Below are positions 1-64,000 of a stretch of 64,000 bases of DNA, one piece after another. Source of the DNA: Phycisphaerales bacterium Planc_01. Lineage in GTDB: Bacteria > Planctomycetota > Phycisphaerae > Sedimentisphaerales > Anaerobacaceae. The notes under the pieces are model-generated. The model made no database searches. It had not been told where the DNA came from and worked only from the letters and a program-made list of their open reading frames with translations. Both the position numbers and the translations under genes were made by a program. The first letter of the stretch is position 1. Each line of letters opens with the position of its first letter. The DNA lies in NCBI GenBank assembly GCA_001603075.1, contig LVBB01000024.1, forward strand, positions 62,001 through 126,000, read 5' to 3'.

Positions 1-3000
1 TTCGCATCATACCGAGATCGCTGACCGGTTTTCAAACGGGATCCGGCAAGACCATTACGGGCCAGAGCAGCGGCAAGACGCTGACCGCTCCGACCCAAGT
101 CCAATATGTCGAGGGCGAGCATGGCAGCGGCCTTGAGATACGCACCCGCAATCTCATCGTCCGAAACAACATCATCCATGATTATGGCAACACCCGAGGC
201 ATACGGTGCTATCCGGGCCACTACGACGGGCAGAACGGGTCGCCCACCGGCGGCTATAGCAACATGCTGTTTGAAAACAACCTCATCTATGACACCAGAA
301 ACAGCAACGCGGTCGAGTTTCCCGAGAGCGGTCAGAACTTTGTCTTCCGAAACAACACCGTGGTCGGACAACACCGGGGGCAGACCGGCCCGTACTACTA
401 TGAAGGCGCCATGTCCCTTTCGACCATGTCCGGCGTCGATGGATCGAGCGTAGTCATCGCCAACAACATTCTGATCGGCATCACTGGAACGCCCCCGGCC
501 CAAGCGGTCGTCAAAGGCAATGTCATGTATTCCCTGGGCGGCTGGCAGACGGGATGGAAGAGCGCGAACGATTTCCCCGACAACATCATCGTCAAGACGG
601 ATTCCGGGTCCTCTCGTCCCAACTACTTCGAGGGATCGGGCAACTTCTTCGTAGGCGGCGCGTTGTTCGACCAGCATAGCTATACTTTCCCCAATACCAC
701 GCACGGTAAGAACCTGAACGAGGCCTACAGACTGGCGGCTGGGGCGGGGGCCATTGGATTTGCCGTCGCACAGCACGCCCCCGCAACCGATCTGACCGGG
801 AATCCAAGAATGGGCCAGCCGGACGCCGGATGCTACGAGTATCTGAACTCCAATTCGGGGAATCGAGCGCCGGTTCTCCGGACTATCGGGAGCCGATCCG
901 TGAACGCGGGCAGCCTCCTGACCTTCACCATAACGGCCGACGACGCAGACGGCGATACTCTGACATATTGGGCGACCGGCCTGCCGAGCGGAGCCACATT
1001 CACAGGACAGACCTTTGCGTGGACCCCGGCGGCGGGCCAGGTCGGGACCTATCAGGTCACGTTCCGGGTCACCGACGGAAGCCTCAGCGATTCGCAGACC
1101 GTGACAATCACGGTCCAGCAGGCCAGCCAGAGCTCCAACAGCAAACCGACCCTCGCAGAAATCGGCAACAAATCGGTCAGCGAGAATGCGACGCTGACAT
1201 TCTCGGTCAGTGCGACGGACCCGGACGGGGATCCGATCACGTACTCGGCCACGGGTTTGCCCAGTGGGGCGAGCTTCTCCGGTCGGACCTTCCGTTGGAC
1301 ACCCACCTACGGCCAGGCCGGAAACTATCAGGTGACCTTCACCGCCAGCGACGGCCAGAACCAGGACTCGGCAACCATCACGATCACCGTGGTCAAGGTC
1401 AACAGGGCACCGGTCCTCGGCGAAATCGACGACCGGTTCATCGATCAGGATCAGTCCGTGGCCTTTCCTCTGGCGGCCAGCGATCCGGATGGAGACAGCC
1501 TCACGTACTCCGCCAGCGGTCTGCCCGCTGGAGCAAGTCTCACAGGCGGCTCTTTCAGTTGGACCCCTTCCGCCTCTCAGGTCGGTTCGCATAACATCAC
1601 CTTCGTCGTCAGCGACGGAGACCTTCAGGACCGTCAGAGCGTGACCATTGTCGTGGCGGGAACCGGTCCCGACGGCACGGCGCCGACCGTGGCGCGCCGT
1701 TCGCCGGAGCCCGAGGCGATCCAGGTGTCGCTGAACAATCTTGTGACGCTGCACGTCACCGATGCCGGCAGAGGCGTGAATCCTGAGTCCGTTGTGATCC
1801 GGGTGGATGATGCGATCGTCTATCAGGGCGATGTCAGCGCCTACGAAAGCGCGAACGGACGGTGCAGTCGATCCGGAATGCCCAACGACTATCGATTCAT
1901 CTATCAGGCCAACGAGCCGTTCACCTTCGATCACACCGTTCGCGTGACGGTCAATGCCGCGGATCGCGCAGGCAACGTGATGAGCGCGCACTCGTATTCT
2001 TTCACCACCGAGATGCGCGCGTTCGGGAGCAATTGGGCCGTCAGCGCCGGCTTTGGCGTCTCCGGACCGAAGAGCCGACCCGCCACCGTCAGCAACGCCG
2101 CCGGCACGATCTGGGTCGTCTGGTGCAGCGGCGCCGAGGGCCAACGGGACATCTATGCCAGCAGAATGCCCGCCGGCTCCGATGGCTTCGAGGCGCCCGT
2201 CGCCATCACCACCGCCTCCGCAGACCAATCGCATCCCCGCATCGCACAGGACGGCAATGGGACCCTTTACGTCGTCTGGCAGGACAAGCAGCGCGGCAAC
2301 TGGGACATCTTCATGGCGGTCTCGACCGACGGAGTCACCTGGTCGCGTCCGATCCAGGTGACCGATTCGGACGGCAACGAAACCTACCCGGCGATCGCCG
2401 CCGACACGCGGTCGCCCAGCCGGGTCTACATCGCCTGGCAGGATGATCGCGACGGCAACGCCGACATCTTCGTAGCCAGTTCCGTCAATGCGTTCAGCGA
2501 CAGCGTAACGTCGCGACTCACAACGGATCTGGCCGACCAACTCGCTCCGGACATTGCCGTCGGCCCTGAAGACATCGCCTACGTCGTCTGGACCGACAGG
2601 CGGAGGGGGCAGGCCGATCTGTACGGTGCCCGGTCCGGTGCGTCGGACTGGTCCAACACCCCGCTGGTCATAACGAACAGCGGACAAAGCAATCCGGCTA
2701 TCGCCTTCTGCAGAGACTCCTCCACCCTGCATCTGTTGTGGGTGGATGACGCACCGGGCCACAAGGATATCTACCATGCCGCCATGGATGGGTGGCCGGC
2801 TCAGCCCGTGACCGGCGAGAGCATCATCGACGACACGTCCGGCGCCGATCAACTCGCCCCGGCCATCGTATCCGCCGCCGGATCGCGCATCTTCGCCTGC
2901 TGGCAGGACCGGCGTCACGCCGGCCGCCGGTCGGCCGACACCGATCTGTTCGTCGCGGAATTGGGACCCGACGCCGCAGGAACCAACATCTTCGTCGGCG

Positions 3001-3740
3001 ACGATCGCACGAATTCCGGCCAGAGTGAGCCGGCCATCGGCATCGACGGGTATGACAACCCCTATCTCGTCTGGACGGATGCACGCGGATCGAATACCGA
3101 GATCTACTTCGCGGCGACCACCTTCCTCGATCCCACGCCGCTGGACGCAAAACAGGTCGTGGCCTCGGTCGGCGCGACCGTCGGCACCGACCCGGCCGCG
3201 ATCGCGCAGCCCGACGATGTATCCATCGTCGTGCCGCCCCGCGCCTGCCGATCCGACACGCGGATCTCGATCTCCAGGATTCTGAATCCCCCCGTCGCGC
3301 CGGCCGACTGTCTGGGAAGCTATGATTTCGGGCCCAGCGGCATCGACTTCGCCATTCCGGTCACGGTGACGATCCCCTACCGCTTCAGCGGGACGGGCGG
3401 TTCGGCGAAACCCTACTGGTACGATTCGCTGACCGGCGCCCTGACGCAACACGGCATCACGGATATCGAGAATCTCGTCGTCGCACCCAACCTCAACGCG
3501 CTGCGCTTCAAGACGACCCACTTCACGCCCTTCTACGTGGTGGCCGACACTTCGCCCCTGGTCGAGGGAGATAGCGGCAGCGGCGGTGGATGCTCGATCT
3601 CGACAACCGGCGGCGGCTCGCCGAAGGATCTGTTGATGCCGTACGCCGTCGTCGCGATCGCCATCGTCGCCTTGAGACGACGAGACAGAAGGAGACGCCA
3701 TTCCCTCGAAACGGTCCACGGACAGTCCTCGGATGCGTAG
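1..3740 (+). CDS. Secreted beta-helix / Ig-like / beta-propeller protein with Cys-type C-terminal sorting signal (5' truncated)
   Basis: The reading frame is open from nt 3, so the N-terminus lies outside the window; 1245 residues are visible. Nt 3-850 encode Asn-rich parallel beta-helix rungs (NNII, NNLIY, NNTVV, NNILI). Three cadherin-like He_PIG repeats follow at about nt 858-1116, 1144-1395 and 1402-1656. Then come an Ig-like domain (about 1680-2020), a sialidase-like propeller with repeated VVW-D-R blades (about 2040-3110) and a ZU5-like domain (about 3150-3545). The tail has a GGGCSI motif, a short hydrophobic stretch (LLMPYAVVAIAIVAL) and an RRRDRRRR cluster, the three-part layout of the MYXO/JDVT-CTERM sorting signals. 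The stop overlaps the next gene, a CPBP protease, by 8 bp. I infer a large surface protein that is cleaved and anchored at its C-terminus. The exact role of the helix and propeller is unknown. Confidence 0.85.
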   Translation, partial: RIIPRSLTGFQTGSGKTITGQSSGKTLTAPTQVQYVEGEHGSGLEIRTRNLIVRNNIIHDYGNTRGIRCYPGHYDGQNGSPTGGYSNMLFENNLIYDTRNSNAVEFPESGQNFVFRNNTVVGQHRGQTGPYYYEGAMSLSTMSGVDGSSVVIANNILIGITGTPPAQAVVKGNVMYSLGGWQTGWKSANDFPDNIIVKTDSGSSRPNYFEGSGNFFVGGALFDQHSYTFPNTTHGKNLNEAYRLAAGAGAIGFAVAQHAPATDLTGNPRMGQPDAGCYEYLNSNSGNRAPVLRTIGSRSVNAGSLLTFTITADDADGDTLTYWATGLPSGATFTGQTFAWTPAAGQVGTYQVTFRVTDGSLSDSQTVTITVQQASQSSNSKPTLAEIGNKSVSENATLTFSVSATDPDGDPITYSATGLPSGASFSGRTFRWTPTYGQAGNYQVTFTASDGQNQDSATITITVVKVNRAPVLGEIDDRFIDQDQSVAFPLAASDPDGDSLTYSASGLPAGASLTGGSFSWTPSASQVGSHNITFVVSDGDLQDRQSVTIVVAGTGPDGTAPTVARRSPEPEAIQVSLNNLVTLHVTDAGRGVNPESVVIRVDDAIVYQGDVSAYESANGRCSRSGMPNDYRFIYQANEPFTFDHTVRVTVNAADRAGNVMSAHSYSFTTEMRAFGSNWAVSAGFGVSGPKSRPATVSNAAGTIWVVWCSGAEGQRDIYASRMPAGSDGFEAPVAITTASADQSHPRIAQDGNGTLYVVWQDKQRGNWDIFMAVSTDGVTWSRPIQVTDSDGNETYPAIAADTRSPSRVYIAWQDDRDGNADIFVASSVNAFSDSVTSRLTTDLADQLAPDIAVGPEDIAYVVWTDRRRGQADLYGARSGASDWSNTPLVITNSGQSNPAIAFCRDSSTLHLLWVDDAPGHKDIYHAAMDGWPAQPVTGESIIDDTSGADQLAPAIVSAAGSRIFACWQDRRHAGRRSADTDLFVAELGPDAAGTNIFVGDDRTNSGQSEPAIGIDGYDNPYLVWTDARGSNTEIYFAATTFLDPTPLDAKQVVASVGATVGTDPAAIAQPDDVSIVVPPRACRSDTRISISRILNPPVAPADCLGSYDFGPSGIDFAIPVTVTIPYRFSGTGGSAKPYWYDSLTGALTQHGITDIENLVVAPNLNALRFKTTHFTPFYVVADTSPLVEGDSGSGGGCSISTTGGGSPKDLLMPYAVVAIAIVALRRRDRRRRHSLETVHGQSSDA

Positions 3741-4476
3741 CTCGTTCGCACAGCCTGGTTCGGCCGGCTCGGCAACAGACTTCGGAGCGGTCGGCCACCT
3801 CCTCGATTCGGGACGCGAGCGGCGCGCCCGGCTGACGGCCGAGACCGCGATAGTGACAGCCGGGGCACTGGCCGCCATACGGACCCTTCACGGCGCCCCA
3901 ACGGGCGGGCCTCACTGGCTGCTGATCCCCGGCGTCCTCGTAACGGCCGCACTGCTGCCCACCTGGATTGCCAGACGCGAATTTCCACGTATCGGCCTCG
4001 ACGCCGATCATCTTCGGCGCACGTTGCGAACCGTCGCCGTCGTGTACCTCTGCGTGCTGCCCGTGATCCTGCTGGGTCTGTTCATCGCCGCGAAGTGGCG
4101 TCTTCCGATTCCGCTGCAGCCCGTCATTGCCGGCCGTGGCGGGTGGCTCGCATGGCTGCTGTACCAGTTCCTCTACGTCGCCGTCGCCGAAGAAGTGTTC
4201 TTTCGTGGCTATGTGCAGGCCAACGTCATGCATCTTCTCAAGGACCGGGATTCCGGTCTTCCGGCGTGGCGACAGTTCCTGGCCATCGCGGTGTCCGCCG
4301 CCTGCTTTGCTCTGGCACACGTCATCGTCCAGGGCCGGGGCATCGCCCTGCTGACCTTCTTTCCAGGTCTGCTGCTCGCCTGGCTTTTCATCCGCACCCG
4401 CTCGCTGCTGGCGCCCGTGTTGTTCCACGGGCTGGCCAATGTCAGCTACGGGGTCTTGGCACTGGCGCTGAGCTGA
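3733..4476 (+). CDS. CPBP-family glutamic intramembrane protease, predicted C-terminal sorting enzyme (MrtJ/myxosortase-like)
   Basis: A 247-residue multi-pass membrane protein with the hallmarks of the Rce1/CPBP family: EEVFFRGY at 153-160 (catalytic Glu pair and Arg), FALAH at 192-196 and LFHGLANV at 231-238. TFFPGLLLAWL at 208-218, between the second and third motifs, resembles the core of proteases assigned to Cys-type CTERM signals (MrtC, MrtX, MrtJ), from memory of Haft's work. The start codon lies inside the preceding gene, an 8-bp overlap that suggests translational coupling with its likely single substrate. The N-terminal 35 residues are polar and may be cytoplasmic. It could instead be a generic CAAX-like protease, but the adjacency to a protein ending in GGGC-TM-Arg makes a dedicated pair the better reading. 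Confidence 0.82.
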   Translation: MRSSFAQPGSAGSATDFGAVGHLLDSGRERRARLTAETAIVTAGALAAIRTLHGAPTGGPHWLLIPGVLVTAALLPTWIARREFPRIGLDADHLRRTLRTVAVVYLCVLPVILLGLFIAAKWRLPIPLQPVIAGRGGWLAWLLYQFLYVAVAEEVFFRGYVQANVMHLLKDRDSGLPAWRQFLAIAVSAACFALAHVIVQGRGIALLTFFPGLLLAWLFIRTRSLLAPVLFHGLANVSYGVLALALS

Positions 4477-4671
4477 CGAAGACGGCCATCCGCGTTCGTC
4501 AAGCCTTCCGCGCCTGCGAGGCAGCCACCGTCCGATAAGACACGCCACATGACAGGACGAACCTCCCTGCTCGGCCGTCTGCCGCACACGTGAACCTCCA
4601 TATCAAGTGGCCTGCCCCCCCGGACGATAAACGCAACAACGAAGAAAGTACGCTTTTCGAGAAAGGCGACT

Positions 4672-5553
4672 ATGAACGACAGGCAGACATCAAGGCTGTT
4701 CTGGGGGGCCAAGGTCCTGCTCATCGCGGTGCTTCTGTATGCGGCGATCGCGGCGATCTGGACTCCGTCGGCACCTACGCCCGGATTGCGGCCGAGAACC
4801 GTGTCGGGAGACGAGCGATCGATCCGCCCGGCGGAGTCTTCGCCCGGTGCCGGCCAGAACACGGATTACTCCGTCCTCGTCGACAGCGACATCTTCGGCG
4901 TCCAAAGCCCGTCGGCCCCGTCCGGGGCCTCGTCGATGCGGCCCAATGCCGACAGTACGACATCGGCCGAGACACTGGGACTGCGACTTGTGGGCGTCGT
5001 GGCAGGCGGCCCGACCACGTCGAGAGCCATCATCGAAGACACGAACGCACGAATCACCGGCCCCTATAAGATCGGCGATGTCGTTGCTTCCGCAACGATC
5101 GCGACGATTGCGTCGGACCGGATCTTCCTGACCCACAACGGACAGACCAAGGTGCTGTGCCTGCACACCGCCCAAGCCCCGAGAGGCCCAAGTGGGCCCA
5201 GTGCAGCTCGCACAGCCGATGTGAATGCCCCCCCGTCTCTGGCGACGGTAAAACCGCCGTCCCCGCCGTCCGGGCGGCTCGGCTACATCGAGGACCTGTT
5301 CCGCACGGCAACCATCGAGCCGTACGTCAAGAACGGACGCACTGAAGGATTGAAGATCACCGGCCTGGAGCAGAGCCCTCTGGCCGGCCTCGTCGGGTTG
5401 AGAGACGGCGATATCGTCCAGACGGTCAACGGCCAGGACCTCGACAGCAAGCAGAAGGCATTTCAGGTCCTCAAGAAGGCCAGGACCCAGTCCAAGATCG
5501 ACATCCATGTGCTGCGTAACGGCAAAGCCAGGGACCTGTCTTTCGATTTGTGA
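4672..5553 (+). CDS. gspC: Type II secretion system protein GspC
   Basis: A 293-residue inner-membrane protein that links the cytoplasmic-membrane assembly to the secretin. It has a short cytoplasmic tail, one membrane segment (about 8-30) and a periplasmic part. The homology-region signature runs from the SDIFGVQ motif through LGLRLVGVVAG and an AIIEDTN strand to a YKIGDVV turn, as in GspC HR domains. A Pro/Ala/Ser linker leads to a C-terminal PDZ domain (about 215-293) with GLRDGDIVQTVNGQDL. It is the first gene of the secretion operon, and the next gene begins 17 bp after its stop. The PDZ domain is thought to help recognise substrates in some systems. Confidence 0.88.
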   Translation: MNDRQTSRLFWGAKVLLIAVLLYAAIAAIWTPSAPTPGLRPRTVSGDERSIRPAESSPGAGQNTDYSVLVDSDIFGVQSPSAPSGASSMRPNADSTTSAETLGLRLVGVVAGGPTTSRAIIEDTNARITGPYKIGDVVASATIATIASDRIFLTHNGQTKVLCLHTAQAPRGPSGPSAARTADVNAPPSLATVKPPSPPSGRLGYIEDLFRTATIEPYVKNGRTEGLKITGLEQSPLAGLVGLRDGDIVQTVNGQDLDSKQKAFQVLKKARTQSKIDIHVLRNGKARDLSFDL

Positions 5554-5569
5554 GAAAGCGGAGAGCATC

Positions 5570-7837
5570 TTGAATACGAAACACCATACGATTCTGACAG
5601 ATCTTCTGACCCGTTCGGCGGTCGTCGCCCTCGGCGTCCTGCTGCTGAGCTGCGCCGGCTGCGGGGAACACACCCAGGCGGTCTCGGCCAGCAAGGTCAG
5701 TCCGATCCAGCGGCGTCCTCATGTCAGCCAGAGAACACTCTGGACAACGGACGAACCACAGACCCCATCGACACCCGGCGCGCCGGCGTATTCTCATGTA
5801 GCCCCGGCGTCGAGACCGTTGCCGCAGGATGGAATCGCCTTTGCACCGGCCAGGACGGCGAGCCACGGCGTTTCGCCGACGCCCTGGCAGCCACAGACCG
5901 CCTCCGCAGAGGTCGCAGAGATGGTCCCAATGCCGATGAACCGATTTGGCCAACAGGAGAGCGCCGCTCCCAATGCGACCGGCACTCCGCCCTTCTCGGC
6001 CCCCGCCCGAGACGTCACTGTGCCTACGGTCGCCGAGTCACTGCAGGATCGAGACGAACTGGTGCAGGTCAACTTCGAGGACGTCGAGATTCGGACGGTC
6101 CTGAAGACCATCGGCGAGATCACAGGGATCAATTTCATTCCTCACCAGAGCGTCAGCGGCACCGTGACGGTGATGTCGCCGACCCCGATCCGCCTGGGCG
6201 ACATCTACCCGTTTCTTCAGTCGATTCTCGACGTGGCCGGATACGCCGCCGTCGAGGCCGACAACGTCGTGAAGATCGTGCCGAAGGCCGAGGCCACCAA
6301 GCGAAACCTCCAGGTCCGCATCGGAGCGGATCCCGGAGCGATTCCCAAAAACGACGCCATGGTCACGCAGATTCTCCCCCTGCGGTATGGCGATGCGACA
6401 GAAATCAGTCAGATCGTTCAGCCCCTGCTTTCGACGGGCGCCCAGATGGCGACCTATCCGAGGACCAACTCGATCATGGTCACCGACACCAGCGCCAACA
6501 TCCACCACATCGCGCAGATCGTCGCACAGCTCGACGTCGAGGGCTCGCGGGAGAACGTGACGCTGTTTCCGCTGACCCACGCCTCGGCCCAGGTGCTCAG
6601 CGAGCAGATCGTCCGTATCCTGGACGGGGGCCAGGGCAGCACCGCGGCCTCCGGACGCGCTCGTCCGGCCCCGGCCGAAGGACAAAGCACCAGGGTCCTT
6701 CCCGATGCCCGCACCAACTCCCTGATCGTCGTGGGCTCCGAGCAGAATCTCGACACGATTCGCAGACTCGTCGCACAGCTCGACGTCGAACGGCCGACGG
6801 GGGCTGACAACGTCCATGTGACGTATCTGAAGAACGCCGACGCCAACGACGTGGCGCCGTCGCTGGAAGCTGCATTAGCGGGCATGAGACTGACCGACGC
6901 GGTCGATGGCCGACAGCAGATCCAGGTCACCGCCGATGCGAGCACGAATTCGCTGATTATCGTGGCCTCGCCGCAGGACTTCACCATGATCTCGCAGATC
7001 GTCGAGAAGCTCGATATCGTCCGCGAGCAGGTCCTCGTCGAGATGACCATCCTGGAGGTCAGCGAGGAGGCACTGAAGGAACTGGGCGTCGATTGGGCGA
7101 CGCTCGACGAGGCGGTCTCCAACAGCGTTCGCGGCTTCGGCCTGACGAATCTCGGTCCGCGTGTCAACTTCCTCGGCGGCGATCTCGAAGGTCTCGCCGT
7201 CGGCGCATGGCAGAACGGCAGCACGGGCGTTCAGATCGGGGCGATCCTTCAGGCGCTCCAGAAGAAGTCGGGAGTCAACATTCTCTCGACGCCGCACGTG
7301 CTGACCTCGAACCATCGCAAAGCCAGGATCGTCGTCGGCGAGAACACCCCGTTCGTGGTGCAGTCGCGCGTGACCGAAACCACCGACTTCCTGACACCCA
7401 CGGTGATCAAGCAATACGAATATAAGGACGTCGGCATCACGCTGGAAATCACACCGCACGTCAGCCAGAGCGGACTGGTGCGACTCCAGATCGACGGCGA
7501 ATTCACCAAGCTGATTGACAGCGTGACCGCCGCCTCGTCGGACACACCGACGACCGCCAAGCGCAGCGCCCAGACGGTCGTCACGATGGGCAGCGGCAAC
7601 ACCGGCGTCATCGGCGGTCTGATTCGCGATGACAAGACCCGCATCGTGAACCAGATCCCGCTGCTCGGCGACGTGCCCTTGGTCGGCAATCTGTTCCGAT
7701 GGCAGCGCGACCGTGTGCAGAAGACGAATCTGCTCATCTTCATCACGCCGCACGTCATGACCGACGCGCAGCAGTTGCAGGATATCACGAACACGAAGAG
7801 GGACCAGATGCTCCCTCTTCTGGAGGAAGGCCGCTGA
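5570..7837 (+). CDS. gspD: Type II secretion system secretin GspD
   Basis: The outer-membrane secretin channel, 755 residues from a TTG start. I chose TTG at 5570 because a GGAGAG sequence lies just upstream and it puts a signal peptide at the N-terminus. An open frame reaches back to 5507, but that would overlap gspC. The hydrophobic stretch ends LLLSCAGC, a plausible lipobox (Cys28 or Cys31), so it may be a lipoprotein secretin. Pro/Ala-rich residues to about 150 precede the N0 domain (VNFEDVEIRTVLKTIGEI) and repeated N1-N3 modules with NSLIV motifs. The C-terminal secretin domain carries VIGGLIRDD, IPLLGDVPLVGNLFR and TNLLIFITPHVM, the classic gate and barrel signature. Confidence 0.95.
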   Translation: MNTKHHTILTDLLTRSAVVALGVLLLSCAGCGEHTQAVSASKVSPIQRRPHVSQRTLWTTDEPQTPSTPGAPAYSHVAPASRPLPQDGIAFAPARTASHGVSPTPWQPQTASAEVAEMVPMPMNRFGQQESAAPNATGTPPFSAPARDVTVPTVAESLQDRDELVQVNFEDVEIRTVLKTIGEITGINFIPHQSVSGTVTVMSPTPIRLGDIYPFLQSILDVAGYAAVEADNVVKIVPKAEATKRNLQVRIGADPGAIPKNDAMVTQILPLRYGDATEISQIVQPLLSTGAQMATYPRTNSIMVTDTSANIHHIAQIVAQLDVEGSRENVTLFPLTHASAQVLSEQIVRILDGGQGSTAASGRARPAPAEGQSTRVLPDARTNSLIVVGSEQNLDTIRRLVAQLDVERPTGADNVHVTYLKNADANDVAPSLEAALAGMRLTDAVDGRQQIQVTADASTNSLIIVASPQDFTMISQIVEKLDIVREQVLVEMTILEVSEEALKELGVDWATLDEAVSNSVRGFGLTNLGPRVNFLGGDLEGLAVGAWQNGSTGVQIGAILQALQKKSGVNILSTPHVLTSNHRKARIVVGENTPFVVQSRVTETTDFLTPTVIKQYEYKDVGITLEITPHVSQSGLVRLQIDGEFTKLIDSVTAASSDTPTTAKRSAQTVVTMGSGNTGVIGGLIRDDKTRIVNQIPLLGDVPLVGNLFRWQRDRVQKTNLLIFITPHVMTDAQQLQDITNTKRDQMLPLLEEGR

Positions 7838-7889
7838 CCACGTGTGGGCGGACGACACGCGGATTGCATCCATGCGAGGAGGTTGATTG

Positions 7890-9488
7890 GTGAACGTAGG
7901 ACAGACCGAACGAACGGAGCCTCAGCAGCTCTGGCGCATCGCGCCGGAGCAGTTGAACGCCGAACTGGTGCGACGATTGCCGCTGGAGTTCCTCAAGAAG
8001 CAGCATGCGATCCCGATCGTGCTGGCTGACGGCACTACGGCCGTCGCTCTGGCGGACGTTCTCAACGTCGAGGCGTACGACGCCATCGTCGGCATCCTGG
8101 GCCAGGCGTGCCCGCGCGTGCGGTGTCCGGCGCCGGAGATCGAGAACGCCATCAGCCAGTGCTACTACGACGCCACCGAAGGCGAGAGAGGCCCGGATGA
8201 CGAGTTCTCCAAAGCCTACTCGCCCGACAGCGTCGGGGCCAGTTCGGTGCAAACACACGCCGAGGATCTGCTGAACATTGCGAACAAGGCTCCGGCGATC
8301 AAGCTGGTCAACAAGATCGTGTTCGAGGCGGTGCACAGCCGGGCCAGCGACATTCACATCGAGCCGTACGAAACCGAGGTGAAGATCCGCTTCCGCGTCG
8401 ACGGCGTCTTGCACAACGTCCTGAGCCTGGCGAGGCATCAGGCGGCGCCGCTTCTGTCGCGTCTGAAGATCATGGCCAATCTCAATGTCGCCGAACATCG
8501 ACTCCCGCAGGACGGCCAGAGCCGCGTGCGGATCGGCGAAGAGCTGGTCGATATTCGCGTCTCCGTCATCCCCACGGCCGGCGGCGAACGCATCGTGCTC
8601 CGGTTGCTGGACAAGGGGCGGGGCCAGTTCCGCCTGGAAGACGTGGGTTTCGGGCCCGAGATGCTGCGGGTCTTCCGTGACCTCATCGGCATCTCGCATG
8701 GCATCATCCTGTTGACCGGCCCGACCGGCAGCGGCAAGACGACGACCCTCTATGCGGCGCTGAACGAACTGAACAACGAAGAACGCAACATCCTGACCGT
8801 GGAGGACCCGGTCGAATACCAGTTGCCCGGCGTCGGGCAGATGCAGATTCGACCGAAGATCGAGCTGACGTTCGCCAGTTGCCTGCGCCACATCCTCCGC
8901 CAGGACCCCGACGTCATCATGATCGGGGAGATCCGCGACCTGGAGACAGCGGAGATCGCCATTCAGGCGTCGCTCACGGGCCACCTCGTGTTGAGCACGC
9001 TCCACACCAACGACGCGGCCTCGGCGGTCACCAGACTGATCGACATGGGCATCGAGCCGTACCTGATCTCTTCGTCCGTCGTGGGGGTGATGGCCCAGCG
9101 GCTGCTGCGGACGATCTGCCCCGACTGCAAGCAGCCCTGGCAGCCTCACGACGCCGAGCAGGTCAGCACCGAACTGCAAAGACTCACAGACGGTCAGCCT
9201 CCTCTGTACAAGGGTGACGGCTGCGAGAACTGTCTCCAGACGGGATACAAGGGCCGAATCGGGATCTTCGAGCTGATGCTCGTCGATGACCAGATCAAGG
9301 ATCTCATCCTCCAGCGCCGCGGCGCACACGTGATCAAAGACGCGGCAGTCGCCAAGGGCATGACAACACTGCGTCAGGACGGCCTGCGTCGCGTTCTGGA
9401 CGGCGTGACGACGCTCGAAGAGGTTTACCGCGTCACCCAGGACAGCGTGCACGCCGGTATGGAGGCGAACCGACATGCCAGCCGTTGA
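7890..9488 (+). CDS. gspE: Type II secretion system assembly ATPase GspE
   Basis: The cytoplasmic hexameric ATPase that powers pseudopilus assembly, 532 residues. I chose GTG at 7890 because the GAGGAGG site at 7876-7882 is 7 nt upstream; an in-frame TTG at 7887 is too close. The N-terminal domain (about 1-110) is the GspL-binding part. Walker A is GPTGSGKTT (277-285), the Asp box lies around EDPVEYQ, Walker B is DPDVIMIGE (339-347) and the His box is GHLVLSTLHTND. Cys410, Cys413, Cys445 and Cys448 form the tetracysteine zinc module typical of GspE/PilB. The 3' end overlaps gspF by 14 bp. Confidence 0.96.
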   Translation: MNVGQTERTEPQQLWRIAPEQLNAELVRRLPLEFLKKQHAIPIVLADGTTAVALADVLNVEAYDAIVGILGQACPRVRCPAPEIENAISQCYYDATEGERGPDDEFSKAYSPDSVGASSVQTHAEDLLNIANKAPAIKLVNKIVFEAVHSRASDIHIEPYETEVKIRFRVDGVLHNVLSLARHQAAPLLSRLKIMANLNVAEHRLPQDGQSRVRIGEELVDIRVSVIPTAGGERIVLRLLDKGRGQFRLEDVGFGPEMLRVFRDLIGISHGIILLTGPTGSGKTTTLYAALNELNNEERNILTVEDPVEYQLPGVGQMQIRPKIELTFASCLRHILRQDPDVIMIGEIRDLETAEIAIQASLTGHLVLSTLHTNDAASAVTRLIDMGIEPYLISSSVVGVMAQRLLRTICPDCKQPWQPHDAEQVSTELQRLTDGQPPLYKGDGCENCLQTGYKGRIGIFELMLVDDQIKDLILQRRGAHVIKDAAVAKGMTTLRQDGLRRVLDGVTTLEEVYRVTQDSVHAGMEANRHASR

Positions 9489-10659
9489 AGAACAGATCCA
9501 ACCGCAGATCGAGAGGACAGGCATTGCCGCGCGTCCGACGACCGCGTCGCGCCGCATCCATCGGGCCCAAGGACACGACCTGCTTCGACGGGTGGGCACG
9601 AAGGACCTCGGCCGCCTGGCGCGGCAGTTGTCCACGCTGCTGCACGCGGGGATGCCGCTGGTCCCGGCATTGTCGGCCCTCGTCGAACAGATGCAATGTG
9701 TGCCGAAGCGGCGAGGCGTCCGCTGGGGCCACTCTGCGGAGCCGCTGGCGCCCATCGTGGAGCGTGTTCGCGATGACGTGAACGCCGGCAGCAGTCTGGC
9801 CGAAGCCCTCGGCTGCCATCCCAGTCTGTTCTCGGCGCTGTTCGTGAACATGGTCGCGGCCGGGGAGGCCAGCGGCGCTCTCGAAGCGGTGCTGGCGCGC
9901 CTGGCGGACATTCTCGAGAAGCGGGCGCAGTTGACCGGCAAAGTCAAAGCCGCCATCGCCTATCCGGCGATGATGACGGTAGTGGCCGTCGGCGTGGTCC
10001 TGTTTCTGCTGTCGTTCGTGGTGCCGAGCATCTCGGAGCTGTTCGTCAAGATGAACCAGCAGTTGCCTTTGCCGACCCGGATCCTCATGGGCGTCAGCGG
10101 TTTCTTCGAGACTCATGGGATGGTCATCGCGGTGGCGATCCTCGGCGTCACCGCCGCTCTGATGGGGCTGGCCAGGACGCAGGACGGCCGCCTATGGATG
10201 GATCGGATCCGACTCGGACTGCCGTTGTTCGGTCCGCTGTTCTTTCGGCTGGAAGTGGCCCGACTGACCCGGACCCTGGGAACGCTGATGAAGAGCGGCA
10301 TCCCCGTCATCGGCGCCATCGAGATCAGTCAGCGGATCAGCCAGAACCGTCTGATCACGGAGGCGGTCGATCGCGTCAAGGACGGCGTCCACAAGGGCGA
10401 GACGATCGCCAATGCCGTCCGAGCCACCGGGATGTTTCCGCCGATGGTCGTTCACGTAATCGAGACCGGGCAGATGACCGGCAACGTCGAGGATGGCCTG
10501 CTGAACATCGCCGAGATGTACGATGGCGAAGTTGAGACAACGGTGCGGACGCTGACCGCGTTGCTCGAACCGATGATCCTGCTGCTGATGGGCGGCGTCG
10601 TGGGCTTCATCGTCTTGTCAATCCTGCTGCCCATCTTCGAAATCAACCAGGCTTTGTAG
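9475..10659 (+). CDS. gspF: Type II secretion system platform protein GspF
   Basis: The polytopic inner-membrane platform protein, 394 residues, close to the family's usual 400. After about 30 polar residues it holds two copies of the T2SSF helical domain. The first contains RLARQLSTLLHAGMPLV and the second RLTRTLGTLMKSGIPV. Three membrane segments can be seen, at about 165-190, 217-238 and 362-388. The start lies within the end of gspE, suggesting coupled translation. It is thought to connect GspE to the pseudopilins. Confidence 0.95.
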   Translation: MPAVEEQIQPQIERTGIAARPTTASRRIHRAQGHDLLRRVGTKDLGRLARQLSTLLHAGMPLVPALSALVEQMQCVPKRRGVRWGHSAEPLAPIVERVRDDVNAGSSLAEALGCHPSLFSALFVNMVAAGEASGALEAVLARLADILEKRAQLTGKVKAAIAYPAMMTVVAVGVVLFLLSFVVPSISELFVKMNQQLPLPTRILMGVSGFFETHGMVIAVAILGVTAALMGLARTQDGRLWMDRIRLGLPLFGPLFFRLEVARLTRTLGTLMKSGIPVIGAIEISQRISQNRLITEAVDRVKDGVHKGETIANAVRATGMFPPMVVHVIETGQMTGNVEDGLLNIAEMYDGEVETTVRTLTALLEPMILLLMGGVVGFIVLSILLPIFEINQAL

Positions 10660-10671
10660 GGAGATCGCATC

Positions 10672-11115
10672 ATGCGAACTCGACATATTCATCCGATAAG
10701 CCGGCGAAAGGGCTTCACCCTGATCGAACTGATGATCGTGGTGGTGATCCTGGGTCTGCTGGCTACGATCGTCATGCCGAAGATGCTGAGCCGGCCCGAT
10801 CAGGCCCGCCGGGTCAAGGCCAAGGCCGACATCCGCAGCATTCAATCGGCATTGGCCCTGTTCAAGACGGACACCGGCCGCTTTCCGACCACGTCCGAAG
10901 GTCTGGAGGCCCTCGTGAACAACCCGGGCGTCAAGGGCTTCAACGCCGACGGCTACCTCGAATCGGTGCCGGTCGATCCGTGGGGCAATCGATACGTCTA
11001 TCTGAGCCCGGGTGTCCGCAGCAAGGATTACGATCTGAAGTCCTACGGCAAGGACGGCGAAGACGGCGGGGTCGGAAACGATGCAGACATCGAATCGTGG
11101 AACATGCAGGACTGA
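10672..11115 (+). CDS. gspG: Major pseudopilin GspG
   Basis: A 147-residue major pseudopilin. The prepilin cleavage site is RRKG^FTLIEL with Gly14 at -1 and Glu at +5, followed by the hydrophobic helix LMIVVVILGLLATIVMP. The C-terminal domain has the GspG signatures GRFPTTSEGLEALV and DPWGNRY, and the loop GKDGEDGGVGNDADI matches the calcium-binding loop of GspG. A prepilin peptidase is needed but none is encoded in this window. Confidence 0.97.
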   Translation: MRTRHIHPISRRKGFTLIELMIVVVILGLLATIVMPKMLSRPDQARRVKAKADIRSIQSALALFKTDTGRFPTTSEGLEALVNNPGVKGFNADGYLESVPVDPWGNRYVYLSPGVRSKDYDLKSYGKDGEDGGVGNDADIESWNMQD

Positions 11116-11151
11116 GGCGGCCCGCATCGGGGATTCATTGGAAGACAGACC

Positions 11152-11571
11152 ATGAGCCGTTGTCGAGCCAAATCGGTCGGATTCACCTTCGTCGAGGTTC
11201 TCCTGGCGCTGGCGATTTCGTCGATCGCACTGCTGGGCCTGCTGCGGCTGCATCTGTTGAGCACGGCCACAGCCGAGGCCGCCCAGGCGACCACCGAGGC
11301 GGTGTTCGTCGCCCAAGCACAGATCGCCGAGGTCCTCGCCTGCGGATTCCCAAAACAAGGAACCACCTCGGGTGTCGTTGAACGAAACGGACAGGCGTTC
11401 ACATGGACGACCGAGATCCGAGACGCCGGCAGATCCGGCGTGATTCCGGCGTCGAAAGGCCTGCGCGAAGTCTCTGTGACGGTGGCCTGGGAACCAGCCG
11501 CAAACGGCAAGAGCCTGACCATGACGACCCTTGTGGCCGACACACGTATCGATGAACAGAAGACACGATAA
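11152..11571 (+). CDS. gspI: Minor pseudopilin, GspI-like
   Basis: A 139-residue protein with prepilin motif SVG^FTFVEVLLALAIS: Gly10 at -1 and Glu15 at +5. The FVEVLLALA helix, the short length and the position between gspG and gspJ fit GspI. Its last 20 bp overlap gspJ. GspI is a tip pseudopilin that nucleates the GspI-J-K complex. Assignment to GspI rather than GspH rests on order and on the FVEVLLAL motif, so the exact letter is less sure than the pseudopilin call. Confidence 0.83.
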   Translation: MSRCRAKSVGFTFVEVLLALAISSIALLGLLRLHLLSTATAEAAQATTEAVFVAQAQIAEVLACGFPKQGTTSGVVERNGQAFTWTTEIRDAGRSGVIPASKGLREVSVTVAWEPAANGKSLTMTTLVADTRIDEQKTR

Positions 11572-12286
11572 TCCCGGATTCACTCTGATCGAGATGCTCG
11601 TCGCCCTGGCGATGATCGCCACCATCGTCTCGATGGTCTACGGCAGCTACGCCGCCACGAGCCGCTCGATGGAGATCTACGACAGCCGCCTGACATGCGC
11701 GCAGCGAACGCACCTTATCCTGCGCCTCATCGAAAGGCAGCTTCGCTGCGCCTATCAGCAGCCGACGGAACCGGATGCAACCCCGTCGCCTGAGGCGTCG
11801 GACAATCGGGTCCGGAGCGTACAGGAATCGGTGAGAACCAATGAGACTCGCGTGCCCCAATCCCGTCCGGCGTTCGTCGGCGGCGCCCGCAAGACGCCGG
11901 GGGAGGTGCTGGACTTCATCACAACTGCCGGTCCGACAGGCGGACAGAACGGCCCCCAGGGATTGGCCCGGATACGTTATCGATACGACCCGGTTCTCGG
12001 GACCCTGGCGATAAGCTGCCAGCCACATCTGGACACACTCCAGCGAGACGATTTGACCGGGCCCTGGCAGACCGTGCTGCAGCAGGTCGTGACGATGGAC
12101 ATCGAGTTCTTCGACGGCCTCCGATGGCAACCGCAGTGGAGGAGCCGGGCAGACCAGACGTTGCCCCGCGCCGTGCGGCTGACCCTGACGGTCGCCGATG
12201 AGAAGGGCCGCCACCACCAATACGGCACCACCGTGGCAATGGCGTCTCAGACGGCCGCACCGAAGATCGTGAGGGAAACACGATGA
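11552..12286 (+). CDS. gspJ: Minor pseudopilin GspJ
   Basis: A 244-residue tip pseudopilin. I take ATG at 11552; an in-frame TTG at 11531 would add seven residues with no support. The leader is short, cleavage is NPG^FTLIEMLVALAMI (Gly9 at -1, Glu14 at +5) and the globular domain is longer than in GspI or GspG, as expected for GspJ. Paired with gspI by a 20-bp overlap and with gspK by a 4-bp ATGA overlap. A low-complexity stretch at about 65-110 is probably a loop. Confidence 0.87.
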   Translation: MNRRHDNPGFTLIEMLVALAMIATIVSMVYGSYAATSRSMEIYDSRLTCAQRTHLILRLIERQLRCAYQQPTEPDATPSPEASDNRVRSVQESVRTNETRVPQSRPAFVGGARKTPGEVLDFITTAGPTGGQNGPQGLARIRYRYDPVLGTLAISCQPHLDTLQRDDLTGPWQTVLQQVVTMDIEFFDGLRWQPQWRSRADQTLPRAVRLTLTVADEKGRHHQYGTTVAMASQTAAPKIVRETR

Positions 12287-13275
12287 GTCCGCCCACACGG
12301 CCATATCGTCAGAATGGATTCGTTCTCATCGTCGTCCTGGGCATGGTCCTGCTGCTGGCGGCGCTGCTGTTTGCGTTCCACCGCACGACGCTTGCGAGCC
12401 TGGCGGCCGCCGAGAGCTTCCAGCAGTCCGAGCGGGCGCTGAACTGTGCGCGGGCCGGGCTGAGCGCGGCGATCGCGGCCATTGCGGACACCAATGACGT
12501 GACGGGCGACCCTCGATACAAAGTGCTGCGAACGGGAGAAGAAGAACTTGCCGTCGGCGACGGCACTCTCCGGGTGACCGTCACGGAGGAAAGCGGACGG
12601 CTCAACGTCAACGCACTCAAAGACAAGAACGGCCAGCTCAACCGTCAGCGGATCGACCAACTGCTTCGCCTGATCGACCTGCTGAACCGCCGCAAAGACG
12701 CCGCCGACCGCATCGGCTATGGCGTGGTCGCAGCCATCATCGACTGGATCGATGCGGACGATGACGTCACGCTCCTGCCGTTCGTCGATCCCGGCGGACG
12801 CGGCGTCGAGAGCGAGTACTATCTGACCCTTGCGCCCGCCTACCGCGGCAAGAACGCCCCGATGGATACCGTCGAGGAGTTGCAGTGGGTCAAAGGGGTC
12901 ACGCCGGAAGCCTTTGCCGCTCTGCGCGACCTGCTGACGACGGCCGGCAGCGGACGAATCAACATCAACGCGGCCCCGGCGCTCGTCATCGAATCGCTCT
13001 CCGAGCATATGGACGCGACCCTGGCCCGGATGATCGTTCAGCGACGACAGATCAAACCGTTCGAGACGGTCGCTGAACTCAGAGACGTGCCGGGTATGAC
13101 CGATAACATCTACATGGCCGTCAAAGACGCCGTCGAGGTGAAACCCGAAAACCCGTGCTATCGCGTCGTTTCGCGTGGACGCGTGGAAGATCGGACCTGT
13201 GAAATTGAGGCCGTGGTGCAACGAAACACCGGGGCGGGAAATGTCGATATTCTTCTGTATCGGCAGTCGAATTAG
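12283..13275 (+). CDS. gspK: Minor pseudopilin GspK
   Basis: A 330-residue large tip pseudopilin. The prepilin motif is RQNG^FVLIVVLGMV, with Gly12 at -1 and Val where the other pseudopilins have Glu+5; absence of Glu5 is typical of GspK. The inserted alpha-helical domain carries IIDWIDADDD and SEYYL near the middle. The C-terminal part contains RININAAP and helix-hairpin-helix-like VAELRDVPGM, both seen across GspK. It begins with a 4-bp overlap with gspJ. GspK caps the pseudopilus tip. Confidence 0.93.
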   Translation: MSPPTRPYRQNGFVLIVVLGMVLLLAALLFAFHRTTLASLAAAESFQQSERALNCARAGLSAAIAAIADTNDVTGDPRYKVLRTGEEELAVGDGTLRVTVTEESGRLNVNALKDKNGQLNRQRIDQLLRLIDLLNRRKDAADRIGYGVVAAIIDWIDADDDVTLLPFVDPGGRGVESEYYLTLAPAYRGKNAPMDTVEELQWVKGVTPEAFAALRDLLTTAGSGRININAAPALVIESLSEHMDATLARMIVQRRQIKPFETVAELRDVPGMTDNIYMAVKDAVEVKPENPCYRVVSRGRVEDRTCEIEAVVQRNTGAGNVDILLYRQSN

Positions 13276-13321
13276 CAGGACGCTTCGTGTTGGCTTCGGA
13301 GGAAGGACAAGAGGTGGGATC

Positions 13322-14794
13322 ATGGTGAAAAGATCGATCGGCATCGACATGGGGCGCTTTCATCTGCGGGCCGTGCAGATCGCCCAGCGGCCCGACGGGT
13401 TTTGCGTGGAGAAGGTCTTCGCCAGGCCGACCCGCCGGAGCACGGACTCCCCCATCGACATGCTTCGAGCATTGACGGCCGAGCAGGGATTCGATCGCAA
13501 CGCCGAGGTCACGGCATGCCTGCCACACCACGCCATCTTCTTCGCCGACATCGAGGTCGATGCGGCTACGCTCCAGGAGCTTCGCGCCGGTCATGCGTCG
13601 AGTCTGCGGGATGATTTCCCCATCGCCGCCGAGAAGGCCATCGTCCAGGTCTGCTCGGCCCGGCCGTCGCCGAACGGACGGCACGCCACCCTGGTCGCGA
13701 CAACCTCGGCTGATCTGCTCGGCGAACAACTGACGCGGCTGGCCGAGGGCAAGGTCCACCCATCACGGATCGAGACGCCCATCACGGCGGTCCACACCGC
13801 CGTCGGGTACAATCACCCGGACTACAATGAGGGCATCGCCCTGCTCCTGGTGGTCGATGAATCGGTCCTCAGCCTGGCCGTGGTCCGGGATGGGAACCTG
13901 ATCATGGTCCGGAACATCCCTCTGCGGCTCTCCCGTGACAGCGATCAGGAATCGGTCGGCCGCCAGGTCACCGAGGTTCTGGGCCGCGAGATCGAAATCA
14001 CGTGGCGAAAGCTCTTCGGCGTCGACGTGGAGGCGGATCTTCGCGTCTTTCTCGTCGCGCCCCTGGCCATCGCGAGCGATTTGACCGAGGCAATCCAGGA
14101 TGTCCTCGGCTGTCGGGTGATCCTCGCAGACCCCTTTGCTCGCGTGCTGCAGGGCGAGGCCATCGAGGACACCTCTCCGATCTGCCTGGCAGAGGGACTG
14201 GCCCTTCGGCGCCTCCTGCCGCGAGAAGCGGAACGCATCGATTTTCTGCGGGCTCACACCGCACAGACGCAAAGCACTCTGAACCTGCGAAAGGAGTTGG
14301 CCATCTGCGGAGGACTGCTGCTCGCGACAGCGGTCGTCTGGTTCGCCGGTCTGTTTGTACATCTGTCCCGGCTGGAGTCGCAATACGGCGAAGTCAAGAC
14401 GCAGATCCAGGACATCTTCCAGGCGACGCTGCCCGGCGAGAAGTGCGTTGATCCCCTGGCGCAGCTCCAACAGAAGCTTGACGCGCTTCACAACGACGGT
14501 GGATGGCTGGCCTCGTTCCAGCCGGGACGATGGACACCTCTGGAGATCCTGGGCCTGCTCAGCGTGCACCGTCCGACCGAGGGCGATCTGGAATTCGACG
14601 ATGTGCTCATCGCCGGCGATTCGATTCGGGTGATCGGCCAGTGCGGATCGTTCGCCACCTTCTCCGGCTGGCAACGCGTGCTGGAGGAGATGCCCGGCAT
14701 GGAGATCGTCGATGAACCCAAGCCAAGCAAAGACGCCAAGACAGGCCGCGTGCGGTTCACCCTGTCTTTGTCTTCCGGAAGGAGGGTACCGTAG
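13322..14794 (+). CDS. gspL: Type II secretion GspL/PilM-like protein
   Basis: 490 residues from ATG 13322; the longer open frame back to 13175 lies inside gspK and lacks a site of its own. The N-terminal 300 residues form an actin-like ATPase fold (IGIDMGRFHLRAVQI at 6-20, VVDESVLSLAVV at 177-188) shared by GspL and PilM. A single membrane segment lies at about 327-347. A periplasmic coiled and ferredoxin-like domain follows to the end (GDLEFDDVLIAGDSIRVIG). This is the GspL layout: a cytoplasmic GspE-binding part and a periplasmic GspM-binding part. The next gene starts directly after its stop. Confidence 0.82.
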   Translation: MVKRSIGIDMGRFHLRAVQIAQRPDGFCVEKVFARPTRRSTDSPIDMLRALTAEQGFDRNAEVTACLPHHAIFFADIEVDAATLQELRAGHASSLRDDFPIAAEKAIVQVCSARPSPNGRHATLVATTSADLLGEQLTRLAEGKVHPSRIETPITAVHTAVGYNHPDYNEGIALLLVVDESVLSLAVVRDGNLIMVRNIPLRLSRDSDQESVGRQVTEVLGREIEITWRKLFGVDVEADLRVFLVAPLAIASDLTEAIQDVLGCRVILADPFARVLQGEAIEDTSPICLAEGLALRRLLPREAERIDFLRAHTAQTQSTLNLRKELAICGGLLLATAVVWFAGLFVHLSRLESQYGEVKTQIQDIFQATLPGEKCVDPLAQLQQKLDALHNDGGWLASFQPGRWTPLEILGLLSVHRPTEGDLEFDDVLIAGDSIRVIGQCGSFATFSGWQRVLEEMPGMEIVDEPKPSKDAKTGRVRFTLSLSSGRRVP

Positions 14795-15349
14795 ATGATC
14801 CAGTTGACCCGAAGAGAACGTCGGTGGGGGATGGCTGTGGCCGTGGCCGTGATGGTCTGGGGGACCTATGCGGTGGCCGTCAAGCCGATGCGCGATCGCA
14901 TCGAGCTGCTGAATCGAATCCTCCCCGAAAAGCGGATCGAACTGCGTGAACTCCAGGCGCGCAGCATCGAATACCTTGCGTCCATCCGGGAAATCGAGGC
15001 CGTACAGGAACGCATGGCGCAGCAGGCGCCGGACTTCCAGTTGCTGCCGTTCCTGGAGTCGCTGACCGAACGGCAGAACCTGACGGTGGCGACCATGCAG
15101 CAGACCGATGCGCCCCCGTCGCGCCCCGGATACTCCGAGACCGTCGTCGAGATCGGGGTCGAGGGCGTCACGCTGTCGCAACTGGTCGGTCTGCTCCGGG
15201 CCATTGAGGACTCCGAGGCGGTGACCCAGATCGGCAGCCTTCACATCCGCAAGAGGAACCAGGACGCGTCGCGTCTTGACGCAACGATTCAGATAGGCAG
15301 CCCCAAGGTCAATCCGGACGCCTTCGCAGCCGCCGGTCCCATTCGGTAG
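14795..15349 (+). CDS. gspM: Type II secretion GspM/PilO-like protein
   Basis: 184 residues with a short cytoplasmic end, one membrane segment (about 10-28) and a coiled-coil region (about 30-75) leading to a small periplasmic ferredoxin-like domain (about 80-170). This is the GspM/PilO architecture. Start and stop abut gspL with no gap. It would form the inner-membrane scaffold with GspL. It closes the secretion operon; no gspN, gspO or gspH follows. Confidence 0.76.
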   Translation: MIQLTRRERRWGMAVAVAVMVWGTYAVAVKPMRDRIELLNRILPEKRIELRELQARSIEYLASIREIEAVQERMAQQAPDFQLLPFLESLTERQNLTVATMQQTDAPPSRPGYSETVVEIGVEGVTLSQLVGLLRAIEDSEAVTQIGSLHIRKRNQDASRLDATIQIGSPKVNPDAFAAAGPIR

Positions 15350-15418
15350 CCCCCTTCCGCTCCCAACGCGTCGGCCGCCCCGGCCGGCCTCGCCCCATTG
15401 CTCTGCCAAAACGGGGCA

Positions 15419-15447
15419 TTGCCGTGAAGTCCATGCGATGGTATAGA
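15419..15447 (+). promoter_or_regulatory. Predicted sigma70-type promoter for the zincin/ATP-grasp pair
   Basis: TTGCCG at 15419-15424, a 17-bp spacer, then TATAGA at 15442-15447. The start codon is 39 nt further on. Four of six bases match at each box. It lies in the 136-bp gap after gspM, supporting a separate transcription unit. Confidence 0.4.
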
Positions 15448-15485
15448 AGAGATGGACAGACACCGAAGAGCCTGCGGCCGAGTCG

Positions 15486-16514
15486 ATGGCAAGGATGAAA
15501 ACGCACAAGACACAGCGATGGGAAGACCTGCCCGATGACGAACTGCTCCAGGTGCGCATTCGGGATCTCGGCCTCCAGATTCCCGGCTCCTGTATCGAGC
15601 CGTTCGTCAGAGAACTCGGCGACGAACTGGCCGCGAAGGCGATTTCCTGCCGTCCCGCCTGCTATCTGGCCGACGAATGGCTCACCCCCGACAAGATCCC
15701 GATGATCGGGATTCCGTTCTGCCTGGCCCACCCGAGGCTTCGCAAGCTCGAAGAGACGATGATGTACGAGGTGGAAGGCGGTGAACCCGACGCCTGCATG
15801 CGGCTGCTGCGACATGAATGCGGCCACGCGCTGAACTACGCCTATCAGCTCTACCGGCGCACGCGATGGCGCGAGTTGTTCGGACGGTTCAGCGACACCT
15901 ACTCCAATTCGTATTCCTATCAGCCCTACTCCCGACGGTTCGTCATCCATCTCGAAGACAACTATGCCCAATCGCATCCGGACGAGGATTTCGCCGAGAC
16001 GTTCGCCGTCTGGCTCACACCCGGGAGCGCCTGGCGGGACAAGTACCGGGACTGGCCCGTCCTCAAGAAGCTCCAGTACGTGGACAACGTGATGCGGCTC
16101 GTCGGCGACAAGCATCCCGTGGTGACGTTCAAAGGTCATCCGCCCTACTCGGCGGCCCGCATGACGTCCACATTGGCGGCCCATTACGAACGCAAACGGC
16201 GAATCCTCGGCAGCGAATTCCAAGGCTACTACGACGACAGTCTCCGCGATCTGTTTGGCGGCGATCGTCCCCAGTCGTCCTCGCGTGCCTCCCGGCTGCT
16301 TCGCGCGCATCGGGCCCAACTGGTCAACAACGTCACGCGATGGACGGGCCACCGCAAATTCGACATCGATCAGCTCATCAACCGGCTCGCGGCGCGCTGC
16401 GACGCACTGGGCCTAGCCGCAGAGAGTCCTCACGAGAACGTCATGGTCGGACTGACCGCCATGATCACCGCGATCGCCAGCAACACCCTGACCGTCAACA
16501 GGAAGCGAAGGTAG
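15486..16514 (+). CDS. Putative zinc-dependent metallopeptidase (zincin)
   Basis: A soluble 342-residue protein with no signal peptide. HECGH at 110-114 sits in a hydrophobic helix and is the zinc-binding HExxH motif. EDFAETFAVWL at 167-177 supplies the likely third ligand in the manner of gluzincin-like families. Tyr/Ser-rich residues 139-150 form a loop. The gene is 2 bp upstream of an ATP-grasp ligase, and both seem to share a promoter at 15419. The family is unnamed to me. Function is inferred only as hydrolysis or modification of a peptide that the ligase makes or uses. A second in-frame ATG nine bases downstream is an alternative start. Confidence 0.76.
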   Translation: MARMKTHKTQRWEDLPDDELLQVRIRDLGLQIPGSCIEPFVRELGDELAAKAISCRPACYLADEWLTPDKIPMIGIPFCLAHPRLRKLEETMMYEVEGGEPDACMRLLRHECGHALNYAYQLYRRTRWRELFGRFSDTYSNSYSYQPYSRRFVIHLEDNYAQSHPDEDFAETFAVWLTPGSAWRDKYRDWPVLKKLQYVDNVMRLVGDKHPVVTFKGHPPYSAARMTSTLAAHYERKRRILGSEFQGYYDDSLRDLFGGDRPQSSSRASRLLRAHRAQLVNNVTRWTGHRKFDIDQLINRLAARCDALGLAAESPHENVMVGLTAMITAIASNTLTVNRKRR

Positions 16515-16516
16515 AC

Positions 16517-17524
16517 ATGACTCGACGACTGCACATCACCGTCCTTGTGGACCCGGCCACGATCCCGCTGGACGATCCGGAGTTTCGCGATGTCTCGGAC
16601 AAGCCGATCACCGAGTACCACGTCTGCGATGCCCTTCGCAACCTGGGCCATCGGGTCAGTGTGATGGGGGCCGAATACGACATCGCATCGGTGGCCCGGA
16701 CGCTGACCGAGCAGGAGCCCGACCTCGTGTTCAATCTGACCGAGCAATTCTGCGGCGACCGACGAATGGACAAGAACATCGCCGCCCTCCTCGAACTGCT
16801 CGACATCCCCTTCACCGGGGCCGGCGCGATGGGTCTGCTGCTGGCGCGCGACAAGAGGCTGTGCAAACAGATCCTCCGTCTGCACCGGATTCGCGTTCCG
16901 AATTTCGTCTCCCTGGCGCACGGTCGTCCGGTCCGCGTACCGAAGAACCTGCCGTATCCGATGGTCGTCAAACCCACCTTCGAGGACAGCTCCGAAGGCA
17001 TCTCCAACGCCTCGCTGGTCTACGACGCCGAGGCCCTCGCCGAACGTGCCGCCTTCATTCACGACCGATGGAAACAGCCGGTGATCGCCGAGGAGTATAT
17101 TGAGGGACGCGAGCTGTATGTCAGCGTGATCGGCAACAAACGCCTCACCGTCCTGCCCCCGCGCGAATGTCATTTCAACGAGCCGAGCGATCAGGGCCCC
17201 GTCATGCTGACATATCGCTGCAAGTGGGATCGGCAGTACCGTGAGAAGTGGAAGATTGCGTTCGGCTTCGCCGAGCTGTCGCCGAGCCTCCTGCAGGCGA
17301 TCGAACGCATTTCCAAGCGGGCGTATCGCGCGCTGCATCTTCAGGATTACGGCCGGATCGACCTGCGGCTGACGCGCGACGAGAAGCTGGTCGTCCTCGA
17401 AGCCAACCCCAATCCGGACATCGCATACGGGGAGGAAGTGGCCGAGGCCGCCGACAGGGCAGGGATCGACTACGAATCCCTGATCGACAGAATCGTCCGC
17501 CTGGCGCTGAGACGATATGCCTGA
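16517..17524 (+). CDS. ATP-grasp ligase, D-Ala-D-Ala ligase-like
   Basis: 335 residues from ATG 16517; the frame is open much further upstream inside the zincin gene but without support. The fold is D-Ala-D-Ala-ligase-like: an N-terminal pre-ATP-grasp region with DLVFNLTEQF, then FTGAGAMGLLLARDK, the phosphate-binding strand YPMVVKPTFEDSSEGI, hinge AEEYIEGRELYVSVIG, and metal site DLRL with LEANPNPDI. The Ddl ending NxNPG is NPNPD here, and the substrate loop differs, so it probably joins other amino acids or peptides. It sits 2 bp after the zincin gene, suggesting the two act on the same product. Confidence 0.84.
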   Translation: MTRRLHITVLVDPATIPLDDPEFRDVSDKPITEYHVCDALRNLGHRVSVMGAEYDIASVARTLTEQEPDLVFNLTEQFCGDRRMDKNIAALLELLDIPFTGAGAMGLLLARDKRLCKQILRLHRIRVPNFVSLAHGRPVRVPKNLPYPMVVKPTFEDSSEGISNASLVYDAEALAERAAFIHDRWKQPVIAEEYIEGRELYVSVIGNKRLTVLPPRECHFNEPSDQGPVMLTYRCKWDRQYREKWKIAFGFAELSPSLLQAIERISKRAYRALHLQDYGRIDLRLTRDEKLVVLEANPNPDIAYGEEVAEAADRAGIDYESLIDRIVRLALRRYA

Positions 17525-17531
17525 ACCGCCA

Positions 17532-17552
17532 CGGCCCCGGTCCGAGGGGCCG
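17532..17552 (+). terminator. Hairpin after the ATP-grasp gene
   Basis: A perfect 7-bp GC stem (CGGCCCC / GGGGCCG) with a 7-nt loop begins 8 nt after the stop codon. No T-tract follows, so this is a candidate terminator or mRNA-stabilising hairpin. Confidence 0.4.
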
Positions 17553-17767
17553 CAGGGGCCGTTGCCGGCCCTGTGTTGCCTGCGTCCGAGGCGAGCGAAT
17601 CCCCTCGATTCGGGGCCCCGGAAAATCACGCCGATTTTTGCACAAATGGTATTGCTTTTCGCTTTCCCGTGCGTACGATGTTGACGCCGTTGGAGGTGGG
17701 TTCGCGTGAGCCCGTTTCTCTGTTGTAACGTCGAGTATGAACAACCGTTTATTGAAGGTGCCCGAAG

Positions 17768-18019
17768 ATGTGTGAATCGTGTGAATGCATCCCCTGTGAC
17801 GTGTACGGCGCTGCTGTGGAGAATGGAATCTGCTTCGGCTGCAGTGAGCAGCCCGCCAACTGCAACTGCGAGCTGTTGGAGGAAGAGTTGGCCTACGACG
17901 AAGACGAAGACTTCGACGACGAAGACGATGAAGACTTCGACGACGAAGAGGAGGAGGAAGAGGAGGAAGAAGAAGAGGAAGAAGAGGACTTCGACGACGA
18001 GGACGATGAGGACTGGTAG
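17768..18019 (+). CDS. Small Cys-rich protein with polyacidic tail (unknown function)
   Basis: 83 residues. The first 34 hold eight cysteines (2, 5, 7, 10, 22, 25, 32, 34), in CxxC and CxC pairs that could bind one or two metals. Residues 38-82 are almost only Glu and Asp, with a run of 14 Glu, ending DEDW. An AAGGTG site precedes the ATG by 8 nt. The DNA of the tail is a GAN-type purine repeat, so length may vary between strains. I do not recognise the family. Possible roles are metal buffering or binding to basic proteins; neither is shown by sequence. A Lys/Arg-rich frame over the same DNA is a shadow. Confidence 0.62.
   Translation: MCESCECIPCDVYGAAVENGICFGCSEQPANCNCELLEEELAYDEDEDFDDEDDEDFDDEEEEEEEEEEEEEEDFDDEDDEDW
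17881..18016 (+). repeat. Purine-rich GAA/GAG/GAC microsatellite-like tract
   Basis: Imperfect trinucleotide tract that encodes the Glu/Asp tail, densest at 17949-17989 where it is purely GAG/GAA. Such tracts are prone to slippage, which would change tail length in threes without breaking the frame. Confidence 0.7.
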
Positions 18020-18202
18020 TCCGCGTCGCGTGTCAGGCTGAGCCAGAACCGGGGGCGTTGTTGCACCCGTGCGCCGCGGATCCGGCATATCGATCCATCC
18101 GGCGCACATTGTGCCGCAGGGTTGGTTTGTCGGTGCAGGCTTAGACCCTCCTTGCAGCCATCCGGGAAGCCCTATTTCCCTGCCAACGATGACCCACTTC
18201 CT

Positions 18203-18227
18203 CGGCGCTCTCCCCCGGAGAGCGCCG
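18203..18227. terminator. Very stable 11-bp hairpin
   Basis: A perfect inverted repeat CGGCGCTCTCC / GGAGAGCGCCG with a CCC loop. No T-run follows on either strand. It could be a bidirectional terminator or part of a structured RNA. Confidence 0.4.
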
Positions 18228-18244
18228 CCCCGTTAGCGCCCCTC

Positions 18245-18278
18245 GTGGTTCCCTTTTGCGATCTGCCCGGGTAACCAC
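18245..18278. other. Imperfect hairpin
   Basis: GTGGTT pairs with AACCAC, and CCC with GGG across a single bulged T, around a 15-nt loop. It may belong to the same structured element as the hairpin at 18203. Confidence 0.3.
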
Positions 18279-18312
18279 ATTATCTTCGCCAACGGTACAA
18301 GTTCAAACGGAA

Positions 18313-18337
18313 GGCCCCGCTTCAAGCCGGCGGGGCC
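18313..18337 (-). terminator. Likely terminator of the cold-shock gene
   Basis: GGCCCCGC pairs with GCGGGGCC over a 9-nt loop, 29 bases past the cold-shock stop codon. On the minus strand the stem is followed by TTCCGTTTG, which is only weakly T-rich. Confidence 0.45.
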
Positions 18338-18365
18338 GTTCGGTTCAAGTCTTCCCTGTCGTCAC

Positions 18366-18569
18366 TCAGCAAGGCCGGACGTTCGTCGCCTCCAGGCCCT
18401 TGCGACCCTGGGCCGGATCGTACTCGACGGGCTGACCATCCTGGAGCGTCTTGAAGCCTGTCCCGGCGATGTTCGAGTGATGGACGAACAGATCCTCGCC
18501 GCCGTCGTCCGGAATGATGAATCCGAACCCCTTCTTCTCACTGAACCACTTGACAGTCCCCTTTGCCAC
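18366..18569 (-). CDS. csp: Cold-shock domain protein (CspA family)
   Basis: 67 residues, the full length of a single cold-shock domain that binds single-stranded RNA and DNA. RNP1 (KGFGFI) and RNP2 (DLFVHHS) are intact. The C-terminal strand reads [17 protein letters not shown]. It starts with GTG at 18569, preceded by GAGGAG on the minus strand. A near-consensus promoter lies 110 bases upstream, giving a long leader as in cold-inducible csp mRNAs. A GC-rich hairpin follows the stop. Confidence 0.96.
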
Positions 18570-18672
18570 TTCGTCTTCTCCTCAGACCCCTATGGGCCTA
18601 CAACTACGGGCTCCCTCATTGGATCGACCCAGGTGCCGGTTCGAGGGAAGAAAAGCCTGCACCTTGACACAT
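18570..18672 (-). promoter_or_regulatory. Long 5' leader of the cold-shock mRNA
   Basis: About 103 nt between the predicted transcription start and the GTG. It can form a 6-bp stem (18631-18636 with 18659-18664). Long structured leaders control cspA-type mRNAs in other bacteria; the same role here is inferred. Confidence 0.45.
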
Positions 18673-18678
18673 GGATGT

Positions 18679-18707
18679 ATATTACCGGCCGTTGCGCAGA
18701 CTGTCAA
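18679..18707 (-). promoter_or_regulatory. Near-consensus sigma70 promoter of the cold-shock gene
   Basis: On the minus strand: TTGACA (18707-18702), an exact 17-bp spacer, then TAATAT (18684-18679). The -35 box is perfect and the -10 box matches five of six positions. This is the strongest promoter seen in the window. Confidence 0.75.
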
Positions 18708-18852
18708 AAAAATCGTGGTCTGCGATTGGAAAAACAGCACATCGGCGCAGAGGGACATGGTGGAGGCGCGGGCTCAAGGCGGACCGGCGCCCTCCGCGCG
18801 CGGTCCGATCGGCCGTCCGTGGCGGCCCCAGGAAAAGGGCCTCATCGCGGGC

Positions 18853-19071
18853 TTACGCGTTGGTCTTGAAGCAGTCCGTGCGCCAGCAGCACTCCACCCA
18901 GGGGCACTGGCCATTCGATCGGCCGAAGCAAGGCGTGCAGCCCTCGGCCATCTGAATGGCGTGGATCAGTTCGGTCTTCTTCATCTTGCCGGGCACGATC
19001 CCCAGTTCCTTGGCCCTGTTCTTGATGTCAGGCATCGTCATACGTTTCATCGTTGCACTCGCGACTGTCAT
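18853..19071 (-). CDS. Small SAP/Rho-N-like protein with Cys-rich tail
   Basis: 72 residues from ATG 19071, which has GGAGAG upstream; a further ATG at 19089 lacks a site. Residues 12-42 (MTMPDIKNRAKELGIVPGKM followed by KKTELIHAIQ) match the SAP / Rho N-terminal helix-extended-helix fold, which often binds nucleic acid. The tail has six cysteines (45, 48, 56, 61, 62, 67) that may bind metal. Similar short proteins occur in deltaproteobacteria and planctomycetes, from memory. Target and role are unknown. Confidence 0.75.
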   Translation of the reverse strand: MTVASATMKRMTMPDIKNRAKELGIVPGKMKKTELIHAIQMAEGCTPCFGRSNGQCPWVECCWRTDCFKTNA

Positions 19072-19586
19072 GTCTTCTCTCCATAACATCCGGCCTCAAG
19101 TCGACTCCTTTTTCGCTCTCTCGTCGGTCCATCCGCCGGTCCTACCTTGCCGCAGCACCGGTTCAATCACACTACTATCTTCGGCCAAAAGCAATGGTTT
19201 CCTCAGAAGACTTTACGCAAAACCGCCGTCCCGATTGCGGATCGGGCCCCACCGTCCGGTCGGACCGCCGTGGGGCCCGGTGCGTCTACGACCGGCATCC
19301 GACGGTGTTTCGTCGTCTGCAACCGTTCTTTTGAGACCTTTCGATTCGCTGAACGGACGTTTTGGGGTTGATATGGACGAGCGGAAGGACTACATCGTAG
19401 ACAGTCGCTTTTATCGGAGGCAACAGCATGAACATCCGCATCGACGGCCCGGGCGTTTCCCAAGCCGACAATCCAATCACACTGGCCGGTGCGCCCACTC
19501 CTACGTCCGAGAACCGATCCCAAGCCGGCACGTGGACACGAAAAGCGCAACGTCGCAAGCAACCGTTCCATTCCGAGGAATCTCCC
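19072..19586. other. Divergent intergenic region with ambiguous leader ORF
   Basis: This stretch separates the minus-strand SAP-like gene from the plus-strand hydrolase. No clear sigma70 promoter was found. An in-frame ATG at 19428 with a good GGAGG site (7 nt spacing) would add 53 residues to the hydrolase ahead of its signal peptide. The rest appears non-coding. Confidence 0.5.
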
Positions 19587-22214
19587 ATGAAGCCACGACA
19601 GACCACAACGATCCATGATCGGGAACGACGACGAATCCACGGGCTCGCCAAGGCACTGTCCCGGGCGATTGCAGGGATCAGCCTGCTGACGGCGGGCTCG
19701 ACATTGGGGCAGGATTTCGTGCCCTTCGTGATCCCGGCCGAGATCGATCGCGACCACGCGATCTGGATAAGAGACGATAGGCCTATCGCGGTCGATTCCG
19801 AACGGGTCGAGGCTCTTGGCAGCCATTTCTACCAGAGCGGCCGGCTGCGCATCTGGGGCGTGAATCTGTGTTTCGGAGCCAACTTCCCCACACACGAGGA
19901 TGCCCCGAGGGTCGCGGCTCGCCTGGCGGGGGCGGGCGTCAACTCTGTCCGACTCCATCATATGGACACCGCCCGCTGGCCCCGGGGCATCTGGAATGCG
20001 CAGGACGGCCGAACCCTTGCGCCGCAGGCCCTCGACCGCCTCGACTTCTTCATTAACGAGTTGGCAAGATGTGGCATCTGGGTCAACGTCAATCTGCACG
20101 TCGGCTACAAGCACAGCGAGGTTCTCGGCCTGCCCGAAACGAATCGCGAATTCGACAAGATCAGCGGAATTTTCACACCGGCCCTGATCGAGGCACAGAA
20201 GCGGTACGCGCGCGAGATTCTGACGCATATGAACCCCTATCGCAAGGTGCGTTACGCCGACGACCCGGCCATAGCCTTCGTCGAGATCACCAACGAGAAC
20301 AGCCTGTTCATGTGGGACGCCGAAGAGACCCTGCGGACGTTGCCTCCCTACTACGCCAACATCCTTCATGGGCGGTTCAACGCATGGCTGCGGCAGCGGT
20401 ACACCTCCGACAAAGCCCTGGCCGCCGCTTGGGACAAAGGCATCGAACCCCTTCGTGAGGACATGGTCACCAATGGGCGGTTCATCGTTTGGGAGCCCGG
20501 CAGGAACGTGCCGCAGCAGTGGAATCTGGAGCAACACGAGGGTTGCCAGGCCAGGCTGTCGCGTTTTCAGGGTCCGTCGGGCGACGCCGTGCAGGTCGAT
20601 ATCGGCAAAGCGAACCAAACCCAGTGGCACCTGCAACTGACCCAGGGCGGGCTCAAAGTGACCGAAGGGCGCTATTACACCCTCTCCTTTGAGGCCGCCG
20701 CACAGGCAGAACGCCAGATCGGATGCGTGGTCAGCCAGGCGCACTCGCCCTGGGCCAACCTGGGGCTCTCCAGAAGTGTGGACTTGAGCACCGAATGGCG
20801 GACATTCGAGTTCGGCTTCGTCGCCACGGCGGACGATGATAACGCAAGGATCAGCTTGTCCTTCAGCGGCGACCCGACGCCGTTCCACCTGACCCGCGTC
20901 GAACTGAGGCCGGGCGGACAGGTGGGCCTGGCCGAAGGCGAATCGCCCAGAGCCAACACCGTCACACTGTTCCGGGACCGTGAGAGTACGGCCCGCATCC
21001 TGGACCGCATGATCTTCCTGGCCGAGATCGAGAAGGCCTACTTCGACGACATGCGATCCTTCATCAAGAACGACCTCGGCTGCGCCGCATTGGTCACCGG
21101 GACGATTGTTTTCGGTCCGCTGGGTCTGTACGCCCAGAGCGACATGGACTTCATCGACAGCCACGCCTATTGGCAGCACCCCACATTCCCAGGCCGGGCA
21201 TGGGACGGAAACAACTGGCTGATCCAGCAACGACCCATGACCGATCATCCCGAGCAGGCGACGCTGTTTCGCATCGCCGCCGAGCGACTGCTGGACAAAC
21301 CCTTCACCGTAAGCGAGTACAATCACCCTGCCCCGCTCGACGCTCAGGCCGAGTGCGTGCCGATGATCGCGTCGTTCGCCGCCGCACAGGATTGGGATGG
21401 CATCTGGCTGTTCACCTACTCACATGCCACGGACGACTGGGCCCGCCGGACGATGAGCGGCTTCTTCGACATGGACACGAACCCCGCCAAGTGGGGCTTC
21501 ATGCGGGCGGGAACTGCCATCTTCCGCGACCGGTGCGTCGCTCCCGTGAAAGGCTTCGTATACTCGTCGCTGACAAAGGAAGACGATGTGGCCGCCGGAT
21601 TGGCGACGCTGCATCTGAAACACAACGCCAATATGCCGGGGGCCGCCGGCTTCGCCCGGGATGCCCTCCTCAAAGTGCAGCGCGTCACAGCGCTGGCCGG
21701 CCGTGACGGACATCGAGATATCGTCGGTCCGCGAACACAGATCGCATGGACCGTCGAGAATGGAAAGGGCATGTACGCACTGGAAAGCTGGGGAGCATCG
21801 GTCTACACGGGGCATGCGAGCCGGTTCCAGGACGCAACCGACGGGAAGATCAGGATCGCCCAGCCCCCATTCGCCGCCTTGACGATGACCGGACTGGGCG
21901 GCGAGGAGTGGGTCCCCCTGGGCAAACGGGATCGGATTCTCGTGACCGCCTGCGGGCGGTGCGAGAATGTCGAAATGGGCTTCTCGGCGGACCGGCGGAC
22001 GGTCGGGCGAAATTGGGGCGCGGCGCCGGTGCAGATCGAGGCCGTTCGCGGGTCGCTCGTCCTGCCGGAGGGCAAATGGACCTGCCAGGCCCTGGCCCCG
22101 GACGGCTCGCCCAAACAGCAGGTGCCCATCGTGTATGAAGGCGACAAGCGGATTCTGAACCTGTCGCCGGAATACGGAACCATGTGGTATCTTCTCGAGA
22201 GTGCTACGCCATGA
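19587..22214 (+). CDS. Secreted clan-A (GH5-like) glycoside hydrolase with nested CBM4/9-like domain
   Basis: 875 residues from ATG 19587, chosen because GAGGAA lies 6 nt upstream and it places the signal peptide (hydrophobic part AIAGISLLTAGSTLGQ) near the N-terminus. The TIM-barrel start has RLRIWGVNLCF and NSVRLHHMD. The likely acid/base is Glu237 in VEITNENSLF and the nucleophile Glu577 in TVSEYNHP. Residues about 295-455 look like a CBM4/9 jelly-roll (WHLQLTQGGLKVTEGRYYTL) inserted between the two catalytic strands. A beta-sandwich tail follows. It sits 51 bp upstream of a GH50 agarase, so an algal galactan or related glycan is a fair guess. The exact GH family is uncertain. Confidence 0.78.
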   Translation: MKPRQTTTIHDRERRRIHGLAKALSRAIAGISLLTAGSTLGQDFVPFVIPAEIDRDHAIWIRDDRPIAVDSERVEALGSHFYQSGRLRIWGVNLCFGANFPTHEDAPRVAARLAGAGVNSVRLHHMDTARWPRGIWNAQDGRTLAPQALDRLDFFINELARCGIWVNVNLHVGYKHSEVLGLPETNREFDKISGIFTPALIEAQKRYAREILTHMNPYRKVRYADDPAIAFVEITNENSLFMWDAEETLRTLPPYYANILHGRFNAWLRQRYTSDKALAAAWDKGIEPLREDMVTNGRFIVWEPGRNVPQQWNLEQHEGCQARLSRFQGPSGDAVQVDIGKANQTQWHLQLTQGGLKVTEGRYYTLSFEAAAQAERQIGCVVSQAHSPWANLGLSRSVDLSTEWRTFEFGFVATADDDNARISLSFSGDPTPFHLTRVELRPGGQVGLAEGESPRANTVTLFRDRESTARILDRMIFLAEIEKAYFDDMRSFIKNDLGCAALVTGTIVFGPLGLYAQSDMDFIDSHAYWQHPTFPGRAWDGNNWLIQQRPMTDHPEQATLFRIAAERLLDKPFTVSEYNHPAPLDAQAECVPMIASFAAAQDWDGIWLFTYSHATDDWARRTMSGFFDMDTNPAKWGFMRAGTAIFRDRCVAPVKGFVYSSLTKEDDVAAGLATLHLKHNANMPGAAGFARDALLKVQRVTALAGRDGHRDIVGPRTQIAWTVENGKGMYALESWGASVYTGHASRFQDATDGKIRIAQPPFAALTMTGLGGEEWVPLGKRDRILVTACGRCENVEMGFSADRRTVGRNWGAAPVQIEAVRGSLVLPEGKWTCQALAPDGSPKQQVPIVYEGDKRILNLSPEYGTMWYLLESATP

Positions 22215-22265
22215 GTCCCCCGCCGTCGTTCACCATTCACACGGATCGACTGACAGGAACATGCC

Positions 22266-24359
22266 ATGAAGAAGCATCGAATCATTATCGCCCTGATAGC
22301 CTCACTGCCCCTGTTTCCGATGGCTTTGCCGTCTTCGGCAACCGATGACCGGCAGCCCCTGACCCTTTTTGACTTCGGCGCGTCGTTCCAGACGAGCACG
22401 GTGGCCACAAGCGATGCCCGCGTGAGCCTGGCCGCGCCGGACAGGCTGCGGATCGAAACCGGCCATGAGGCCCCCTGGCCCGGCGTCACACTCAAGGCCC
22501 CTGATGGAAGATGGGATCTGTCCGGCTACGAAACCATCGAATTCGAGGTGGCCAATCGAGGCGACCGGTCCGTCACGGTGAACTGCCGCGTGGACAACCC
22601 CGGCGCCGACGGCACGAACCACTGCGCCACCGACAACGTCACCGTCGCTCCGGGAGCATCAGAAACGCTGACCGTCCGTGTCTTTCCCGTCCCGTGGCGG
22701 CTCGACGCCCCCTTGGAGCTTGTGGGCATGCGGTCGGCGCCCACCCATGCGGGCAAACTCGATCCATCCAACGTCACACAACTGGTCATCTTCGTCAATC
22801 AGCCCAAGCACAATCACACCTTCGAGATCGGTCACATCTGCGCGAGTGGCTGCATCGAGATGCTCGATGCCTCGACGTTTCTGCCGTTCATCGACACATT
22901 CGGCCAGTACATTCACAAGGACTGGCCCGGCAAGACGCATTCAATCGAAGACCTGATCGCCCGCGCGCAGGCGGAGGAGCAAGACATCGAGACCCATCCG
23001 GGGCCACAAGACCGCAACGTGTATGGTGGCTGGGAACGCGGCCCGCAACTGGAGGCGACCGGGTTCTTCCGCGTGCAGAAGCACCAGGGCAAATGGTGGC
23101 TCGTCGATCCGGCGGGCAGGCTGTTCTGGTCACACGGCATCGACTGCGTCGGCACGGGCAACGCCACCCCAATCACCAACCGAGAGACGTATTTCCAGAA
23201 CCTTCCGCCGGAGGGCTCTTCGTTTGCCCGTTTCTATGGATCGGGCAGTTGGGCCCCGCACGGCTACTACAAGGATCACGCGCCCTACCGCACCTATGAT
23301 TTCAGCCGGGCCAATCTGCTGCGGAAGTACGGAAAGGACTTCGAACGGCTCTTCGCCGAGCGGACGCACCAACGCTTCAGGAGCTGGGGCATCAACACAA
23401 TCGCGAACTGGTCGGACGAGAGCATCTATCTGATGCGAAAGACACCCTACACAGCAACGATTCACTTCGAATCCAAGCACCTCGAAGGCTCGGAAGGCTA
23501 CTGGGGCAAGTTCTACGACGTCTTCGACCCCCGCTTCCGCGAGCAGCTTCGAAAGAGGCTGGCCCGCGAGAGGGATCGAACGGCCAACGACCCGTGGTGC
23601 ATCGGCTATTTCGTTCACAACGAGCTGTCGTGGGGCAACGACACCTCGCTGGCCTTCGCGGCGCTCGCGTCGCCGGCCGACCAGCCGGCCAAGAAGGTCT
23701 TCGTCGAAGATCTCAAGGCCAAGTATGAAACGATCTCCAGGCTTAACGAGGCGTGGGGAACCGATCACGCGTCATGGGAGGCATTCCTCCAAAGCCAGAC
23801 CGCTCCGGACAGGCAGAAGGCCCTGGCCGACCTCCATGCATTCTACGACAAGACGGCCCGGACGTATTTCGAGACGATTCGCGATGAGTTGAGGAAGGTC
23901 GCCCCCCACCACCTTTATCTGGGCTGTCGCTTCGCGTGGGTCAACGACATCGCCTCGCGCGCGGCCGCGGACTTCTGTGACGTCGTCAGCTACAATCGCT
24001 ACACGTACAGCGTCGAGGACCTGAAGCTGCCGGACGAGATCGACATGCCCCTGATCATCGGCGAGTTCCACTTCGGGGCGCTCGATCGCGGCATGTTCCA
24101 TACCGGCCTGCGCGCGACGAACGACCAGCAGGACCGGGCCGAGAAGTACGCCAACTACGTCCGTGGCGCCCTGCGAAACCCGCATATCGTGGGCACGCAC
24201 TGGTTCCAGTACAAGGACCAGGCCACGACCGGCCGAGGCGACGGCGAGAACTACCAGATCGGCTTCATCGACGTCTGCGACACGCCGTACCCCGAGATCG
24301 TCGCCAAGGCGCGTCAAGTCGGCGATTCCATGTATCCGTATCGTCTGAACGACGACTGA
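22266..24359 (+). CDS. GH50 beta-agarase
   Basis: A 697-residue secreted enzyme that cleaves beta-1,4 links in agarose, usually exolytically. It has a signal peptide (1-24) and an N-terminal CBM-like beta-sandwich (about 30-205). The catalytic barrel starts near 260 with WWLVDPAGRLFWSHGID. GH50 motifs include WGINTIANWSD and GSEGYWGKFYDVFDP. Glu453 in VHNELSWG is the likely acid/base and Glu600 in IIGEFHFGALDRGMFHTG the likely nucleophile. Length and motif order fit GH50 well. It forms a unit with the upstream hydrolase (51-bp gap). Confidence 0.92.
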   Translation: MKKHRIIIALIASLPLFPMALPSSATDDRQPLTLFDFGASFQTSTVATSDARVSLAAPDRLRIETGHEAPWPGVTLKAPDGRWDLSGYETIEFEVANRGDRSVTVNCRVDNPGADGTNHCATDNVTVAPGASETLTVRVFPVPWRLDAPLELVGMRSAPTHAGKLDPSNVTQLVIFVNQPKHNHTFEIGHICASGCIEMLDASTFLPFIDTFGQYIHKDWPGKTHSIEDLIARAQAEEQDIETHPGPQDRNVYGGWERGPQLEATGFFRVQKHQGKWWLVDPAGRLFWSHGIDCVGTGNATPITNRETYFQNLPPEGSSFARFYGSGSWAPHGYYKDHAPYRTYDFSRANLLRKYGKDFERLFAERTHQRFRSWGINTIANWSDESIYLMRKTPYTATIHFESKHLEGSEGYWGKFYDVFDPRFREQLRKRLARERDRTANDPWCIGYFVHNELSWGNDTSLAFAALASPADQPAKKVFVEDLKAKYETISRLNEAWGTDHASWEAFLQSQTAPDRQKALADLHAFYDKTARTYFETIRDELRKVAPHHLYLGCRFAWVNDIASRAAADFCDVVSYNRYTYSVEDLKLPDEIDMPLIIGEFHFGALDRGMFHTGLRATNDQQDRAEKYANYVRGALRNPHIVGTHWFQYKDQATTGRGDGENYQIGFIDVCDTPYPEIVAKARQVGDSMYPYRLNDD

Positions 24360-24660
24360 GGCTGTCACAAGGTGAACTGCCGGATAGAAGGACGCGAGGC
24401 CGACCTGCCCTCAACTCAACCGCTGCCAGGCCAGCCCCGCGATGTTGTTGGTGGACGACGATGAGATGCATCCATCCGCCAACCGATTCCCATTACAGCA
24501 TACCGAACGCGCTCCTGCAACGGTCGAAATGCTCGAATCGGAGAATGCCCGGTGAACGATTTGGATCGCTTCACGATTCCATCATTCCGTTGCCTCAACG
24601 CAAATTGACGGTGGCGACGGAGGCCATTATACTGGCGGTAACTTTTTCAAGGAGTTGCCG
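24360..24660 (+). other. Intergenic region upstream of sppA
   Basis: 301 bases without a credible gene. Its only clear content is the predicted promoter at 24605-24633. Confidence 0.5.
24605..24633 (+). promoter_or_regulatory. Predicted sigma70 promoter of sppA
   Basis: TTGACG at 24605-24610, a 17-bp spacer and TATACT at 24628-24633, each five of six matches. The predicted transcription start is about 20 nt before the ATG, with AAGGAG at 24649-24654. Confidence 0.65.
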
Positions 24661-25743
24661 ATGGGTTTCGATCAAGACAGTGATTATCTGGAGTCGTCGT
24701 TTCTGCCCGGACAGGGAGGGTCCAAACCGCCTTTCGGCCCCCCGCCACCGCCGCCACGACCGTACGAACCTTATCCCAAGCCGAAAAAGCGGTCGGGTAT
24801 CTGGCGGGCCTTCTGGGGAATCTTGTTCAGCTTGTCGTTTGTGGGCAACGTCGCGCTGTTTCTGCTCTTGATCGGCCTGGTCGCGTTCGTTGCCACGGGC
24901 CGGACTCGATTCTATGAGGAAGCCGTGGTCCGCGAAGGCCCGCGCACCGACAAGATCGTGCTCGTCCACATCGACGGCGTCATCGACGACAATCAGGCCG
25001 ATTACGTCTACCGGCAGCTTCAGACGGCACGCAAGGACCGCAACGTGCGCGCCATCATCGTCGGCGTCAACTCGCCCGGCGGAACGATCTCGGGCAGCGA
25101 TCGGATTTATCAGGAGATCCTCGCTTACCGCCAGGAGACCGGCCAGTCGGCGGTCGCCTTCATGCAGGGCATGGCCGCTTCCGGGGGGTATTATGCCTCG
25201 GTGGCCTGCGACCGGATCATCGCCGAACCTACGGCGATCACCGGCTCGATCGGCGTGGTGATGAGCTATTTCGTGTTCCAGGAATTGCTGGAGAACAAGC
25301 TTGGAATCCAGCCGGTCTATCTGGCCAAAGGGGCGAAGAAGGACTGGCCCAGCAGCTTCCGCGAGCCGAAGCAGGAGGAATTGGACTATATCCAGGAACG
25401 TCTGCTGAACCCGGCGTACGAGCGGTTCATCGAGATCGTCCAGGCCGGACGGGCCTCGATCCTGCCGCCCGATCAGGTGCGGAACCTCGCCGACGGCAGC
25501 ATCTATGTCGCGTCCAAGGCGCTCGATGAGAAACTCATCGACGAGATCGGCTATCTGGACGACGCGGTGGACGCTGTCCTGTCGCTGGCGGGAATCCAGG
25601 ACGCCCAGGTGGTCGAATACCGCAAGCCCTTCTCGTTTATGGACATGCTGAGCGTCGAGAGCCGCAATTCCTTCAAGCTCGACCGCGCCACGCTCTATGA
25701 GCTGAGCACGCCTCAGGTCCTGTACATGTGGAGCGCCTATTAG
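24661..25743 (+). CDS. sppA: Signal peptide peptidase SppA (S49 family)
   Basis: A 360-residue membrane-anchored serine protease that degrades cleaved signal peptides. I chose ATG 24661 (AAGGAG 6 nt upstream) over TTG 24655. A Pro-rich cytoplasmic tail (1-45) is followed by one membrane segment (about 48-79). The catalytic core has NSPGGTISGSDRIY (137-150), the nucleophile Ser174 in MAASGGYYAS, and TAITGSIGVV (191-200). A Lys in the AKGAKKD segment is the likely general base of the Ser/Lys dyad. Length fits the short, single-domain bacterial form. A GH5-like lipoprotein gene follows after 46 bp. Confidence 0.93.
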   Translation: MGFDQDSDYLESSFLPGQGGSKPPFGPPPPPPRPYEPYPKPKKRSGIWRAFWGILFSLSFVGNVALFLLLIGLVAFVATGRTRFYEEAVVREGPRTDKIVLVHIDGVIDDNQADYVYRQLQTARKDRNVRAIIVGVNSPGGTISGSDRIYQEILAYRQETGQSAVAFMQGMAASGGYYASVACDRIIAEPTAITGSIGVVMSYFVFQELLENKLGIQPVYLAKGAKKDWPSSFREPKQEELDYIQERLLNPAYERFIEIVQAGRASILPPDQVRNLADGSIYVASKALDEKLIDEIGYLDDAVDAVLSLAGIQDAQVVEYRKPFSFMDMLSVESRNSFKLDRATLYELSTPQVLYMWSAY

Positions 25744-25789
25744 GCGTCGGACAACCGTCGCAGATCCGCAGGCACTGGAGAAAACGAAG

Positions 25790-27400
25790 ATGGCAGACGC
25801 ATCGCGAGGCCCGTGCGGGACAACGCTTCGAACTCTGGCACGCAGCGGGTTCATCCTCCTGCTGATCGCTTTGACGGGATGCTCGTCCGGCCCGAAGATG
25901 GCACTGATTGTCACAACCCCCGACGGACAGGGCTTCGCAGACAGCGGAACCAACCTGCCCTTCGTGCCCTTCGGCACCAATTACTACGACCCGAACACGG
26001 GGTGGCCTCCGCAGGTCTGGAAGGAATTCGACCCGGACCGAGTCGCCTTGCAGTTCCAGGTGATGCGCGAACTCGGCGTCAACTGCGCGCGGGTCTTTCT
26101 GGCGGCTGCAACTTTTCAGCCCGACGCCGATACAATCGACGAGGAGTCGCTGAAGAAGCTCGACCGGCTGGTCCGGATCGCCCGCAAGACAGGCGTGCGA
26201 CTGATCCTCACGGGGCCGGATCACTGGGAAGGCCAGCCGCCCTATTGGAAGCCCGACCGCTTCGCCGGGCCGGAGGCGTTGCGGGCGCTCGACACATTCT
26301 GGACGGTCCTGGGCCGGCGATACCGGGGCGAACCGGCCGTCCTGGCGTGGGATCTGCTCAACGAGCCCGAGATGCCCTGGCACATCGAATCGTGGGAACC
26401 GATGTGGAATGCCTGGCTGCAATCCAAGTACGCCAGCCAGGACGCCTTGAAGGCCGCGTGGGGCGGGGAACTGGCGGCCGACGAAGCGCTCGGAAGCATC
26501 CAACCAGCCAGGGACGTCGCGGAGATGGGCAACCCGCGTCTTCACGACTGGCAGTTGTTCCGCGAGCATCTGGCCGACCAGTGGGTACAGCGCCAGGTTC
26601 GCGTGCTGCGCGAAGTGGACCCGACACATCCGATCACCGTCGGCTACATCCAGTGGTCTTTTCCGATGGTTCGGCCGGGCGAGCCGCACCTCTACTCGGC
26701 GTTCAACCCCCGTCGGCAGGCCCAGTGGCTCGACTTCATATCGATTCATTTCTATCCGGTCATGGGCCGGCCGTTTGGCTCCAAGACCAATTGGGACCGC
26801 AATCTCGCCTACCTCCAGACCATGCTGGCCTACTGTCACGTCGGCAAGCCTGTCGTGCTCGCCGAATACGGCTGGTACGGCGGAGGCGCCCCGCAAGGTC
26901 GGCCGTACCTGACCGAGGACGAACAGGGCCGGTGGATCGGTGCGGAGATCGAGGCATCGAGACGGCTGGCCCAGGGCTGGCTGTCCTGGCCCTTCGCCGA
27001 CACGCCCGAGGCGACCGACATGAGCGTCTTCGGAGGCCTGGTCACGCGCGATTACGTCCCAAAGTCGTGGGGCCTTCGCTTTCGCTCCTATGCGGCCGCC
27101 CTGTTCCTGCTGGCTCAGCCCACCCCGGAACTGCCGTCCTTCGACTTCTCGGCCTCTCTGACGGCGCCGATGGACGACTTGCTCGCCATGCACGCCGAGT
27201 ACACGCAACTGGTCCAGGACGCTCTGGCCCAGGCCGGGCCCGTGCCCGAGATCGAATTGCAGACTCAGCCCATGTCGGTGCAGGACGTAGAGGCCCTCAG
27301 ACAAAGGCAAGAGCAGCGACGCGACGAGTACCTGCGCCAACGAGCCGAACGCAACGGATCGCTATCCATCGACCAGATCGCCGAAGAGCGTCAGCGGTGA
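25790..27400 (+). CDS. GH5-like glycoside hydrolase lipoprotein
   Basis: 536 residues. The N-terminal segment ends in lipobox LTGC (28-31), so it should be tethered to a membrane. The barrel starts at FVPFGTNYYDP. The acid/base is Glu192 in DLLNEPEMPW and the nucleophile Glu359 in VVLAEYGWYGG, spaced as in GH5 and related clan-A families (mannanase or cellulase-like). The C-terminal 60 residues are Gln/Arg/Glu-rich and probably helical. The 3' end overlaps the convergent miaB gene by 39 bp. Substrate cannot be read from sequence. Confidence 0.82.
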   Translation: MADASRGPCGTTLRTLARSGFILLLIALTGCSSGPKMALIVTTPDGQGFADSGTNLPFVPFGTNYYDPNTGWPPQVWKEFDPDRVALQFQVMRELGVNCARVFLAAATFQPDADTIDEESLKKLDRLVRIARKTGVRLILTGPDHWEGQPPYWKPDRFAGPEALRALDTFWTVLGRRYRGEPAVLAWDLLNEPEMPWHIESWEPMWNAWLQSKYASQDALKAAWGGELAADEALGSIQPARDVAEMGNPRLHDWQLFREHLADQWVQRQVRVLREVDPTHPITVGYIQWSFPMVRPGEPHLYSAFNPRRQAQWLDFISIHFYPVMGRPFGSKTNWDRNLAYLQTMLAYCHVGKPVVLAEYGWYGGGAPQGRPYLTEDEQGRWIGAEIEASRRLAQGWLSWPFADTPEATDMSVFGGLVTRDYVPKSWGLRFRSYAAALFLLAQPTPELPSFDFSASLTAPMDDLLAMHAEYTQLVQDALAQAGPVPEIELQTQPMSVQDVEALRQRQEQRRDEYLRQRAERNGSLSIDQIAEERQR

Positions 27401-28765
27401 CGTTGCCGTGATGCGAATGTCAGCGAATCGCCCCGCCAGAGACGGACTGCCGTTGAAGACGACGATGGAATCCGTCGCGGTCCGGCCCACCAGTTGGGGA
27501 TGGTCCTGAGAGTCCAGCGGATTGACGCGGGCCTTCTTGCTGAGGCCTTCGACGAGAACCGTCACCGTGCGTCCCAGAAACTCGCCGCTCAACTGATCGC
27601 TGATCGCCTCCTGGACCGCCAGTAATTCGACGTTGCGCCGCTGCTTGACTTCGTCGGGCACACTGTCCTGATGCCGCTTGTCGGCCGTCGTGCCGGAGCG
27701 AGGTGAGTACTTGAAGACGAAGCAATTTCGGTATCGTGCCTGCCGCACGAGGTCCACGGTCGCCCGAAAGTCGTCCTCCGTCTCGCCGGGAAAGCCAACG
27801 ATGAAGTCCCCCGCGATCGCGATATCCGGCACGATCCGCCTGGCGCGAGCGAGCAGCTCCAGGTATCGCTCGGCCGTGTAGTGGCGATTCATGGCACGCA
27901 GGATGCGGTCCGAGCCGCTCTGGGCCGGCATGTGCAGGTAGTGGCATACCTTGGGCAACGACGCCATCGCGTGCAGGATGTCGTCGTAGAACTCCTCTGA
28001 TGGGTAGCTCGTCACGAAGCGAATCCACTCGATCCCCTCCACGTCGGCGATCATACCGAGCAAATCGGCCAGCGAAGAGGTCTTCCCGCCGTCGCAATAC
28101 CGATACGCGTTCACCGTCTGGCCCAACAGCGTCACCTGCCGGACGCCTTCGGCCGCCAGCTTCCTGACCTGACTGAGAATCCGCTCCGGCGGACGGCACT
28201 GTTCGGGGCCACGCACATATGGAACGATGCAGTAGGTGCAGAAGTTGTCGCAACCACGCATGACCCGCACGAAGGCCTGGCCGGGCGGCCCGCCTTCTGC
28301 GTCGCTCTCGTGACCGTACGACGACTCGAACTTCTCCAACGCATCGGATGATGCATCCGCCCGGTCGCGAATCGCCTCGGCAACCGCCAGACGCTTGGCG
28401 TTCTGTGACAAAGCGTCTTCAACGAGACCCACGAGTTGAGGGACCTGGCCAGGGCCGCAGACGACATTCACCGCATCGTGTTCGAGCAACGCACTGCCCA
28501 GCCGCTGCGCCATGCAGCCGATGACGGCGACGACCATGCCCGGCCGGTGCTTCTTGAGGTGCTTGAGATGCCCCAGATGCGACAGCACCCGAGCTTCGGC
28601 GTGCTCGCGGACCGAGCAGGTGTTGATCACCACCACGTCGGCGTCCTTGACGCTGTCGGTCAGGACGAAACCGGCCTCTTTCAGCGCCGAGGACACCAGA
28701 GCGGTGTCCAGCTTGTTCATCTGGCAGCCGAAGCTCTTGATGTATACCGTTCGCGCATCGTTCAT
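27362..28765 (-). CDS. miaB: tRNA-2-methylthio-N6-dimethylallyladenosine synthase MiaB
   Basis: A 467-residue radical SAM methylthiotransferase that converts i6A37 of tRNA to ms2i6A. The N-terminal MTTase domain opens with VYIKSFGCQMNKLD and holds INTCSVREHAE and VIGCMAQR, the cysteines of the auxiliary cluster. The radical SAM motif is CDNFCTYC within RGCDNFCTYCIVPYVRG. HMPAQSGSDRIL and the TRAM region near the C-terminus complete the family pattern. I start at 28765 by alignment; the frame extends ten codons upstream. The start codon lies 6 nt after a -10 box, so the mRNA may be leaderless. Confidence 0.95.
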   Translation of the reverse strand: MNDARTVYIKSFGCQMNKLDTALVSSALKEAGFVLTDSVKDADVVVINTCSVREHAEARVLSHLGHLKHLKKHRPGMVVAVIGCMAQRLGSALLEHDAVNVVCGPGQVPQLVGLVEDALSQNAKRLAVAEAIRDRADASSDALEKFESSYGHESDAEGGPPGQAFVRVMRGCDNFCTYCIVPYVRGPEQCRPPERILSQVRKLAAEGVRQVTLLGQTVNAYRYCDGGKTSSLADLLGMIADVEGIEWIRFVTSYPSEEFYDDILHAMASLPKVCHYLHMPAQSGSDRILRAMNRHYTAERYLELLARARRIVPDIAIAGDFIVGFPGETEDDFRATVDLVRQARYRNCFVFKYSPRSGTTADKRHQDSVPDEVKQRRNVELLAVQEAISDQLSGEFLGRTVTVLVEGLSKKARVNPLDSQDHPQLVGRTATDSIVVFNGSPSLAGRFADIRITATSPLTLFGDLVDG

Positions 28766-28771
28766 CCGCCC

Positions 28772-28800
28772 ACTATACAGCCCGAAAGCCCGCAAATCAA
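28772..28800 (-). promoter_or_regulatory. Predicted sigma70 promoter of miaB
   Basis: On the minus strand TTGATT (28800-28795), a 17-bp spacer and TATAGT (28777-28772). Only six bases separate the -10 box from the ATG. Confidence 0.6.
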
Positions 28801-28834
28801 ACGCCGCTGCGAAGGCGCATACCTGTGCGCTGGG

Positions 28835-30112
28835 TCAGAGGGTTCGATTCAACTGCCTCTGGAGGTCCTTGAGGCGGTTCACCTCGTCGAAACCGAGACG
28901 GAGGATGGGGAAGGCGGTCTTGTTGTGCATCAGGGGTTCGTCCATATCGACCCAGCGTCGGCAGGCGTCGCCGTCCGGCGTACCGGGGATCGGCGAAAAA
29001 TCCGCGAGCATCCCGCGAATGCCCAGGCTGTGGACGAAGTGCATGGAGACCTCCAACTCCTGGAGGTCGCTGTTCGGATGGCCCACGATCTGATAGGCGG
29101 TGATCTCACCCGGATCGGCGCCGGCCGCGATGAGATGCCGAACCGCCTCGACCAGATCGTCGCAGTGCACCTTGCCCCCTGTGCCCCGCTGCCACTGCGG
29201 CGAGCGGCTCTCGAAGCCCAGGTAGAACGTCTTGAACCCGGCGCGGACCATCAACTTTGCCAGTTCCGCCCGGATGAAGCGCGCGTTCAGGGCGTTGGGC
29301 GTATGGAGATTCACGCGAATACCACGGCGGATGACCTCTTCCAGAAAAGGCGACAGGACCATCTCCGCCTCGAACAGCAACGCATCGTCGTAGAACGCCA
29401 CGTCCCGAACTCCGAGCGAGACCAGCAGCTCCAGCTCCGCCAGCGACCGCTCCACGGACCGGGGTGCGAATCGCCCATAGACGCTCGGAACCGAGCAATA
29501 GGTGCAGTGGAACGGGCAGCCGTCGCTGAGCTTCAGGGCGCCCACGGCCAGGCGTTCGTACATCTCCCACAGCCCCATCTGCTCGGCGTCGGGCTCGATC
29601 GCAAGACAACGCCACAGGGGACCGAGGTCCGTCCCCACGATACAAAGATCGGCATCCAGGCCCCGGGCATGCTCGGCGCAGATCGTGACGTAGTTGCCGC
29701 CCAATACGATCTTCGCGGCGGGAAAGGCCTGGCGGACGTCCTCGATGACTTCCTGAACGCCCGGATACCAGTAGCTCATCATCGTTTGGATCAGCACGCC
29801 GTCGAAAGCGTCCTGCCCGGCGAGGAATGCCCGGAAGCTGTCTCGCGGCGCGCCAAACCGATGGAAGTATCTTGGGATGGCATCGAGACAAGCGGACTTA
29901 TCTATGCGTTCGGAACGGAATCGACCTCGACCCCAGCGGTCCGATTCGTTCAGGGAAGAGGACGGCCGATCGAGATAGTCGAAGAGCGCGAAATCGGCCT
30001 TGCCACGCAGTTGCCCGGCCACGCCAAGCAGGCCATAGGGCCGCAGCCAGAAATCGTAGGCCGCGAAGTCGTAGATCGGCGGGTTGACCAGGAGAATCCG
30101 CAGACGCCTCAT
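28835..30112 (-). CDS. B12-binding-type radical SAM protein
   Basis: 425 residues from ATG 30112, where the typical opening MRRLRILLVNPP begins; the open frame runs 34 codons upstream. The N-terminal 170 residues resemble a cobalamin-binding Rossmann domain (LLGVAGQLR, KIVLGGNYVT) but lack an obvious DxHxxG. The radical SAM motif is CPFHCTYC at about 205-212, followed by DVAFYDDALLF and FYLGFESRSP, usual for B12-dependent radical SAM enzymes of this type. The product is unknown. It lies 69 bp upstream of miaB on the same strand. Confidence 0.84.
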   Translation of the reverse strand: MRRLRILLVNPPIYDFAAYDFWLRPYGLLGVAGQLRGKADFALFDYLDRPSSSLNESDRWGRGRFRSERIDKSACLDAIPRYFHRFGAPRDSFRAFLAGQDAFDGVLIQTMMSYWYPGVQEVIEDVRQAFPAAKIVLGGNYVTICAEHARGLDADLCIVGTDLGPLWRCLAIEPDAEQMGLWEMYERLAVGALKLSDGCPFHCTYCSVPSVYGRFAPRSVERSLAELELLVSLGVRDVAFYDDALLFEAEMVLSPFLEEVIRRGIRVNLHTPNALNARFIRAELAKLMVRAGFKTFYLGFESRSPQWQRGTGGKVHCDDLVEAVRHLIAAGADPGEITAYQIVGHPNSDLQELEVSMHFVHSLGIRGMLADFSPIPGTPDGDACRRWVDMDEPLMHNKTAFPILRLGFDEVNRLKDLQRQLNRTL

Positions 30113-30433
30113 CCCGGACACCTGCTCGAATGGGCGACGAAACGCCGCTTCCCGGTTGCAGCCCCATGGCAGCGGACACTCGGCGGACAACCGTCTCCAA
30201 CTCTCTGCACACATTCGCAGGGCATTGTCATGGCCTCAGCATATGCGGCAGGTCCTCAGCCCGTCAAGCATCGCGGTATGGCCGGGCACCGCCTTGGGGC
30301 AAGCCCCCTGTAACCATTGACGGAACCGGCTGCTTCTGATAAAATAGGAAAACTGAGATAATGTTCTCCAACAGAATGGGGGCCGATAATACTACCGACA
30401 ACACGCAATCGATTTCAGCGAGAGAAGGCACAT
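30113..30433. other. Divergent intergenic region
   Basis: 321 bases between the radical SAM gene (-) and the CotH gene (+). It holds the promoter at 30317-30345. No minus-strand promoter stood out. Confidence 0.5.
30317..30345 (+). promoter_or_regulatory. Predicted sigma70 promoter of the dockerin/CotH pair
   Basis: TTGACG at 30317-30322, a 17-bp spacer and TAAAAT at 30340-30345; five of six matches in each box. The leader would be about 80 nt. Confidence 0.6.
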
Positions 30434-33400
30434 ATGCAGGTGCAGCGGAGAGTGCTCGTGGTGTACGTGGTATTGGCTCTTCTGCAATCAGGCCTGGTCT
30501 GGGCCGTCTGTCCGCCCGGCGACCTCGACGGGGATTGCCGGGTGGATACGGCAGACCTTCAGGTCTTCAGCGAGCAGTGGCTGACCCCGCCGGAGAGTCC
30601 CGCCGACCTGAACGGCGACGACACCGTCGATCTGGCTGACTTCCGGCTCCTTGCCGCCGGCTGGAGGACCCAGGGCATACCCCTGTGTATCAACGAACTG
30701 CTCGCCTCCAACACAAGAACCAACCAGGACCCCCAGGGCGAACACGACGACTGGATCGAGATCTACAATGCCGGCGACGAGCCGATCGATATCGGCGGGA
30801 TGTACCTGACCGACGACCTCTCGACACCGCAGAAGTGGCACGTCCCTTCCGAGGCCTCCCAACTCACCACGGTTCCCGCTCGCGGCCACCTCCTGATCTG
30901 GGCGGACGGCGACGTCGACGACGAGGGCCTGCACGCCGGCTTCTCGCTCAGCGCCGCCGGCGAAGAGATCGCCCTCTTCGACCGTGACGGCACAACGCTG
31001 ATCGACCGCATTGCCTTCGATGCGCAGGAAGCGGACGTCTCGTTCGGCCGATGGCCCGACGGGGCCGATTCATGGCAACCCTTTGCCTCTCCGACGCCCG
31101 GCGCCGAGAACCAGGCGATCTATGAGGGGCTGCTGGCCAAGCCGGAAATCAGCGTCGAAGCCGGCTTCTACGAAGGCGAGATTCTCGTCTCGCTGAGCAC
31201 GCAGACCGAAGGAGCCACCCTGTACTACACGACCGACGGCAGCGAGCCCTACACCCTCGGAGGCCGGTTCCCCAGCGGCCGCGCCTATTCCGGGCCCCTT
31301 CCGATCACCAAGACCACGTGTCTGCGGGTCAAGGCTATCAAGCCTGGGTGGCGACCGTCTCCGACGGCGACGCGGACCTATCTGTTCCTGTCCGATGTCG
31401 TCAGACAGTCGGGCAGCGTTGTAGATCTCGGTCCGGGCTGGCCACCGGCCGGAAGTGTTAGCGGGCAGTCCATCGACTATGGCATGGACCCCGAGGTCGT
31501 CAACGACCCGAAATACACCGACTTGGTGGACGATGCACTGCGGGCGATTCCCTCGATCTCTCTCGTGACCGACCTGGCTAACCTGTTCGATTCGGCCACC
31601 GGCATCTACGTGCATGCCGGAAGCGCAGGCCGTGCGTGGGAAAGGCCCGTGTCGGTCGAACTGCTGCATCCGGACGGGACGGAAGGCTTCCAGATCGATG
31701 CAGGTCTCCGTATCCGGGGTGGATTCAGCCGCAGCGGAAGCAACCCCAAGCACGCATTTCGCCTGTTATTCCGGCCCGAATACGCCGGGACGCTGGAGTA
31801 TCCGCTCTTCGCCGACGAAGGGACGGACCGATTCGAGAACGTGGACCTGCGGACCAGCCAGAACTACTCATGGAGCTTCCAGGGCGACGGTCAGAACACG
31901 ATGGTCCGCGAGGTCTTCTCCCGCGACCTTCAAGGCGAGATGGGGCATCCGTACACGCGAAGCCGGTACTACCACCTGTACATCAACGGCCAGTACTGGG
32001 GCCTTTATCAAACGCAGGAACGCTCCGAAGCATCGTACGCCCAGTCCTACCTCGGTGGCGACGAGGACGACTACGACGTCGTCAAGGCCGACACGAGCAT
32101 CGGCCGGGCTATGCTGGCCACCGACGGCAACATGGAGGCCTATCGGCGCCTGTACGACGCGGCGATCGCGGGTCCGGGCGACCACGCGCGATACTGCCGC
32201 ATCCAGGGGCTCAACCCCGACGGGACGCCGAACCCCGACTACGAGCGTCTGCTCGATGTGGACAACCTGATCGACTTCATGCTCATCGATTATTACACAG
32301 GCGACCGGGACGGTCCCGGCTCGCGCTTCGGCAACATCCCGAACAACACCTATGCCATTCTCAATCGGGAGAACCCCGACGGGTGGAAGTGGTTCCAGCA
32401 CGACAGCGAACACACCCTGGGCGCCGGCAGCAGCGAAACGAACATGGTCACCCCGTTCACCACGGCCGGGGCCCAATGGCGATACTTCAATCCCCACTGG
32501 CTCCACGAGCAGCTCGCCAGAGCCAACGCGAACTACCGGATGCGGTTCGCCGACCACGTGTACCGCCATTTCTTCCATGGCGGCCTGCTGACGCCGCAGG
32601 CGGCGACGGCTCGAATTCAGCACCGCGCCGAACAGATCGAGATGGCCATCATCGCCGAATCGGCCCGCTGGGGCGACGCCAAGCGGTCCCGTCCCTTCAC
32701 GAAGCAGGACTGGCAGAACGAGATCGACCGCATCGTCAACAACTATCTGCCGAGCCGAACGCAAGTCGTCCTCGGTCAGTTCAAATCGGTCGGCTGGTAT
32801 CCCGGCATCGATCCGCCCACATTCAATCAGCACGGCGGATACGTTGCGAGCGGCTTTGTCCTCCAGATGTCGGGGACCGCCGCGACGTTCTACTACACGC
32901 TGGACGGCTCGGATCCGCGTCATGTCACAACCACCGGCGCCGGCACGGTCTCGCCGGATGCGTCGCCCTACACGGGCTCGTTCCCGCTGACGGAAAGCAC
33001 GCACGTCAAGGTCAGAGCGTTCGACGCAGGCGAATGGAGCGCACTGAACGAAGCGTTGTTTGCCGTCGGCCCGATCGCCGAGAGCCTGCGGATCAGCGAG
33101 ATCATGTACCATCCGGCCGATACGGGCCATCCCGACGACCCCAACACCGAATACATCGAACTGGTCAATATCGGCGATGAAGCCGTCAATCTCAAGCTGG
33201 TCCGGTTCACCAGAGGGATCGATTTTGCCTTTCCGAGTGTCGAACTGGCTCCGGGCCACCAGGTTCTCGTCGTCAAGGACGTCGCCGCATTTGAAGGCAG
33301 GTATGGTCGGGGCCTGCCCGTTGCCGGACAGTACAATGGCAGCCTGGACAATGCCGGGGAACGGATCGAGCTTCGCGACGCGGCCGGGAAGGTCATCCAC

Positions 33401-33634
33401 AGCTTCCGGTATCGAGACGGCTGGTATGACAGCACCGACGGCGCGGGATTCTCGCTCACCGTCAAGGACCCCGTGACCGCCGATCCGAACGACTATGGCA
33501 GCAAGGAACTCTGGCGACCCAGCCACAGTCCGGGCGGTTCGCCGGGTTTCAGCGACACAGGCATGGCGGAGGTCCCGCCGGAAGAAAACCGACAGCCCCA
33601 CACACCTGTCAACAGGATGCGGACAGAGGGATGA
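30434..33634 (+). CDS. Secreted dockerin / lamin-tail / CotH-kinase-like protein
   Basis: 1066 residues. A signal peptide (1-24) is followed at once by a type I dockerin-like pair: DLDGDCRVDTADL and DLNGDDTVDLADF, both with calcium-loop residues. Domains in order: lamin tail (about 85-225), chitobiase C-terminal-like (about 238-315), CotH (about 374-789), a second chitobiase-like domain (about 803-875) and a second lamin tail (about 885-1030). CotH proteins are atypical kinases that phosphorylate spore-coat protein in Bacillus; here the role is unknown and probably extracellular. The 3' end overlaps the next gene by 4 bp, so the two are coupled. No cohesin is present in the window. Confidence 0.9.
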   Translation: MQVQRRVLVVYVVLALLQSGLVWAVCPPGDLDGDCRVDTADLQVFSEQWLTPPESPADLNGDDTVDLADFRLLAAGWRTQGIPLCINELLASNTRTNQDPQGEHDDWIEIYNAGDEPIDIGGMYLTDDLSTPQKWHVPSEASQLTTVPARGHLLIWADGDVDDEGLHAGFSLSAAGEEIALFDRDGTTLIDRIAFDAQEADVSFGRWPDGADSWQPFASPTPGAENQAIYEGLLAKPEISVEAGFYEGEILVSLSTQTEGATLYYTTDGSEPYTLGGRFPSGRAYSGPLPITKTTCLRVKAIKPGWRPSPTATRTYLFLSDVVRQSGSVVDLGPGWPPAGSVSGQSIDYGMDPEVVNDPKYTDLVDDALRAIPSISLVTDLANLFDSATGIYVHAGSAGRAWERPVSVELLHPDGTEGFQIDAGLRIRGGFSRSGSNPKHAFRLLFRPEYAGTLEYPLFADEGTDRFENVDLRTSQNYSWSFQGDGQNTMVREVFSRDLQGEMGHPYTRSRYYHLYINGQYWGLYQTQERSEASYAQSYLGGDEDDYDVVKADTSIGRAMLATDGNMEAYRRLYDAAIAGPGDHARYCRIQGLNPDGTPNPDYERLLDVDNLIDFMLIDYYTGDRDGPGSRFGNIPNNTYAILNRENPDGWKWFQHDSEHTLGAGSSETNMVTPFTTAGAQWRYFNPHWLHEQLARANANYRMRFADHVYRHFFHGGLLTPQAATARIQHRAEQIEMAIIAESARWGDAKRSRPFTKQDWQNEIDRIVNNYLPSRTQVVLGQFKSVGWYPGIDPPTFNQHGGYVASGFVLQMSGTAATFYYTLDGSDPRHVTTTGAGTVSPDASPYTGSFPLTESTHVKVRAFDAGEWSALNEALFAVGPIAESLRISEIMYHPADTGHPDDPNTEYIELVNIGDEAVNLKLVRFTRGIDFAFPSVELAPGHQVLVVKDVAAFEGRYGRGLPVAGQYNGSLDNAGERIELRDAAGKVIHSFRYRDGWYDSTDGAGFSLTVKDPVTADPNDYGSKELWRPSHSPGGSPGFSDTGMAEVPPEENRQPHTPVNRMRTEG

Positions 33635-34875
33635 ACAGAATCAGAAAGCTGACAGAAACAACCGGTCTGACAGTCATTGTCCTGGCGTGCTGCCTCGGCG
33701 GGTTCGCCGCGGCCCAGTGCCCCCCCGGCGACTGGAACGGGGACTGCCGGGTGGACTGGCTCGACCTCGGTCTTCTCGCGGCCCACTGGCTCGATGAGCC
33801 GAACAACCCCGACGACCCGAACCACCGCGCCACGGCCGACGCCGTCGACCTGGCGACGCTGGCCAACCACTGGCGCCGGACGGGATGCCCCATCGTGATC
33901 AATGAGCTGCTGGCCCACTCTCACGACATCTCGCCCGACTGGATCGAGCTGCACAACGTCAGCGACGTACCCGTTGACATCGGCGGGTGGTTTCTCAGCG
34001 ACAACGAGCAAGACCTCTACAAGTACCGCATCGAGGACGGCACGGTGGTCGAACCGAACGGATTCATCCTATTTCACGAGGATACGCAATTCGGAAACCC
34101 CTACTGCCCCGGGACACAGAGCCCCTTCGCACTGAGCGAGAACGGCGAATCGCTCTGCCTCTATTCCGGCGCCGATGCGCAGTTTCCCGATTGTCTCGTG
34201 GTCGAACGGTTCGGCGCCTCGGAGACGTGGGTCACATTTGGCCGGCACCCAACGAGCACGGGGACATTCGCATTCGTTCTGATGAGCGAGCCGACGCCGG
34301 GTCGGGCCAACACCGGTCCGCTGATCGGCCCCGTGGTGATCAATGAGATCATGTACCATCCCGCCGGCGACGCCGATGCCGAGTACGTCGAACTCCTGAA
34401 TACTTCCCCCGGCCCCGTAACCCTGTTCGACTTCCGGTCCATGGAGCCCTGGCGTTTCACGGACGACGGCGGGATCGCTTTGGTGTTTCCCCGCGAGCCC
34501 CCGGTGACGCTCGATGCGGGCGAACACATCCTGCTGGTCAGAAATGTGTCGCTGGTCCGCCGCACGTATGGGGTCCCGGCACACGTACAAATGTTCTCAT
34601 GGGGTTCGGGCCGACTGTCCAACAGCGGCGAGAGAATTCGCCTCCTCAAACCAGGGGATGTGGACAACGCCGGCACGCGATACTGGGTCGAGGTGGATTC
34701 CATTCACTACAGCGACGGGACGCATCCGGAGAACTCCCCCGACGGCGTGGATCGATGGCCGCCGGAGGCAGACGGCGCCGGCTTGTCTCTGAACCGCATG
34801 TTTCCATCGCGATACGGGGACGATCCGGGCAACTGGCACGCGACAATCCCAACCCCAGGATCGACGAACGATTGA
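33631..34875 (+). CDS. Secreted dockerin / double lamin-tail protein
   Basis: 414 residues starting in an ATGA overlap with the CotH gene. A signal peptide (cleavage near AAA-Q29) leads to a dockerin-like region: DWNGDCRVDWLDL is intact, but the second copy (DPNHRATADAVDL) lacks the loop Gly/Asp pattern. Two lamin-tail domains follow (about 90-235 and 240-410), each opening with VINEL or VINEIMYHPA. It seems to be a shorter partner of the upstream protein without the CotH part. Lamin-tail domains in bacteria are surface beta-sandwiches; the ligand is unknown. Confidence 0.88.
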   Translation: MNRIRKLTETTGLTVIVLACCLGGFAAAQCPPGDWNGDCRVDWLDLGLLAAHWLDEPNNPDDPNHRATADAVDLATLANHWRRTGCPIVINELLAHSHDISPDWIELHNVSDVPVDIGGWFLSDNEQDLYKYRIEDGTVVEPNGFILFHEDTQFGNPYCPGTQSPFALSENGESLCLYSGADAQFPDCLVVERFGASETWVTFGRHPTSTGTFAFVLMSEPTPGRANTGPLIGPVVINEIMYHPAGDADAEYVELLNTSPGPVTLFDFRSMEPWRFTDDGGIALVFPREPPVTLDAGEHILLVRNVSLVRRTYGVPAHVQMFSWGSGRLSNSGERIRLLKPGDVDNAGTRYWVEVDSIHYSDGTHPENSPDGVDRWPPEADGAGLSLNRMFPSRYGDDPGNWHATIPTPGSTND

Positions 34876-34896
34876 ATGCGCCAGGCGGTGCGGCGG

Positions 34897-35943
34897 CTAA
34901 TATGCGGCGCCGGACGCCGAACGCGCCGCCGTGTGCGTTTCCAGCGCCACCACCCGAACGTCGCACTGGTCGCTGCCCGGCGCCACGGCGGCCTCGGCCT
35001 GCTCAAGACGTTCTTCCTTCGGCCGTGTCTTCCAGCGGCGGTGCAGCCACCAGTACTGCGTCGGATCCTCGCGCACGAACGCCTCGATCGCCTTGGTGTA
35101 CTCGCTCGTAACCCACTTGAGCGGATCCTCCTTGTCGGCCCATTCGTGGGGGAAGATGATCCGCTGGACCCCGATCTCAAAGAAGAACCGGTTCTCGACG
35201 CGACGGCTGTAGCCGACCACGATCGGCAGATTGTAGGTCAGGGCCACCAGGCCGATACTCTTATAGGTGCTCGCCTTGCGCCCGAAGAAATCGACGAAGA
35301 CGCCCTTCTTGCCGGCATCCTGGTCAGCAATGAACCCGAGCGTGCTGCCCTGGGCCACAATCTGCGGCATCAGTTCGGCGGCGCCTTTCTTGTCGATGAT
35401 CTTCTGGCCGCGACGTTCGCGAACGCCGTAGAGGAATCGGTTGAGGTACTTGTTGTCGAGCGGCCGGGCAATGCTGTACAGGTCGAAACCGAACAGGCCC
35501 ATCAGATAGCCGGTGATCTCGAAATTGCTGTAGTGCCCCGTGACCATGAGCAGGCCCTTGCGCTCCTGCATGAGCCATTTGGCGTGTTCGGCGTTCTTGT
35601 ACCGCGAGTACTCCCGCCAGTTGTACTTCTTCACCAGCCGGGGCGTGAACAACACGTCGATCGTCAGCATGACGATCTGCTCGAAACTCCGCCGCCCCGT
35701 TTGCCAGATCCATGCCTCGGACTTGTCCGGGAAGCTGGCACGGAGGTTCTCCAGCGCGCGTTGCCGACCCCGATGGTAGTGCTTCCAGAGAAGCCGCCCG
35801 AGGAAGCAGGCAAACCTCAGATTCGTTTCGACACCGAACAGGTACAGGAAGATCACCAGCACCCGAACGGCCACATACAGCAGCCAATCCAGAACCGGGT
35901 GGGACTTCTTCTTGCGTCTTCTTGGTACACGCCCGTCAGCCAT
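34897..35943 (-). CDS. Lipid A-type acyltransferase (LpxL/HtrB family)
   Basis: A 348-residue inner-membrane protein; ATG 35943 chosen because MADGRV fits the usual short basic N-terminus and the frame upstream is antisense to the neighbour gene. One membrane segment (about 18-37) anchors it. The catalytic HX4E motif is HYSNFE at 137-142. DQDAGKKGVFVDFFG with later YTKAIEAFVREDPTQYWWLHRRWKTRP matches the LpxL/LpxM signature. It would add a secondary acyl chain to lipid A, which fits the LPS locus at 53766-64000. The gene stands alone between two surface-protein genes. Acyl preference is not visible. Confidence 0.88.
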   Translation of the reverse strand: MADGRVPRRRKKKSHPVLDWLLYVAVRVLVIFLYLFGVETNLRFACFLGRLLWKHYHRGRQRALENLRASFPDKSEAWIWQTGRRSFEQIVMLTIDVLFTPRLVKKYNWREYSRYKNAEHAKWLMQERKGLLMVTGHYSNFEITGYLMGLFGFDLYSIARPLDNKYLNRFLYGVRERRGQKIIDKKGAAELMPQIVAQGSTLGFIADQDAGKKGVFVDFFGRKASTYKSIGLVALTYNLPIVVGYSRRVENRFFFEIGVQRIIFPHEWADKEDPLKWVTSEYTKAIEAFVREDPTQYWWLHRRWKTRPKEERLEQAEAAVAPGSDQCDVRVVALETHTAARSASGAAY

Positions 35944-36001
35944 CGCCGCCCATTCTATGCGGGAAACGGCTGATGTCAAGAAATGCCTCCAATCCGGCCG
36001 A

Positions 36002-39000
36002 CTACGGCGTACCACGAGGGGCCAGGGAAGCCTGCTCGGTGCCGCCGTAGGCGCCCATGTTGATCCGCGTGTTGCCGGCCGCCCGCTCGGCAAGCGGATC
36101 GCCCACCTCACACAGCGGCTCGTCGCCCAGCGGCCAGCTCGGGTCTCCGGCGTCGATGCAAGGGCTGGTCTGATCGTCCCACGACCAGAGGCCCTGCCAC
36201 ACATCCCAGGACCAGCCCTGGCTCTTGAGGTGGTAGTCGCCGGGGCCCCAGAGCCCGTCGTCGAGCCACTGACCGCGTGCGACGAACAAGGGATCGGCGT
36301 CGAGATTGCCCTCGCCCGGCCAGCCGCCCTGGATGTTGCAGTAGCTGACCGTCGCCCCCTGCCGGGCCTCCAGATTTGCGCCGTTGCCGTTGAAGTAGAC
36401 GATCGAGTTCGCCAGAACCGGGGTCACGCAGGAGACACCATACCCAAGGTTATCGGCAATCGTGCAATTCTCGATGACCGGGTAGCCGCTGTAGACACCG
36501 CCGGTGCGATTGCCGGCGATGACGCAGTTCACGAACGTGCCGTAATTGCGCTGGATCCGCCGGCCGGAGACATCGGCCCACATCTCGACGCCGACGTGAT
36601 TGGCCAGGATGTTACAGCGGCTGACGAGCGGCTCGCCACCACCCCAGACCTTGATGCCCGCGGAGGTGTTGCCGAGCACGTCGCAGTAACGGATCGTCGG
36701 CTTCGACCCGTTGCAGAACAGTCCGTAGCTGCCACCGGCGACGGTGAATCCTGTGAACACACTCTCGGCAGTCTCGCCGTCGGCGAACGTCACAACCGGA
36801 CCAGGACCGGCCAGGACGGTCGCCGCCCGAACGGCTGGATCCTCCGGAGCAACCGACGTCACCGTCACGCTCTTGCCGGCAAAGCGAAGCTTCTCATTGT
36901 ACAGCCCCGGCTCGATGACGATCACGTCGCCGTCGTCGGCTGCGGCGATCGCATGTTGGATGTAGTCGTGGCGGCCGCCCGATGTGGCGTTCTCGATCGG
37001 CCCGTCCTGCAGGGCGTAGCCGAAGTCCAGACGCACCCCTTCGATCTGATAGTTGCGAGCCCACGAAAGGGTCGAACCACTGACATCCGGGCCACCGCCC
37101 CACGGATAGCTCGGGAGGTTGAATTGCACGATGCCGTACTCCCGCGTCATGCTACAGGTCCGGACGTTGCCGCTCCAATTGTCCCCCTCCAGGTACACGA
37201 TCGTCGAGCCGTCGATCTCCGCCTGCAACTGCCAGCCTCCACCGACCGCGACCTCGAATTCGCGCACGTTCCGGGGGTCCGAGATGTCGGCGCCGTAGAT
37301 GTCGCCGATGTCGTTGCGCTCGTCGGTCCAGACGACCAGGTTCCCGGAAACCGAGGGATCGTACTGCCGCTCGGGCGCCGTGCAGATCGGGAAGATCTTG
37401 ATGTCGCTCAGATCGGAGATGTCGGCGCCGTAGATGTCGCCGTCGGCCTCCCATACGACGATATCGCCGCAGATATCGACGAATCCCTCATGCGCTTCGG
37501 TGTAGTTGTCGTAAGGGTACGGCATGCCTCGGCCGACCTCTTCGGCGATGGTGAAGTACACCGGGTTGGCGCGGTCCGTGACGTCGGCGCCGCAGATGTC
37601 GTATACCGCCTCGGCGTAGCGCGTCTGATTCGACGTCTCCACGTCGCGATGCCGCAGCCAGACGACCTTGCTGCCGGAGACCGCGGGATAGCCGTAGGAC
37701 TCGTTCTGCGTGCCCCGTCGGAGAGGCATGCTGTCGCCCGTGGCCATGTCCGCGAGATACACGCTCGTGCAGATGGGATTGTAGTAGGACCCGGTGCCGC
37801 TGATCCAGACGACGAGGCTGCCGTCGATCTTCGGCTTGGTGTTCACTGTCCCGGCCTTGAACGTGCGGAAGATGCCCGTCTGCGTATCCGCACAGATAAT
37901 CTCCCATTGGGAGGGATTGTAGTCCTGGCTGCCCACATAGGCCACATGGGTTGCCGATACGGAGGGATAGAAGAAGTATCCGCCCGAATCCTGTGCGAGT
38001 GTGAACGGCTCGGCATTTATGGTGAAGGGCGCCGCCTCAATCTTGACGACATCCGGCTCACTATCGACGAAGCCGTCGTTGACGACCAGCTCGAAGCGGT
38101 AGACGCCGGCCTCCTGACACAGAAAGTAGGGCGTGGACGAATCCACCAGAAACAGTTCGACCGGTGGGCCTTCGAGTTGGGTCCAGGCATAGGTCAGCTT
38201 GTCCGGCGGGTCCGCATCCTGCGACCGGGAGCCGTCGAGGCGAATCCCGCCCGGCGTTGCCCACAGCTTGTCCGGACCGGCGTTCGCCACCGGACGCTCG
38301 TTGCCCACCACGACCAGCACCGTATCAGGGGCGCTGGTGTACTGACCGTCGGCGACGACCAGTGAGAATGTATACCATCCTTCGGCCGGCGGCGTGAAGG
38401 CCGGTTGGGCCGCCGAAGCGTCGTCGAGCATCACGTCAGCGCCCTCCGTCTGCGTCCACGTGAACGATGTGGGCCCTTGCGAATCAGAGAAGTAGCTGCC
38501 CGTCCCGTCCAGCACCACCGGTTCGGGGGCCAGGATGTGGCGATCGGCGCCGGCGTGGGCGAGCGGCTTGACGTAACCGACGTACTCATCGGCCCCGATA
38601 TCGACCCGCATCGCGTACACGCGCGGGTCGCCGTCGATGTCCGTCTCGTCCGGACGCGGAACGAAATCCGGGTCCCCGGCGCTGATGCACGGAGAGCCGG
38701 GGTCGAGACGATATCGCGCGCTCCAGGAACTGACAAAGACCGGGTCGGCGGAGATGTTGCCATGGCGCCCGGTCCACTCGGCCTGGCCTCCGTAGACCCT
38801 CTCGGATGTGCGCGGGTCCTGCATGACGTAATCGGCCGGGGTGTTACCCCAGACGTTGTTGTAGCGAATCACGTCGCCGCCCGCATTGGTCCAGTACAAC
38901 CCGCCGCCCGACTTGGCGCTGCAAATGATATTGTTCGCCACGGTCAGACGCGTGTAGTCATATCCGAACGACGCATAGACGTTACCGCCCATGCCGTATT

Positions 39001-39754
39001 CGGGCTCCTTGTCGCAGTCGTTGCCCACGATCGTGTTGTTCAGGAGCGAACCGGCATAGATGTAGATGCCGCCGCCATTGACGGCGGAGTTGTTGTAGAT
39101 GAGGTTGTCGGCGACCGCAACGTAGCCGCCGGCGTAGATGCCGCCACCGGTCTCGGCGCCATTGTTGTAGATCACGTTGTGCGTGATGGTCGCCGAGCCG
39201 GAGCAGTAGATCCCGCCCCCGTCGGACCACTCGTATCGGTACGTGTAGTAGCGAGCCCCTCCGACATTCACCTCCTCTTGTTCCTCCAGGTAGGGGGCGA
39301 CATTGTTGGTAATGACGTTTCGTGTGATGGTCGGCGAGGACCCCATGCACAGGATGCCACCCCCGTAGGAGTAACTGTAGGAATAGCTGGAACCGACGTA
39401 GGAGTACATCAACGTACCGACCCCGCCGGTGATGGTGAACCCCGTCAGGACCGCCCGGGACGTCTCGCCCTTCTGGAAGGTCACGACGCTGCCCTTCCCC
39501 TGGGCGTGCAGAATCGTATACCCGACGATCCGCGGATCGTTCGGGTCGGCGCTGGTGACGACGATGTTCTTGCCGTTGAAGTCAATCGTCTGGTAGTAAA
39601 GACCGGGCGCGACGATCACAGTGTCGCCGTCGTCGCTGGCGTCGATCGCGTCCTGGATGATGGGATAGTCGCCGGGAACGTGGCGGATCGCCGCACCTGC
39701 TGCACCGCTTACCAGGATCATCAACACGGAAGTCGCAATAGGCAGGTATCTCAT
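36002..39754 (-). CDS. Large secreted double beta-helix / PKD / beta-propeller protein
   Basis: 1250 residues from ATG 39754, giving a signal peptide (1-21); the frame is open further but unsupported. Two pectate-lyase-like beta-helices flank the protein: about 23-350 (IQDAIDASDDGDTVIVAPG) and 905-1250 (IQHAIAAADDGDVIVIEPG). Between them are PKD/REJ-like domains (about 395-620, AHAGADRHI, ANAGPDKLW) and a TolB-like propeller (about 640-880) with repeated VVW-type blades. A YSYSYSYGGG low-complexity stretch lies near 122. No C-terminal sorting signal is present. Such proteins are typical planctomycete surface or secreted proteins of unknown substrate. Confidence 0.88.
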   Translation of the reverse strand: MRYLPIATSVLMILVSGAAGAAIRHVPGDYPIIQDAIDASDDGDTVIVAPGLYYQTIDFNGKNIVVTSADPNDPRIVGYTILHAQGKGSVVTFQKGETSRAVLTGFTITGGVGTLMYSYVGSSYSYSYSYGGGILCMGSSPTITRNVITNNVAPYLEEQEEVNVGGARYYTYRYEWSDGGGIYCSGSATITHNVIYNNGAETGGGIYAGGYVAVADNLIYNNSAVNGGGIYIYAGSLLNNTIVGNDCDKEPEYGMGGNVYASFGYDYTRLTVANNIICSAKSGGGLYWTNAGGDVIRYNNVWGNTPADYVMQDPRTSERVYGGQAEWTGRHGNISADPVFVSSWSARYRLDPGSPCISAGDPDFVPRPDETDIDGDPRVYAMRVDIGADEYVGYVKPLAHAGADRHILAPEPVVLDGTGSYFSDSQGPTSFTWTQTEGADVMLDDASAAQPAFTPPAEGWYTFSLVVADGQYTSAPDTVLVVVGNERPVANAGPDKLWATPGGIRLDGSRSQDADPPDKLTYAWTQLEGPPVELFLVDSSTPYFLCQEAGVYRFELVVNDGFVDSEPDVVKIEAAPFTINAEPFTLAQDSGGYFFYPSVSATHVAYVGSQDYNPSQWEIICADTQTGIFRTFKAGTVNTKPKIDGSLVVWISGTGSYYNPICTSVYLADMATGDSMPLRRGTQNESYGYPAVSGSKVVWLRHRDVETSNQTRYAEAVYDICGADVTDRANPVYFTIAEEVGRGMPYPYDNYTEAHEGFVDICGDIVVWEADGDIYGADISDLSDIKIFPICTAPERQYDPSVSGNLVVWTDERNDIGDIYGADISDPRNVREFEVAVGGGWQLQAEIDGSTIVYLEGDNWSGNVRTCSMTREYGIVQFNLPSYPWGGGPDVSGSTLSWARNYQIEGVRLDFGYALQDGPIENATSGGRHDYIQHAIAAADDGDVIVIEPGLYNEKLRFAGKSVTVTSVAPEDPAVRAATVLAGPGPVVTFADGETAESVFTGFTVAGGSYGLFCNGSKPTIRYCDVLGNTSAGIKVWGGGEPLVSRCNILANHVGVEMWADVSGRRIQRNYGTFVNCVIAGNRTGGVYSGYPVIENCTIADNLGYGVSCVTPVLANSIVYFNGNGANLEARQGATVSYCNIQGGWPGEGNLDADPLFVARGQWLDDGLWGPGDYHLKSQGWSWDVWQGLWSWDDQTSPCIDAGDPSWPLGDEPLCEVGDPLAERAAGNTRINMGAYGGTEQASLAPRGTP

Positions 39755-39842
39755 GATCTGACCTTTCCCTCGCTCAACACATCGCACGGCTCTGAAAGGG
39801 CTGACAGTAGGCAGGCTGTCACCTCCACACATTCTTGCCACC

Positions 39843-39871
39843 ATCTTACACCAAATCCACTCCCGCGGCAA
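39843..39871 (-). promoter_or_regulatory. Possible promoter of the double beta-helix gene
   Basis: On the minus strand TTGCCG (39871-39866), a 17-bp spacer and TAAGAT (39848-39843), four of six matches each. The leader would be about 80 nt. Confidence 0.35.
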
Positions 39872-40075
39872 GCCCATGTGCCCAAACAGCCTCTCGACGA
39901 ACACCCCGTCACGGGATGAAACCGTCCTTTGGACAGACCGTAAACTCCTCTCGGACCGCCGCCCGGGACCCTTCCCCCTCATCCTTGACGCCGCCAGGCC
40001 CTGTTTGTTACATCTTTTTCGCCTTTTCTGTCCCAGTCTGATGCAGTGGAAGGGCCCGGCCCCGTCGGATTCCAG

Positions 40076-40103
40076 TTGAAAACGAGCCTGACCTGGGCAT
40101 AAT
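40076..40103 (+). promoter_or_regulatory. Predicted promoter of the oxidoreductase/sugar cluster
   Basis: TTGAAA at 40076-40081, a 16-bp spacer and CATAAT at 40098-40103, five of six matches each. The ATG at 40147 is 43 nt further on. Confidence 0.5.
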
Positions 40104-40146
40104 GGCTTGCCAACTACGCCAACCGCATTGATTTGGGGATACGACG

Positions 40147-43100
40147 ATGACATGGCACCTGCAACGGACCGCACTTTCGCTGCTTCTGGGCCTTCTGCTG
40201 CTGTCGGCAAGCTGCTCTCAACCGGCCTCGCATTCGGGCGGCAATCGCAGTGAGACATCCGCTTTCGATGACCGCCTCGGTGCCGTCATGGAATCGGACA
40301 GAGGCATCCCCGTGGCCTATGACGTCGATGTCCTCGTGGTCGGCGGCAGCTCGGGCGGCGTTGCGGCTGCCGCAGCGGCCGCCCGGACCGGGGCCCGTGT
40401 CTTCCTGGCCGCCCCCAGACCTTACCTCGGAGAAGACCTCTGCGCAACATACCGCCTCTGGCTGGAGCCTGGCGAGGAGCCTCGCTCGGACCTGGCCCGG
40501 GCCCTTTTCGCCGAGCCGCGTGCGGCCCGGCAGATGGAGAATGCTCTCGCCTTCACCTATGAAGCGGACATCCCCTCGTCGCCTCGTCACAGAGACACCG
40601 ACCCGCCGTCGATTCTGACCGACGGCAAGTGGCACAGCGCCGCAACGCAGAGCGTTCAATACGACGGCAACGCCACCATCACCGCCGATCTGGGTGACGC
40701 CCAGCGTCTGCGGCGGGTGCGCATCATGGCCTACCAGCGCAACGGCGACTTCGAGGTCGATGCCGTCACGATTCACGTCAGCCAGGATCGGACGACCTGG
40801 AGCCGCGTGGCCACCATCAAGAACGGCAGGCTTGGCCAAGGCTCGTTCGAAGAGTCGCCCATCGAGCTGTCCGCCTGGCTGGACAGTACCGCCCGTTACG
40901 TCCGGCTCAGCATCAGGAAGTCCCCGGCGGTCGACCGAATCCTGCTGGGAGAGATCGTGATCGAGAAGCCCGCCGGATCGAAGCGGTCCTCACCTGACCG
41001 GGTCCCGCCGACTCCCATGCAGGTCAAACGCGTCCTCGACGACACCCTGCTTGACGCGGGCGTCAAATTCCTCTATGGCTGCTATGCCACCGACGTGCTG
41101 CGAGATGAGAACGGCAACGTGGCGGGAATCTTGATGAGCAACCGCTCGGGTCGCCAGGCGGTGAAGGCCAGAGTCGTCATCGACGCGACGGACAGGGCCC
41201 TGGTCGCGCGGATGGCCGGCGCCGAATTCGATCTCTATGCAATGGGCTGGCACACCTTCCAGCGCACGGTAGTCGGCGGCGCGATGCGGCAGGACGAGTA
41301 CATGGAGGCCCGCCGACTGCCCACGCCGGTCCATACCGCTGACGGACGAACCTACGAGGCCGTCGAGTACACTCTGAAGATTCCAATGGAGGACGGCTCA
41401 TTCGCCTCTTTTGCCAACGCCGAGCAGATCGCGCGGGACAAGACCTGGAGCGCCGGACAGGTGGATTGCTCCGAGACGCTGTTTCAGGTGCCTCCCGACC
41501 GCATGAAGGGCAAGGCGCGCGAGTGCTGCACGTGGCCCGGCGCCGACAGAGCCGATCTGAACATGTTCCGGCCCGCGCGAGTCGAACGGCTCTTCGTGCT
41601 GGGAGGTTGCGCGGACATGGCCCGATCGGTCGCCGAGAAGCTCGTGCGTCCGCTCGAACTGATCGCCGTGGGCGAGCGGATCGGCCAACTGGCGGCCGTC
41701 GAGGCCCTTGCCCTGCCACCGAGCCAGACGGCCACCGTAGCCGGCCAGGCAATGGCGCCGTCGGCTCGCGGAGATGTCCGGGAGGACACCGCCTGGATGC
41801 GGCCCGACTTGCAGCATGGCGGCACGGTGGAGGCTGCCGAGCGTGCGATCCCGATCCTGGGCCGTTATGACGTGGTCGTCGTCGGGGGCGGCACCGGCGG
41901 TGCTCCGGCAGGGATTTCCGCCGCACGCCAGGGGGCTCGAACGCTGGTTGTCGAGTACCTCCACGGCCTGGGCGGCATCGGGACGATGGGCCTGATCGGC
42001 CGATATTACTACGGCTACCGCGATGGCTTCACCAAAGAGATCGATGAGGGACTGGCCGACCTGGGCGGCCCGGCCGAGGGAATCAGCGGACGGGGAGGCG
42101 ACTGGGACAGCCAACTGAAGATCGAATGGTATCGCCGCGAGCTGCGAAAGGCCGGCGCCGACATCTGGTACGGCGCGTTCGGCTGCGGCGCATTGCTCGA
42201 GGGCCACCAGGTCAAGGGCGTGGTGGTCGCCACGCCGCAGGGCCGGGGCGTGGTCATGGCGAAGGTGGTGATCGACGCGACCGGCAGCGCCAGCATCGCC
42301 GCTGCGGCCGGCGCCGACTGCATCTACACCACCGCCGAGCACATCGCAATCCAGGGAACGGGCCTGCCCCCCTGGGAGCCGGGCGCCCGATACACCAATA
42401 CCGACTATACGTTCATCGACGACCTCGACGCGATCGACGCATGGCGGTCGTTCCTCACCGCCCGCAAGAAGTTCGACAACGCCTATGACCTCGCACAGAT
42501 CGTCGACAGCCGCGAACGAAGACAGATCGTCGGCGACTTCTTTCTCTGCCCGTCGGACGCCTACCTTGGCCGGACCTTCCCCGACACGATCGTCCGCGCC
42601 AACAGCAACTTCGACTCGCACGGCTTCACGATCCACCCGATGTTCCTGCTCAAACCACCGAACCACGACGCGGTGCCCTGCTATGTCCCCTACCGCTGCC
42701 TGCTGCCCAAGGGCCTCGAAGGCATCCTCGTGACTGGACTGGGCGTCAGCGCCCATCGCGATGTGATGCCCGTGATCCGTATGCAGCCGGACATCCAGAA
42801 CCAAGGGTATGCCGCCGGCGTCGCCGCCGTCATGGCGATCCAGGGGAACGGCAAGCTGCGAGACATCGACATCCGGGCGCTCCAGCAGCATCTCGTCGAC
42901 AAGGGCATTCTGTCTGCCGACGTCCTCGGCCACGAGGACTCGCTGCCGCTGCCCGGGGAACAGATCGAGCGAGCCGTCGCGAGCCTGACGAACAACTTTG
43001 ACAGTGTTGAGATCGTCTACGCCCAGCCCGAGGCGGCCCTTCCGCTGCTGCGGCAGGCGTACGACAATGCGACCTCCGACCAGAACAAACTCACCTACGC

Positions 43101-43659
43101 CCACATCCTCGGCATCATGGGCGACGGCGACGGCGCCGCGACGCTGGCCCAGGCCGTCAGACAGCGGGCCTGGGACGAGGGCTGGAGATACACCGGCATG
43201 GGCCAGTATGGGATGAGCATGAGTCCGGTGGACAGCCTGATCGTGGCCCTCGGCCGGACGGGACGCAGGGAGGCGCTCGATCCCATCATCGAGAAGATCG
43301 CCCAGCTCGGCCCCGACCATGCGCTGTCGCATCACCGCGCCGTGGCAATGGCGATGGAGGCCCAGCGCGACTCGTCGGGCGCCAAGGCACTGGCGGATCT
43401 GCTCCGCAGAGACGGCATGACCGGACACGCCTTCACGGACATCCGTACCGTCGCGGCGAACATCCCGGCCAGTCCCGTCGATACCTCCACCCGCGAGGTT
43501 TCGTTGCGGGAACTGATCCTGGCCCGCGCGCTCTACCGCTGCGGCGACGACGACGGCCTTGGCGAGCGCATCCTGAGGCAGTATGCTCGTGACATGCGCG
43601 GCCACTACGCCCGTCACGCAATGGCCATTCTCAACGAGAAGCCCGGGCGCCGCATGTGA
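40147..43659 (+). CDS. Lipoprotein with two FAD-dependent oxidoreductase domains and a nested F5/8C-like domain
   Basis: 1170 residues. A hydrophobic N-terminus ends LLLLSASC (Cys23), a probable lipobox. The first Rossmann motif is VVGGSSGGVAAA (64-75). About residues 156-272 form a discoidin (F5/8C)-like jelly-roll inserted in this first domain. A second full FAD domain starts near 574 (YDVVVVGGGTGGAPAG) with GLGGIGTMGLIG. The last 220 residues are helical and HEAT-like. FAD_oxidored (PF12831-type) proteins often oxidise sugars or related substrates; the two-domain fusion is uncommon. It heads the sugar cluster, with 69 bp to the xylose-isomerase-like gene. Substrate is not evident. Confidence 0.82.
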   Translation: MTWHLQRTALSLLLGLLLLSASCSQPASHSGGNRSETSAFDDRLGAVMESDRGIPVAYDVDVLVVGGSSGGVAAAAAAARTGARVFLAAPRPYLGEDLCATYRLWLEPGEEPRSDLARALFAEPRAARQMENALAFTYEADIPSSPRHRDTDPPSILTDGKWHSAATQSVQYDGNATITADLGDAQRLRRVRIMAYQRNGDFEVDAVTIHVSQDRTTWSRVATIKNGRLGQGSFEESPIELSAWLDSTARYVRLSIRKSPAVDRILLGEIVIEKPAGSKRSSPDRVPPTPMQVKRVLDDTLLDAGVKFLYGCYATDVLRDENGNVAGILMSNRSGRQAVKARVVIDATDRALVARMAGAEFDLYAMGWHTFQRTVVGGAMRQDEYMEARRLPTPVHTADGRTYEAVEYTLKIPMEDGSFASFANAEQIARDKTWSAGQVDCSETLFQVPPDRMKGKARECCTWPGADRADLNMFRPARVERLFVLGGCADMARSVAEKLVRPLELIAVGERIGQLAAVEALALPPSQTATVAGQAMAPSARGDVREDTAWMRPDLQHGGTVEAAERAIPILGRYDVVVVGGGTGGAPAGISAARQGARTLVVEYLHGLGGIGTMGLIGRYYYGYRDGFTKEIDEGLADLGGPAEGISGRGGDWDSQLKIEWYRRELRKAGADIWYGAFGCGALLEGHQVKGVVVATPQGRGVVMAKVVIDATGSASIAAAAGADCIYTTAEHIAIQGTGLPPWEPGARYTNTDYTFIDDLDAIDAWRSFLTARKKFDNAYDLAQIVDSRERRQIVGDFFLCPSDAYLGRTFPDTIVRANSNFDSHGFTIHPMFLLKPPNHDAVPCYVPYRCLLPKGLEGILVTGLGVSAHRDVMPVIRMQPDIQNQGYAAGVAAVMAIQGNGKLRDIDIRALQQHLVDKGILSADVLGHEDSLPLPGEQIERAVASLTNNFDSVEIVYAQPEAALPLLRQAYDNATSDQNKLTYAHILGIMGDGDGAATLAQAVRQRAWDEGWRYTGMGQYGMSMSPVDSLIVALGRTGRREALDPIIEKIAQLGPDHALSHHRAVAMAMEAQRDSSGAKALADLLRRDGMTGHAFTDIRTVAANIPASPVDTSTREVSLRELILARALYRCGDDDGLGERILRQYARDMRGHYARHAMAILNEKPGRRM

Positions 43660-43728
43660 GACGCCCATCGCATCGAAGATACAGACGGAAGAAACAGACA
43701 ACCGCTGGAACCGTAAAGGAGGCAAGAG

Positions 43729-44763
43729 ATGGCAGGAGAATATCGGTTTTCATTCGGGCCGTGGAACATCCATGAAGGCGGCGATCCGTTCGGCCCGACG
43801 GTTCGAAGCACCGTCAAGTTCGCCAAGAAGCTCAAACTCTTCAAGAAGCTCGGCTTCGAAGGCGTGCAGTTCCACGACGACGACGCCGTGCCTGAGATGA
43901 ACGAGCTCAGCCCCAACGAGATCGTCAAGAAGGCCAAGGACGTGCGGAAGATGCTCGCCGACGAGGGCCTGGTGGCCGAATTCGTCGCGCCGCGTCTGTG
44001 GGAAGACCCGCGCACGATCGACGGCGGCTACACCTCCAACGACCCCGAGTGCCGCAAGTATGCACGGGACCGCAGCCGCCGGGCCATCGACATCGCCGCG
44101 GCCCTGAAGACCGATCTGATCGTCCTCTGGCTGGCGCGGGAAGGCACGTACATGCGTGAGGCCAAGGACAGCAAGATCGCCGTGGACCGCCTCGTCAAGG
44201 CGATCGACGACATGCTCGCCTACAACAAGGACATCAAGATCGCCATCGAGCCCAAACCCAACGAGCCGATGGACCATGCCTATATCCCGACAACGGGACA
44301 CGCCATGGCGCTGGGCTACCTGACCAGAGACGCCGGCCGCGTCGGCGTGAACATCGAAACCGCGCACGCGATCCTGGCCGGCCTCGATCCGTCGGACGAA
44401 ATGGGCTTTGCCCTGGCCTATGACAAGCTCTACACGGTACACCTGAACGACCAGAACGGCCTGAAGTTCGACGAGGACAAGAGCTTCGGCTCGGTCAACC
44501 TGCGCCGGGCCTTCAACCAGGTTCGCATCCTCGACAAGTACGACTACGGCAAGAAAGGCGAGTTCGTCGGCCTCGATGTCAAGGCCGTGCGGACGCAGAA
44601 GCAGAAGGTCGCGACGAAACACCTCAGCAACAGCCGGACGATCTTCCTGCGGCTGGTCGAGCTGGCCCGAAGCCTCGATGAAGGCCGGGTCGAGAGCCTG
44701 ATCGCCGAGCGCGACTACGAAGAGCTGGACCTGCTCATTATGAACCACCTGCTCGGCAAGTGA
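43729..44763 (+). CDS. Xylose isomerase-like TIM-barrel protein
   Basis: 344 residues with AAAGGAGG just before the ATG. Class I xylose isomerase residues are kept: His49 and Asp52 in VQFHDDDAV, LWLAREG (133-139), EPKPNEP (174-180) with metal Glu174 and Lys176, NIETAH with Glu210, and HLNDQ (238-242). So it is likely a metal-dependent aldose-ketose isomerase. It is about 40 residues shorter than typical class I enzymes, mainly at the C-terminus. Its neighbours are a deacetylase, a deaminase-like protein and a kinase, so the real substrate may not be xylose. Confidence 0.85.
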   Translation: MAGEYRFSFGPWNIHEGGDPFGPTVRSTVKFAKKLKLFKKLGFEGVQFHDDDAVPEMNELSPNEIVKKAKDVRKMLADEGLVAEFVAPRLWEDPRTIDGGYTSNDPECRKYARDRSRRAIDIAAALKTDLIVLWLAREGTYMREAKDSKIAVDRLVKAIDDMLAYNKDIKIAIEPKPNEPMDHAYIPTTGHAMALGYLTRDAGRVGVNIETAHAILAGLDPSDEMGFALAYDKLYTVHLNDQNGLKFDEDKSFGSVNLRRAFNQVRILDKYDYGKKGEFVGLDVKAVRTQKQKVATKHLSNSRTIFLRLVELARSLDEGRVESLIAERDYEELDLLIMNHLLGK

Positions 44764-44791
44764 GCCGGCCGAACCCTGAACGAGAGGAACC

Positions 44792-45553
44792 ATGAGTGAC
44801 CACAAAGTTGTCTTGAGTCTCGGCGCCCATCCGGACGACGCCGAGTTCATGTGCGCCGGGACCCTGGCTTTGCTCCGCGAGCGGGGCTGGCAGGTCCACA
44901 TCGCAACGTTCACACCGGGCGATTGCGGTACGATCGAGTACAGCCGTGAAGAGATCAGCCGGATTCGCAAGAGCGAGGCGGCCAAGGCGATCAGCCTCCT
45001 CGACGGCGAGTATCACTGCCTGGAGTGCGACGACGCCTTCATCATGTACGATCGGCCGACCCTGGTCAAAGCAATCGCTCTGATACGCAAGGTCCGGCCG
45101 AAAATCGTCTTCACGCTGAGCCCATCGGACTACATGGTCGATCACGAGATGTCCAGCAAGCTGACGCAGTCCGCGTGCTTCTGCTGCGGCATCGTCAACA
45201 TCGACACGCCCGGCGCCGAGCCGTTCGAGCCGATCCCCCATCTCTACTATGCCGATCCGGTCGAAGGCAAGGACAAGTTCGGCACCGAGATCCCGCCGGG
45301 CACCATCGTGGACACCACCGGCGTCATGGACATCAAGACGAAGATGCTCGTCTGCCACGAGAGCCAGCGCAACTGGCTGCTGGCCCATCACGGCATCGAC
45401 GAGTACACCGAGCAGATGAAGAAGCTCGGCCACAAGCGCGGCGCCGACATCGGCGTCGAGTTCGCCGAGGGGTTCCGCCAGCACCTGGGGCACGCCTACC
45501 CGCAGGACAACCTCCTCAAGGCCGAACTGGGCGATCTGGTTCACACGAAATAG
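44792..45553 (+). CDS. PIG-L family N-deacetylase
   Basis: A cytoplasmic 253-residue zinc enzyme of the GlcNAc-PI deacetylase/LmbE fold. The metal motif AHPDDAE lies at 12-18, with a third ligand likely in [17 protein letters not shown]-type ribosome site upstream (GAGAGGA). It is 28 bp after the isomerase gene and 10 bp before the NagB-like gene. The family removes N-acetyl from amino sugars or conjugates; here I infer deacetylation of an N-acetylated amino sugar before deamination by the next gene product. Confidence 0.88.
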
Positions 45554-45563
45554 GGGAACGATC

Positions 45564-46493
45564 ATGGGCAGAAAACAAAGCCTCCTGGCCCCGGACTGGT
45601 GGGACTACACGACGCTCGACGACGCGATCCTCAACGACGCGGCCCGGCTCACCGCCAAAGACATGGCGGGCCTGAGCCGGGAAGGATTTCGGGTCGTCTT
45701 CTACGAGACACTCGAGGATTTCTACCTGGCCGAGGCCCTCGAATACGTCACCGCCTGGAAGCAGGCGACGGCTGACAATCCGGTCGGCGTTTGTGGGCCG
45801 ATCGGGCCGACCGAGCAGTTGCCGCTTGTGGCAAGACTGGTCAACGAGCTTGGGCTGAAACTCCGCGATGCCCACTTCTGGGGCATGGATGAGTGGTATA
45901 TGAACGGCGCCGAGGTGCCGCAGACGCACCCGCTGTCGTTTGCCAAGGCGGACAAGGAACTCTGCTTCAACCGGATCCGGCCCGAACTGAAGATGCCTGA
46001 GACCAACCTGCACTTCCCTAAGGCCGACACCTCGGCCTATATTCGAAGTTGGGACGGCGTGCGCTGCGCCGTCATGCAGGGCGGCCAGGGCGATATCAAG
46101 CACTGGGCGTTCAACGATCCCGTTCGCAGGCAAGGCCCGTACAAGGACCGCCCGCCGACGCCGCAGGAGTACCGGCAACTGACGACGCGCATCGTGGACC
46201 TGCATCCGGTCACCGTGATGCAGAACGCACGAACCAGCGGCGGCGGGGTCGTCACCAGCGTGCCGACCCAGGCGATCACCGTCGGTCCCGTCGAGACGTG
46301 GAAGGCGGAGAAGGTCTCGATCTGGCAGGCGGGCACGCACGACAATCCGTTCGGGATGCGGCTGACTACGCTGATGATCGCCAGGAAACTCCCCGACAGC
46401 GCCGTGCCCATGTCGTTGCTGGCCGACCACGCGAACGTGCAATTCAACTTCTACCGGCCCGCCATCGGTACGTGCGAGGCGGAAATGCACTGA
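45564..46493 (+). CDS. Glucosamine-6-phosphate deaminase-like protein (NagB family)
   Basis: 309 residues, longer than NagB (about 266). The active-site strand FWGMDEWYM corresponds to NagB's NMDEY, and THPLSF to its HPx[16 protein letters not shown] corresponds to NagB's GGIGxDGHIAFNEP and keeps the His. VPTQAITVG matches the VPxxAxTVG motif of the family. So an aldose-ketose amino sugar deaminase/isomerase fold is well supported, but the altered loops suggest a substrate other than GlcN-6-P. It follows the PIG-L deacetylase by 10 bp. Confidence 0.82.
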
Positions 46494-46521
46494 GGCCAGA
46501 CGGCAGAAGGAGACACCATCA

Positions 46522-47727
46522 ATGGCGGTAGATGTGCTGATTCTCAACACGGCGGTCGCGGACCTGCGCCGGGCCGATTTCGAATTCGCCGACCGGCTCG
46601 TGGGCAAAGGTGGCCTGGCCAAGTGCCAGACCGAGGACATGCCCGGCTACTCCCAGGAGCAGATCAAGCAGTGGATCGACGAAGGCAGCGCCACCGCGGG
46701 CGGACCGGGCAACACCGCTCCGCTGATCGCTCGGACCGGCCTGAAGGTCGCCGTCGGCGTCAACCTCGGCAAAGGCCACTACGACGGGCTCGACGCCCAA
46801 GGCCGATTCTTCCACGACACCCTCGTCGCCAACGGCGTCGATATGTCGGCGACCTACACTCATCCCACGCTGCCGACCGGAACGACGTTCATCCACAATC
46901 CTAAGGGCGACGACCGGGGCGGCATCGCCTATTTCCCCAACGCCAACAACGACTTCGACTTTGCGATCTTCCAGAAGGCCGTTGAACGGCTCGAACCCCG
47001 CGTGGTCTATTACATGTACTCGGGGCTGTCGGACCGGGGCGACGCCAACGAAGGCCGTGACCTGGCCGAGTTCATCCGCTGGTGTCGAGGCCGGGGCGCG
47101 CTGACCATCGCCGACAGCCATACGCTGACGGGCGACCCGCATCGCCTGATTGCCGAGGGCAAACCCGTCGCCGAATATCGCCTGCTCGAACCGCTTTTGC
47201 CGGAGCTGGACGTGTTCTTCACCTCCTCGGATGAGGCGAAGCTGATCGAGAACACACTGGGCGAGCCGCGCGGATGGACCCAGTTTGACGAGAGCCACAA
47301 TAGCACGCATTTCCTCGGGTTCCTCACGAAGAGATACTGGCACAATGAGGGGCGAACGCGGCTCTTCGGCGTCACCGTCAGCAACGGCGCCTATGAAGTG
47401 CACCGCCGCCCCGACGGCCGAACCGCCGGACCGACCAAGATCACGTCGCGATTCCTCAGCGGCGAGGTCATCGATCTCGTCGGCGCCGGCGATTCCTTCC
47501 GAGCCGGGCTGATCGCCTATCTTGCGAAGAACCTCGACGCGTTTCGTGCCGGCAACGCCGACTTCGCCCAGGCCGTTCAGGCAGGAAATCTGTTCGCGTC
47601 GCTGTTCATCAAGGCCCCGCTCGACGACCGCTACGCCAACATCAAGCCGTACGATACGATGCTGCATGTCCTGCAAACCGACATGAATTTCGACAGCTTC
47701 GAAGCCCTGCAACAGGCGCTAACATAG
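46522..47727 (+). CDS. PfkB-family carbohydrate kinase
   Basis: A 401-residue ribokinase-fold sugar kinase. The first signature covers AGGPGNTAPLIARTG, and the second is DLVGAGDSFRAGL with the catalytic Asp in GAGD. An insertion around 240-290 makes it longer than fructokinases. It lies 28 bp after the NagB-like gene and should act in the same pathway. The phosphorylated sugar is unknown. If the NagB-like enzyme needs a phosphorylated substrate, this kinase may act before it. Confidence 0.85.
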   Translation: MAVDVLILNTAVADLRRADFEFADRLVGKGGLAKCQTEDMPGYSQEQIKQWIDEGSATAGGPGNTAPLIARTGLKVAVGVNLGKGHYDGLDAQGRFFHDTLVANGVDMSATYTHPTLPTGTTFIHNPKGDDRGGIAYFPNANNDFDFAIFQKAVERLEPRVVYYMYSGLSDRGDANEGRDLAEFIRWCRGRGALTIADSHTLTGDPHRLIAEGKPVAEYRLLEPLLPELDVFFTSSDEAKLIENTLGEPRGWTQFDESHNSTHFLGFLTKRYWHNEGRTRLFGVTVSNGAYEVHRRPDGRTAGPTKITSRFLSGEVIDLVGAGDSFRAGLIAYLAKNLDAFRAGNADFAQAVQAGNLFASLFIKAPLDDRYANIKPYDTMLHVLQTDMNFDSFEALQQALT

Positions 47728-47798
47728 GGCGTACTCATGGCCACGAAGGGGGCGACGAATCGTCTTTCGTATCACTTGGGGCGAAGGCGAAGCTGTGA

Positions 47799-47832
47799 AC
47801 TTGCGACAGACTTGCGACAGAACTTGCGACAC
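47799..47832 (+). repeat. Three phased direct repeats upstream of the DUF4432 gene
   Basis: The sequence ACTTGCGACA occurs at 47799, 47810 and 47822, that is, at 11 and 12 bp steps close to one helical turn. It ends 72 bp before the next start codon, so it may be a regulator-binding site. The gap at 47728-47903 holds no other clear element. Confidence 0.5.
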
Positions 47833-47903
47833 GCTCGTGACGGAGAACCGCCTCGTGCGTCTCATGGCGACATAGGCGATGAATTGATTGGGAGTGAATT
47901 GAG

Positions 47904-48980
47904 ATGGCAAAGACGAAGACGTCGTTCGACTGGCAGGACAGGGTGGGAAATCCCGCGCAGGTCGGTGGGATAGAGACCAGTGTTCTGGACAACGGGCTGG
48001 GCAAGGGCACGCGAATCGCGTGGGTCAACACGGGGGCCGGACTGCGATACAAGGTGGTCATCGACCGGGCGCTGGATATCGTGGACGCGTTCCACAACGA
48101 GCACAGCCTGGCCTGGCTCAGCCATGCCGGAGTCACCGCCCCGCGCCCGGACGCCAACGAAGGCATCGAATGGCTCTGGCCGTTCGGCGGCGGCCTTCTG
48201 ACGACCTGTGGCCTCAGTCACGTCGGTGGGCCGGAGGACGATGAATCGGGCCGGCGCGGTCTGCACGGGCGGATCAGCAACACCCCGGCCGAGATCGAAT
48301 CCATCGTCCAGCCTGACCTGCGAACCGGCAAGCTCGACATGAGCATCACCGCCGTCGTGAAGGAGTACCGCGTGTTCGGCCCGACCCTGCAACTGCGGCG
48401 GACCATCTCCAGCACGCTGGGCCAGCCCGCGATCCGCATCCACGACGTGGTGACAAACATGGGCAACACGCCGACGCCGCACATGCTGCTGTACCACTGC
48501 AACTATGGCTGGCCCTTGGTCGACGAGGGCACGCAGATCGTCTGGAAAGGCGCGTGGCGGTCGCGCGGCATGGACATGGACAACGCGATCTTCAACGACA
48601 AGAACGACTTCCACACATGCCGCAAGCCGCTGGAAGCCCATCGCGGCGGCGGCGAGGCATGCGGGTTCATCGACGTCGCCGCCGATAAGAGCGGGCACTG
48701 CACGATCGGCCTGTACAACCAGAAGCTCGGCCTGGCGGTGGCGACGCGCTATAAGAAGACGCAGTTCCCCTGCATGGCCAACTGGCAGCACTGGGGCCCG
48801 GGCGAATACGTCACCGGCTTGGAGCCGGGCACCAATTTCCCAATCGGTCAGAGTGCGGCCCGCAAGCAGAAGAAGCTGATCCATCTGGCCCCCGGCAGGA
48901 GCCGGACCTACGATCTGGAGATCCGCGTGCTCACGAAGGATGCCGACATCAACGCCTTCCTCAAGACAGCCGGGCAGTGA
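47904..48980 (+). CDS. DUF4432 family (aldose 1-epimerase-like) protein
   Basis: A 358-residue beta-sandwich protein related to galactose mutarotases. Features include IDRALDIVDAF, WLWPFGGGLLTTCGL, GLHGRISNTPAEI and NWQHWGPGEYVTGLEPGTN, all of which are DUF4432 hallmarks to my memory. Conserved His in GLHGRI and Glu in GLEPGTN fit an epimerase-type site. It probably interconverts sugar anomers for the cluster. A 1-bp gap separates it from the next gene. Confidence 0.85.
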   Translation: MAKTKTSFDWQDRVGNPAQVGGIETSVLDNGLGKGTRIAWVNTGAGLRYKVVIDRALDIVDAFHNEHSLAWLSHAGVTAPRPDANEGIEWLWPFGGGLLTTCGLSHVGGPEDDESGRRGLHGRISNTPAEIESIVQPDLRTGKLDMSITAVVKEYRVFGPTLQLRRTISSTLGQPAIRIHDVVTNMGNTPTPHMLLYHCNYGWPLVDEGTQIVWKGAWRSRGMDMDNAIFNDKNDFHTCRKPLEAHRGGGEACGFIDVAADKSGHCTIGLYNQKLGLAVATRYKKTQFPCMANWQHWGPGEYVTGLEPGTNFPIGQSAARKQKKLIHLAPGRSRTYDLEIRVLTKDADINAFLKTAGQ

Positions 48981-48981
48981 G

Positions 48982-50259
48982 ATGACTGAGCACGTTCTCG
49001 TAGGTTTCGGATTCGGGCCGATCCAGAGCGGCCTGTTCGCCAAGGAGGCCTTTCAGAGCGGGCGTTTCGCGCGGATCGTCGTCGCCGAGATCGACCGAGC
49101 CCTGGTCCACGCCGTTCGGGCCAACCGTGGAACGTACCACGTCAACATCGCGCGGGCCGACCGGATCGAAACGCAGCGGATTGACAGCGTCGAACTGTTC
49201 GACCCAACAGATACGAAAGACAACGAAGCCCTTCGCAGCGCGCTGGCTCAGGCAACAGAGATCTGCACCTGCCTGCCGTCGGTGAATTTCTTCACCTCGG
49301 GTGGCACCAACAGTGTCGCCGCGATGATCGAGGACGGCCTGGCCCATAGAGGAGAAGAACCCGCCATCGTCTATGCGGCCGAGAACAACAACCACGCCGC
49401 CGAGATCCTGCGGGACGCCGTCGCGGAGCGTCTGAGCGGCCCGTTGCCGCGATGGGTGCAATTCCTCAACACGGTGATCGGCAAAATGAGCCGTGTCGTG
49501 ACCGATCCGGCCGAGATCGCGGCGCTGAACCTGACGCCCATTGCACCGGGGATCGACCGGGCGTTTCTCGTGGAGGAGTTCAACCACATTCTCGTCAGCC
49601 GGACCACGGTTGCGGGTTTCCATCCCGGCATCGACGTGTTCATCGAGAAAGACGATCTGCTGCCCTTCGAAGAGGCCAAGCTCTACGGCCACAACGCCAT
49701 CCATGCCCTGCTGGGCTTCCTGGGTGCACTGAAGGGCTGCGGCGCGATGACGGACCTGGCTCGCGATGAGGCCATCATGCAGACGGCTCGTCAGGCCTTC
49801 ATCGAAGAATCCGGCGGCGCCCTGATCGTCAGGTATGCGTCGCTCGGCGACGAGCTGTTCACCGAGTCCGGCTATCAGCGATATGCCGACGATCTGCTCG
49901 GGCGCATCACCAATCCGTTTCTGGCCGACACCACGAGCCGCGCCGCCCGCGATATCCTTCGCAAACTCGGCGCCACCGACCGCATCTTCGGGACCATGTC
50001 TCTGGCGTTCGAATATCAGATTCGACCGGAGAACATGGCCACGGGCGCACTGGCGGGCGTCGCCATGCTTCTGGACAATGCAGCTCAGTACGGCGTCCCC
50101 AATGAGTTCCACGGACTGGGTTGGCAAAGGCTCGACCGAGGCGGACTCGACCGCCTGCTGCGATGGATCTGGAAGGACGAGGAACCGCCCTTCGGCCGCG
50201 AGATGATCGACTGTACATGGCAGGCCAAAGACCGGCTTGTCGGACTGCTCGGGCCATGA
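48982..50259 (+). CDS. Mannitol dehydrogenase-family NAD-dependent oxidoreductase
   Basis: 425 residues from ATG 48982; the open frame upstream lies within the DUF4432 gene. The N-terminal Rossmann domain is VLVGFGFGPIQSGLF (5-19) with a Gly-rich loop, as in polyol dehydrogenases (MtlD/UxuB type). The C-terminal helical domain has EAKLYGHNAIHALLGFLG, equivalent to the K-x5-H-x3 catalytic region of that family. NHAAEIL near the middle matches the family's Asn/Glu motif. It likely oxidises or reduces a polyol or sugar acid in this cluster. The transporter gene overlaps its stop by 4 bp. Confidence 0.78.
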   Translation: MTEHVLVGFGFGPIQSGLFAKEAFQSGRFARIVVAEIDRALVHAVRANRGTYHVNIARADRIETQRIDSVELFDPTDTKDNEALRSALAQATEICTCLPSVNFFTSGGTNSVAAMIEDGLAHRGEEPAIVYAAENNNHAAEILRDAVAERLSGPLPRWVQFLNTVIGKMSRVVTDPAEIAALNLTPIAPGIDRAFLVEEFNHILVSRTTVAGFHPGIDVFIEKDDLLPFEEAKLYGHNAIHALLGFLGALKGCGAMTDLARDEAIMQTARQAFIEESGGALIVRYASLGDELFTESGYQRYADDLLGRITNPFLADTTSRAARDILRKLGATDRIFGTMSLAFEYQIRPENMATGALAGVAMLLDNAAQYGVPNEFHGLGWQRLDRGGLDRLLRWIWKDEEPPFGREMIDCTWQAKDRLVGLLGP

Positions 50260-51155
50260 GCAACGAGAGACGATCCCCCGCTGCCGCCTATCTGTATGCG
50301 ATGGTGGCGGTGCTGTTCTGGGCGACATCGGCGTCGGCGTTCAAACTCTCTCTGCGTCACATGGGCGTTCTGCCGCTGCTGTTCGTCGCCTCGACCACAT
50401 CGACCGTTGCCTTCGGCGTCTATCTGCTCGCGACAAGAAGACTCGACCTGCTTCGGGCGTTCACCGGGAAGGACTATCTGGGGTCGGCGGGACTGGGATT
50501 CCTGAATCCGTTCTTGTATTACGTCGTGCTGTTCAAGGCCTATTCCCTGCTGCCCGCCCAGGAGGCCCAGCCGATCAACTTCGTCTGGCCGCTGACGCTG
50601 GTGCTGCTGTCGATCCCCCTGCTCGGCCAGCGCATCCGCCTGTCGAGCATCCTGGCCATCCTCATCAGCTTCATCGGCGTCGTGGTCATCGCCACGCGCG
50701 CCACCGGACCGGCCGACATCCTCCGCTTTCGTTTCAGCAGCGGCACCGGCGTCCTGCTGGCCCTGAGCACGACCATTGTCTGGGCCCTGTTCTGGATCTA
50801 CAACGCCAAAGACCGCTGCGACGCGGCGGTGCGGCTCTTCGTGAACTTCGCCTTCGCCACAGGGTACATCCTCATCGCCCTGCTGCTCGCCGGCCGGAGC
50901 GAGATCCCTCCGTGGCAGGGCCTGGCCGGAGGCGTCTACGTCGGCCTCTTCGAGATGGGGATCACCTTCCTCGCCTGGCTCAAGGCCCTCAAGACCGCCC
51001 CAACCACCGCGCACGTCGTCAATCTGATCTATCTGGTCCCCTTCCTCTCGCTGCTGGTCATCGCCCTGGTGTTGGGCGAGAGCATCCTCCCATCTACAGT
51101 CATCGGCCTGGTCCTCATCATCACCGGCATTATCGCGCAGAAGCGCTGGGCGTGA
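50256..51155 (+). CDS. EamA-family (DMT superfamily) transporter
   Basis: A 299-residue membrane protein with about ten hydrophobic segments in two five-helix EamA repeats. The first repeat includes LFWATSASAFKLSL and PLLGQRIRLSSILAILISF. The second includes LGESILPSTVIGLVLIITGI. Start in an ATGA overlap with the dehydrogenase gene. EamA carriers export or import small metabolites such as amino acids and sugars or their derivatives. Here it probably moves the cluster's substrate or product. Confidence 0.86.
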   Translation: MSNERRSPAAAYLYAMVAVLFWATSASAFKLSLRHMGVLPLLFVASTTSTVAFGVYLLATRRLDLLRAFTGKDYLGSAGLGFLNPFLYYVVLFKAYSLLPAQEAQPINFVWPLTLVLLSIPLLGQRIRLSSILAILISFIGVVVIATRATGPADILRFRFSSGTGVLLALSTTIVWALFWIYNAKDRCDAAVRLFVNFAFATGYILIALLLAGRSEIPPWQGLAGGVYVGLFEMGITFLAWLKALKTAPTTAHVVNLIYLVPFLSLLVIALVLGESILPSTVIGLVLIITGIIAQKRWA

Positions 51156-51480
51156 GAGAGAATCCCATTTTTCACCAAAGACAGCCCTCACAGGGGACTT
51201 GCCGCCCGGAGCTGTTTATGGTATTATAGGATATATAGGAAGACATGGAAGTTCCCCAAAGGCGGGCTCGTGGAACGCGCGAGGCCAACGGCCCGGATGC
51301 CCTGGAGCGCCCAGAAACGGCCCACATCGGCCCAAAACGGGCGATCTGAGTGTTTTCGGACCGAACAAAGTATGCCCCGAGGCTGGTTCTACAGCGATGG
51401 AGCGGCATTTTTGGCGTCCCAATCCGGGAGTCGAGACAGGAAATGGCCGATAGGAAGACATCGGAGGGTGATTTAGTCGG
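51156..51480 (+). other. Intergenic region with promoter and long leader
   Basis: 325 bases. A promoter lies near the 5' end (51199-51227), so the leader of the coiled-coil gene would be about 245 nt. The 12-mer ATAGGAAGACAT occurs at 51235 and again at 51450. No credible gene is seen. Confidence 0.45.
51199..51227 (+). promoter_or_regulatory. Predicted promoter of the coiled-coil protein gene
   Basis: TTGCCG at 51199-51204, a 17-bp spacer and TATTAT at 51222-51227. Four and five of six matches respectively. The DNA just downstream is AT-rich. Confidence 0.45.
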
Positions 51481-51999
51481 ATGGTTGGGATCAGGCATAT
51501 GATAACAGAACAGAAGCTGTCGCTATTTGAGGGGTGGGCCACGGCGTCGGGTGTTGTTGTTTTGCTCATCGCGACGATGGTCGGCCCCCGCCTCAATCCC
51601 GGGATGACACGAGACGAACTGGCGGTGGTCAACGCGGACAAAACGCGGCGTATCTCGCAACTGGCCACGACCTTGACCACGGTCCGCCAGGACCACGCGG
51701 CGCTTCGGACTCAGGCCGTGGAGACCGGACAACTCCTCGAGCAGACACGCTCGGAGTTGGCGGCGCTGACCCAGGAACGAGATGCGCTGCTCGCCCAGAT
51801 CGCCGACGCCAATGCGAGGTTGCGCGAGCTGGACAACAGACTCCTGACGACACACATGGAAACGGCCAAGCTCAAGGAGTTCCTCTCGCTGCAAGAGATC
51901 CAGAAGGAACGCGACGAGGCGGCGGAGAAGGCCACAAAGGCCGAGGACCGCATTCGTGAATTGACGCTGCAACTGCATCGGGCAGGCGTCTGGCCGTAA
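51481..51999 (+). CDS. Small membrane-anchored coiled-coil protein (unknown function)
   Basis: 172 residues. One hydrophobic segment (about 19-35, ATASGVVVLLIATMVG) is followed by a long Glu/Gln/Ala/Leu-rich coiled coil (about 48-165) with clear heptads. A second ATG at 51499 could be the start. No known domain is visible. Topology suggests an inner-membrane anchor with the coil in the periplasm or cytoplasm. It stands alone, convergent with a radical SAM gene. Confidence 0.6.
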   Translation: MVGIRHMITEQKLSLFEGWATASGVVVLLIATMVGPRLNPGMTRDELAVVNADKTRRISQLATTLTTVRQDHAALRTQAVETGQLLEQTRSELAALTQERDALLAQIADANARLRELDNRLLTTHMETAKLKEFLSLQEIQKERDEAAEKATKAEDRIRELTLQLHRAGVWP

Positions 52000-52094
52000 C
52001 CAACAAGCAACACCTGCATGTCGGAGCGGTCCAGGCCGGTCGAACCGGAGCGTTTCAGTGGTGACCCTGTGAGAATACAGCGGTCCGCGCCCGG

Positions 52095-53576
52095 TCAGCG
52101 GATCCGTTCGGCGGTCAGGCTGCGCGGCAGCACCCCGGTGACCCGCACGTCAAAACGCTCTCCCAACGCCAACCGTTCCGGAACAGCCACCAGGATCGGA
52201 TAGCTTCCGATCTGTCGCAGGAAGGTGGTGCCGCCGTTGTGGACCTCGCTGCACAGGTCGCTCAGCACAGTCCCGACCGGAAACAGCCTCTCCAGCATCG
52301 GCATGTCGATCTCGCGACGCACCCTCTCGATCCAGGCGGGATAATGCCGCCGATTCATCCGCAGGTACTTCTGCCCGGCCTGCTCGTATAAGGCCGTCCC
52401 CGGAAAGGGCACGACCTGGCGGATGTTGATCCGCCGGACGAGCAGACCTTCATCCAGGAGGCATTTCAGTGCCGCGAAGTTGCACTCCAGCGTATCGGGC
52501 GTTTCGCCGGCCAGACCGAGCAGGATGTTGACCCCGGGCAACAGGGCATGGCAGCCGTTTTCACCCCGGAACCCTCCGATTCGGTTGACGGTGCGGATGG
52601 CCTCAAAGGCCATCTCGAAGGTGCAATTGAGGTTGTTGGCGCCGGCGACCTTCGGATCGAAGGATTCCACGCCCATCGCCGCAGTGCTTCCCGGCGTCAG
52701 GTACTTGACGAACAGCTCGGTCCTGTGTGCATCGACCATGGCCGGATTGGCGTTGTCCAGATGCAGTACCGCCGGCTTCAGGGCCGCCAGGCGGGACAGC
52801 AGCGTCTCGATCTTCTGCGGGTCGCCCGACTCATAGCTGTAGATGCAGGACTGCTTGCCGAGCCGAAAGGCCCTGGCCCCCAGCCCCATCAACGTGCGGA
52901 CCTCCTCGACGATGTGGTCTGCATTGCGCCACTGCACGGCGTGTTTGAGCGGTTCGGTGCAGAAAGAGCAGCCGATCTCTCGCGGGCAGCCACGGCCGGT
53001 CTCGATCTCGACGATCCGGTTGGCCATGTTGGGCATCTGCGCGATCAGCCCGGCCCCGCGAAGCGCGTGAGGCTGCAACTGCTCGTAGGAATCGAACACA
53101 AACGGCCGCAATTCCTCATAGTCGCCGGCCTGCGGCAGTTGAGGCCGCAACCCGCCTCGCACCTGGGTTCCACCCGTCAGAACCGGACCGGTGAGCACCT
53201 TACGAAGCGACAGCGACGCCAGCAGCTTGTTGACCTCCCGCAGCGTGCCGGGCCGGGCGCTGAGGTACTTGCCGGGGGTCTGGACGCCCGCGATCACCAC
53301 GAGCGGATCCGCCTCCTGAAGAACGCGACGGATCTCGTCGGGACTGCGCGTGTGGTTCATCGCCTCGATGTGCGTCCTGCCGACCGGCGGATCGATCACA
53401 GCCTGCGGCACACATTCGCGGTAGCGAAGCCATCTCAGATCGTCGATGGCCAGGTACATCGGCTGCCGCTCGTGCAGACCCGCCACGTACCGCGGCCAGA
53501 CCCCCACGAACGGAGGGACACCCAGACCGGCCGGTTCGTCGGTATAGCAGTCGAGGATCGTCGTCTTGTCCGTCAT
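52095..53576 (-). CDS. Radical SAM protein with C-x5-C-x2-C cluster motif
   Basis: 493 residues from ATG 53576; the frame upstream runs antisense into lpxK and is unsupported. The cluster motif is GCPREIGCSFCTEP, with five residues rather than three between the first two cysteines. FRLGKQSCIYSY and AAMGVESFDP, and GLAGETPDTLECN later, fit the barrel of B12-associated radical SAM enzymes. An N-terminal Rossmann-like region (about 1-120) may bind cobalamin. The C-terminal 60 residues look like a TRAM-type RNA-binding fold (VAVPERLALGERFDVRV). Function unknown. Confidence 0.83.
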   Translation of the reverse strand: MTDKTTILDCYTDEPAGLGVPPFVGVWPRYVAGLHERQPMYLAIDDLRWLRYRECVPQAVIDPPVGRTHIEAMNHTRSPDEIRRVLQEADPLVVIAGVQTPGKYLSARPGTLREVNKLLASLSLRKVLTGPVLTGGTQVRGGLRPQLPQAGDYEELRPFVFDSYEQLQPHALRGAGLIAQMPNMANRIVEIETGRGCPREIGCSFCTEPLKHAVQWRNADHIVEEVRTLMGLGARAFRLGKQSCIYSYESGDPQKIETLLSRLAALKPAVLHLDNANPAMVDAHRTELFVKYLTPGSTAAMGVESFDPKVAGANNLNCTFEMAFEAIRTVNRIGGFRGENGCHALLPGVNILLGLAGETPDTLECNFAALKCLLDEGLLVRRINIRQVVPFPGTALYEQAGQKYLRMNRRHYPAWIERVRREIDMPMLERLFPVGTVLSDLCSEVHNGGTTFLRQIGSYPILVAVPERLALGERFDVRVTGVLPRSLTAERIR

Positions 53577-53628
53577 ATCCGGCGTTGTGCCGATTCCATC
53601 GCATCGATTGACAGAGCCATCCTGATGC

Positions 53629-53657
53629 ATTGTACCGAGCAACGGCCGAGAACGCAA
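53629..53657 (-). promoter_or_regulatory. Predicted promoter of the radical SAM gene
   Basis: On the minus strand TTGCGT (53657-53652), a 17-bp spacer and TACAAT (53634-53629). The -10 box is strong and the -35 box weak. The leader would be about 46 nt. Confidence 0.45.
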
Positions 53658-53728
53658 AACCCACGCCGGACGCTCCTGCCCAATCCGCGAAACGCCGTGG
53701 GGACCGGGGTCGATCGCACGGGCAACAC

Positions 53729-53757
53729 TTGACCCCGGCGGAGGTCTCGGGTAAGAC
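53729..53757 (+). promoter_or_regulatory. Possible promoter of the LPS operon
   Basis: TTGACC at 53729-53734, a 17-bp spacer and TAAGAC at 53752-53757. The -35 box is good, the -10 box poor, and the lpxK start is only 8 nt downstream, so a leaderless message or an upstream promoter are both possible. Confidence 0.3.
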
Positions 53758-53765
53758 TGCTGGCC

Positions 53766-54878
53766 ATGCCGTTCGATCAGGATCAGTTCAGAGCGATCGT
53801 CTCGGGCCGGCGCAGGGACGCGCGGGCGCGCCTCGCGAGATTCCTGCTGGCTGTGGCCTCGCTCGGCTACCGCGCCGCTGTGCTCGTCCGCAACGGCCTG
53901 TACGACCGTCGCGTTCTCAGGAGCCACCGTGCGGCCGTCCCGGTCATCTGCGTGGGGAATCTGACGACCGGCGGAACGGGCAAGACACCTCTGGTGGCCT
54001 GGCTGGCCCATCTGACGGCTGAGGAAGGGCTTCATCCGGCAATGCTGACACGCGGGTACAAGGCTCGCAGGGTGTGCACCGCACACCATGACACGAAGGC
54101 GGGCAATGCCCACCCTACGGACGAGCCGGCGGAGCTGGCCCAGGCCTGTCCGGGTGTTCCCGTAATCGTCAACCCGGACCGCGTGGCGGGCGCCGCCGAG
54201 GCGGTTCGCAGCCACGATGCCCAGGTCCTTCTGATGGACGATGGATTCCAGCATCGCCGACTGATGCGAGACCTCGACATTGTGACCATCGACGCCACAA
54301 CACCGTTCGGATACGGGCGTCTTCTGCCCGCCGGGTTCCTGCGAGAGCCCGTCGGCAGCCTCCGGCGGGCCCACGCCGTGGTGTTGACCCGCTGCGACCA
54401 GGTCTGTGAAGAAACGCTCGGCCGGATCGAGACGCAGATTCGCCGGATTCGGTCCGACCTGCTCGTCGTCCGGGCCGTCCACGCCCCGGTCGGCGCTCGA
54501 CGCAGCGACGGCGTGGATATCCCGCTGCAGGAACTCAAGGGCAAGAAGGTCTTTGCCTTCTGCGGCCTGGGCAATCCGGCGGCCTTTTTCGCGACTGTTC
54601 AGGCCTGTGGGTGCGTTTTGGTCGGCTCGCAGGCATACAACGACCATTACACCTATACGGACCGAAATCTGGCCGATCTGTACCTGGCCGCCCGCTCGCA
54701 GGGGGCCGATCTGCTGCTGACGACCCAGAAGGACTGGACCAAGATCGCCGCCTTGAGCCGGACCGGCGAGACCATGCCAGCGGCCTATCTGGCGATATCG
54801 CTTCAATTTACGGACGGCGGCAACGCGCTAAGGGCCTTGATCGAACGAGCCCTGGCCGGTACAATACCCCCTTCATGA
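53766..54878 (+). CDS. lpxK: Tetraacyldisaccharide 4'-kinase LpxK
   Basis: A 370-residue inner-membrane-associated kinase that adds the 4'-phosphate to the lipid A precursor. The P-loop is GNLTTGGTGKTP (64-75), with a hydrophobic N-terminal helix before it. LTRGYKA, DDGFQHRRLMRDLDIV and FCGLGNPAAFF are family motifs. It opens the LPS core gene set and overlaps hldE by 4 bp (ATGA). Length is a little above the usual 330. Confidence 0.95.
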   Translation: MPFDQDQFRAIVSGRRRDARARLARFLLAVASLGYRAAVLVRNGLYDRRVLRSHRAAVPVICVGNLTTGGTGKTPLVAWLAHLTAEEGLHPAMLTRGYKARRVCTAHHDTKAGNAHPTDEPAELAQACPGVPVIVNPDRVAGAAEAVRSHDAQVLLMDDGFQHRRLMRDLDIVTIDATTPFGYGRLLPAGFLREPVGSLRRAHAVVLTRCDQVCEETLGRIETQIRRIRSDLLVVRAVHAPVGARRSDGVDIPLQELKGKKVFAFCGLGNPAAFFATVQACGCVLVGSQAYNDHYTYTDRNLADLYLAARSQGADLLLTTQKDWTKIAALSRTGETMPAAYLAISLQFTDGGNALRALIERALAGTIPPS

Positions 54879-56404
54879 CGAATCGCGTTTCAACCGAAAG
54901 TGCTCGGTTTTCTGATATGTACGAACGGCTACTGAAAACGATTGGCAGTCTCGGAGCGCCGAAGGTTCTCGTCGCAGGCGACTTCATGCTCGACGTCTAC
55001 GTCTACGGCGACGCCGTGCGCATCAGCCCCGAGGCGCCGGTGCCCGTGCTGAAGGTGACTGAGACGGAATACCGCTGCGGCGGCGCCGCCTCCGTGGCCA
55101 CCGACCTGGCCGCCCTGGGCGCTGCGCCCGTCTGCATCGGGCTGGTGGGCAAGGACGCCGAGGGCCGCCGACTCAAAGAGATGCTGGCCGATCTCGGCGC
55201 CGATGTGGCGGGTCTGTACGAGATGGCGGACCGCCCCACCGTGACCAAGCAGCGGCTGATCGGCCTGGCCCAGCATCGCCACAAACAGCAACTGATGCGT
55301 ATCGACCGGGAGACGGCCGATCCCGTTCCGATTGAAGTCGGCGAGGAGATGGTCCGCCAGTATCGCCGGCGTCTGTCCGACGTCGAGATCGTCTGCCTCC
55401 AGGATTACAACAAGGGTGTGCTGACGAACCTGCTGTGCCAGCAGATGATCGTCCTGGCCGTCGAAGCAGGCAGGAAGGTACTCGTCGATCCGACGCCCGG
55501 AGGCGACTATGCCAAGTACAGCGGCGCCACCCTGATCACCCCGAACCGCCACGAGGCCTCGACGGCGTGCGGATTGGCGATCCGCACCGCTTCCGATGCC
55601 GCCCCGGCCGCCGAACACCTGCTCGCCGACCTGCGTCTCGAAGCGGTGGTCGTGACGCTCGACAAGGAGGGCGCCTATCTGGCGACAGGCGACTTGAGCC
55701 AACTGGTGCCCGTCAAGCCGCGCACCGTCTACGACGTCACCGGCGCCGGCGACGTCGTGCTGGCCACACTGGCGGTCGGTCTGGCCGCCGACAGCGACTA
55801 CCTTACGGCGGTGCATTTGGCCAACATCGCCGGCGGCATCGAGGTCGAGAAGTTCGGAGCCGCCAGCGTCACCCGGGCCGAGATGGAGCGGGAGATCGCG
55901 CGACTGTACGGCACGCGAAACGACAAAGTCCGTTCGTTGGACGCGTTGTTGGAGGAGCTGTCGTGGCGTCGCGATCGCCATCAGAGCATCGTATTCACAA
56001 ACGGCTGCTTCGACGTACTCCATCGCGGGCACATCGAGTACCTGGAGTTCTGCCGGGCCCAGGGCGATATCGTGGTGGTGGGCCTCAACAGCGATCGTTC
56101 CGTGCGGGCCCTCAAGGGCCCGGATCGCCCGGTCAACAACGAACGGGACCGCGCCGCTGTGCTGAGCGGGCTGGAATCCGTGGATTTCATCACCCTTTTC
56201 GACGATCCGAGCGTTCTGGACCTCGTCAAGAAGGTGCGTCCGGACGTGCTCGTCAAGGGAGGCGACTACGGCAAGGAAGGAGTCGTCGGCTGGGAGTTCG
56301 TCGAGTCCTACGGCGGGAAGGTGGCGATGGCGCCGCTGGTCAAAGACAAGAGTTCCACCGACACGATCGAGAGGATCCGGGCCTTGCAGGCGAACGCGCG
56401 ATGA
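54875..56404 (+). CDS. hldE: Bifunctional heptose kinase/adenylyltransferase HldE
   Basis: 509 residues from ATG 54875 (ATGA overlap with lpxK); a second ATG at 54917 is an alternative. The N-terminal ribokinase-like domain (about 15-340) phosphorylates heptose-7-phosphate at C1 and carries VAGDFMLDVYVYG, RCGGAASVATDLAALGA and DVTGAGDVVLATLA. The C-terminal nucleotidyltransferase domain (about 360-509) has TNGCFDVLHRGHIEYL and KGGDYGKEG and makes ADP-heptose. Both halves look complete, as in E. coli HldE. It overlaps gmhA by 4 bp. Confidence 0.96.
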   Translation: MTNRVSTESARFSDMYERLLKTIGSLGAPKVLVAGDFMLDVYVYGDAVRISPEAPVPVLKVTETEYRCGGAASVATDLAALGAAPVCIGLVGKDAEGRRLKEMLADLGADVAGLYEMADRPTVTKQRLIGLAQHRHKQQLMRIDRETADPVPIEVGEEMVRQYRRRLSDVEIVCLQDYNKGVLTNLLCQQMIVLAVEAGRKVLVDPTPGGDYAKYSGATLITPNRHEASTACGLAIRTASDAAPAAEHLLADLRLEAVVVTLDKEGAYLATGDLSQLVPVKPRTVYDVTGAGDVVLATLAVGLAADSDYLTAVHLANIAGGIEVEKFGAASVTRAEMEREIARLYGTRNDKVRSLDALLEELSWRRDRHQSIVFTNGCFDVLHRGHIEYLEFCRAQGDIVVVGLNSDRSVRALKGPDRPVNNERDRAAVLSGLESVDFITLFDDPSVLDLVKKVRPDVLVKGGDYGKEGVVGWEFVESYGGKVAMAPLVKDKSSTDTIERIRALQANAR

Positions 56405-56982
56405 CCGACGGACAAGAGCAGATCGTTCGAGAGACCATCAACGACCACAAGGCCCTGGTCGTGCAGTTCGAGCGCGATGGGGCCGCGATCGTCGGCCGGA
56501 TCGCCGAAATGATCGCGCAATCCCTGACCGAAGGCGGTACACTCTACCTGTGCGGCAACGGAGGCTCGGCGGCCGACGCCCAGCACGTCGCCGGCGAGTT
56601 CGTCGGCCGGTTCCGGACCGAACGCCGGGCCCTGCCGGCCGTAGCGCTGTCGACCGACACCTCCGTACTGACCTGCATTGCCAACGACTACAACTACGAG
56701 AGCGTCTTCGCCCGACAGGTCGAAGCCCTCGTACGGAAAGGCGACGTCCTCTGGGCGTTCTCGACCAGCGGAACCTCGGCGAACGTCTTGAAGGCCGTGG
56801 AGGCGGCCCGATGCAAGGGCGCGCGAATCATTGCCTTCACGGGCAGAGGCAACAGCCCGCTGGAGAGCATGGCCGACCTGTGCCTCTGCGCGGATGCTCG
56901 GGCCACGGCGCGAAGCCAGGAGATTCACCAATTGGCCTATCACATTGTATGCGACCTCGTGGAACGGAGTTTCGCGGGGTAG
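56401..56982 (+). CDS. gmhA: Phosphoheptose isomerase GmhA
   Basis: A 193-residue SIS-domain enzyme converting sedoheptulose-7-phosphate to D-glycero-D-manno-heptose-7-phosphate. Motifs: CGNGGSAADAQHVAGEFVGRF, FSTSGTSANVLKAVEAA and QEIHQLAYHIVCDLVE, the last with the conserved zinc and catalytic Gln/His residues. ATG lies in an ATGA overlap with hldE. First step of ADP-heptose synthesis. Confidence 0.96.
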   Translation: MTDGQEQIVRETINDHKALVVQFERDGAAIVGRIAEMIAQSLTEGGTLYLCGNGGSAADAQHVAGEFVGRFRTERRALPAVALSTDTSVLTCIANDYNYESVFARQVEALVRKGDVLWAFSTSGTSANVLKAVEAARCKGARIIAFTGRGNSPLESMADLCLCADARATARSQEIHQLAYHIVCDLVERSFAG

Positions 56983-57003
56983 TCTCTTCTCGTGCAGGAT
57001 GCT

Positions 57004-57975
57004 ATGGCAAGTGCGGCGGTGTTTTTCGATCGTGACGGGACCCTCATCGAGGACCCGGGGTACCTGAGCCACCCCGACCAGGTCAAGCTGCTGGACGGTG
57101 CGGCCGAGGTACTCAAGGAGGTCGCCCTGCTCGGCTACAAGACGGTCGTCGTCACAAACCAGTCAGCCGTGGCCCGGGGGATCGTCTCGGAAGAGATGCT
57201 CGAACGCATCCACCAGCGTCTGCGCGAGTTGCTCGCCCTCAAGGGGGCGTCGCTCGACGGGATCTACTACTGCCCGTATCATCCGGACGGCGTGATCCCG
57301 AACTACCGGCGCGACAGCGATTGGCGAAAGCCCGAGCCGGGCATGCTGCTGGCGGCCGCCGAGGAAATGGACCTCGATCTGAAACAGTCGTGGATCGTCG
57401 GCGACAGCGGACGCGACGTCGAAGCCGGGTGTCGGGCGGGCTGCCGAACGATTCTCCTGCGTGCGGGATCGGTCGATCGCGACACAGCGGACGACGGCCG
57501 GCCGGACTACATTGCGGTCAATCTTAGAGAGGCTGCCAATATGATTAAGGACTTCCATCGCTCGTCCCGCGAAGAACCGTTCGAAACGGTCGCGGCCGAG
57601 GCCGACACGGCCAGCGAACACGATTACAAGGTGACGCCTCTCGAGGCCGAACAACTGCGAATCGAGCCACCGCAAACCGAGGAGCCCGACGCACTGGACG
57701 AGCACCCGCAGCCGGACAGAGAAACCTCCGTGCTGCTCGTCGAGATCCTCGAACAACTCAAGCGGATGCAGAAGGCCGAGATGTTCGGCGAGTTCTCGAT
57801 CATGCGGCTGCTGGCCGGGATCGTGCAGGTCTTCGTACTGTTCTGCCTGTTGATGGCGCTCTGGTTCCTCATGAGCCCGGACCGGCAAGTGACCCCCATC
57901 TTCCTGTCCTTGGGCTTCGGGACCGTCCTGCAGTTGATGGCCCTGACGTTCTATATCATGCAGGGCCGACAGTGA
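57004..57975 (+). CDS. gmhB: GmhB-like heptose-bisphosphate phosphatase fused to a C-terminal membrane domain
   Basis: 323 residues from ATG 57004 (AGGA upstream); GTG 56992 is possible. Residues 1-175 are a HAD phosphatase with FDRDGTLIEDPGY (8-20), VVTNQSAVARG and VGDSGRDVEAG, as in GmhB, which dephosphorylates heptose-1,7-bisphosphate. In the zinc loop, CPYHPDG keeps the first Cys and His, but the last two Cys of GmhB are Ser and Trp (RRDSDWRKP). After an acidic linker (about 180-255) come two membrane segments (about 272-292 and 300-318), absent from ordinary GmhB of about 190 residues. WaaF begins 1 bp later. Confidence 0.86.
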   Translation: MASAAVFFDRDGTLIEDPGYLSHPDQVKLLDGAAEVLKEVALLGYKTVVVTNQSAVARGIVSEEMLERIHQRLRELLALKGASLDGIYYCPYHPDGVIPNYRRDSDWRKPEPGMLLAAAEEMDLDLKQSWIVGDSGRDVEAGCRAGCRTILLRAGSVDRDTADDGRPDYIAVNLREAANMIKDFHRSSREEPFETVAAEADTASEHDYKVTPLEAEQLRIEPPQTEEPDALDEHPQPDRETSVLLVEILEQLKRMQKAEMFGEFSIMRLLAGIVQVFVLFCLLMALWFLMSPDRQVTPIFLSLGFGTVLQLMALTFYIMQGRQ

Positions 57976-57976
57976 G

Positions 57977-59038
57977 ATGAACCCCAACCTCGCCCAAGTC
58001 AAGACACTGGCGGTACGCTGCCCCAACTGGGTCGGCGACATCGTCATGGCCACGCCCGTCTTCGAGTGTCTCCGCCGGAACCTGCCGCACGCTCGCATCC
58101 TCGGCGTACTCAAGGGCCCCGCCCAGAAAATCCTCCGCGACAGCCCGTGGTTCGACGGATTCATCGACGGCAACGACAAGTCCTGGGCGGGCTTCAGGAA
58201 GATGCGAAGCCAATTGCGCCAGGCCCGTCCCGACGCGGCGATCCTGCTGAGCAACTCCGTGCGGTCGGCGTTGACGCTTCGGCTGGCCGGCGTCCGGACG
58301 CTCTATGGCTACCGCCGGGAATGGCGGACGGCCCTGCTGGCCGGCGGTCCGACGGTCCGACGCGACGGCGGTCGGATCGTCCCGGTCCCGATGATCGACT
58401 ACTACCTGGAAATCTGCCGCTGGCTCGGCCTGGAGGTCCCTGCCGACGCCAGACCGCGACTGTTTTACAGCGATTCGGTCGCCCGACAGGCGCAAGCGAT
58501 TCTGGCCAAGCACGGTGTCGGCGAAACCGACTTCGTCGTCGGCCTCAACCCCGGCGCCAGCTTCGGCTCGTCCAAGTGCTGGCCGCCGGAGTATTTCGCG
58601 GAATTGGCCGAGCGATGTGAGCGGAACCTGGCAGCCAAGGTCGTGCTCCTGTCCGGGCCGGGCGAAGAGGCCATCGTCCAGGCCATCCTGGATCGCACCC
58701 GGGCCGGGGCCATCGACCTGCGGTCCGAGAAGATCGACCTCGAACTGCTCAAACCGGTGGTCGAACGCTGCAATCTGATGATTACCAACGACACGGGGCC
58801 GCGCCACTACGCGGTGGCGTTCGACGTGCCCGTCGTGGTCATCATGGGACCGACCGATCCCCGATACACCGAGGCAAACACGGACCGCACCATCGTCGTA
58901 CGCAAGGAATTGGCGTGCTCGCCCTGCCATCTGAAGGTCTGTCCGAGGCAGCACGAGTGCATGAGAGAAATCCGGCCGGACGAGGTCTTCTCGGCGGCCG
59001 AGACCCTGTTGAGTGTGTGTGCACAGTATGGAACCTGA
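57977..59038 (+). CDS. waaF: LPS heptosyltransferase II (WaaF-like, GT9)
   Basis: A 353-residue GT-B enzyme of family GT9 that transfers heptose from ADP-heptose to the LPS inner core. The N-terminal motif is RCPNWVGDIVMATPVFECLR. The C-terminal domain holds GLNPGASFGSSKCWP, TNDTGPRHYAVAF and VVIMGPTDPRYTEAN. Cysteines near the end (CSPCHLKVCPRQHECM) are typical of WaaF. It overlaps the next GT9-like gene by 11 bp. Heptosyltransferase I is not seen unless that neighbour fills the role. Confidence 0.93.
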   Translation: MNPNLAQVKTLAVRCPNWVGDIVMATPVFECLRRNLPHARILGVLKGPAQKILRDSPWFDGFIDGNDKSWAGFRKMRSQLRQARPDAAILLSNSVRSALTLRLAGVRTLYGYRREWRTALLAGGPTVRRDGGRIVPVPMIDYYLEICRWLGLEVPADARPRLFYSDSVARQAQAILAKHGVGETDFVVGLNPGASFGSSKCWPPEYFAELAERCERNLAAKVVLLSGPGEEAIVQAILDRTRAGAIDLRSEKIDLELLKPVVERCNLMITNDTGPRHYAVAFDVPVVVIMGPTDPRYTEANTDRTIVVRKELACSPCHLKVCPRQHECMREIRPDEVFSAAETLLSVCAQYGT

Positions 59039-60611
59039 GGTCTATCAGCAGAGATGGCTCAAGCTGCGAGACGGCAAGGTCGACGTCGAGGCGCTCGTCC
59101 ACCTGTCGCGTCAGATCGCCTTCTCGTTCATCGACCGGTACTTCCAAAAAAGCCTGTACGAGCCGGCCTATATCGACCTGCTCTGCGAGATGGGGACGTT
59201 CCATTCGAAGCCGGACCTGGACAACATCGCCGCCGCCGCCCTGTTCGGCATCGTCGTGGAGAAACTCTGCGACGACTTCGAGGAGCTGCCCGTCGAACTC
59301 TACGCCCGCGTGATGTGCCAGATCATCTCGTTCTGTCGAACGGTCCCGGCCGGACGGAATCTCGATGAGACGCTGACCGGCTTCGGCATCATGTCGCCGG
59401 AGCAGTTGTACGAACGGGCGCTGTCCGTTCACACCCGGCCTTACCGCTATGGTGTTGACAGGGCGCCGTCACGCATCGTGCTGCTTTCGCGCGTCACGAT
59501 CGGCGCCGACGTTGCCATCCTCAGCGTGATGATCCAGCGTTTGCAGAGGCTCTTTCCACAGACGGACATCGTCGTGATCGGCAACAGCAAGCTCGCCGGG
59601 CTGTTCGAGGGCAATCCCCGCATCCGCCTGCGCGCCACCAGCTACGCTCGCCGCGGAGGGCTGTTCGAACGGTTCGCCGGATGGCATGCGGCGATGGAGA
59701 TCCTTCGGGATGAAATGCCCGAAGACGGCGAGCGGTCAATGCTCGTGATCGATCCGGACTCGCGCATCTCCCAGCTCGGCGTGCTCCCCCTGTTGCACGG
59801 CGAGAACTACCTGTTCTTCAACACCCGCAACCACGACGCCTCGACGCGGGGCCGCTGTATGGCCGAGTTGACCAACGACTGGATGGATGCCGTCTTCGGC
59901 GACTCGGAGTTCTGTCATCCGACGGTCTGGAGCGCCCCGGCAACCCTCGACGCGGCACGCATGCGAATCGATCTGCTGCGCGCCGGCGGCGCCAAGCGGG
60001 TGATTGCCGTCAACTTCGGGGTCGGACAGAACCCTCGCAAGCGGGTCAGCCTGGAATTCGAGAAACGGCTCGTGCGCGCCTTGGCGGCGGTGCCCGACAC
60101 GGTGGTCCTTCTTGATCGCGGGTTCGGTCCCGATGAGACCGAGCGGGCCTGGCAGATCATGGCGGACGCTCGGCATTGCGGCCTGCCTTGCATTGAGACG
60201 CATTTTTCTGCCCCCAACTTCCCGTCGATCCCCCACGGTGTTCTCGTCGTCGAGTGCGCGATCTCCGAGGTCGCCGCGCTGATCGCCCACAGCGACGAAT
60301 ACATCGGGTACGATTCGGCCTGCCAGCATGTGGCCGCGGCCGTCAAGACGCCGACGTTGACGGTCTTCGCCGGCAGCAACAACATGAACTTCGTCCGCCG
60401 CTGGAGCGCCTGTGGCAACACCGAGTGCCGGATCGTCCACGTCAACACACTGACCGACCCGCTGCACGTCGATATCGACGAGATTATCATGCGAATCACA
60501 CAGGAACGGGCGGGCCGGGCACTCGAAAGCCCACAACAGAGGATCCATGAGGTCCGAAAGCAAAGGCGCAATCGCCGGTCGGCTCAAGAGCCCGTGACGG
60601 AATCGGAATAG
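59028..60611 (+). CDS. GT9-like glycosyltransferase with N-terminal helical domain
   Basis: 527 residues from ATG 59028; an in-frame GTG at 59013 is less likely. Residues 1-140 are helical, Glu/Leu-rich and without a recognised fold. From about 145 it resembles a heptosyltransferase-like GT-B: VLLSRVTIGADVAILSVMI, IVVIGNSKLAGLF, VIAVNFGVGQNPRKRV and DEYIGYDSACQHVAAAVKTP. The last motif parallels the WaaF TNDTGPRHxA strand but without its Thr-Gly. It may be a second core transferase or a divergent heptosyltransferase I. It sits between waaF and a radical SAM gene. Confidence 0.72.
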   Translation: MEPEVYQQRWLKLRDGKVDVEALVHLSRQIAFSFIDRYFQKSLYEPAYIDLLCEMGTFHSKPDLDNIAAAALFGIVVEKLCDDFEELPVELYARVMCQIISFCRTVPAGRNLDETLTGFGIMSPEQLYERALSVHTRPYRYGVDRAPSRIVLLSRVTIGADVAILSVMIQRLQRLFPQTDIVVIGNSKLAGLFEGNPRIRLRATSYARRGGLFERFAGWHAAMEILRDEMPEDGERSMLVIDPDSRISQLGVLPLLHGENYLFFNTRNHDASTRGRCMAELTNDWMDAVFGDSEFCHPTVWSAPATLDAARMRIDLLRAGGAKRVIAVNFGVGQNPRKRVSLEFEKRLVRALAAVPDTVVLLDRGFGPDETERAWQIMADARHCGLPCIETHFSAPNFPSIPHGVLVVECAISEVAALIAHSDEYIGYDSACQHVAAAVKTPTLTVFAGSNNMNFVRRWSACGNTECRIVHVNTLTDPLHVDIDEIIMRITQERAGRALESPQQRIHEVRKQRRNRRSAQEPVTESE

Positions 60612-60637
60612 AGGGGGGCGCCAGGACCTCCACGGCA

Positions 60638-62155
60638 ATGAAAGTACTGTTCATCTATCCCTCGGCCGACTCGCAGTTGGGCTTCAACTACGGCGTCGCG
60701 CACATGACCGCGATCCTGAAGCGTGCCGGACATACCGTCGCCTTCTGGCAGCTTTGCGAGGAGATCGAACCCCTGCCAACCGAGACGCAGTTTGTCCAGC
60801 GAATCGCCCGCGAAAGACCGGATGTCCTGGCCTTTTCGGTGGTGACCAACCAGTGGGCCTACACCCGCACACTGGCCGGATGGGCAAGAGGAAGGTTCTC
60901 GATCCCCTTCGTCATCGGCGGCGTCCATACGCTGATGTGTGTCGAAGAGGTGCTCGATACCAGCCTGTTCGACTACGCGTTCCGGGGCGAATGCGAGGAT
61001 GCCTTCCTGGAGTTCGTCGAGCGGCTCGACCGAGGCCAGTCCGTCGAATCCGTCCCCAATCTCGCGTTCGTCCGAGACGGCCGGCTCCAAATCAACCCCG
61101 TCGGCCCGCTGCCCGAGCTGACCCGGCTGCCGCTGAAGGACTACGAGAGCATGGACTTCCAGCGGATGATCGACGCCAAGCACGGGTGGGTCGGTCTGAT
61201 GGCCTCGCGGGGCTGCCCTTTCTCCTGCACGTACTGCTTCAACCACGTGATGGTCGAAACGTACAAACGGGACCTTCAGTGCAGTTTCAAGGGCCTCAAC
61301 TACATCCGCCGGTTCAGCGTCGAGCAGATGATCGAGGAAATCGAGTACCTGCTGAAGAACTACCGCCACATCCGCATGTTCATCTTCGACGACGATCTGT
61401 TCACCTTCGACAAGGCCTACGTCGAGGCGTTCTGCCGGGCCTATCGCAAGATCAGCGACATCCCATTCGTGGTCAACGCCCACGTCGGCTTCTTCGACGA
61501 CGAGTGCGCCGCCGCTTTGGCCGGGGCCGGCTGCAAGATCGTCAAGTTTGGCGTCGAATCCGGCAGCGAAACCGTCCGCCGCACCATCCTGAACCGGCAC
61601 ATGAGCAACGACCAGATCGTCGAGGCGATGGCCGCCGTACAGCGGCACGGGATGCACAGTTCGGTCTTCATCATCATCGGCTTTCCCCACGAAGGGCGCG
61701 AGGACGTGCTCGACACGGTCCGGCTGCTCGGCCGCGCCCGCCCCGGACGCTTCCGCTGGACGTTCTTCTTCCCCTTCCCCGGGACGAAGAGCCACCAGAT
61801 CAGTCTCGACGGCGGCTATATCAACCCCGAGAAGATGGAGCGCCTCAAAAATTTCACCGACGAATCGTGCCTCGAATTCGATCCGGAGCACAACTTGCTG
61901 CTCAAGAAGATCGGGCGCATCATGCCCTGGTTCGTCAATGCGTATTCCGACCTGCCCGTCGCCGACTTCTATCGAGACAAGGTCGAGGAGATCCTCGATA
62001 TGGACGAGAACCAATGGGACCGCGTCCGCGGCTCGCTGCTCGACCGCGACAAGGAGTATTCCCAACAGCACTGCGCCCGGGGCCTGTCGCACTACGCCGT
62101 CAAGTACAACCGTTTCATGGGCGTGATCTCAGACTACTTCCTCCAGGACGCTTAG
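60638..62155 (+). CDS. B12-binding-type radical SAM protein in the LPS locus
   Basis: 505 residues. The N-terminal B12-binding-like domain starts MKVLFIYPSADSQLGF, with GVAHMTAILKRAGH and FVIGGVHTLMC. The radical SAM motif is SRGCPFSCTYCFN (about 191-203), then MFIFDDDLFTFDKAYVEAF and VKFGVESGSETVRRTILN. These are usual for the class of cobalamin-dependent radical SAM enzymes. Its place between a GT9-like gene and waaG suggests it modifies LPS core or a linked lipid or glycan, but that is inference; substrate unknown. Confidence 0.86.
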   Translation: MKVLFIYPSADSQLGFNYGVAHMTAILKRAGHTVAFWQLCEEIEPLPTETQFVQRIARERPDVLAFSVVTNQWAYTRTLAGWARGRFSIPFVIGGVHTLMCVEEVLDTSLFDYAFRGECEDAFLEFVERLDRGQSVESVPNLAFVRDGRLQINPVGPLPELTRLPLKDYESMDFQRMIDAKHGWVGLMASRGCPFSCTYCFNHVMVETYKRDLQCSFKGLNYIRRFSVEQMIEEIEYLLKNYRHIRMFIFDDDLFTFDKAYVEAFCRAYRKISDIPFVVNAHVGFFDDECAAALAGAGCKIVKFGVESGSETVRRTILNRHMSNDQIVEAMAAVQRHGMHSSVFIIIGFPHEGREDVLDTVRLLGRARPGRFRWTFFFPFPGTKSHQISLDGGYINPEKMERLKNFTDESCLEFDPEHNLLLKKIGRIMPWFVNAYSDLPVADFYRDKVEEILDMDENQWDRVRGSLLDRDKEYSQQHCARGLSHYAVKYNRFMGVISDYFLQDA

Positions 62156-62175
62156 CTTCGGGGTATGCCCACTGC

Positions 62176-63327
62176 ATGGACCGCAAAGAAGACGCCACCC
62201 TGGCTTTTTGCCTCTACAGATACTTCCCATACGGGGGGTTGCAGCGGGACATGCTGCGCATCGCCCTGGCCTGTCAGCAGCGCGGCTACAGGATCGCGGT
62301 GTACGCGACGGCCTGGGAAGGCGACGTGCCACCCGGCTTCGAACTGCATCGGCATCGCCCCGCCGGCCTGACGAACCACGGCCGAATGCGACGATTCCAC
62401 CAGTGGCTGACCGAGCAACTGGACCGACAATCCGTCGCCTGCATCGTCGGCTTCAACAAAATGCCCGGCCTCGACGTTTACTTCGCCGCCGACGGCTGCC
62501 TGAAGGCCCGGGCAGTCGAGGAGCGAAGTCCCTTCTACCGATGGCTGCCCCGCTATCGTCAGTATCAGGCGTTTGAAGAGGCCGTATTCGGCAGCGAGTC
62601 ACACACGCAGATCCTGATGCTTTCGGCAATCCAACAGGCGCTCTACGTCCGGCACTACGGAACACCCGAGCAGCGGATCCATTTCCTTCCTCCCAATGTG
62701 GCGAAGGACCGCGTCGCCGGGCCCGATGCACCCCAGGTCCGTCGAGCCTTTCGAGAGGAAACCAGGTTGCAGGATAACGACCGCCTGCTCGTCCAGGTGG
62801 GGTCGGGCTTCCGCACCAAGGGATTGGATCGTTCGTTGCGGGCCTTGGCGAGCCTGCCGGACAGCCTGAGGACCCGGACGCATCTCTATGTCGTAGGAGA
62901 TGATGATAACAGACGCTATCTGCGACTGTTGCGACGGCTCGGCATTGCCGGGCACGTGACGTTCCTCGGGGCCAGGGATGATGTCCCTCGCATTCTCATC
63001 GGGGCCGATCTGCTGATCCACCCGGCCCGCCACGAGAATACGGGCACCGTCCTGGTCGAGGCCCTGGCCTGCGGCCTGCCGGCCATCGCCACCGCCGTTT
63101 GCGGCTACGCCCATTACATCGAGCGCGCCCACGCCGGCTGGGTGATCCCGGAGCCCTTCGATCAACACCTCTTCAACCGCCAGCTCCGGGAGGCACTTGA
63201 AAACGATCGGTTGCAGGAGTTGGGCCGTCGCGGCATCGCATTCGCCCAAACCGAAGATCTGCATGGCATGGTCGACGCCGCCGTGAAGACCATTGAGGAG
63301 CTTGCGTCTGTGCGAGATGGACGATAG
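62176..63327 (+). CDS. waaG: LPS core glucosyltransferase I (WaaG-like, GT4)
   Basis: 383 residues from ATG 62176. The opening AFCLYRYFPYGGLQRDMLRIAL and AWEGDVPPGFELHRHRPAGLTNH match WaaG, which adds the first glucose to heptose II. The GT4 donor site contains LLIHPARHENTGTVLVEALACGLP with its EX7E motif. Length is near E. coli WaaG (374). It starts 20 bp after the radical SAM gene and 88 bp before waaP, the usual waaG-waaP order. Confidence 0.94.
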   Translation: MDRKEDATLAFCLYRYFPYGGLQRDMLRIALACQQRGYRIAVYATAWEGDVPPGFELHRHRPAGLTNHGRMRRFHQWLTEQLDRQSVACIVGFNKMPGLDVYFAADGCLKARAVEERSPFYRWLPRYRQYQAFEEAVFGSESHTQILMLSAIQQALYVRHYGTPEQRIHFLPPNVAKDRVAGPDAPQVRRAFREETRLQDNDRLLVQVGSGFRTKGLDRSLRALASLPDSLRTRTHLYVVGDDDNRRYLRLLRRLGIAGHVTFLGARDDVPRILIGADLLIHPARHENTGTVLVEALACGLPAIATAVCGYAHYIERAHAGWVIPEPFDQHLFNRQLREALENDRLQELGRRGIAFAQTEDLHGMVDAAVKTIEELASVRDGR

Positions 63328-63415
63328 ACTCACGTTTTGTCCATGTGGCGGGCACGTGAATGGCCCACGGCGGGCGGGCGGAAGCAAGCCGGTGCGTCCT
63401 GCGGTGTGGGGATCT

Positions 63416-64000
63416 ATGAGAGAGCTGTTCCTATCTGAGACATTTCGCTATCTGTGGCAGGACAAAGACCCCTTCCAGGAAGCCGACCGGCTGGCCGGCA
63501 AGGTCTTTCGCCAGATGAAGTCGCGTAAGACCCTCCGCTTCGTGGTCGACGGGGATGCGTATTTTCTCAAGATGCATCGCGGCATTGGCTGGGTGGAAAT
63601 CGCCAAGGAGTTGCTCCAGTTCAAACGGCCGGTGCTGGGCGCCGAAAACGAATGGCGGGCCCTCAGACTCCTCCGTCAGATCGGGGTCGAGACAATGACG
63701 CCCGCCGCCTACGGAACCAAAGGCGCCAATCCCGCGTCTCGACACTCGTTCCTCATTACCGAGGAACTGACGGGGACCGAGAGCCTGGAGGACTTCTGCC
63801 GGGACTGGCCCCGCCGGCCGCCCCCCCTTCCGCTTCGCGTCGCCCTGATCGAGCGGGTCGCCTCGATGGTCCGCCAGATGCACCGCCATGGCATGAACCA
63901 TCGCGACTGCTATATCTGCCATTTTCACCTGGACGTATCCGCCGGACGCGACCGGGTCGATCCCGAGCGCTTTCACCTATATGTGATCGATCTGCATCGG
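63416..64000 (+). CDS. waaP: LPS core heptose(I) kinase WaaP (3' truncated by window end)
   Basis: 195 codons are visible, without a stop. MRELFLSETFRYLWQDKDPF aligns with the WaaP start, and FLKMHRGIGWVEIAKELLQF, KRPVLGAENEWRALRLLRQI and IGVETMTPAAYGTKGANPAS follow E. coli WaaP closely. The kinase loop NHRDCYICHFHLD contains the catalytic Asp, and VIDLHR ends the window. It phosphorylates heptose I of the inner core, which stabilises the outer membrane. The rest of the gene and any further core genes lie beyond 64000. Confidence 0.95.
   Translation, partial: MRELFLSETFRYLWQDKDPFQEADRLAGKVFRQMKSRKTLRFVVDGDAYFLKMHRGIGWVEIAKELLQFKRPVLGAENEWRALRLLRQIGVETMTPAAYGTKGANPASRHSFLITEELTGTESLEDFCRDWPRRPPPLPLRVALIERVASMVRQMHRHGMNHRDCYICHFHLDVSAGRDRVDPERFHLYVIDLHR

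Follow-up and report, generated by a model that had tools for sequence, protein, structure and literature searches.

Seven genes recur together in other genomes and lie in one run in the window, the whole 64,000-nucleotide stretch of planctomycete DNA analysed here. They encode a doubled FAD-dependent oxidoreductase (FADox), a xylose-isomerase-like aldose/ketose isomerase (XI), a PIG-L family de-N-acetylase, a divergent NagB-superfamily protein (NagBL), a PfkB-family sugar kinase, a DUF4432 protein, and a mannitol-1-phosphate 5-dehydrogenase-like oxidoreductase (MtlD-like). We propose, with a probability of about 0.4, that they form one catabolic cluster which converges on a free ketose and is fed by an unphosphorylated amino sugar through deacetylation and deaminating isomerisation. 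The gene families, the conserved clustering, the co-occurrence, the predicted fold of NagBL and its aligned residues are directly supported. As far as open-licence PMC papers show, no such cluster has been described, in line with the first-pass annotation, which could match the combination to no pathway it could name. If true, the proposal would add a phosphate-independent way of removing nitrogen from amino sugars, and would provide a function for a recurring PIG-L neighbourhood and for a dispersed yet co-inherited planctomycete gene set.

Locus layout and gene families

The locus contains eight open reading frames (ORFs), all on the + strand, at 40147–51155, with intergenic distances in order of 69, 28, 10, 28, 176, 1 and −4 nt. 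These coordinates agree with the first-pass description of eight co-directional genes with small gaps or overlaps. Pfam likewise returned the family that had been named for each of FAD oxidoreductase (FAD_oxidored in four stretches, plus F5/8 type C), xylose-isomerase-like (AP_endonuc_2), PIG-L, PfkB, DUF4432, mannitol-dehydrogenase-like (Mannitol_dh_C) and EamA. Sigma-70 and terminator scans of the locus were near chance level (for sigma-70, 3 sites over both strands against 1.7 expected); a weak promoter-like site with a 10/12 match at 40076–40103 on the + strand ends 44 nt before the FADox ATG.

FADox (40147–43659) contains an F5/8 type C insert and matches PF12831 (249 bits) in four stretches, which bears out its earlier designation as a 'double' oxidoreductase. 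Judged by eye, its N-terminus resembles a putative lipoprotein signal. The AlphaFold model is poor (pLDDT 59), and therefore no claim is made on the fold. XI (43729–44763) has the AP_endonuc_2 xylose-isomerase-like barrel and scores 208.7 bits against the xylose isomerase model TIGR02631, below the cut-off of 447. The position of xylose isomerase Asp245, which we take to be a metal ligand, is occupied by His238 in XI and by His in all 34 aligned orthologs. Elsewhere, XI neighbours DegT aminotransferase and TIM-barrel genes, a context needing no amino sugar.

The PIG-L protein (44792–45553) scores 87.1 bits against PF02585, over a gathering score of 28.2, and its HPDD motif is conserved in 87 rows. 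The nearest named family is BshB1, and the nearest solved structures are LmbE-like, BshB1 and diacetylchitobiose deacetylase. A role in bacillithiol-type thiol synthesis, considered because of the BshB1 match, was rejected: the score against TIGR04001 is 114.4 bits (cut-off 182.5), and no BshA or BshC is among the matches listed for the eight proteins. Diacetylchitobiose deacetylase is a PIG-L-type enzyme with an unphosphorylated amino-sugar substrate, and the window protein matches by sequence two structures that we take to be archaeal enzymes of this kind, 8bgn and 3wl4, at low similarity (E 1e-11 and 3e-10, respectively). We know of no NagB-like partner of the archaeal enzyme.

Downstream of NagBL, the PfkB-family kinase (46522–47727; PF00294) keeps the GAGD motif, conserved in 36 rows. 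The DUF4432 protein (47904–48980; PF14486, 321 bits) matches 3ty1, a 'hypothetical aldose 1-epimerase' (E 3.1e-25), and by this similarity is a probable mutarotase; nothing judged related was found on DUF4432 in open-licence PMC papers. The MtlD-like protein (48982, ATG, to 50259; Mannitol_dh_C) matches 3h2z (E 5.3e-22), and its best score against the PRK02318 models of mannitol-1-phosphate 5-dehydrogenase is 104.5 (cut-off 368). It carries K-x4-N-x2-H, presumably the motif of that dehydrogenase, as EEAKLxGHNAxH conserved in 38 rows. The last ORF, an EamA/DMT transporter (50256, ATG, to 51155), overlaps the end of the MtlD-like ORF at ATGA. Its earlier inclusion as a cluster member did not hold: it is a variable neighbour. 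Among 80 named loci centred on NagB-like genes, 5 have it, as does G410 (L177), at varying distance.

The divergent NagB-superfamily protein

NagBL (45564–46493) is the most unusual part of the cluster. No Pfam family matches it at E 0.01, and its scores of 18.4 bits against TIGR00502 (NagB) and 16.8 bits against NF002557 are far below the cut-offs of 236.9 and 384. Its identity rests on profile and predicted-fold comparison. The AlphaFold model (pLDDT 89) has the NagB superfamily fold, with Z of 20.6–26.1 against GlcN6P deaminases (Z 26.1 and rmsd 2.2 over 231 residues for 2bkv; Z 25.4 for 1dea). Assignment to the 6-phosphogluconolactonases, for which Z is 17.5–20.2 and thus lower than for the deaminases, was rejected and remains a minor doubt.

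An alignment of NagBL orthologues (44 rows, mean column identity 81%) was compared with E. coli NagB, in which we take Asp72 (enolisation) and His143 (ring-opening) to be catalytic, Asp141 to be a further reference position, and Lys208 and Arg172 to bind phosphate. Asp109 and His180 of NagBL are invariant and align with Asp72 and His143, and Arg223 is kept at the position of Arg172. The position of Asp141 is Ile178 and that of Lys208 is Asp260 or Asn261, while Lys179 is new and invariant. The loss of Asp141 together with the new lysine suggests that the reaction of NagBL may differ from that of NagB. Canonical NagB, above its cut-off, is also present in 41 of 53 NagBL genomes, indicating that NagBL is not a replacement and does something else. 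The first-pass label of NagB-like deaminase therefore stands in part: the deaminase fold, as predicted, and the Asp/His pair are retained, but the missed NagB cut-off and the absent phosphate-binding lysine make an ordinary NagB unlikely, and an ordinary GlcN6P deaminase was rejected on these grounds and on the co-presence of canonical NagB. The subfamily has no Pfam match and could easily be mistaken for that enzyme.

NagBL extends well beyond the cluster. Matching stretches in named relatives number at least 577; the best 80, which come from records labelled with eleven phyla, are 73–96% identical to the window protein, and since only these were taken, the identities and neighbourhoods are those of the closest relatives. 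In 44 of 54 NagBL loci outside the cluster, a PIG-L gene lies no more than 1.5 kb away. In a further 40 genomes with NagBL, an MtlD-like protein at 49–53% identity is present in 2, any MtlD-like match in 8 and PfkB in 1, so not every NagBL requires these partners. At one locus (L145), NagBL, a PIG-L gene whose product is only 32% identical to the window PIG-L, and an MtlD-like gene adjoin genes for an N-acylglucosamine 2-epimerase and a NagA-like protein. PRK02122, which we take to comprise two-domain NagB-PIG-L proteins, joins the same two activities and provides a fused parallel to the pair, whose members are separate genes in the window.

Conservation and co-occurrence in the order

FADox, XI, NagBL, PfkB, DUF4432 and MtlD-like were surveyed in 148 genomes of the window's order, at E thresholds of 1e-60 (XI, PfkB, FADox), 1e-40 (DUF4432) and 0.001 (NagBL, MtlD-like). 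Weak paralogs (below about 50% identity), very short fragments and extra partial hits per genome were left out, among them FADox-like proteins at 42–49% identity (G027, G032), MtlD-like pieces of 148 and 52 residues (G013, G432) and a NagBL piece of 24 residues (G358). FADox was thereby kept in 43 of 48 matched genomes, NagBL in 53 of 58, DUF4432 in 57 of 58 and MtlD-like in 63 of 68; all 44 XI and 57 PfkB genomes were retained. Some of these genomes (G) seem to derive from the organisms that also supplied named loci (L), for instance G022 and L030 with the same coordinates, and the two sets are therefore not summed.

All six surveyed genes form a complete single run in 16 of the 148 genomes. 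Linkage (less than 8 kb, counted among genomes of the window's family holding both genes) was found for PfkB-DUF4432 in 34/36, PfkB-MtlD-like in 34/37, DUF4432-MtlD-like in 32/34, FADox-XI in 25/28 and NagBL-PfkB in 29/36. Each of the 15 gene pairs co-occurs beyond family and genome size (0/2000 permutations each), the permutations being run within family and genome-size classes, short of a full phylogeny. In 72 genomes outside the window's family (f1), the genes are mostly unlinked and co-occurrence is still present: MtlD-like occurs in 14 of 15 genomes with NagBL versus 10 of 57 without. The FADox-PfkB pair was not significant there (p 0.1). As a control, canonical NagB gave z of 1.3–1.7 with PfkB, MtlD-like and XI, compared with 4.4–7.1 within the gene set; it was also above expectation with DUF4432 (2.9), NagBL (3.5) and FADox (3.6), suggesting that the signal may be partly general. 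Linkage is thus conserved in relatives, where its absence would have spoken against the cluster, and the recurring run and the co-occurrence sustain the earlier suggestion of a catabolic-looking cluster that combines an oxidoreductase, a deacetylase and a deaminase-like protein.

The modules that make up the cluster are also found separately: PIG-L/NagBL, which occurs in many phyla, PfkB/DUF4432/MtlD-like, and FADox/XI. In G381 the gene run lacks PIG-L/NagBL, and that pair is on another contig; both G381 and G408 (genus g13) have the PfkB/DUF4432/MtlD genes without an adjacent NagBL, which again lies on another contig. The NagBL at L053, whose coordinates are those of the G408 copy, falls together with one from Poribacteria.

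Proposed pathway and alternatives

We infer the reactions, their order, the substrates (including the amino sugar) and the export as follows. FADox, probably exported, would act upstream, outside the cytoplasm. PIG-L would deacetylate an N-acetyl amino sugar or an oxidised derivative, and NagBL would then turn the unphosphorylated amino sugar into a ketose by NagB-type aldose-ketose isomerisation, in which ammonia is lost. XI could convert a neutral aldose into the same or a related ketose, with the DUF4432 protein as the route's mutarotase. MtlD-like may interconvert the ketose, or ketose phosphate, and the polyol (phosphate), and PfkB would phosphorylate the ketose for entry into glycolysis.

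In canonical GlcNAc catabolism, NagA deacetylation is followed by deaminating isomerisation by NagB. The sequence proposed here is of the same type, and NagBL shares the predicted NagB fold; the canonical pathway uses NagA whereas the window cluster has PIG-L, and no NagA-like gene is among the eight window genes. More tentatively still, PIG-L and NagBL may represent a transferable module that spans phyla and serves phosphate-independent catabolism of amino sugars. Deacetylation and deamination would act on the free sugar, perhaps in 3-oxidised form, which reverses the order of the nag pathway. In that case NagBL, its active site rebuilt (Lys179, Ile178, Asp260), would represent a new class of enzyme within the NagB superfamily, and would have been joined in the window's planctomycete order with an aldose isomerase, mutarotase, polyol dehydrogenase and kinase into a ketose hub. 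The ong oxidative chitin pathway of Pseudoalteromonas, as described in PMC9537276, resembles the proposed route: deacetylation and deamination without prior phosphorylation precede a sugar kinase. There, the enzymes are OngB, a putative D-aminoacylase, and OngC, a putative D-amino acid deaminase that has been compared with PLP enzymes; the window cluster has PIG-L and a NagB-fold protein instead, plus an isomerase, DUF4432 and a polyol dehydrogenase.

The position of FADox upstream of PIG-L would also fit an order in which oxidation comes first: FADox in this cluster, and in other phyla a Gfo/Idh/MocA dehydrogenase, would yield a keto- or acid-form amino sugar, and PIG-L and NagBL would deacetylate and deaminate this oxidised form. 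Among chosen neighbour ORFs, the most frequent Pfam family is Gfo/Idh/MocA (31/108), and 19 of 54 unlinked loci have clustered groups of this type no more than 6 kb from NagBL; the other 35 are without them, and such genes are abundant in these phyla, which counts against the idea. NagBL is present in 40 of 43 FADox genomes, and the substrate that the ong pathway deacetylates and deaminates is an oxidised amino sugar that has not been phosphorylated beforehand (PMC9537276). Against this stand the weak FADox model (pLDDT 59), which leaves the oxidation chemistry putative, and a xylose-isomerase-like enzyme better suited to unoxidised aldoses, and we consider this order unlikely.

A similarly doubtful alternative is that the operon houses two unrelated capabilities: FADox, XI, PfkB, DUF4432 and MtlD-like would form a route for a neutral sugar or polyol, and PIG-L/NagBL would be a pair of general use. 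It would account for the G381 run, for a genome with XI-PfkB-MtlD and no NagBL match (G329), for a Kiritimatiellae genome with XI-PfkB-ADH-MtlD-like beside an alpha-L-fucosidase and NagBL on a contig of different length, and for the wide occurrence of NagBL without these partners. However, NagBL co-occurs strongly with PfkB, DUF4432, MtlD-like, XI and FADox even when unlinked, and G381 and G408 keep it elsewhere in the genome, which argues for the single cluster. An improbable third alternative is a route for cyclitols or uronates on the model of the Thermotoga inositol pathway: MtlD-like would be a uronate reductase and PfkB its kinase, and PIG-L/NagBL would free an amino-cyclitol or an amino sugar linked to inositol. 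In relatives, MtlD-like is sometimes paired with an ADH nearest IolM, a context needing no amino sugar (L131 and L182; 73 and 70 bits, cut-off 450), and a TIM-barrel protein near XI at L168 scores 71 bits to IolO, but 156 to hydroxypyruvate isomerase; the intermediates of the TM0411–TM0416 pathway are named in PMC5931981. An IolM-like dehydrogenase is not among the eight window genes, no IolG, IolM or IolN model is among the matches listed for their products (for FADox, the best 25 of 43), and IolC is only a weak match (32 bits). The MtlD-like protein itself is nearest to mannitol-1-phosphate dehydrogenase rather than to UxaB/UxuB.

A recurrent gene run in the order

The eight co-directional genes reported by the first-pass annotation at 40147-51155 are present as open reading frames at these positions, and Pfam names seven of them. 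Relatives were fetched with the NagB-like protein (NagBL) as query, taking the best 80 of at least 577 matching stretches in named records plus further genomes. The neighbourhood survey proposed by the annotation finds that the run encoding a FAD oxidoreductase (FADox), a xylose-isomerase-like protein (XI), PIG-L, NagBL, PfkB, DUF4432 and a mannitol-1-phosphate-dehydrogenase-like protein (MtlD-like) recurs in the window's order. EamA, whose frame overlaps the seventh gene through an ATGA junction, had been counted as the eighth member and is better left outside: it was seen in 5 of the 80 loci, plus genome G410, at no constant distance. Diverging from the cluster is a large ORF (36002-40258, minus strand) with PKD-like and beta-helix-like repeats by eye; similar ORFs occur in loci L021, L022 and L026.

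Six genes (PIG-L and EamA were left out) were searched in 148 genomes of the order, with weak paralogs and tiny fragments removed ahead of the presence counts. FADox was present in 43 genomes, XI in 44, NagBL in 53, PfkB and DUF4432 in 57 each, and MtlD-like in 63. All six form a single run (steps <8 kb) in 16 genomes, and further runs, e.g. in G007, G399 and G402, look interrupted by contig ends. Within the window's family, genomes with both genes had them linked in 34/36 (PfkB-DUF4432), 34/37 (PfkB-MtlD), 32/34 (DUF4432-MtlD), 25/28 (FADox-XI) and 29/36 cases (NagBL-PfkB). Linkage is mostly missing beyond this family, the exceptions being PfkB-MtlD (8/13), DUF4432-MtlD (4/14), PfkB-DUF4432 (3/10), NagBL-MtlD (1/14) and XI-MtlD (1/11).

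When presence was permuted inside family and genome-size classes (2000 rounds; not a tree-aware test), all 15 gene pairs exceeded expected co-occurrence (0/2000 permutations each, z 4.4-7.1). Among the 72 genomes beyond the window's family, MtlD-like accompanies NagBL in 14 of 15 and occurs in 10 of the 57 lacking NagBL; the weakest pair there is FADox-PfkB (p 0.1). Canonical NagB above cut-off, present in 71/148 genomes, served as the control and gave z of 1.3, 1.4 and 1.7 with PfkB, MtlD-like and XI, and of 2.9, 3.5 and 3.6 with DUF4432, NagBL and FADox. Because the latter three are raised, a general effect of amino-sugar use or of genome breadth may make up part of the NagBL, DUF4432 and FADox signal. 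Unstratified odds ratios were 7.4 for NagB versus NagBL and 31-94 for NagBL versus the five cluster genes. The gene combination is real and conserved. No description of it was found in the open-licence papers searched, in keeping with the earlier remark that it matches no nameable pathway.

A divergent NagB-like protein

The annotation regarded every family as known, which stands for all others but not for NagBL, a divergent NagB-superfamily subfamily. This fourth ORF has no Pfam match, scores 18.4 bits against TIGR00502 (cut-off 236.9) and is single copy in the window's genome. An alignment of 44 rows from many phyla has a mean column identity of 81%, and its members share 73-96% identity with the window protein; identity falls to 61% in other planctomycetes, and weaker relatives further out are near 30%. 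For the AlphaFold model (pLDDT 89, pTM 0.88), Foldseek ranks GlcN6P deaminases at the top, and VIA-align gives Z of 20.6-26.1 to these versus 17.5-20.2 to 6-phosphogluconolactonases.

In profile alignments to what we take to be the NagB reference residues, NagBL Asp109 and His180 fall on Asp72 and His143, Ile178 on Asp141, Asp185 on Glu148, and Arg223 on Arg172; the presumed phosphate lysine Lys208 corresponds to Asp260 or Asn261. Lys179 is invariant across the 44 rows. The simplest reading of these alignments is that NagBL would keep the isomerase/deaminase core and drop phosphate recognition, the lost Asp141, kept Arg and new Lys allowing other chemistry. NagB above cut-off is also found in 41 of the 53 NagBL genomes, the window's own among them.

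NagBL occurs in records, mostly MAGs whose labels may err, assigned to Planctomycetota, Verrucomicrobiota, Kiritimatiellota, Lentisphaerota, Bacteroidota, Balneolota, Chloroflexota, Armatimonadota, Poribacteria, Cloacimonadota and Omnitrophota. The 26 cluster-linked copies require two label changes in an 80-row tree with many weak deep forks, and a single origin could still apply. Of 54 loci that do not belong to the seven-gene cluster, 44 have PIG-L <=1.5 kb from NagBL and 19 have clustered Gfo/Idh/MocA-type groups <=6 kb away; Gfo/Idh/MocA was the most frequent Pfam family (31/108) in neighbour ORFs, 108 of 264 candidates being selected. Of 40 NagBL genomes chosen from those beyond the order or not placed within it, 2 have a close MtlD-like protein, 8 have any MtlD-like match and 1 has PfkB, so the PIG-L/NagBL pair is not everywhere dependent on these partners. 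NagB matches in G019 (C5:9955-10680), G416 (C14) and G332 (C37) lie within open frames of ~650-700 codons, perhaps NagB-PIG-L fusions.

A candidate route to a ketose, and cluster genes elsewhere

A route in which an unphosphorylated amino sugar is deacetylated and then converted to a ketose by deaminating isomerisation is plausible but unproven. One ketose would be reached from three sides, by the aldose isomerase, by a deaminase acting on an amino-aldose and by the polyol dehydrogenase, which would account for the joint kinase and mutarotase-like DUF4432 protein. The window PIG-L is nearest to BshB-type and diacetylchitobiose deacetylases. MtlD-like is nearest to mannitol-1-phosphate 5-dehydrogenase and carries K-x4-N-x2-H, presumably the motif of that enzyme. 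XI is nearest to xylose isomerases that we take to be of Streptomyces type; 34 aligned rows have His at the position of Asp245, presumably a metal ligand, so its substrate may differ. Locus L145 (6871-12112), from another family of the order, unites N-acylglucosamine 2-epimerase (PF07221, 175 bits; NF052547, 385 bits, cut-off 600), NagBL, a PIG-L 32% identical to the window's, MtlD-like and a NagA-like protein (176 bits, cut-off 226), a direct hint pointing to an N-acetylhexosamine. Deacetylation and deamination ahead of phosphorylation are described for the bacterial ong pathway, which uses other enzyme families (PMC9537276, PMC12017989).

A cyclitol or uronate route is an unlikely rival; the Thermotoga inositol intermediates behind it are listed in PMC5931981. 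IolM was nearest for both alcohol dehydrogenases tested beside MtlD-like genes; the L131 protein scored best as scyllo-inosose 3-dehydrogenase IolM, far under cut-off. By eye, zinc-type alcohol dehydrogenases adjoin MtlD-like in L131, L133, L140, L141, L142 and L147. As a separate observation, at L143 (9999-11309) a putative nickel-dependent hexonate epimerase (NF052594, 658 bits) adjoins MtlD-like, with a uronate isomerase-like gene nearby by eye.

Parts of the cluster also occur separately. G381 has the FADox-XI-PfkB-DUF4432-MtlD run without PIG-L/NagBL, and in its congener G408 one contig carries FADox-XI and another PfkB-DUF4432-MtlD; NagBL is on a different contig in both genomes. The L053 match, which shares its coordinates with the NagBL of G408, falls together with a copy from Poribacteria in the tree (99/86). 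G329 has XI-PfkB-MtlD, and a NagBL search of it gave no match. In other families XI is accompanied by a DegT aminotransferase and by a TIM barrel resembling hydroxypyruvate isomerase, and often by Gfo/Idh/MocA (by Pfam in L168, by eye in the others). The set with a DegT/StrS-type aminotransferase recurs in L168, L169, L171, L180 and also L149, sometimes with an XRE-like regulator and SSS-like transporter (by eye beyond L168). In Kiritimatiellae, L182 (4739-14254) carries in a row alpha-L-fucosidase, an AraC regulator, XI (77%), PfkB (60%), an alcohol dehydrogenase and MtlD-like (52%), with no NagBL near this sugar module.
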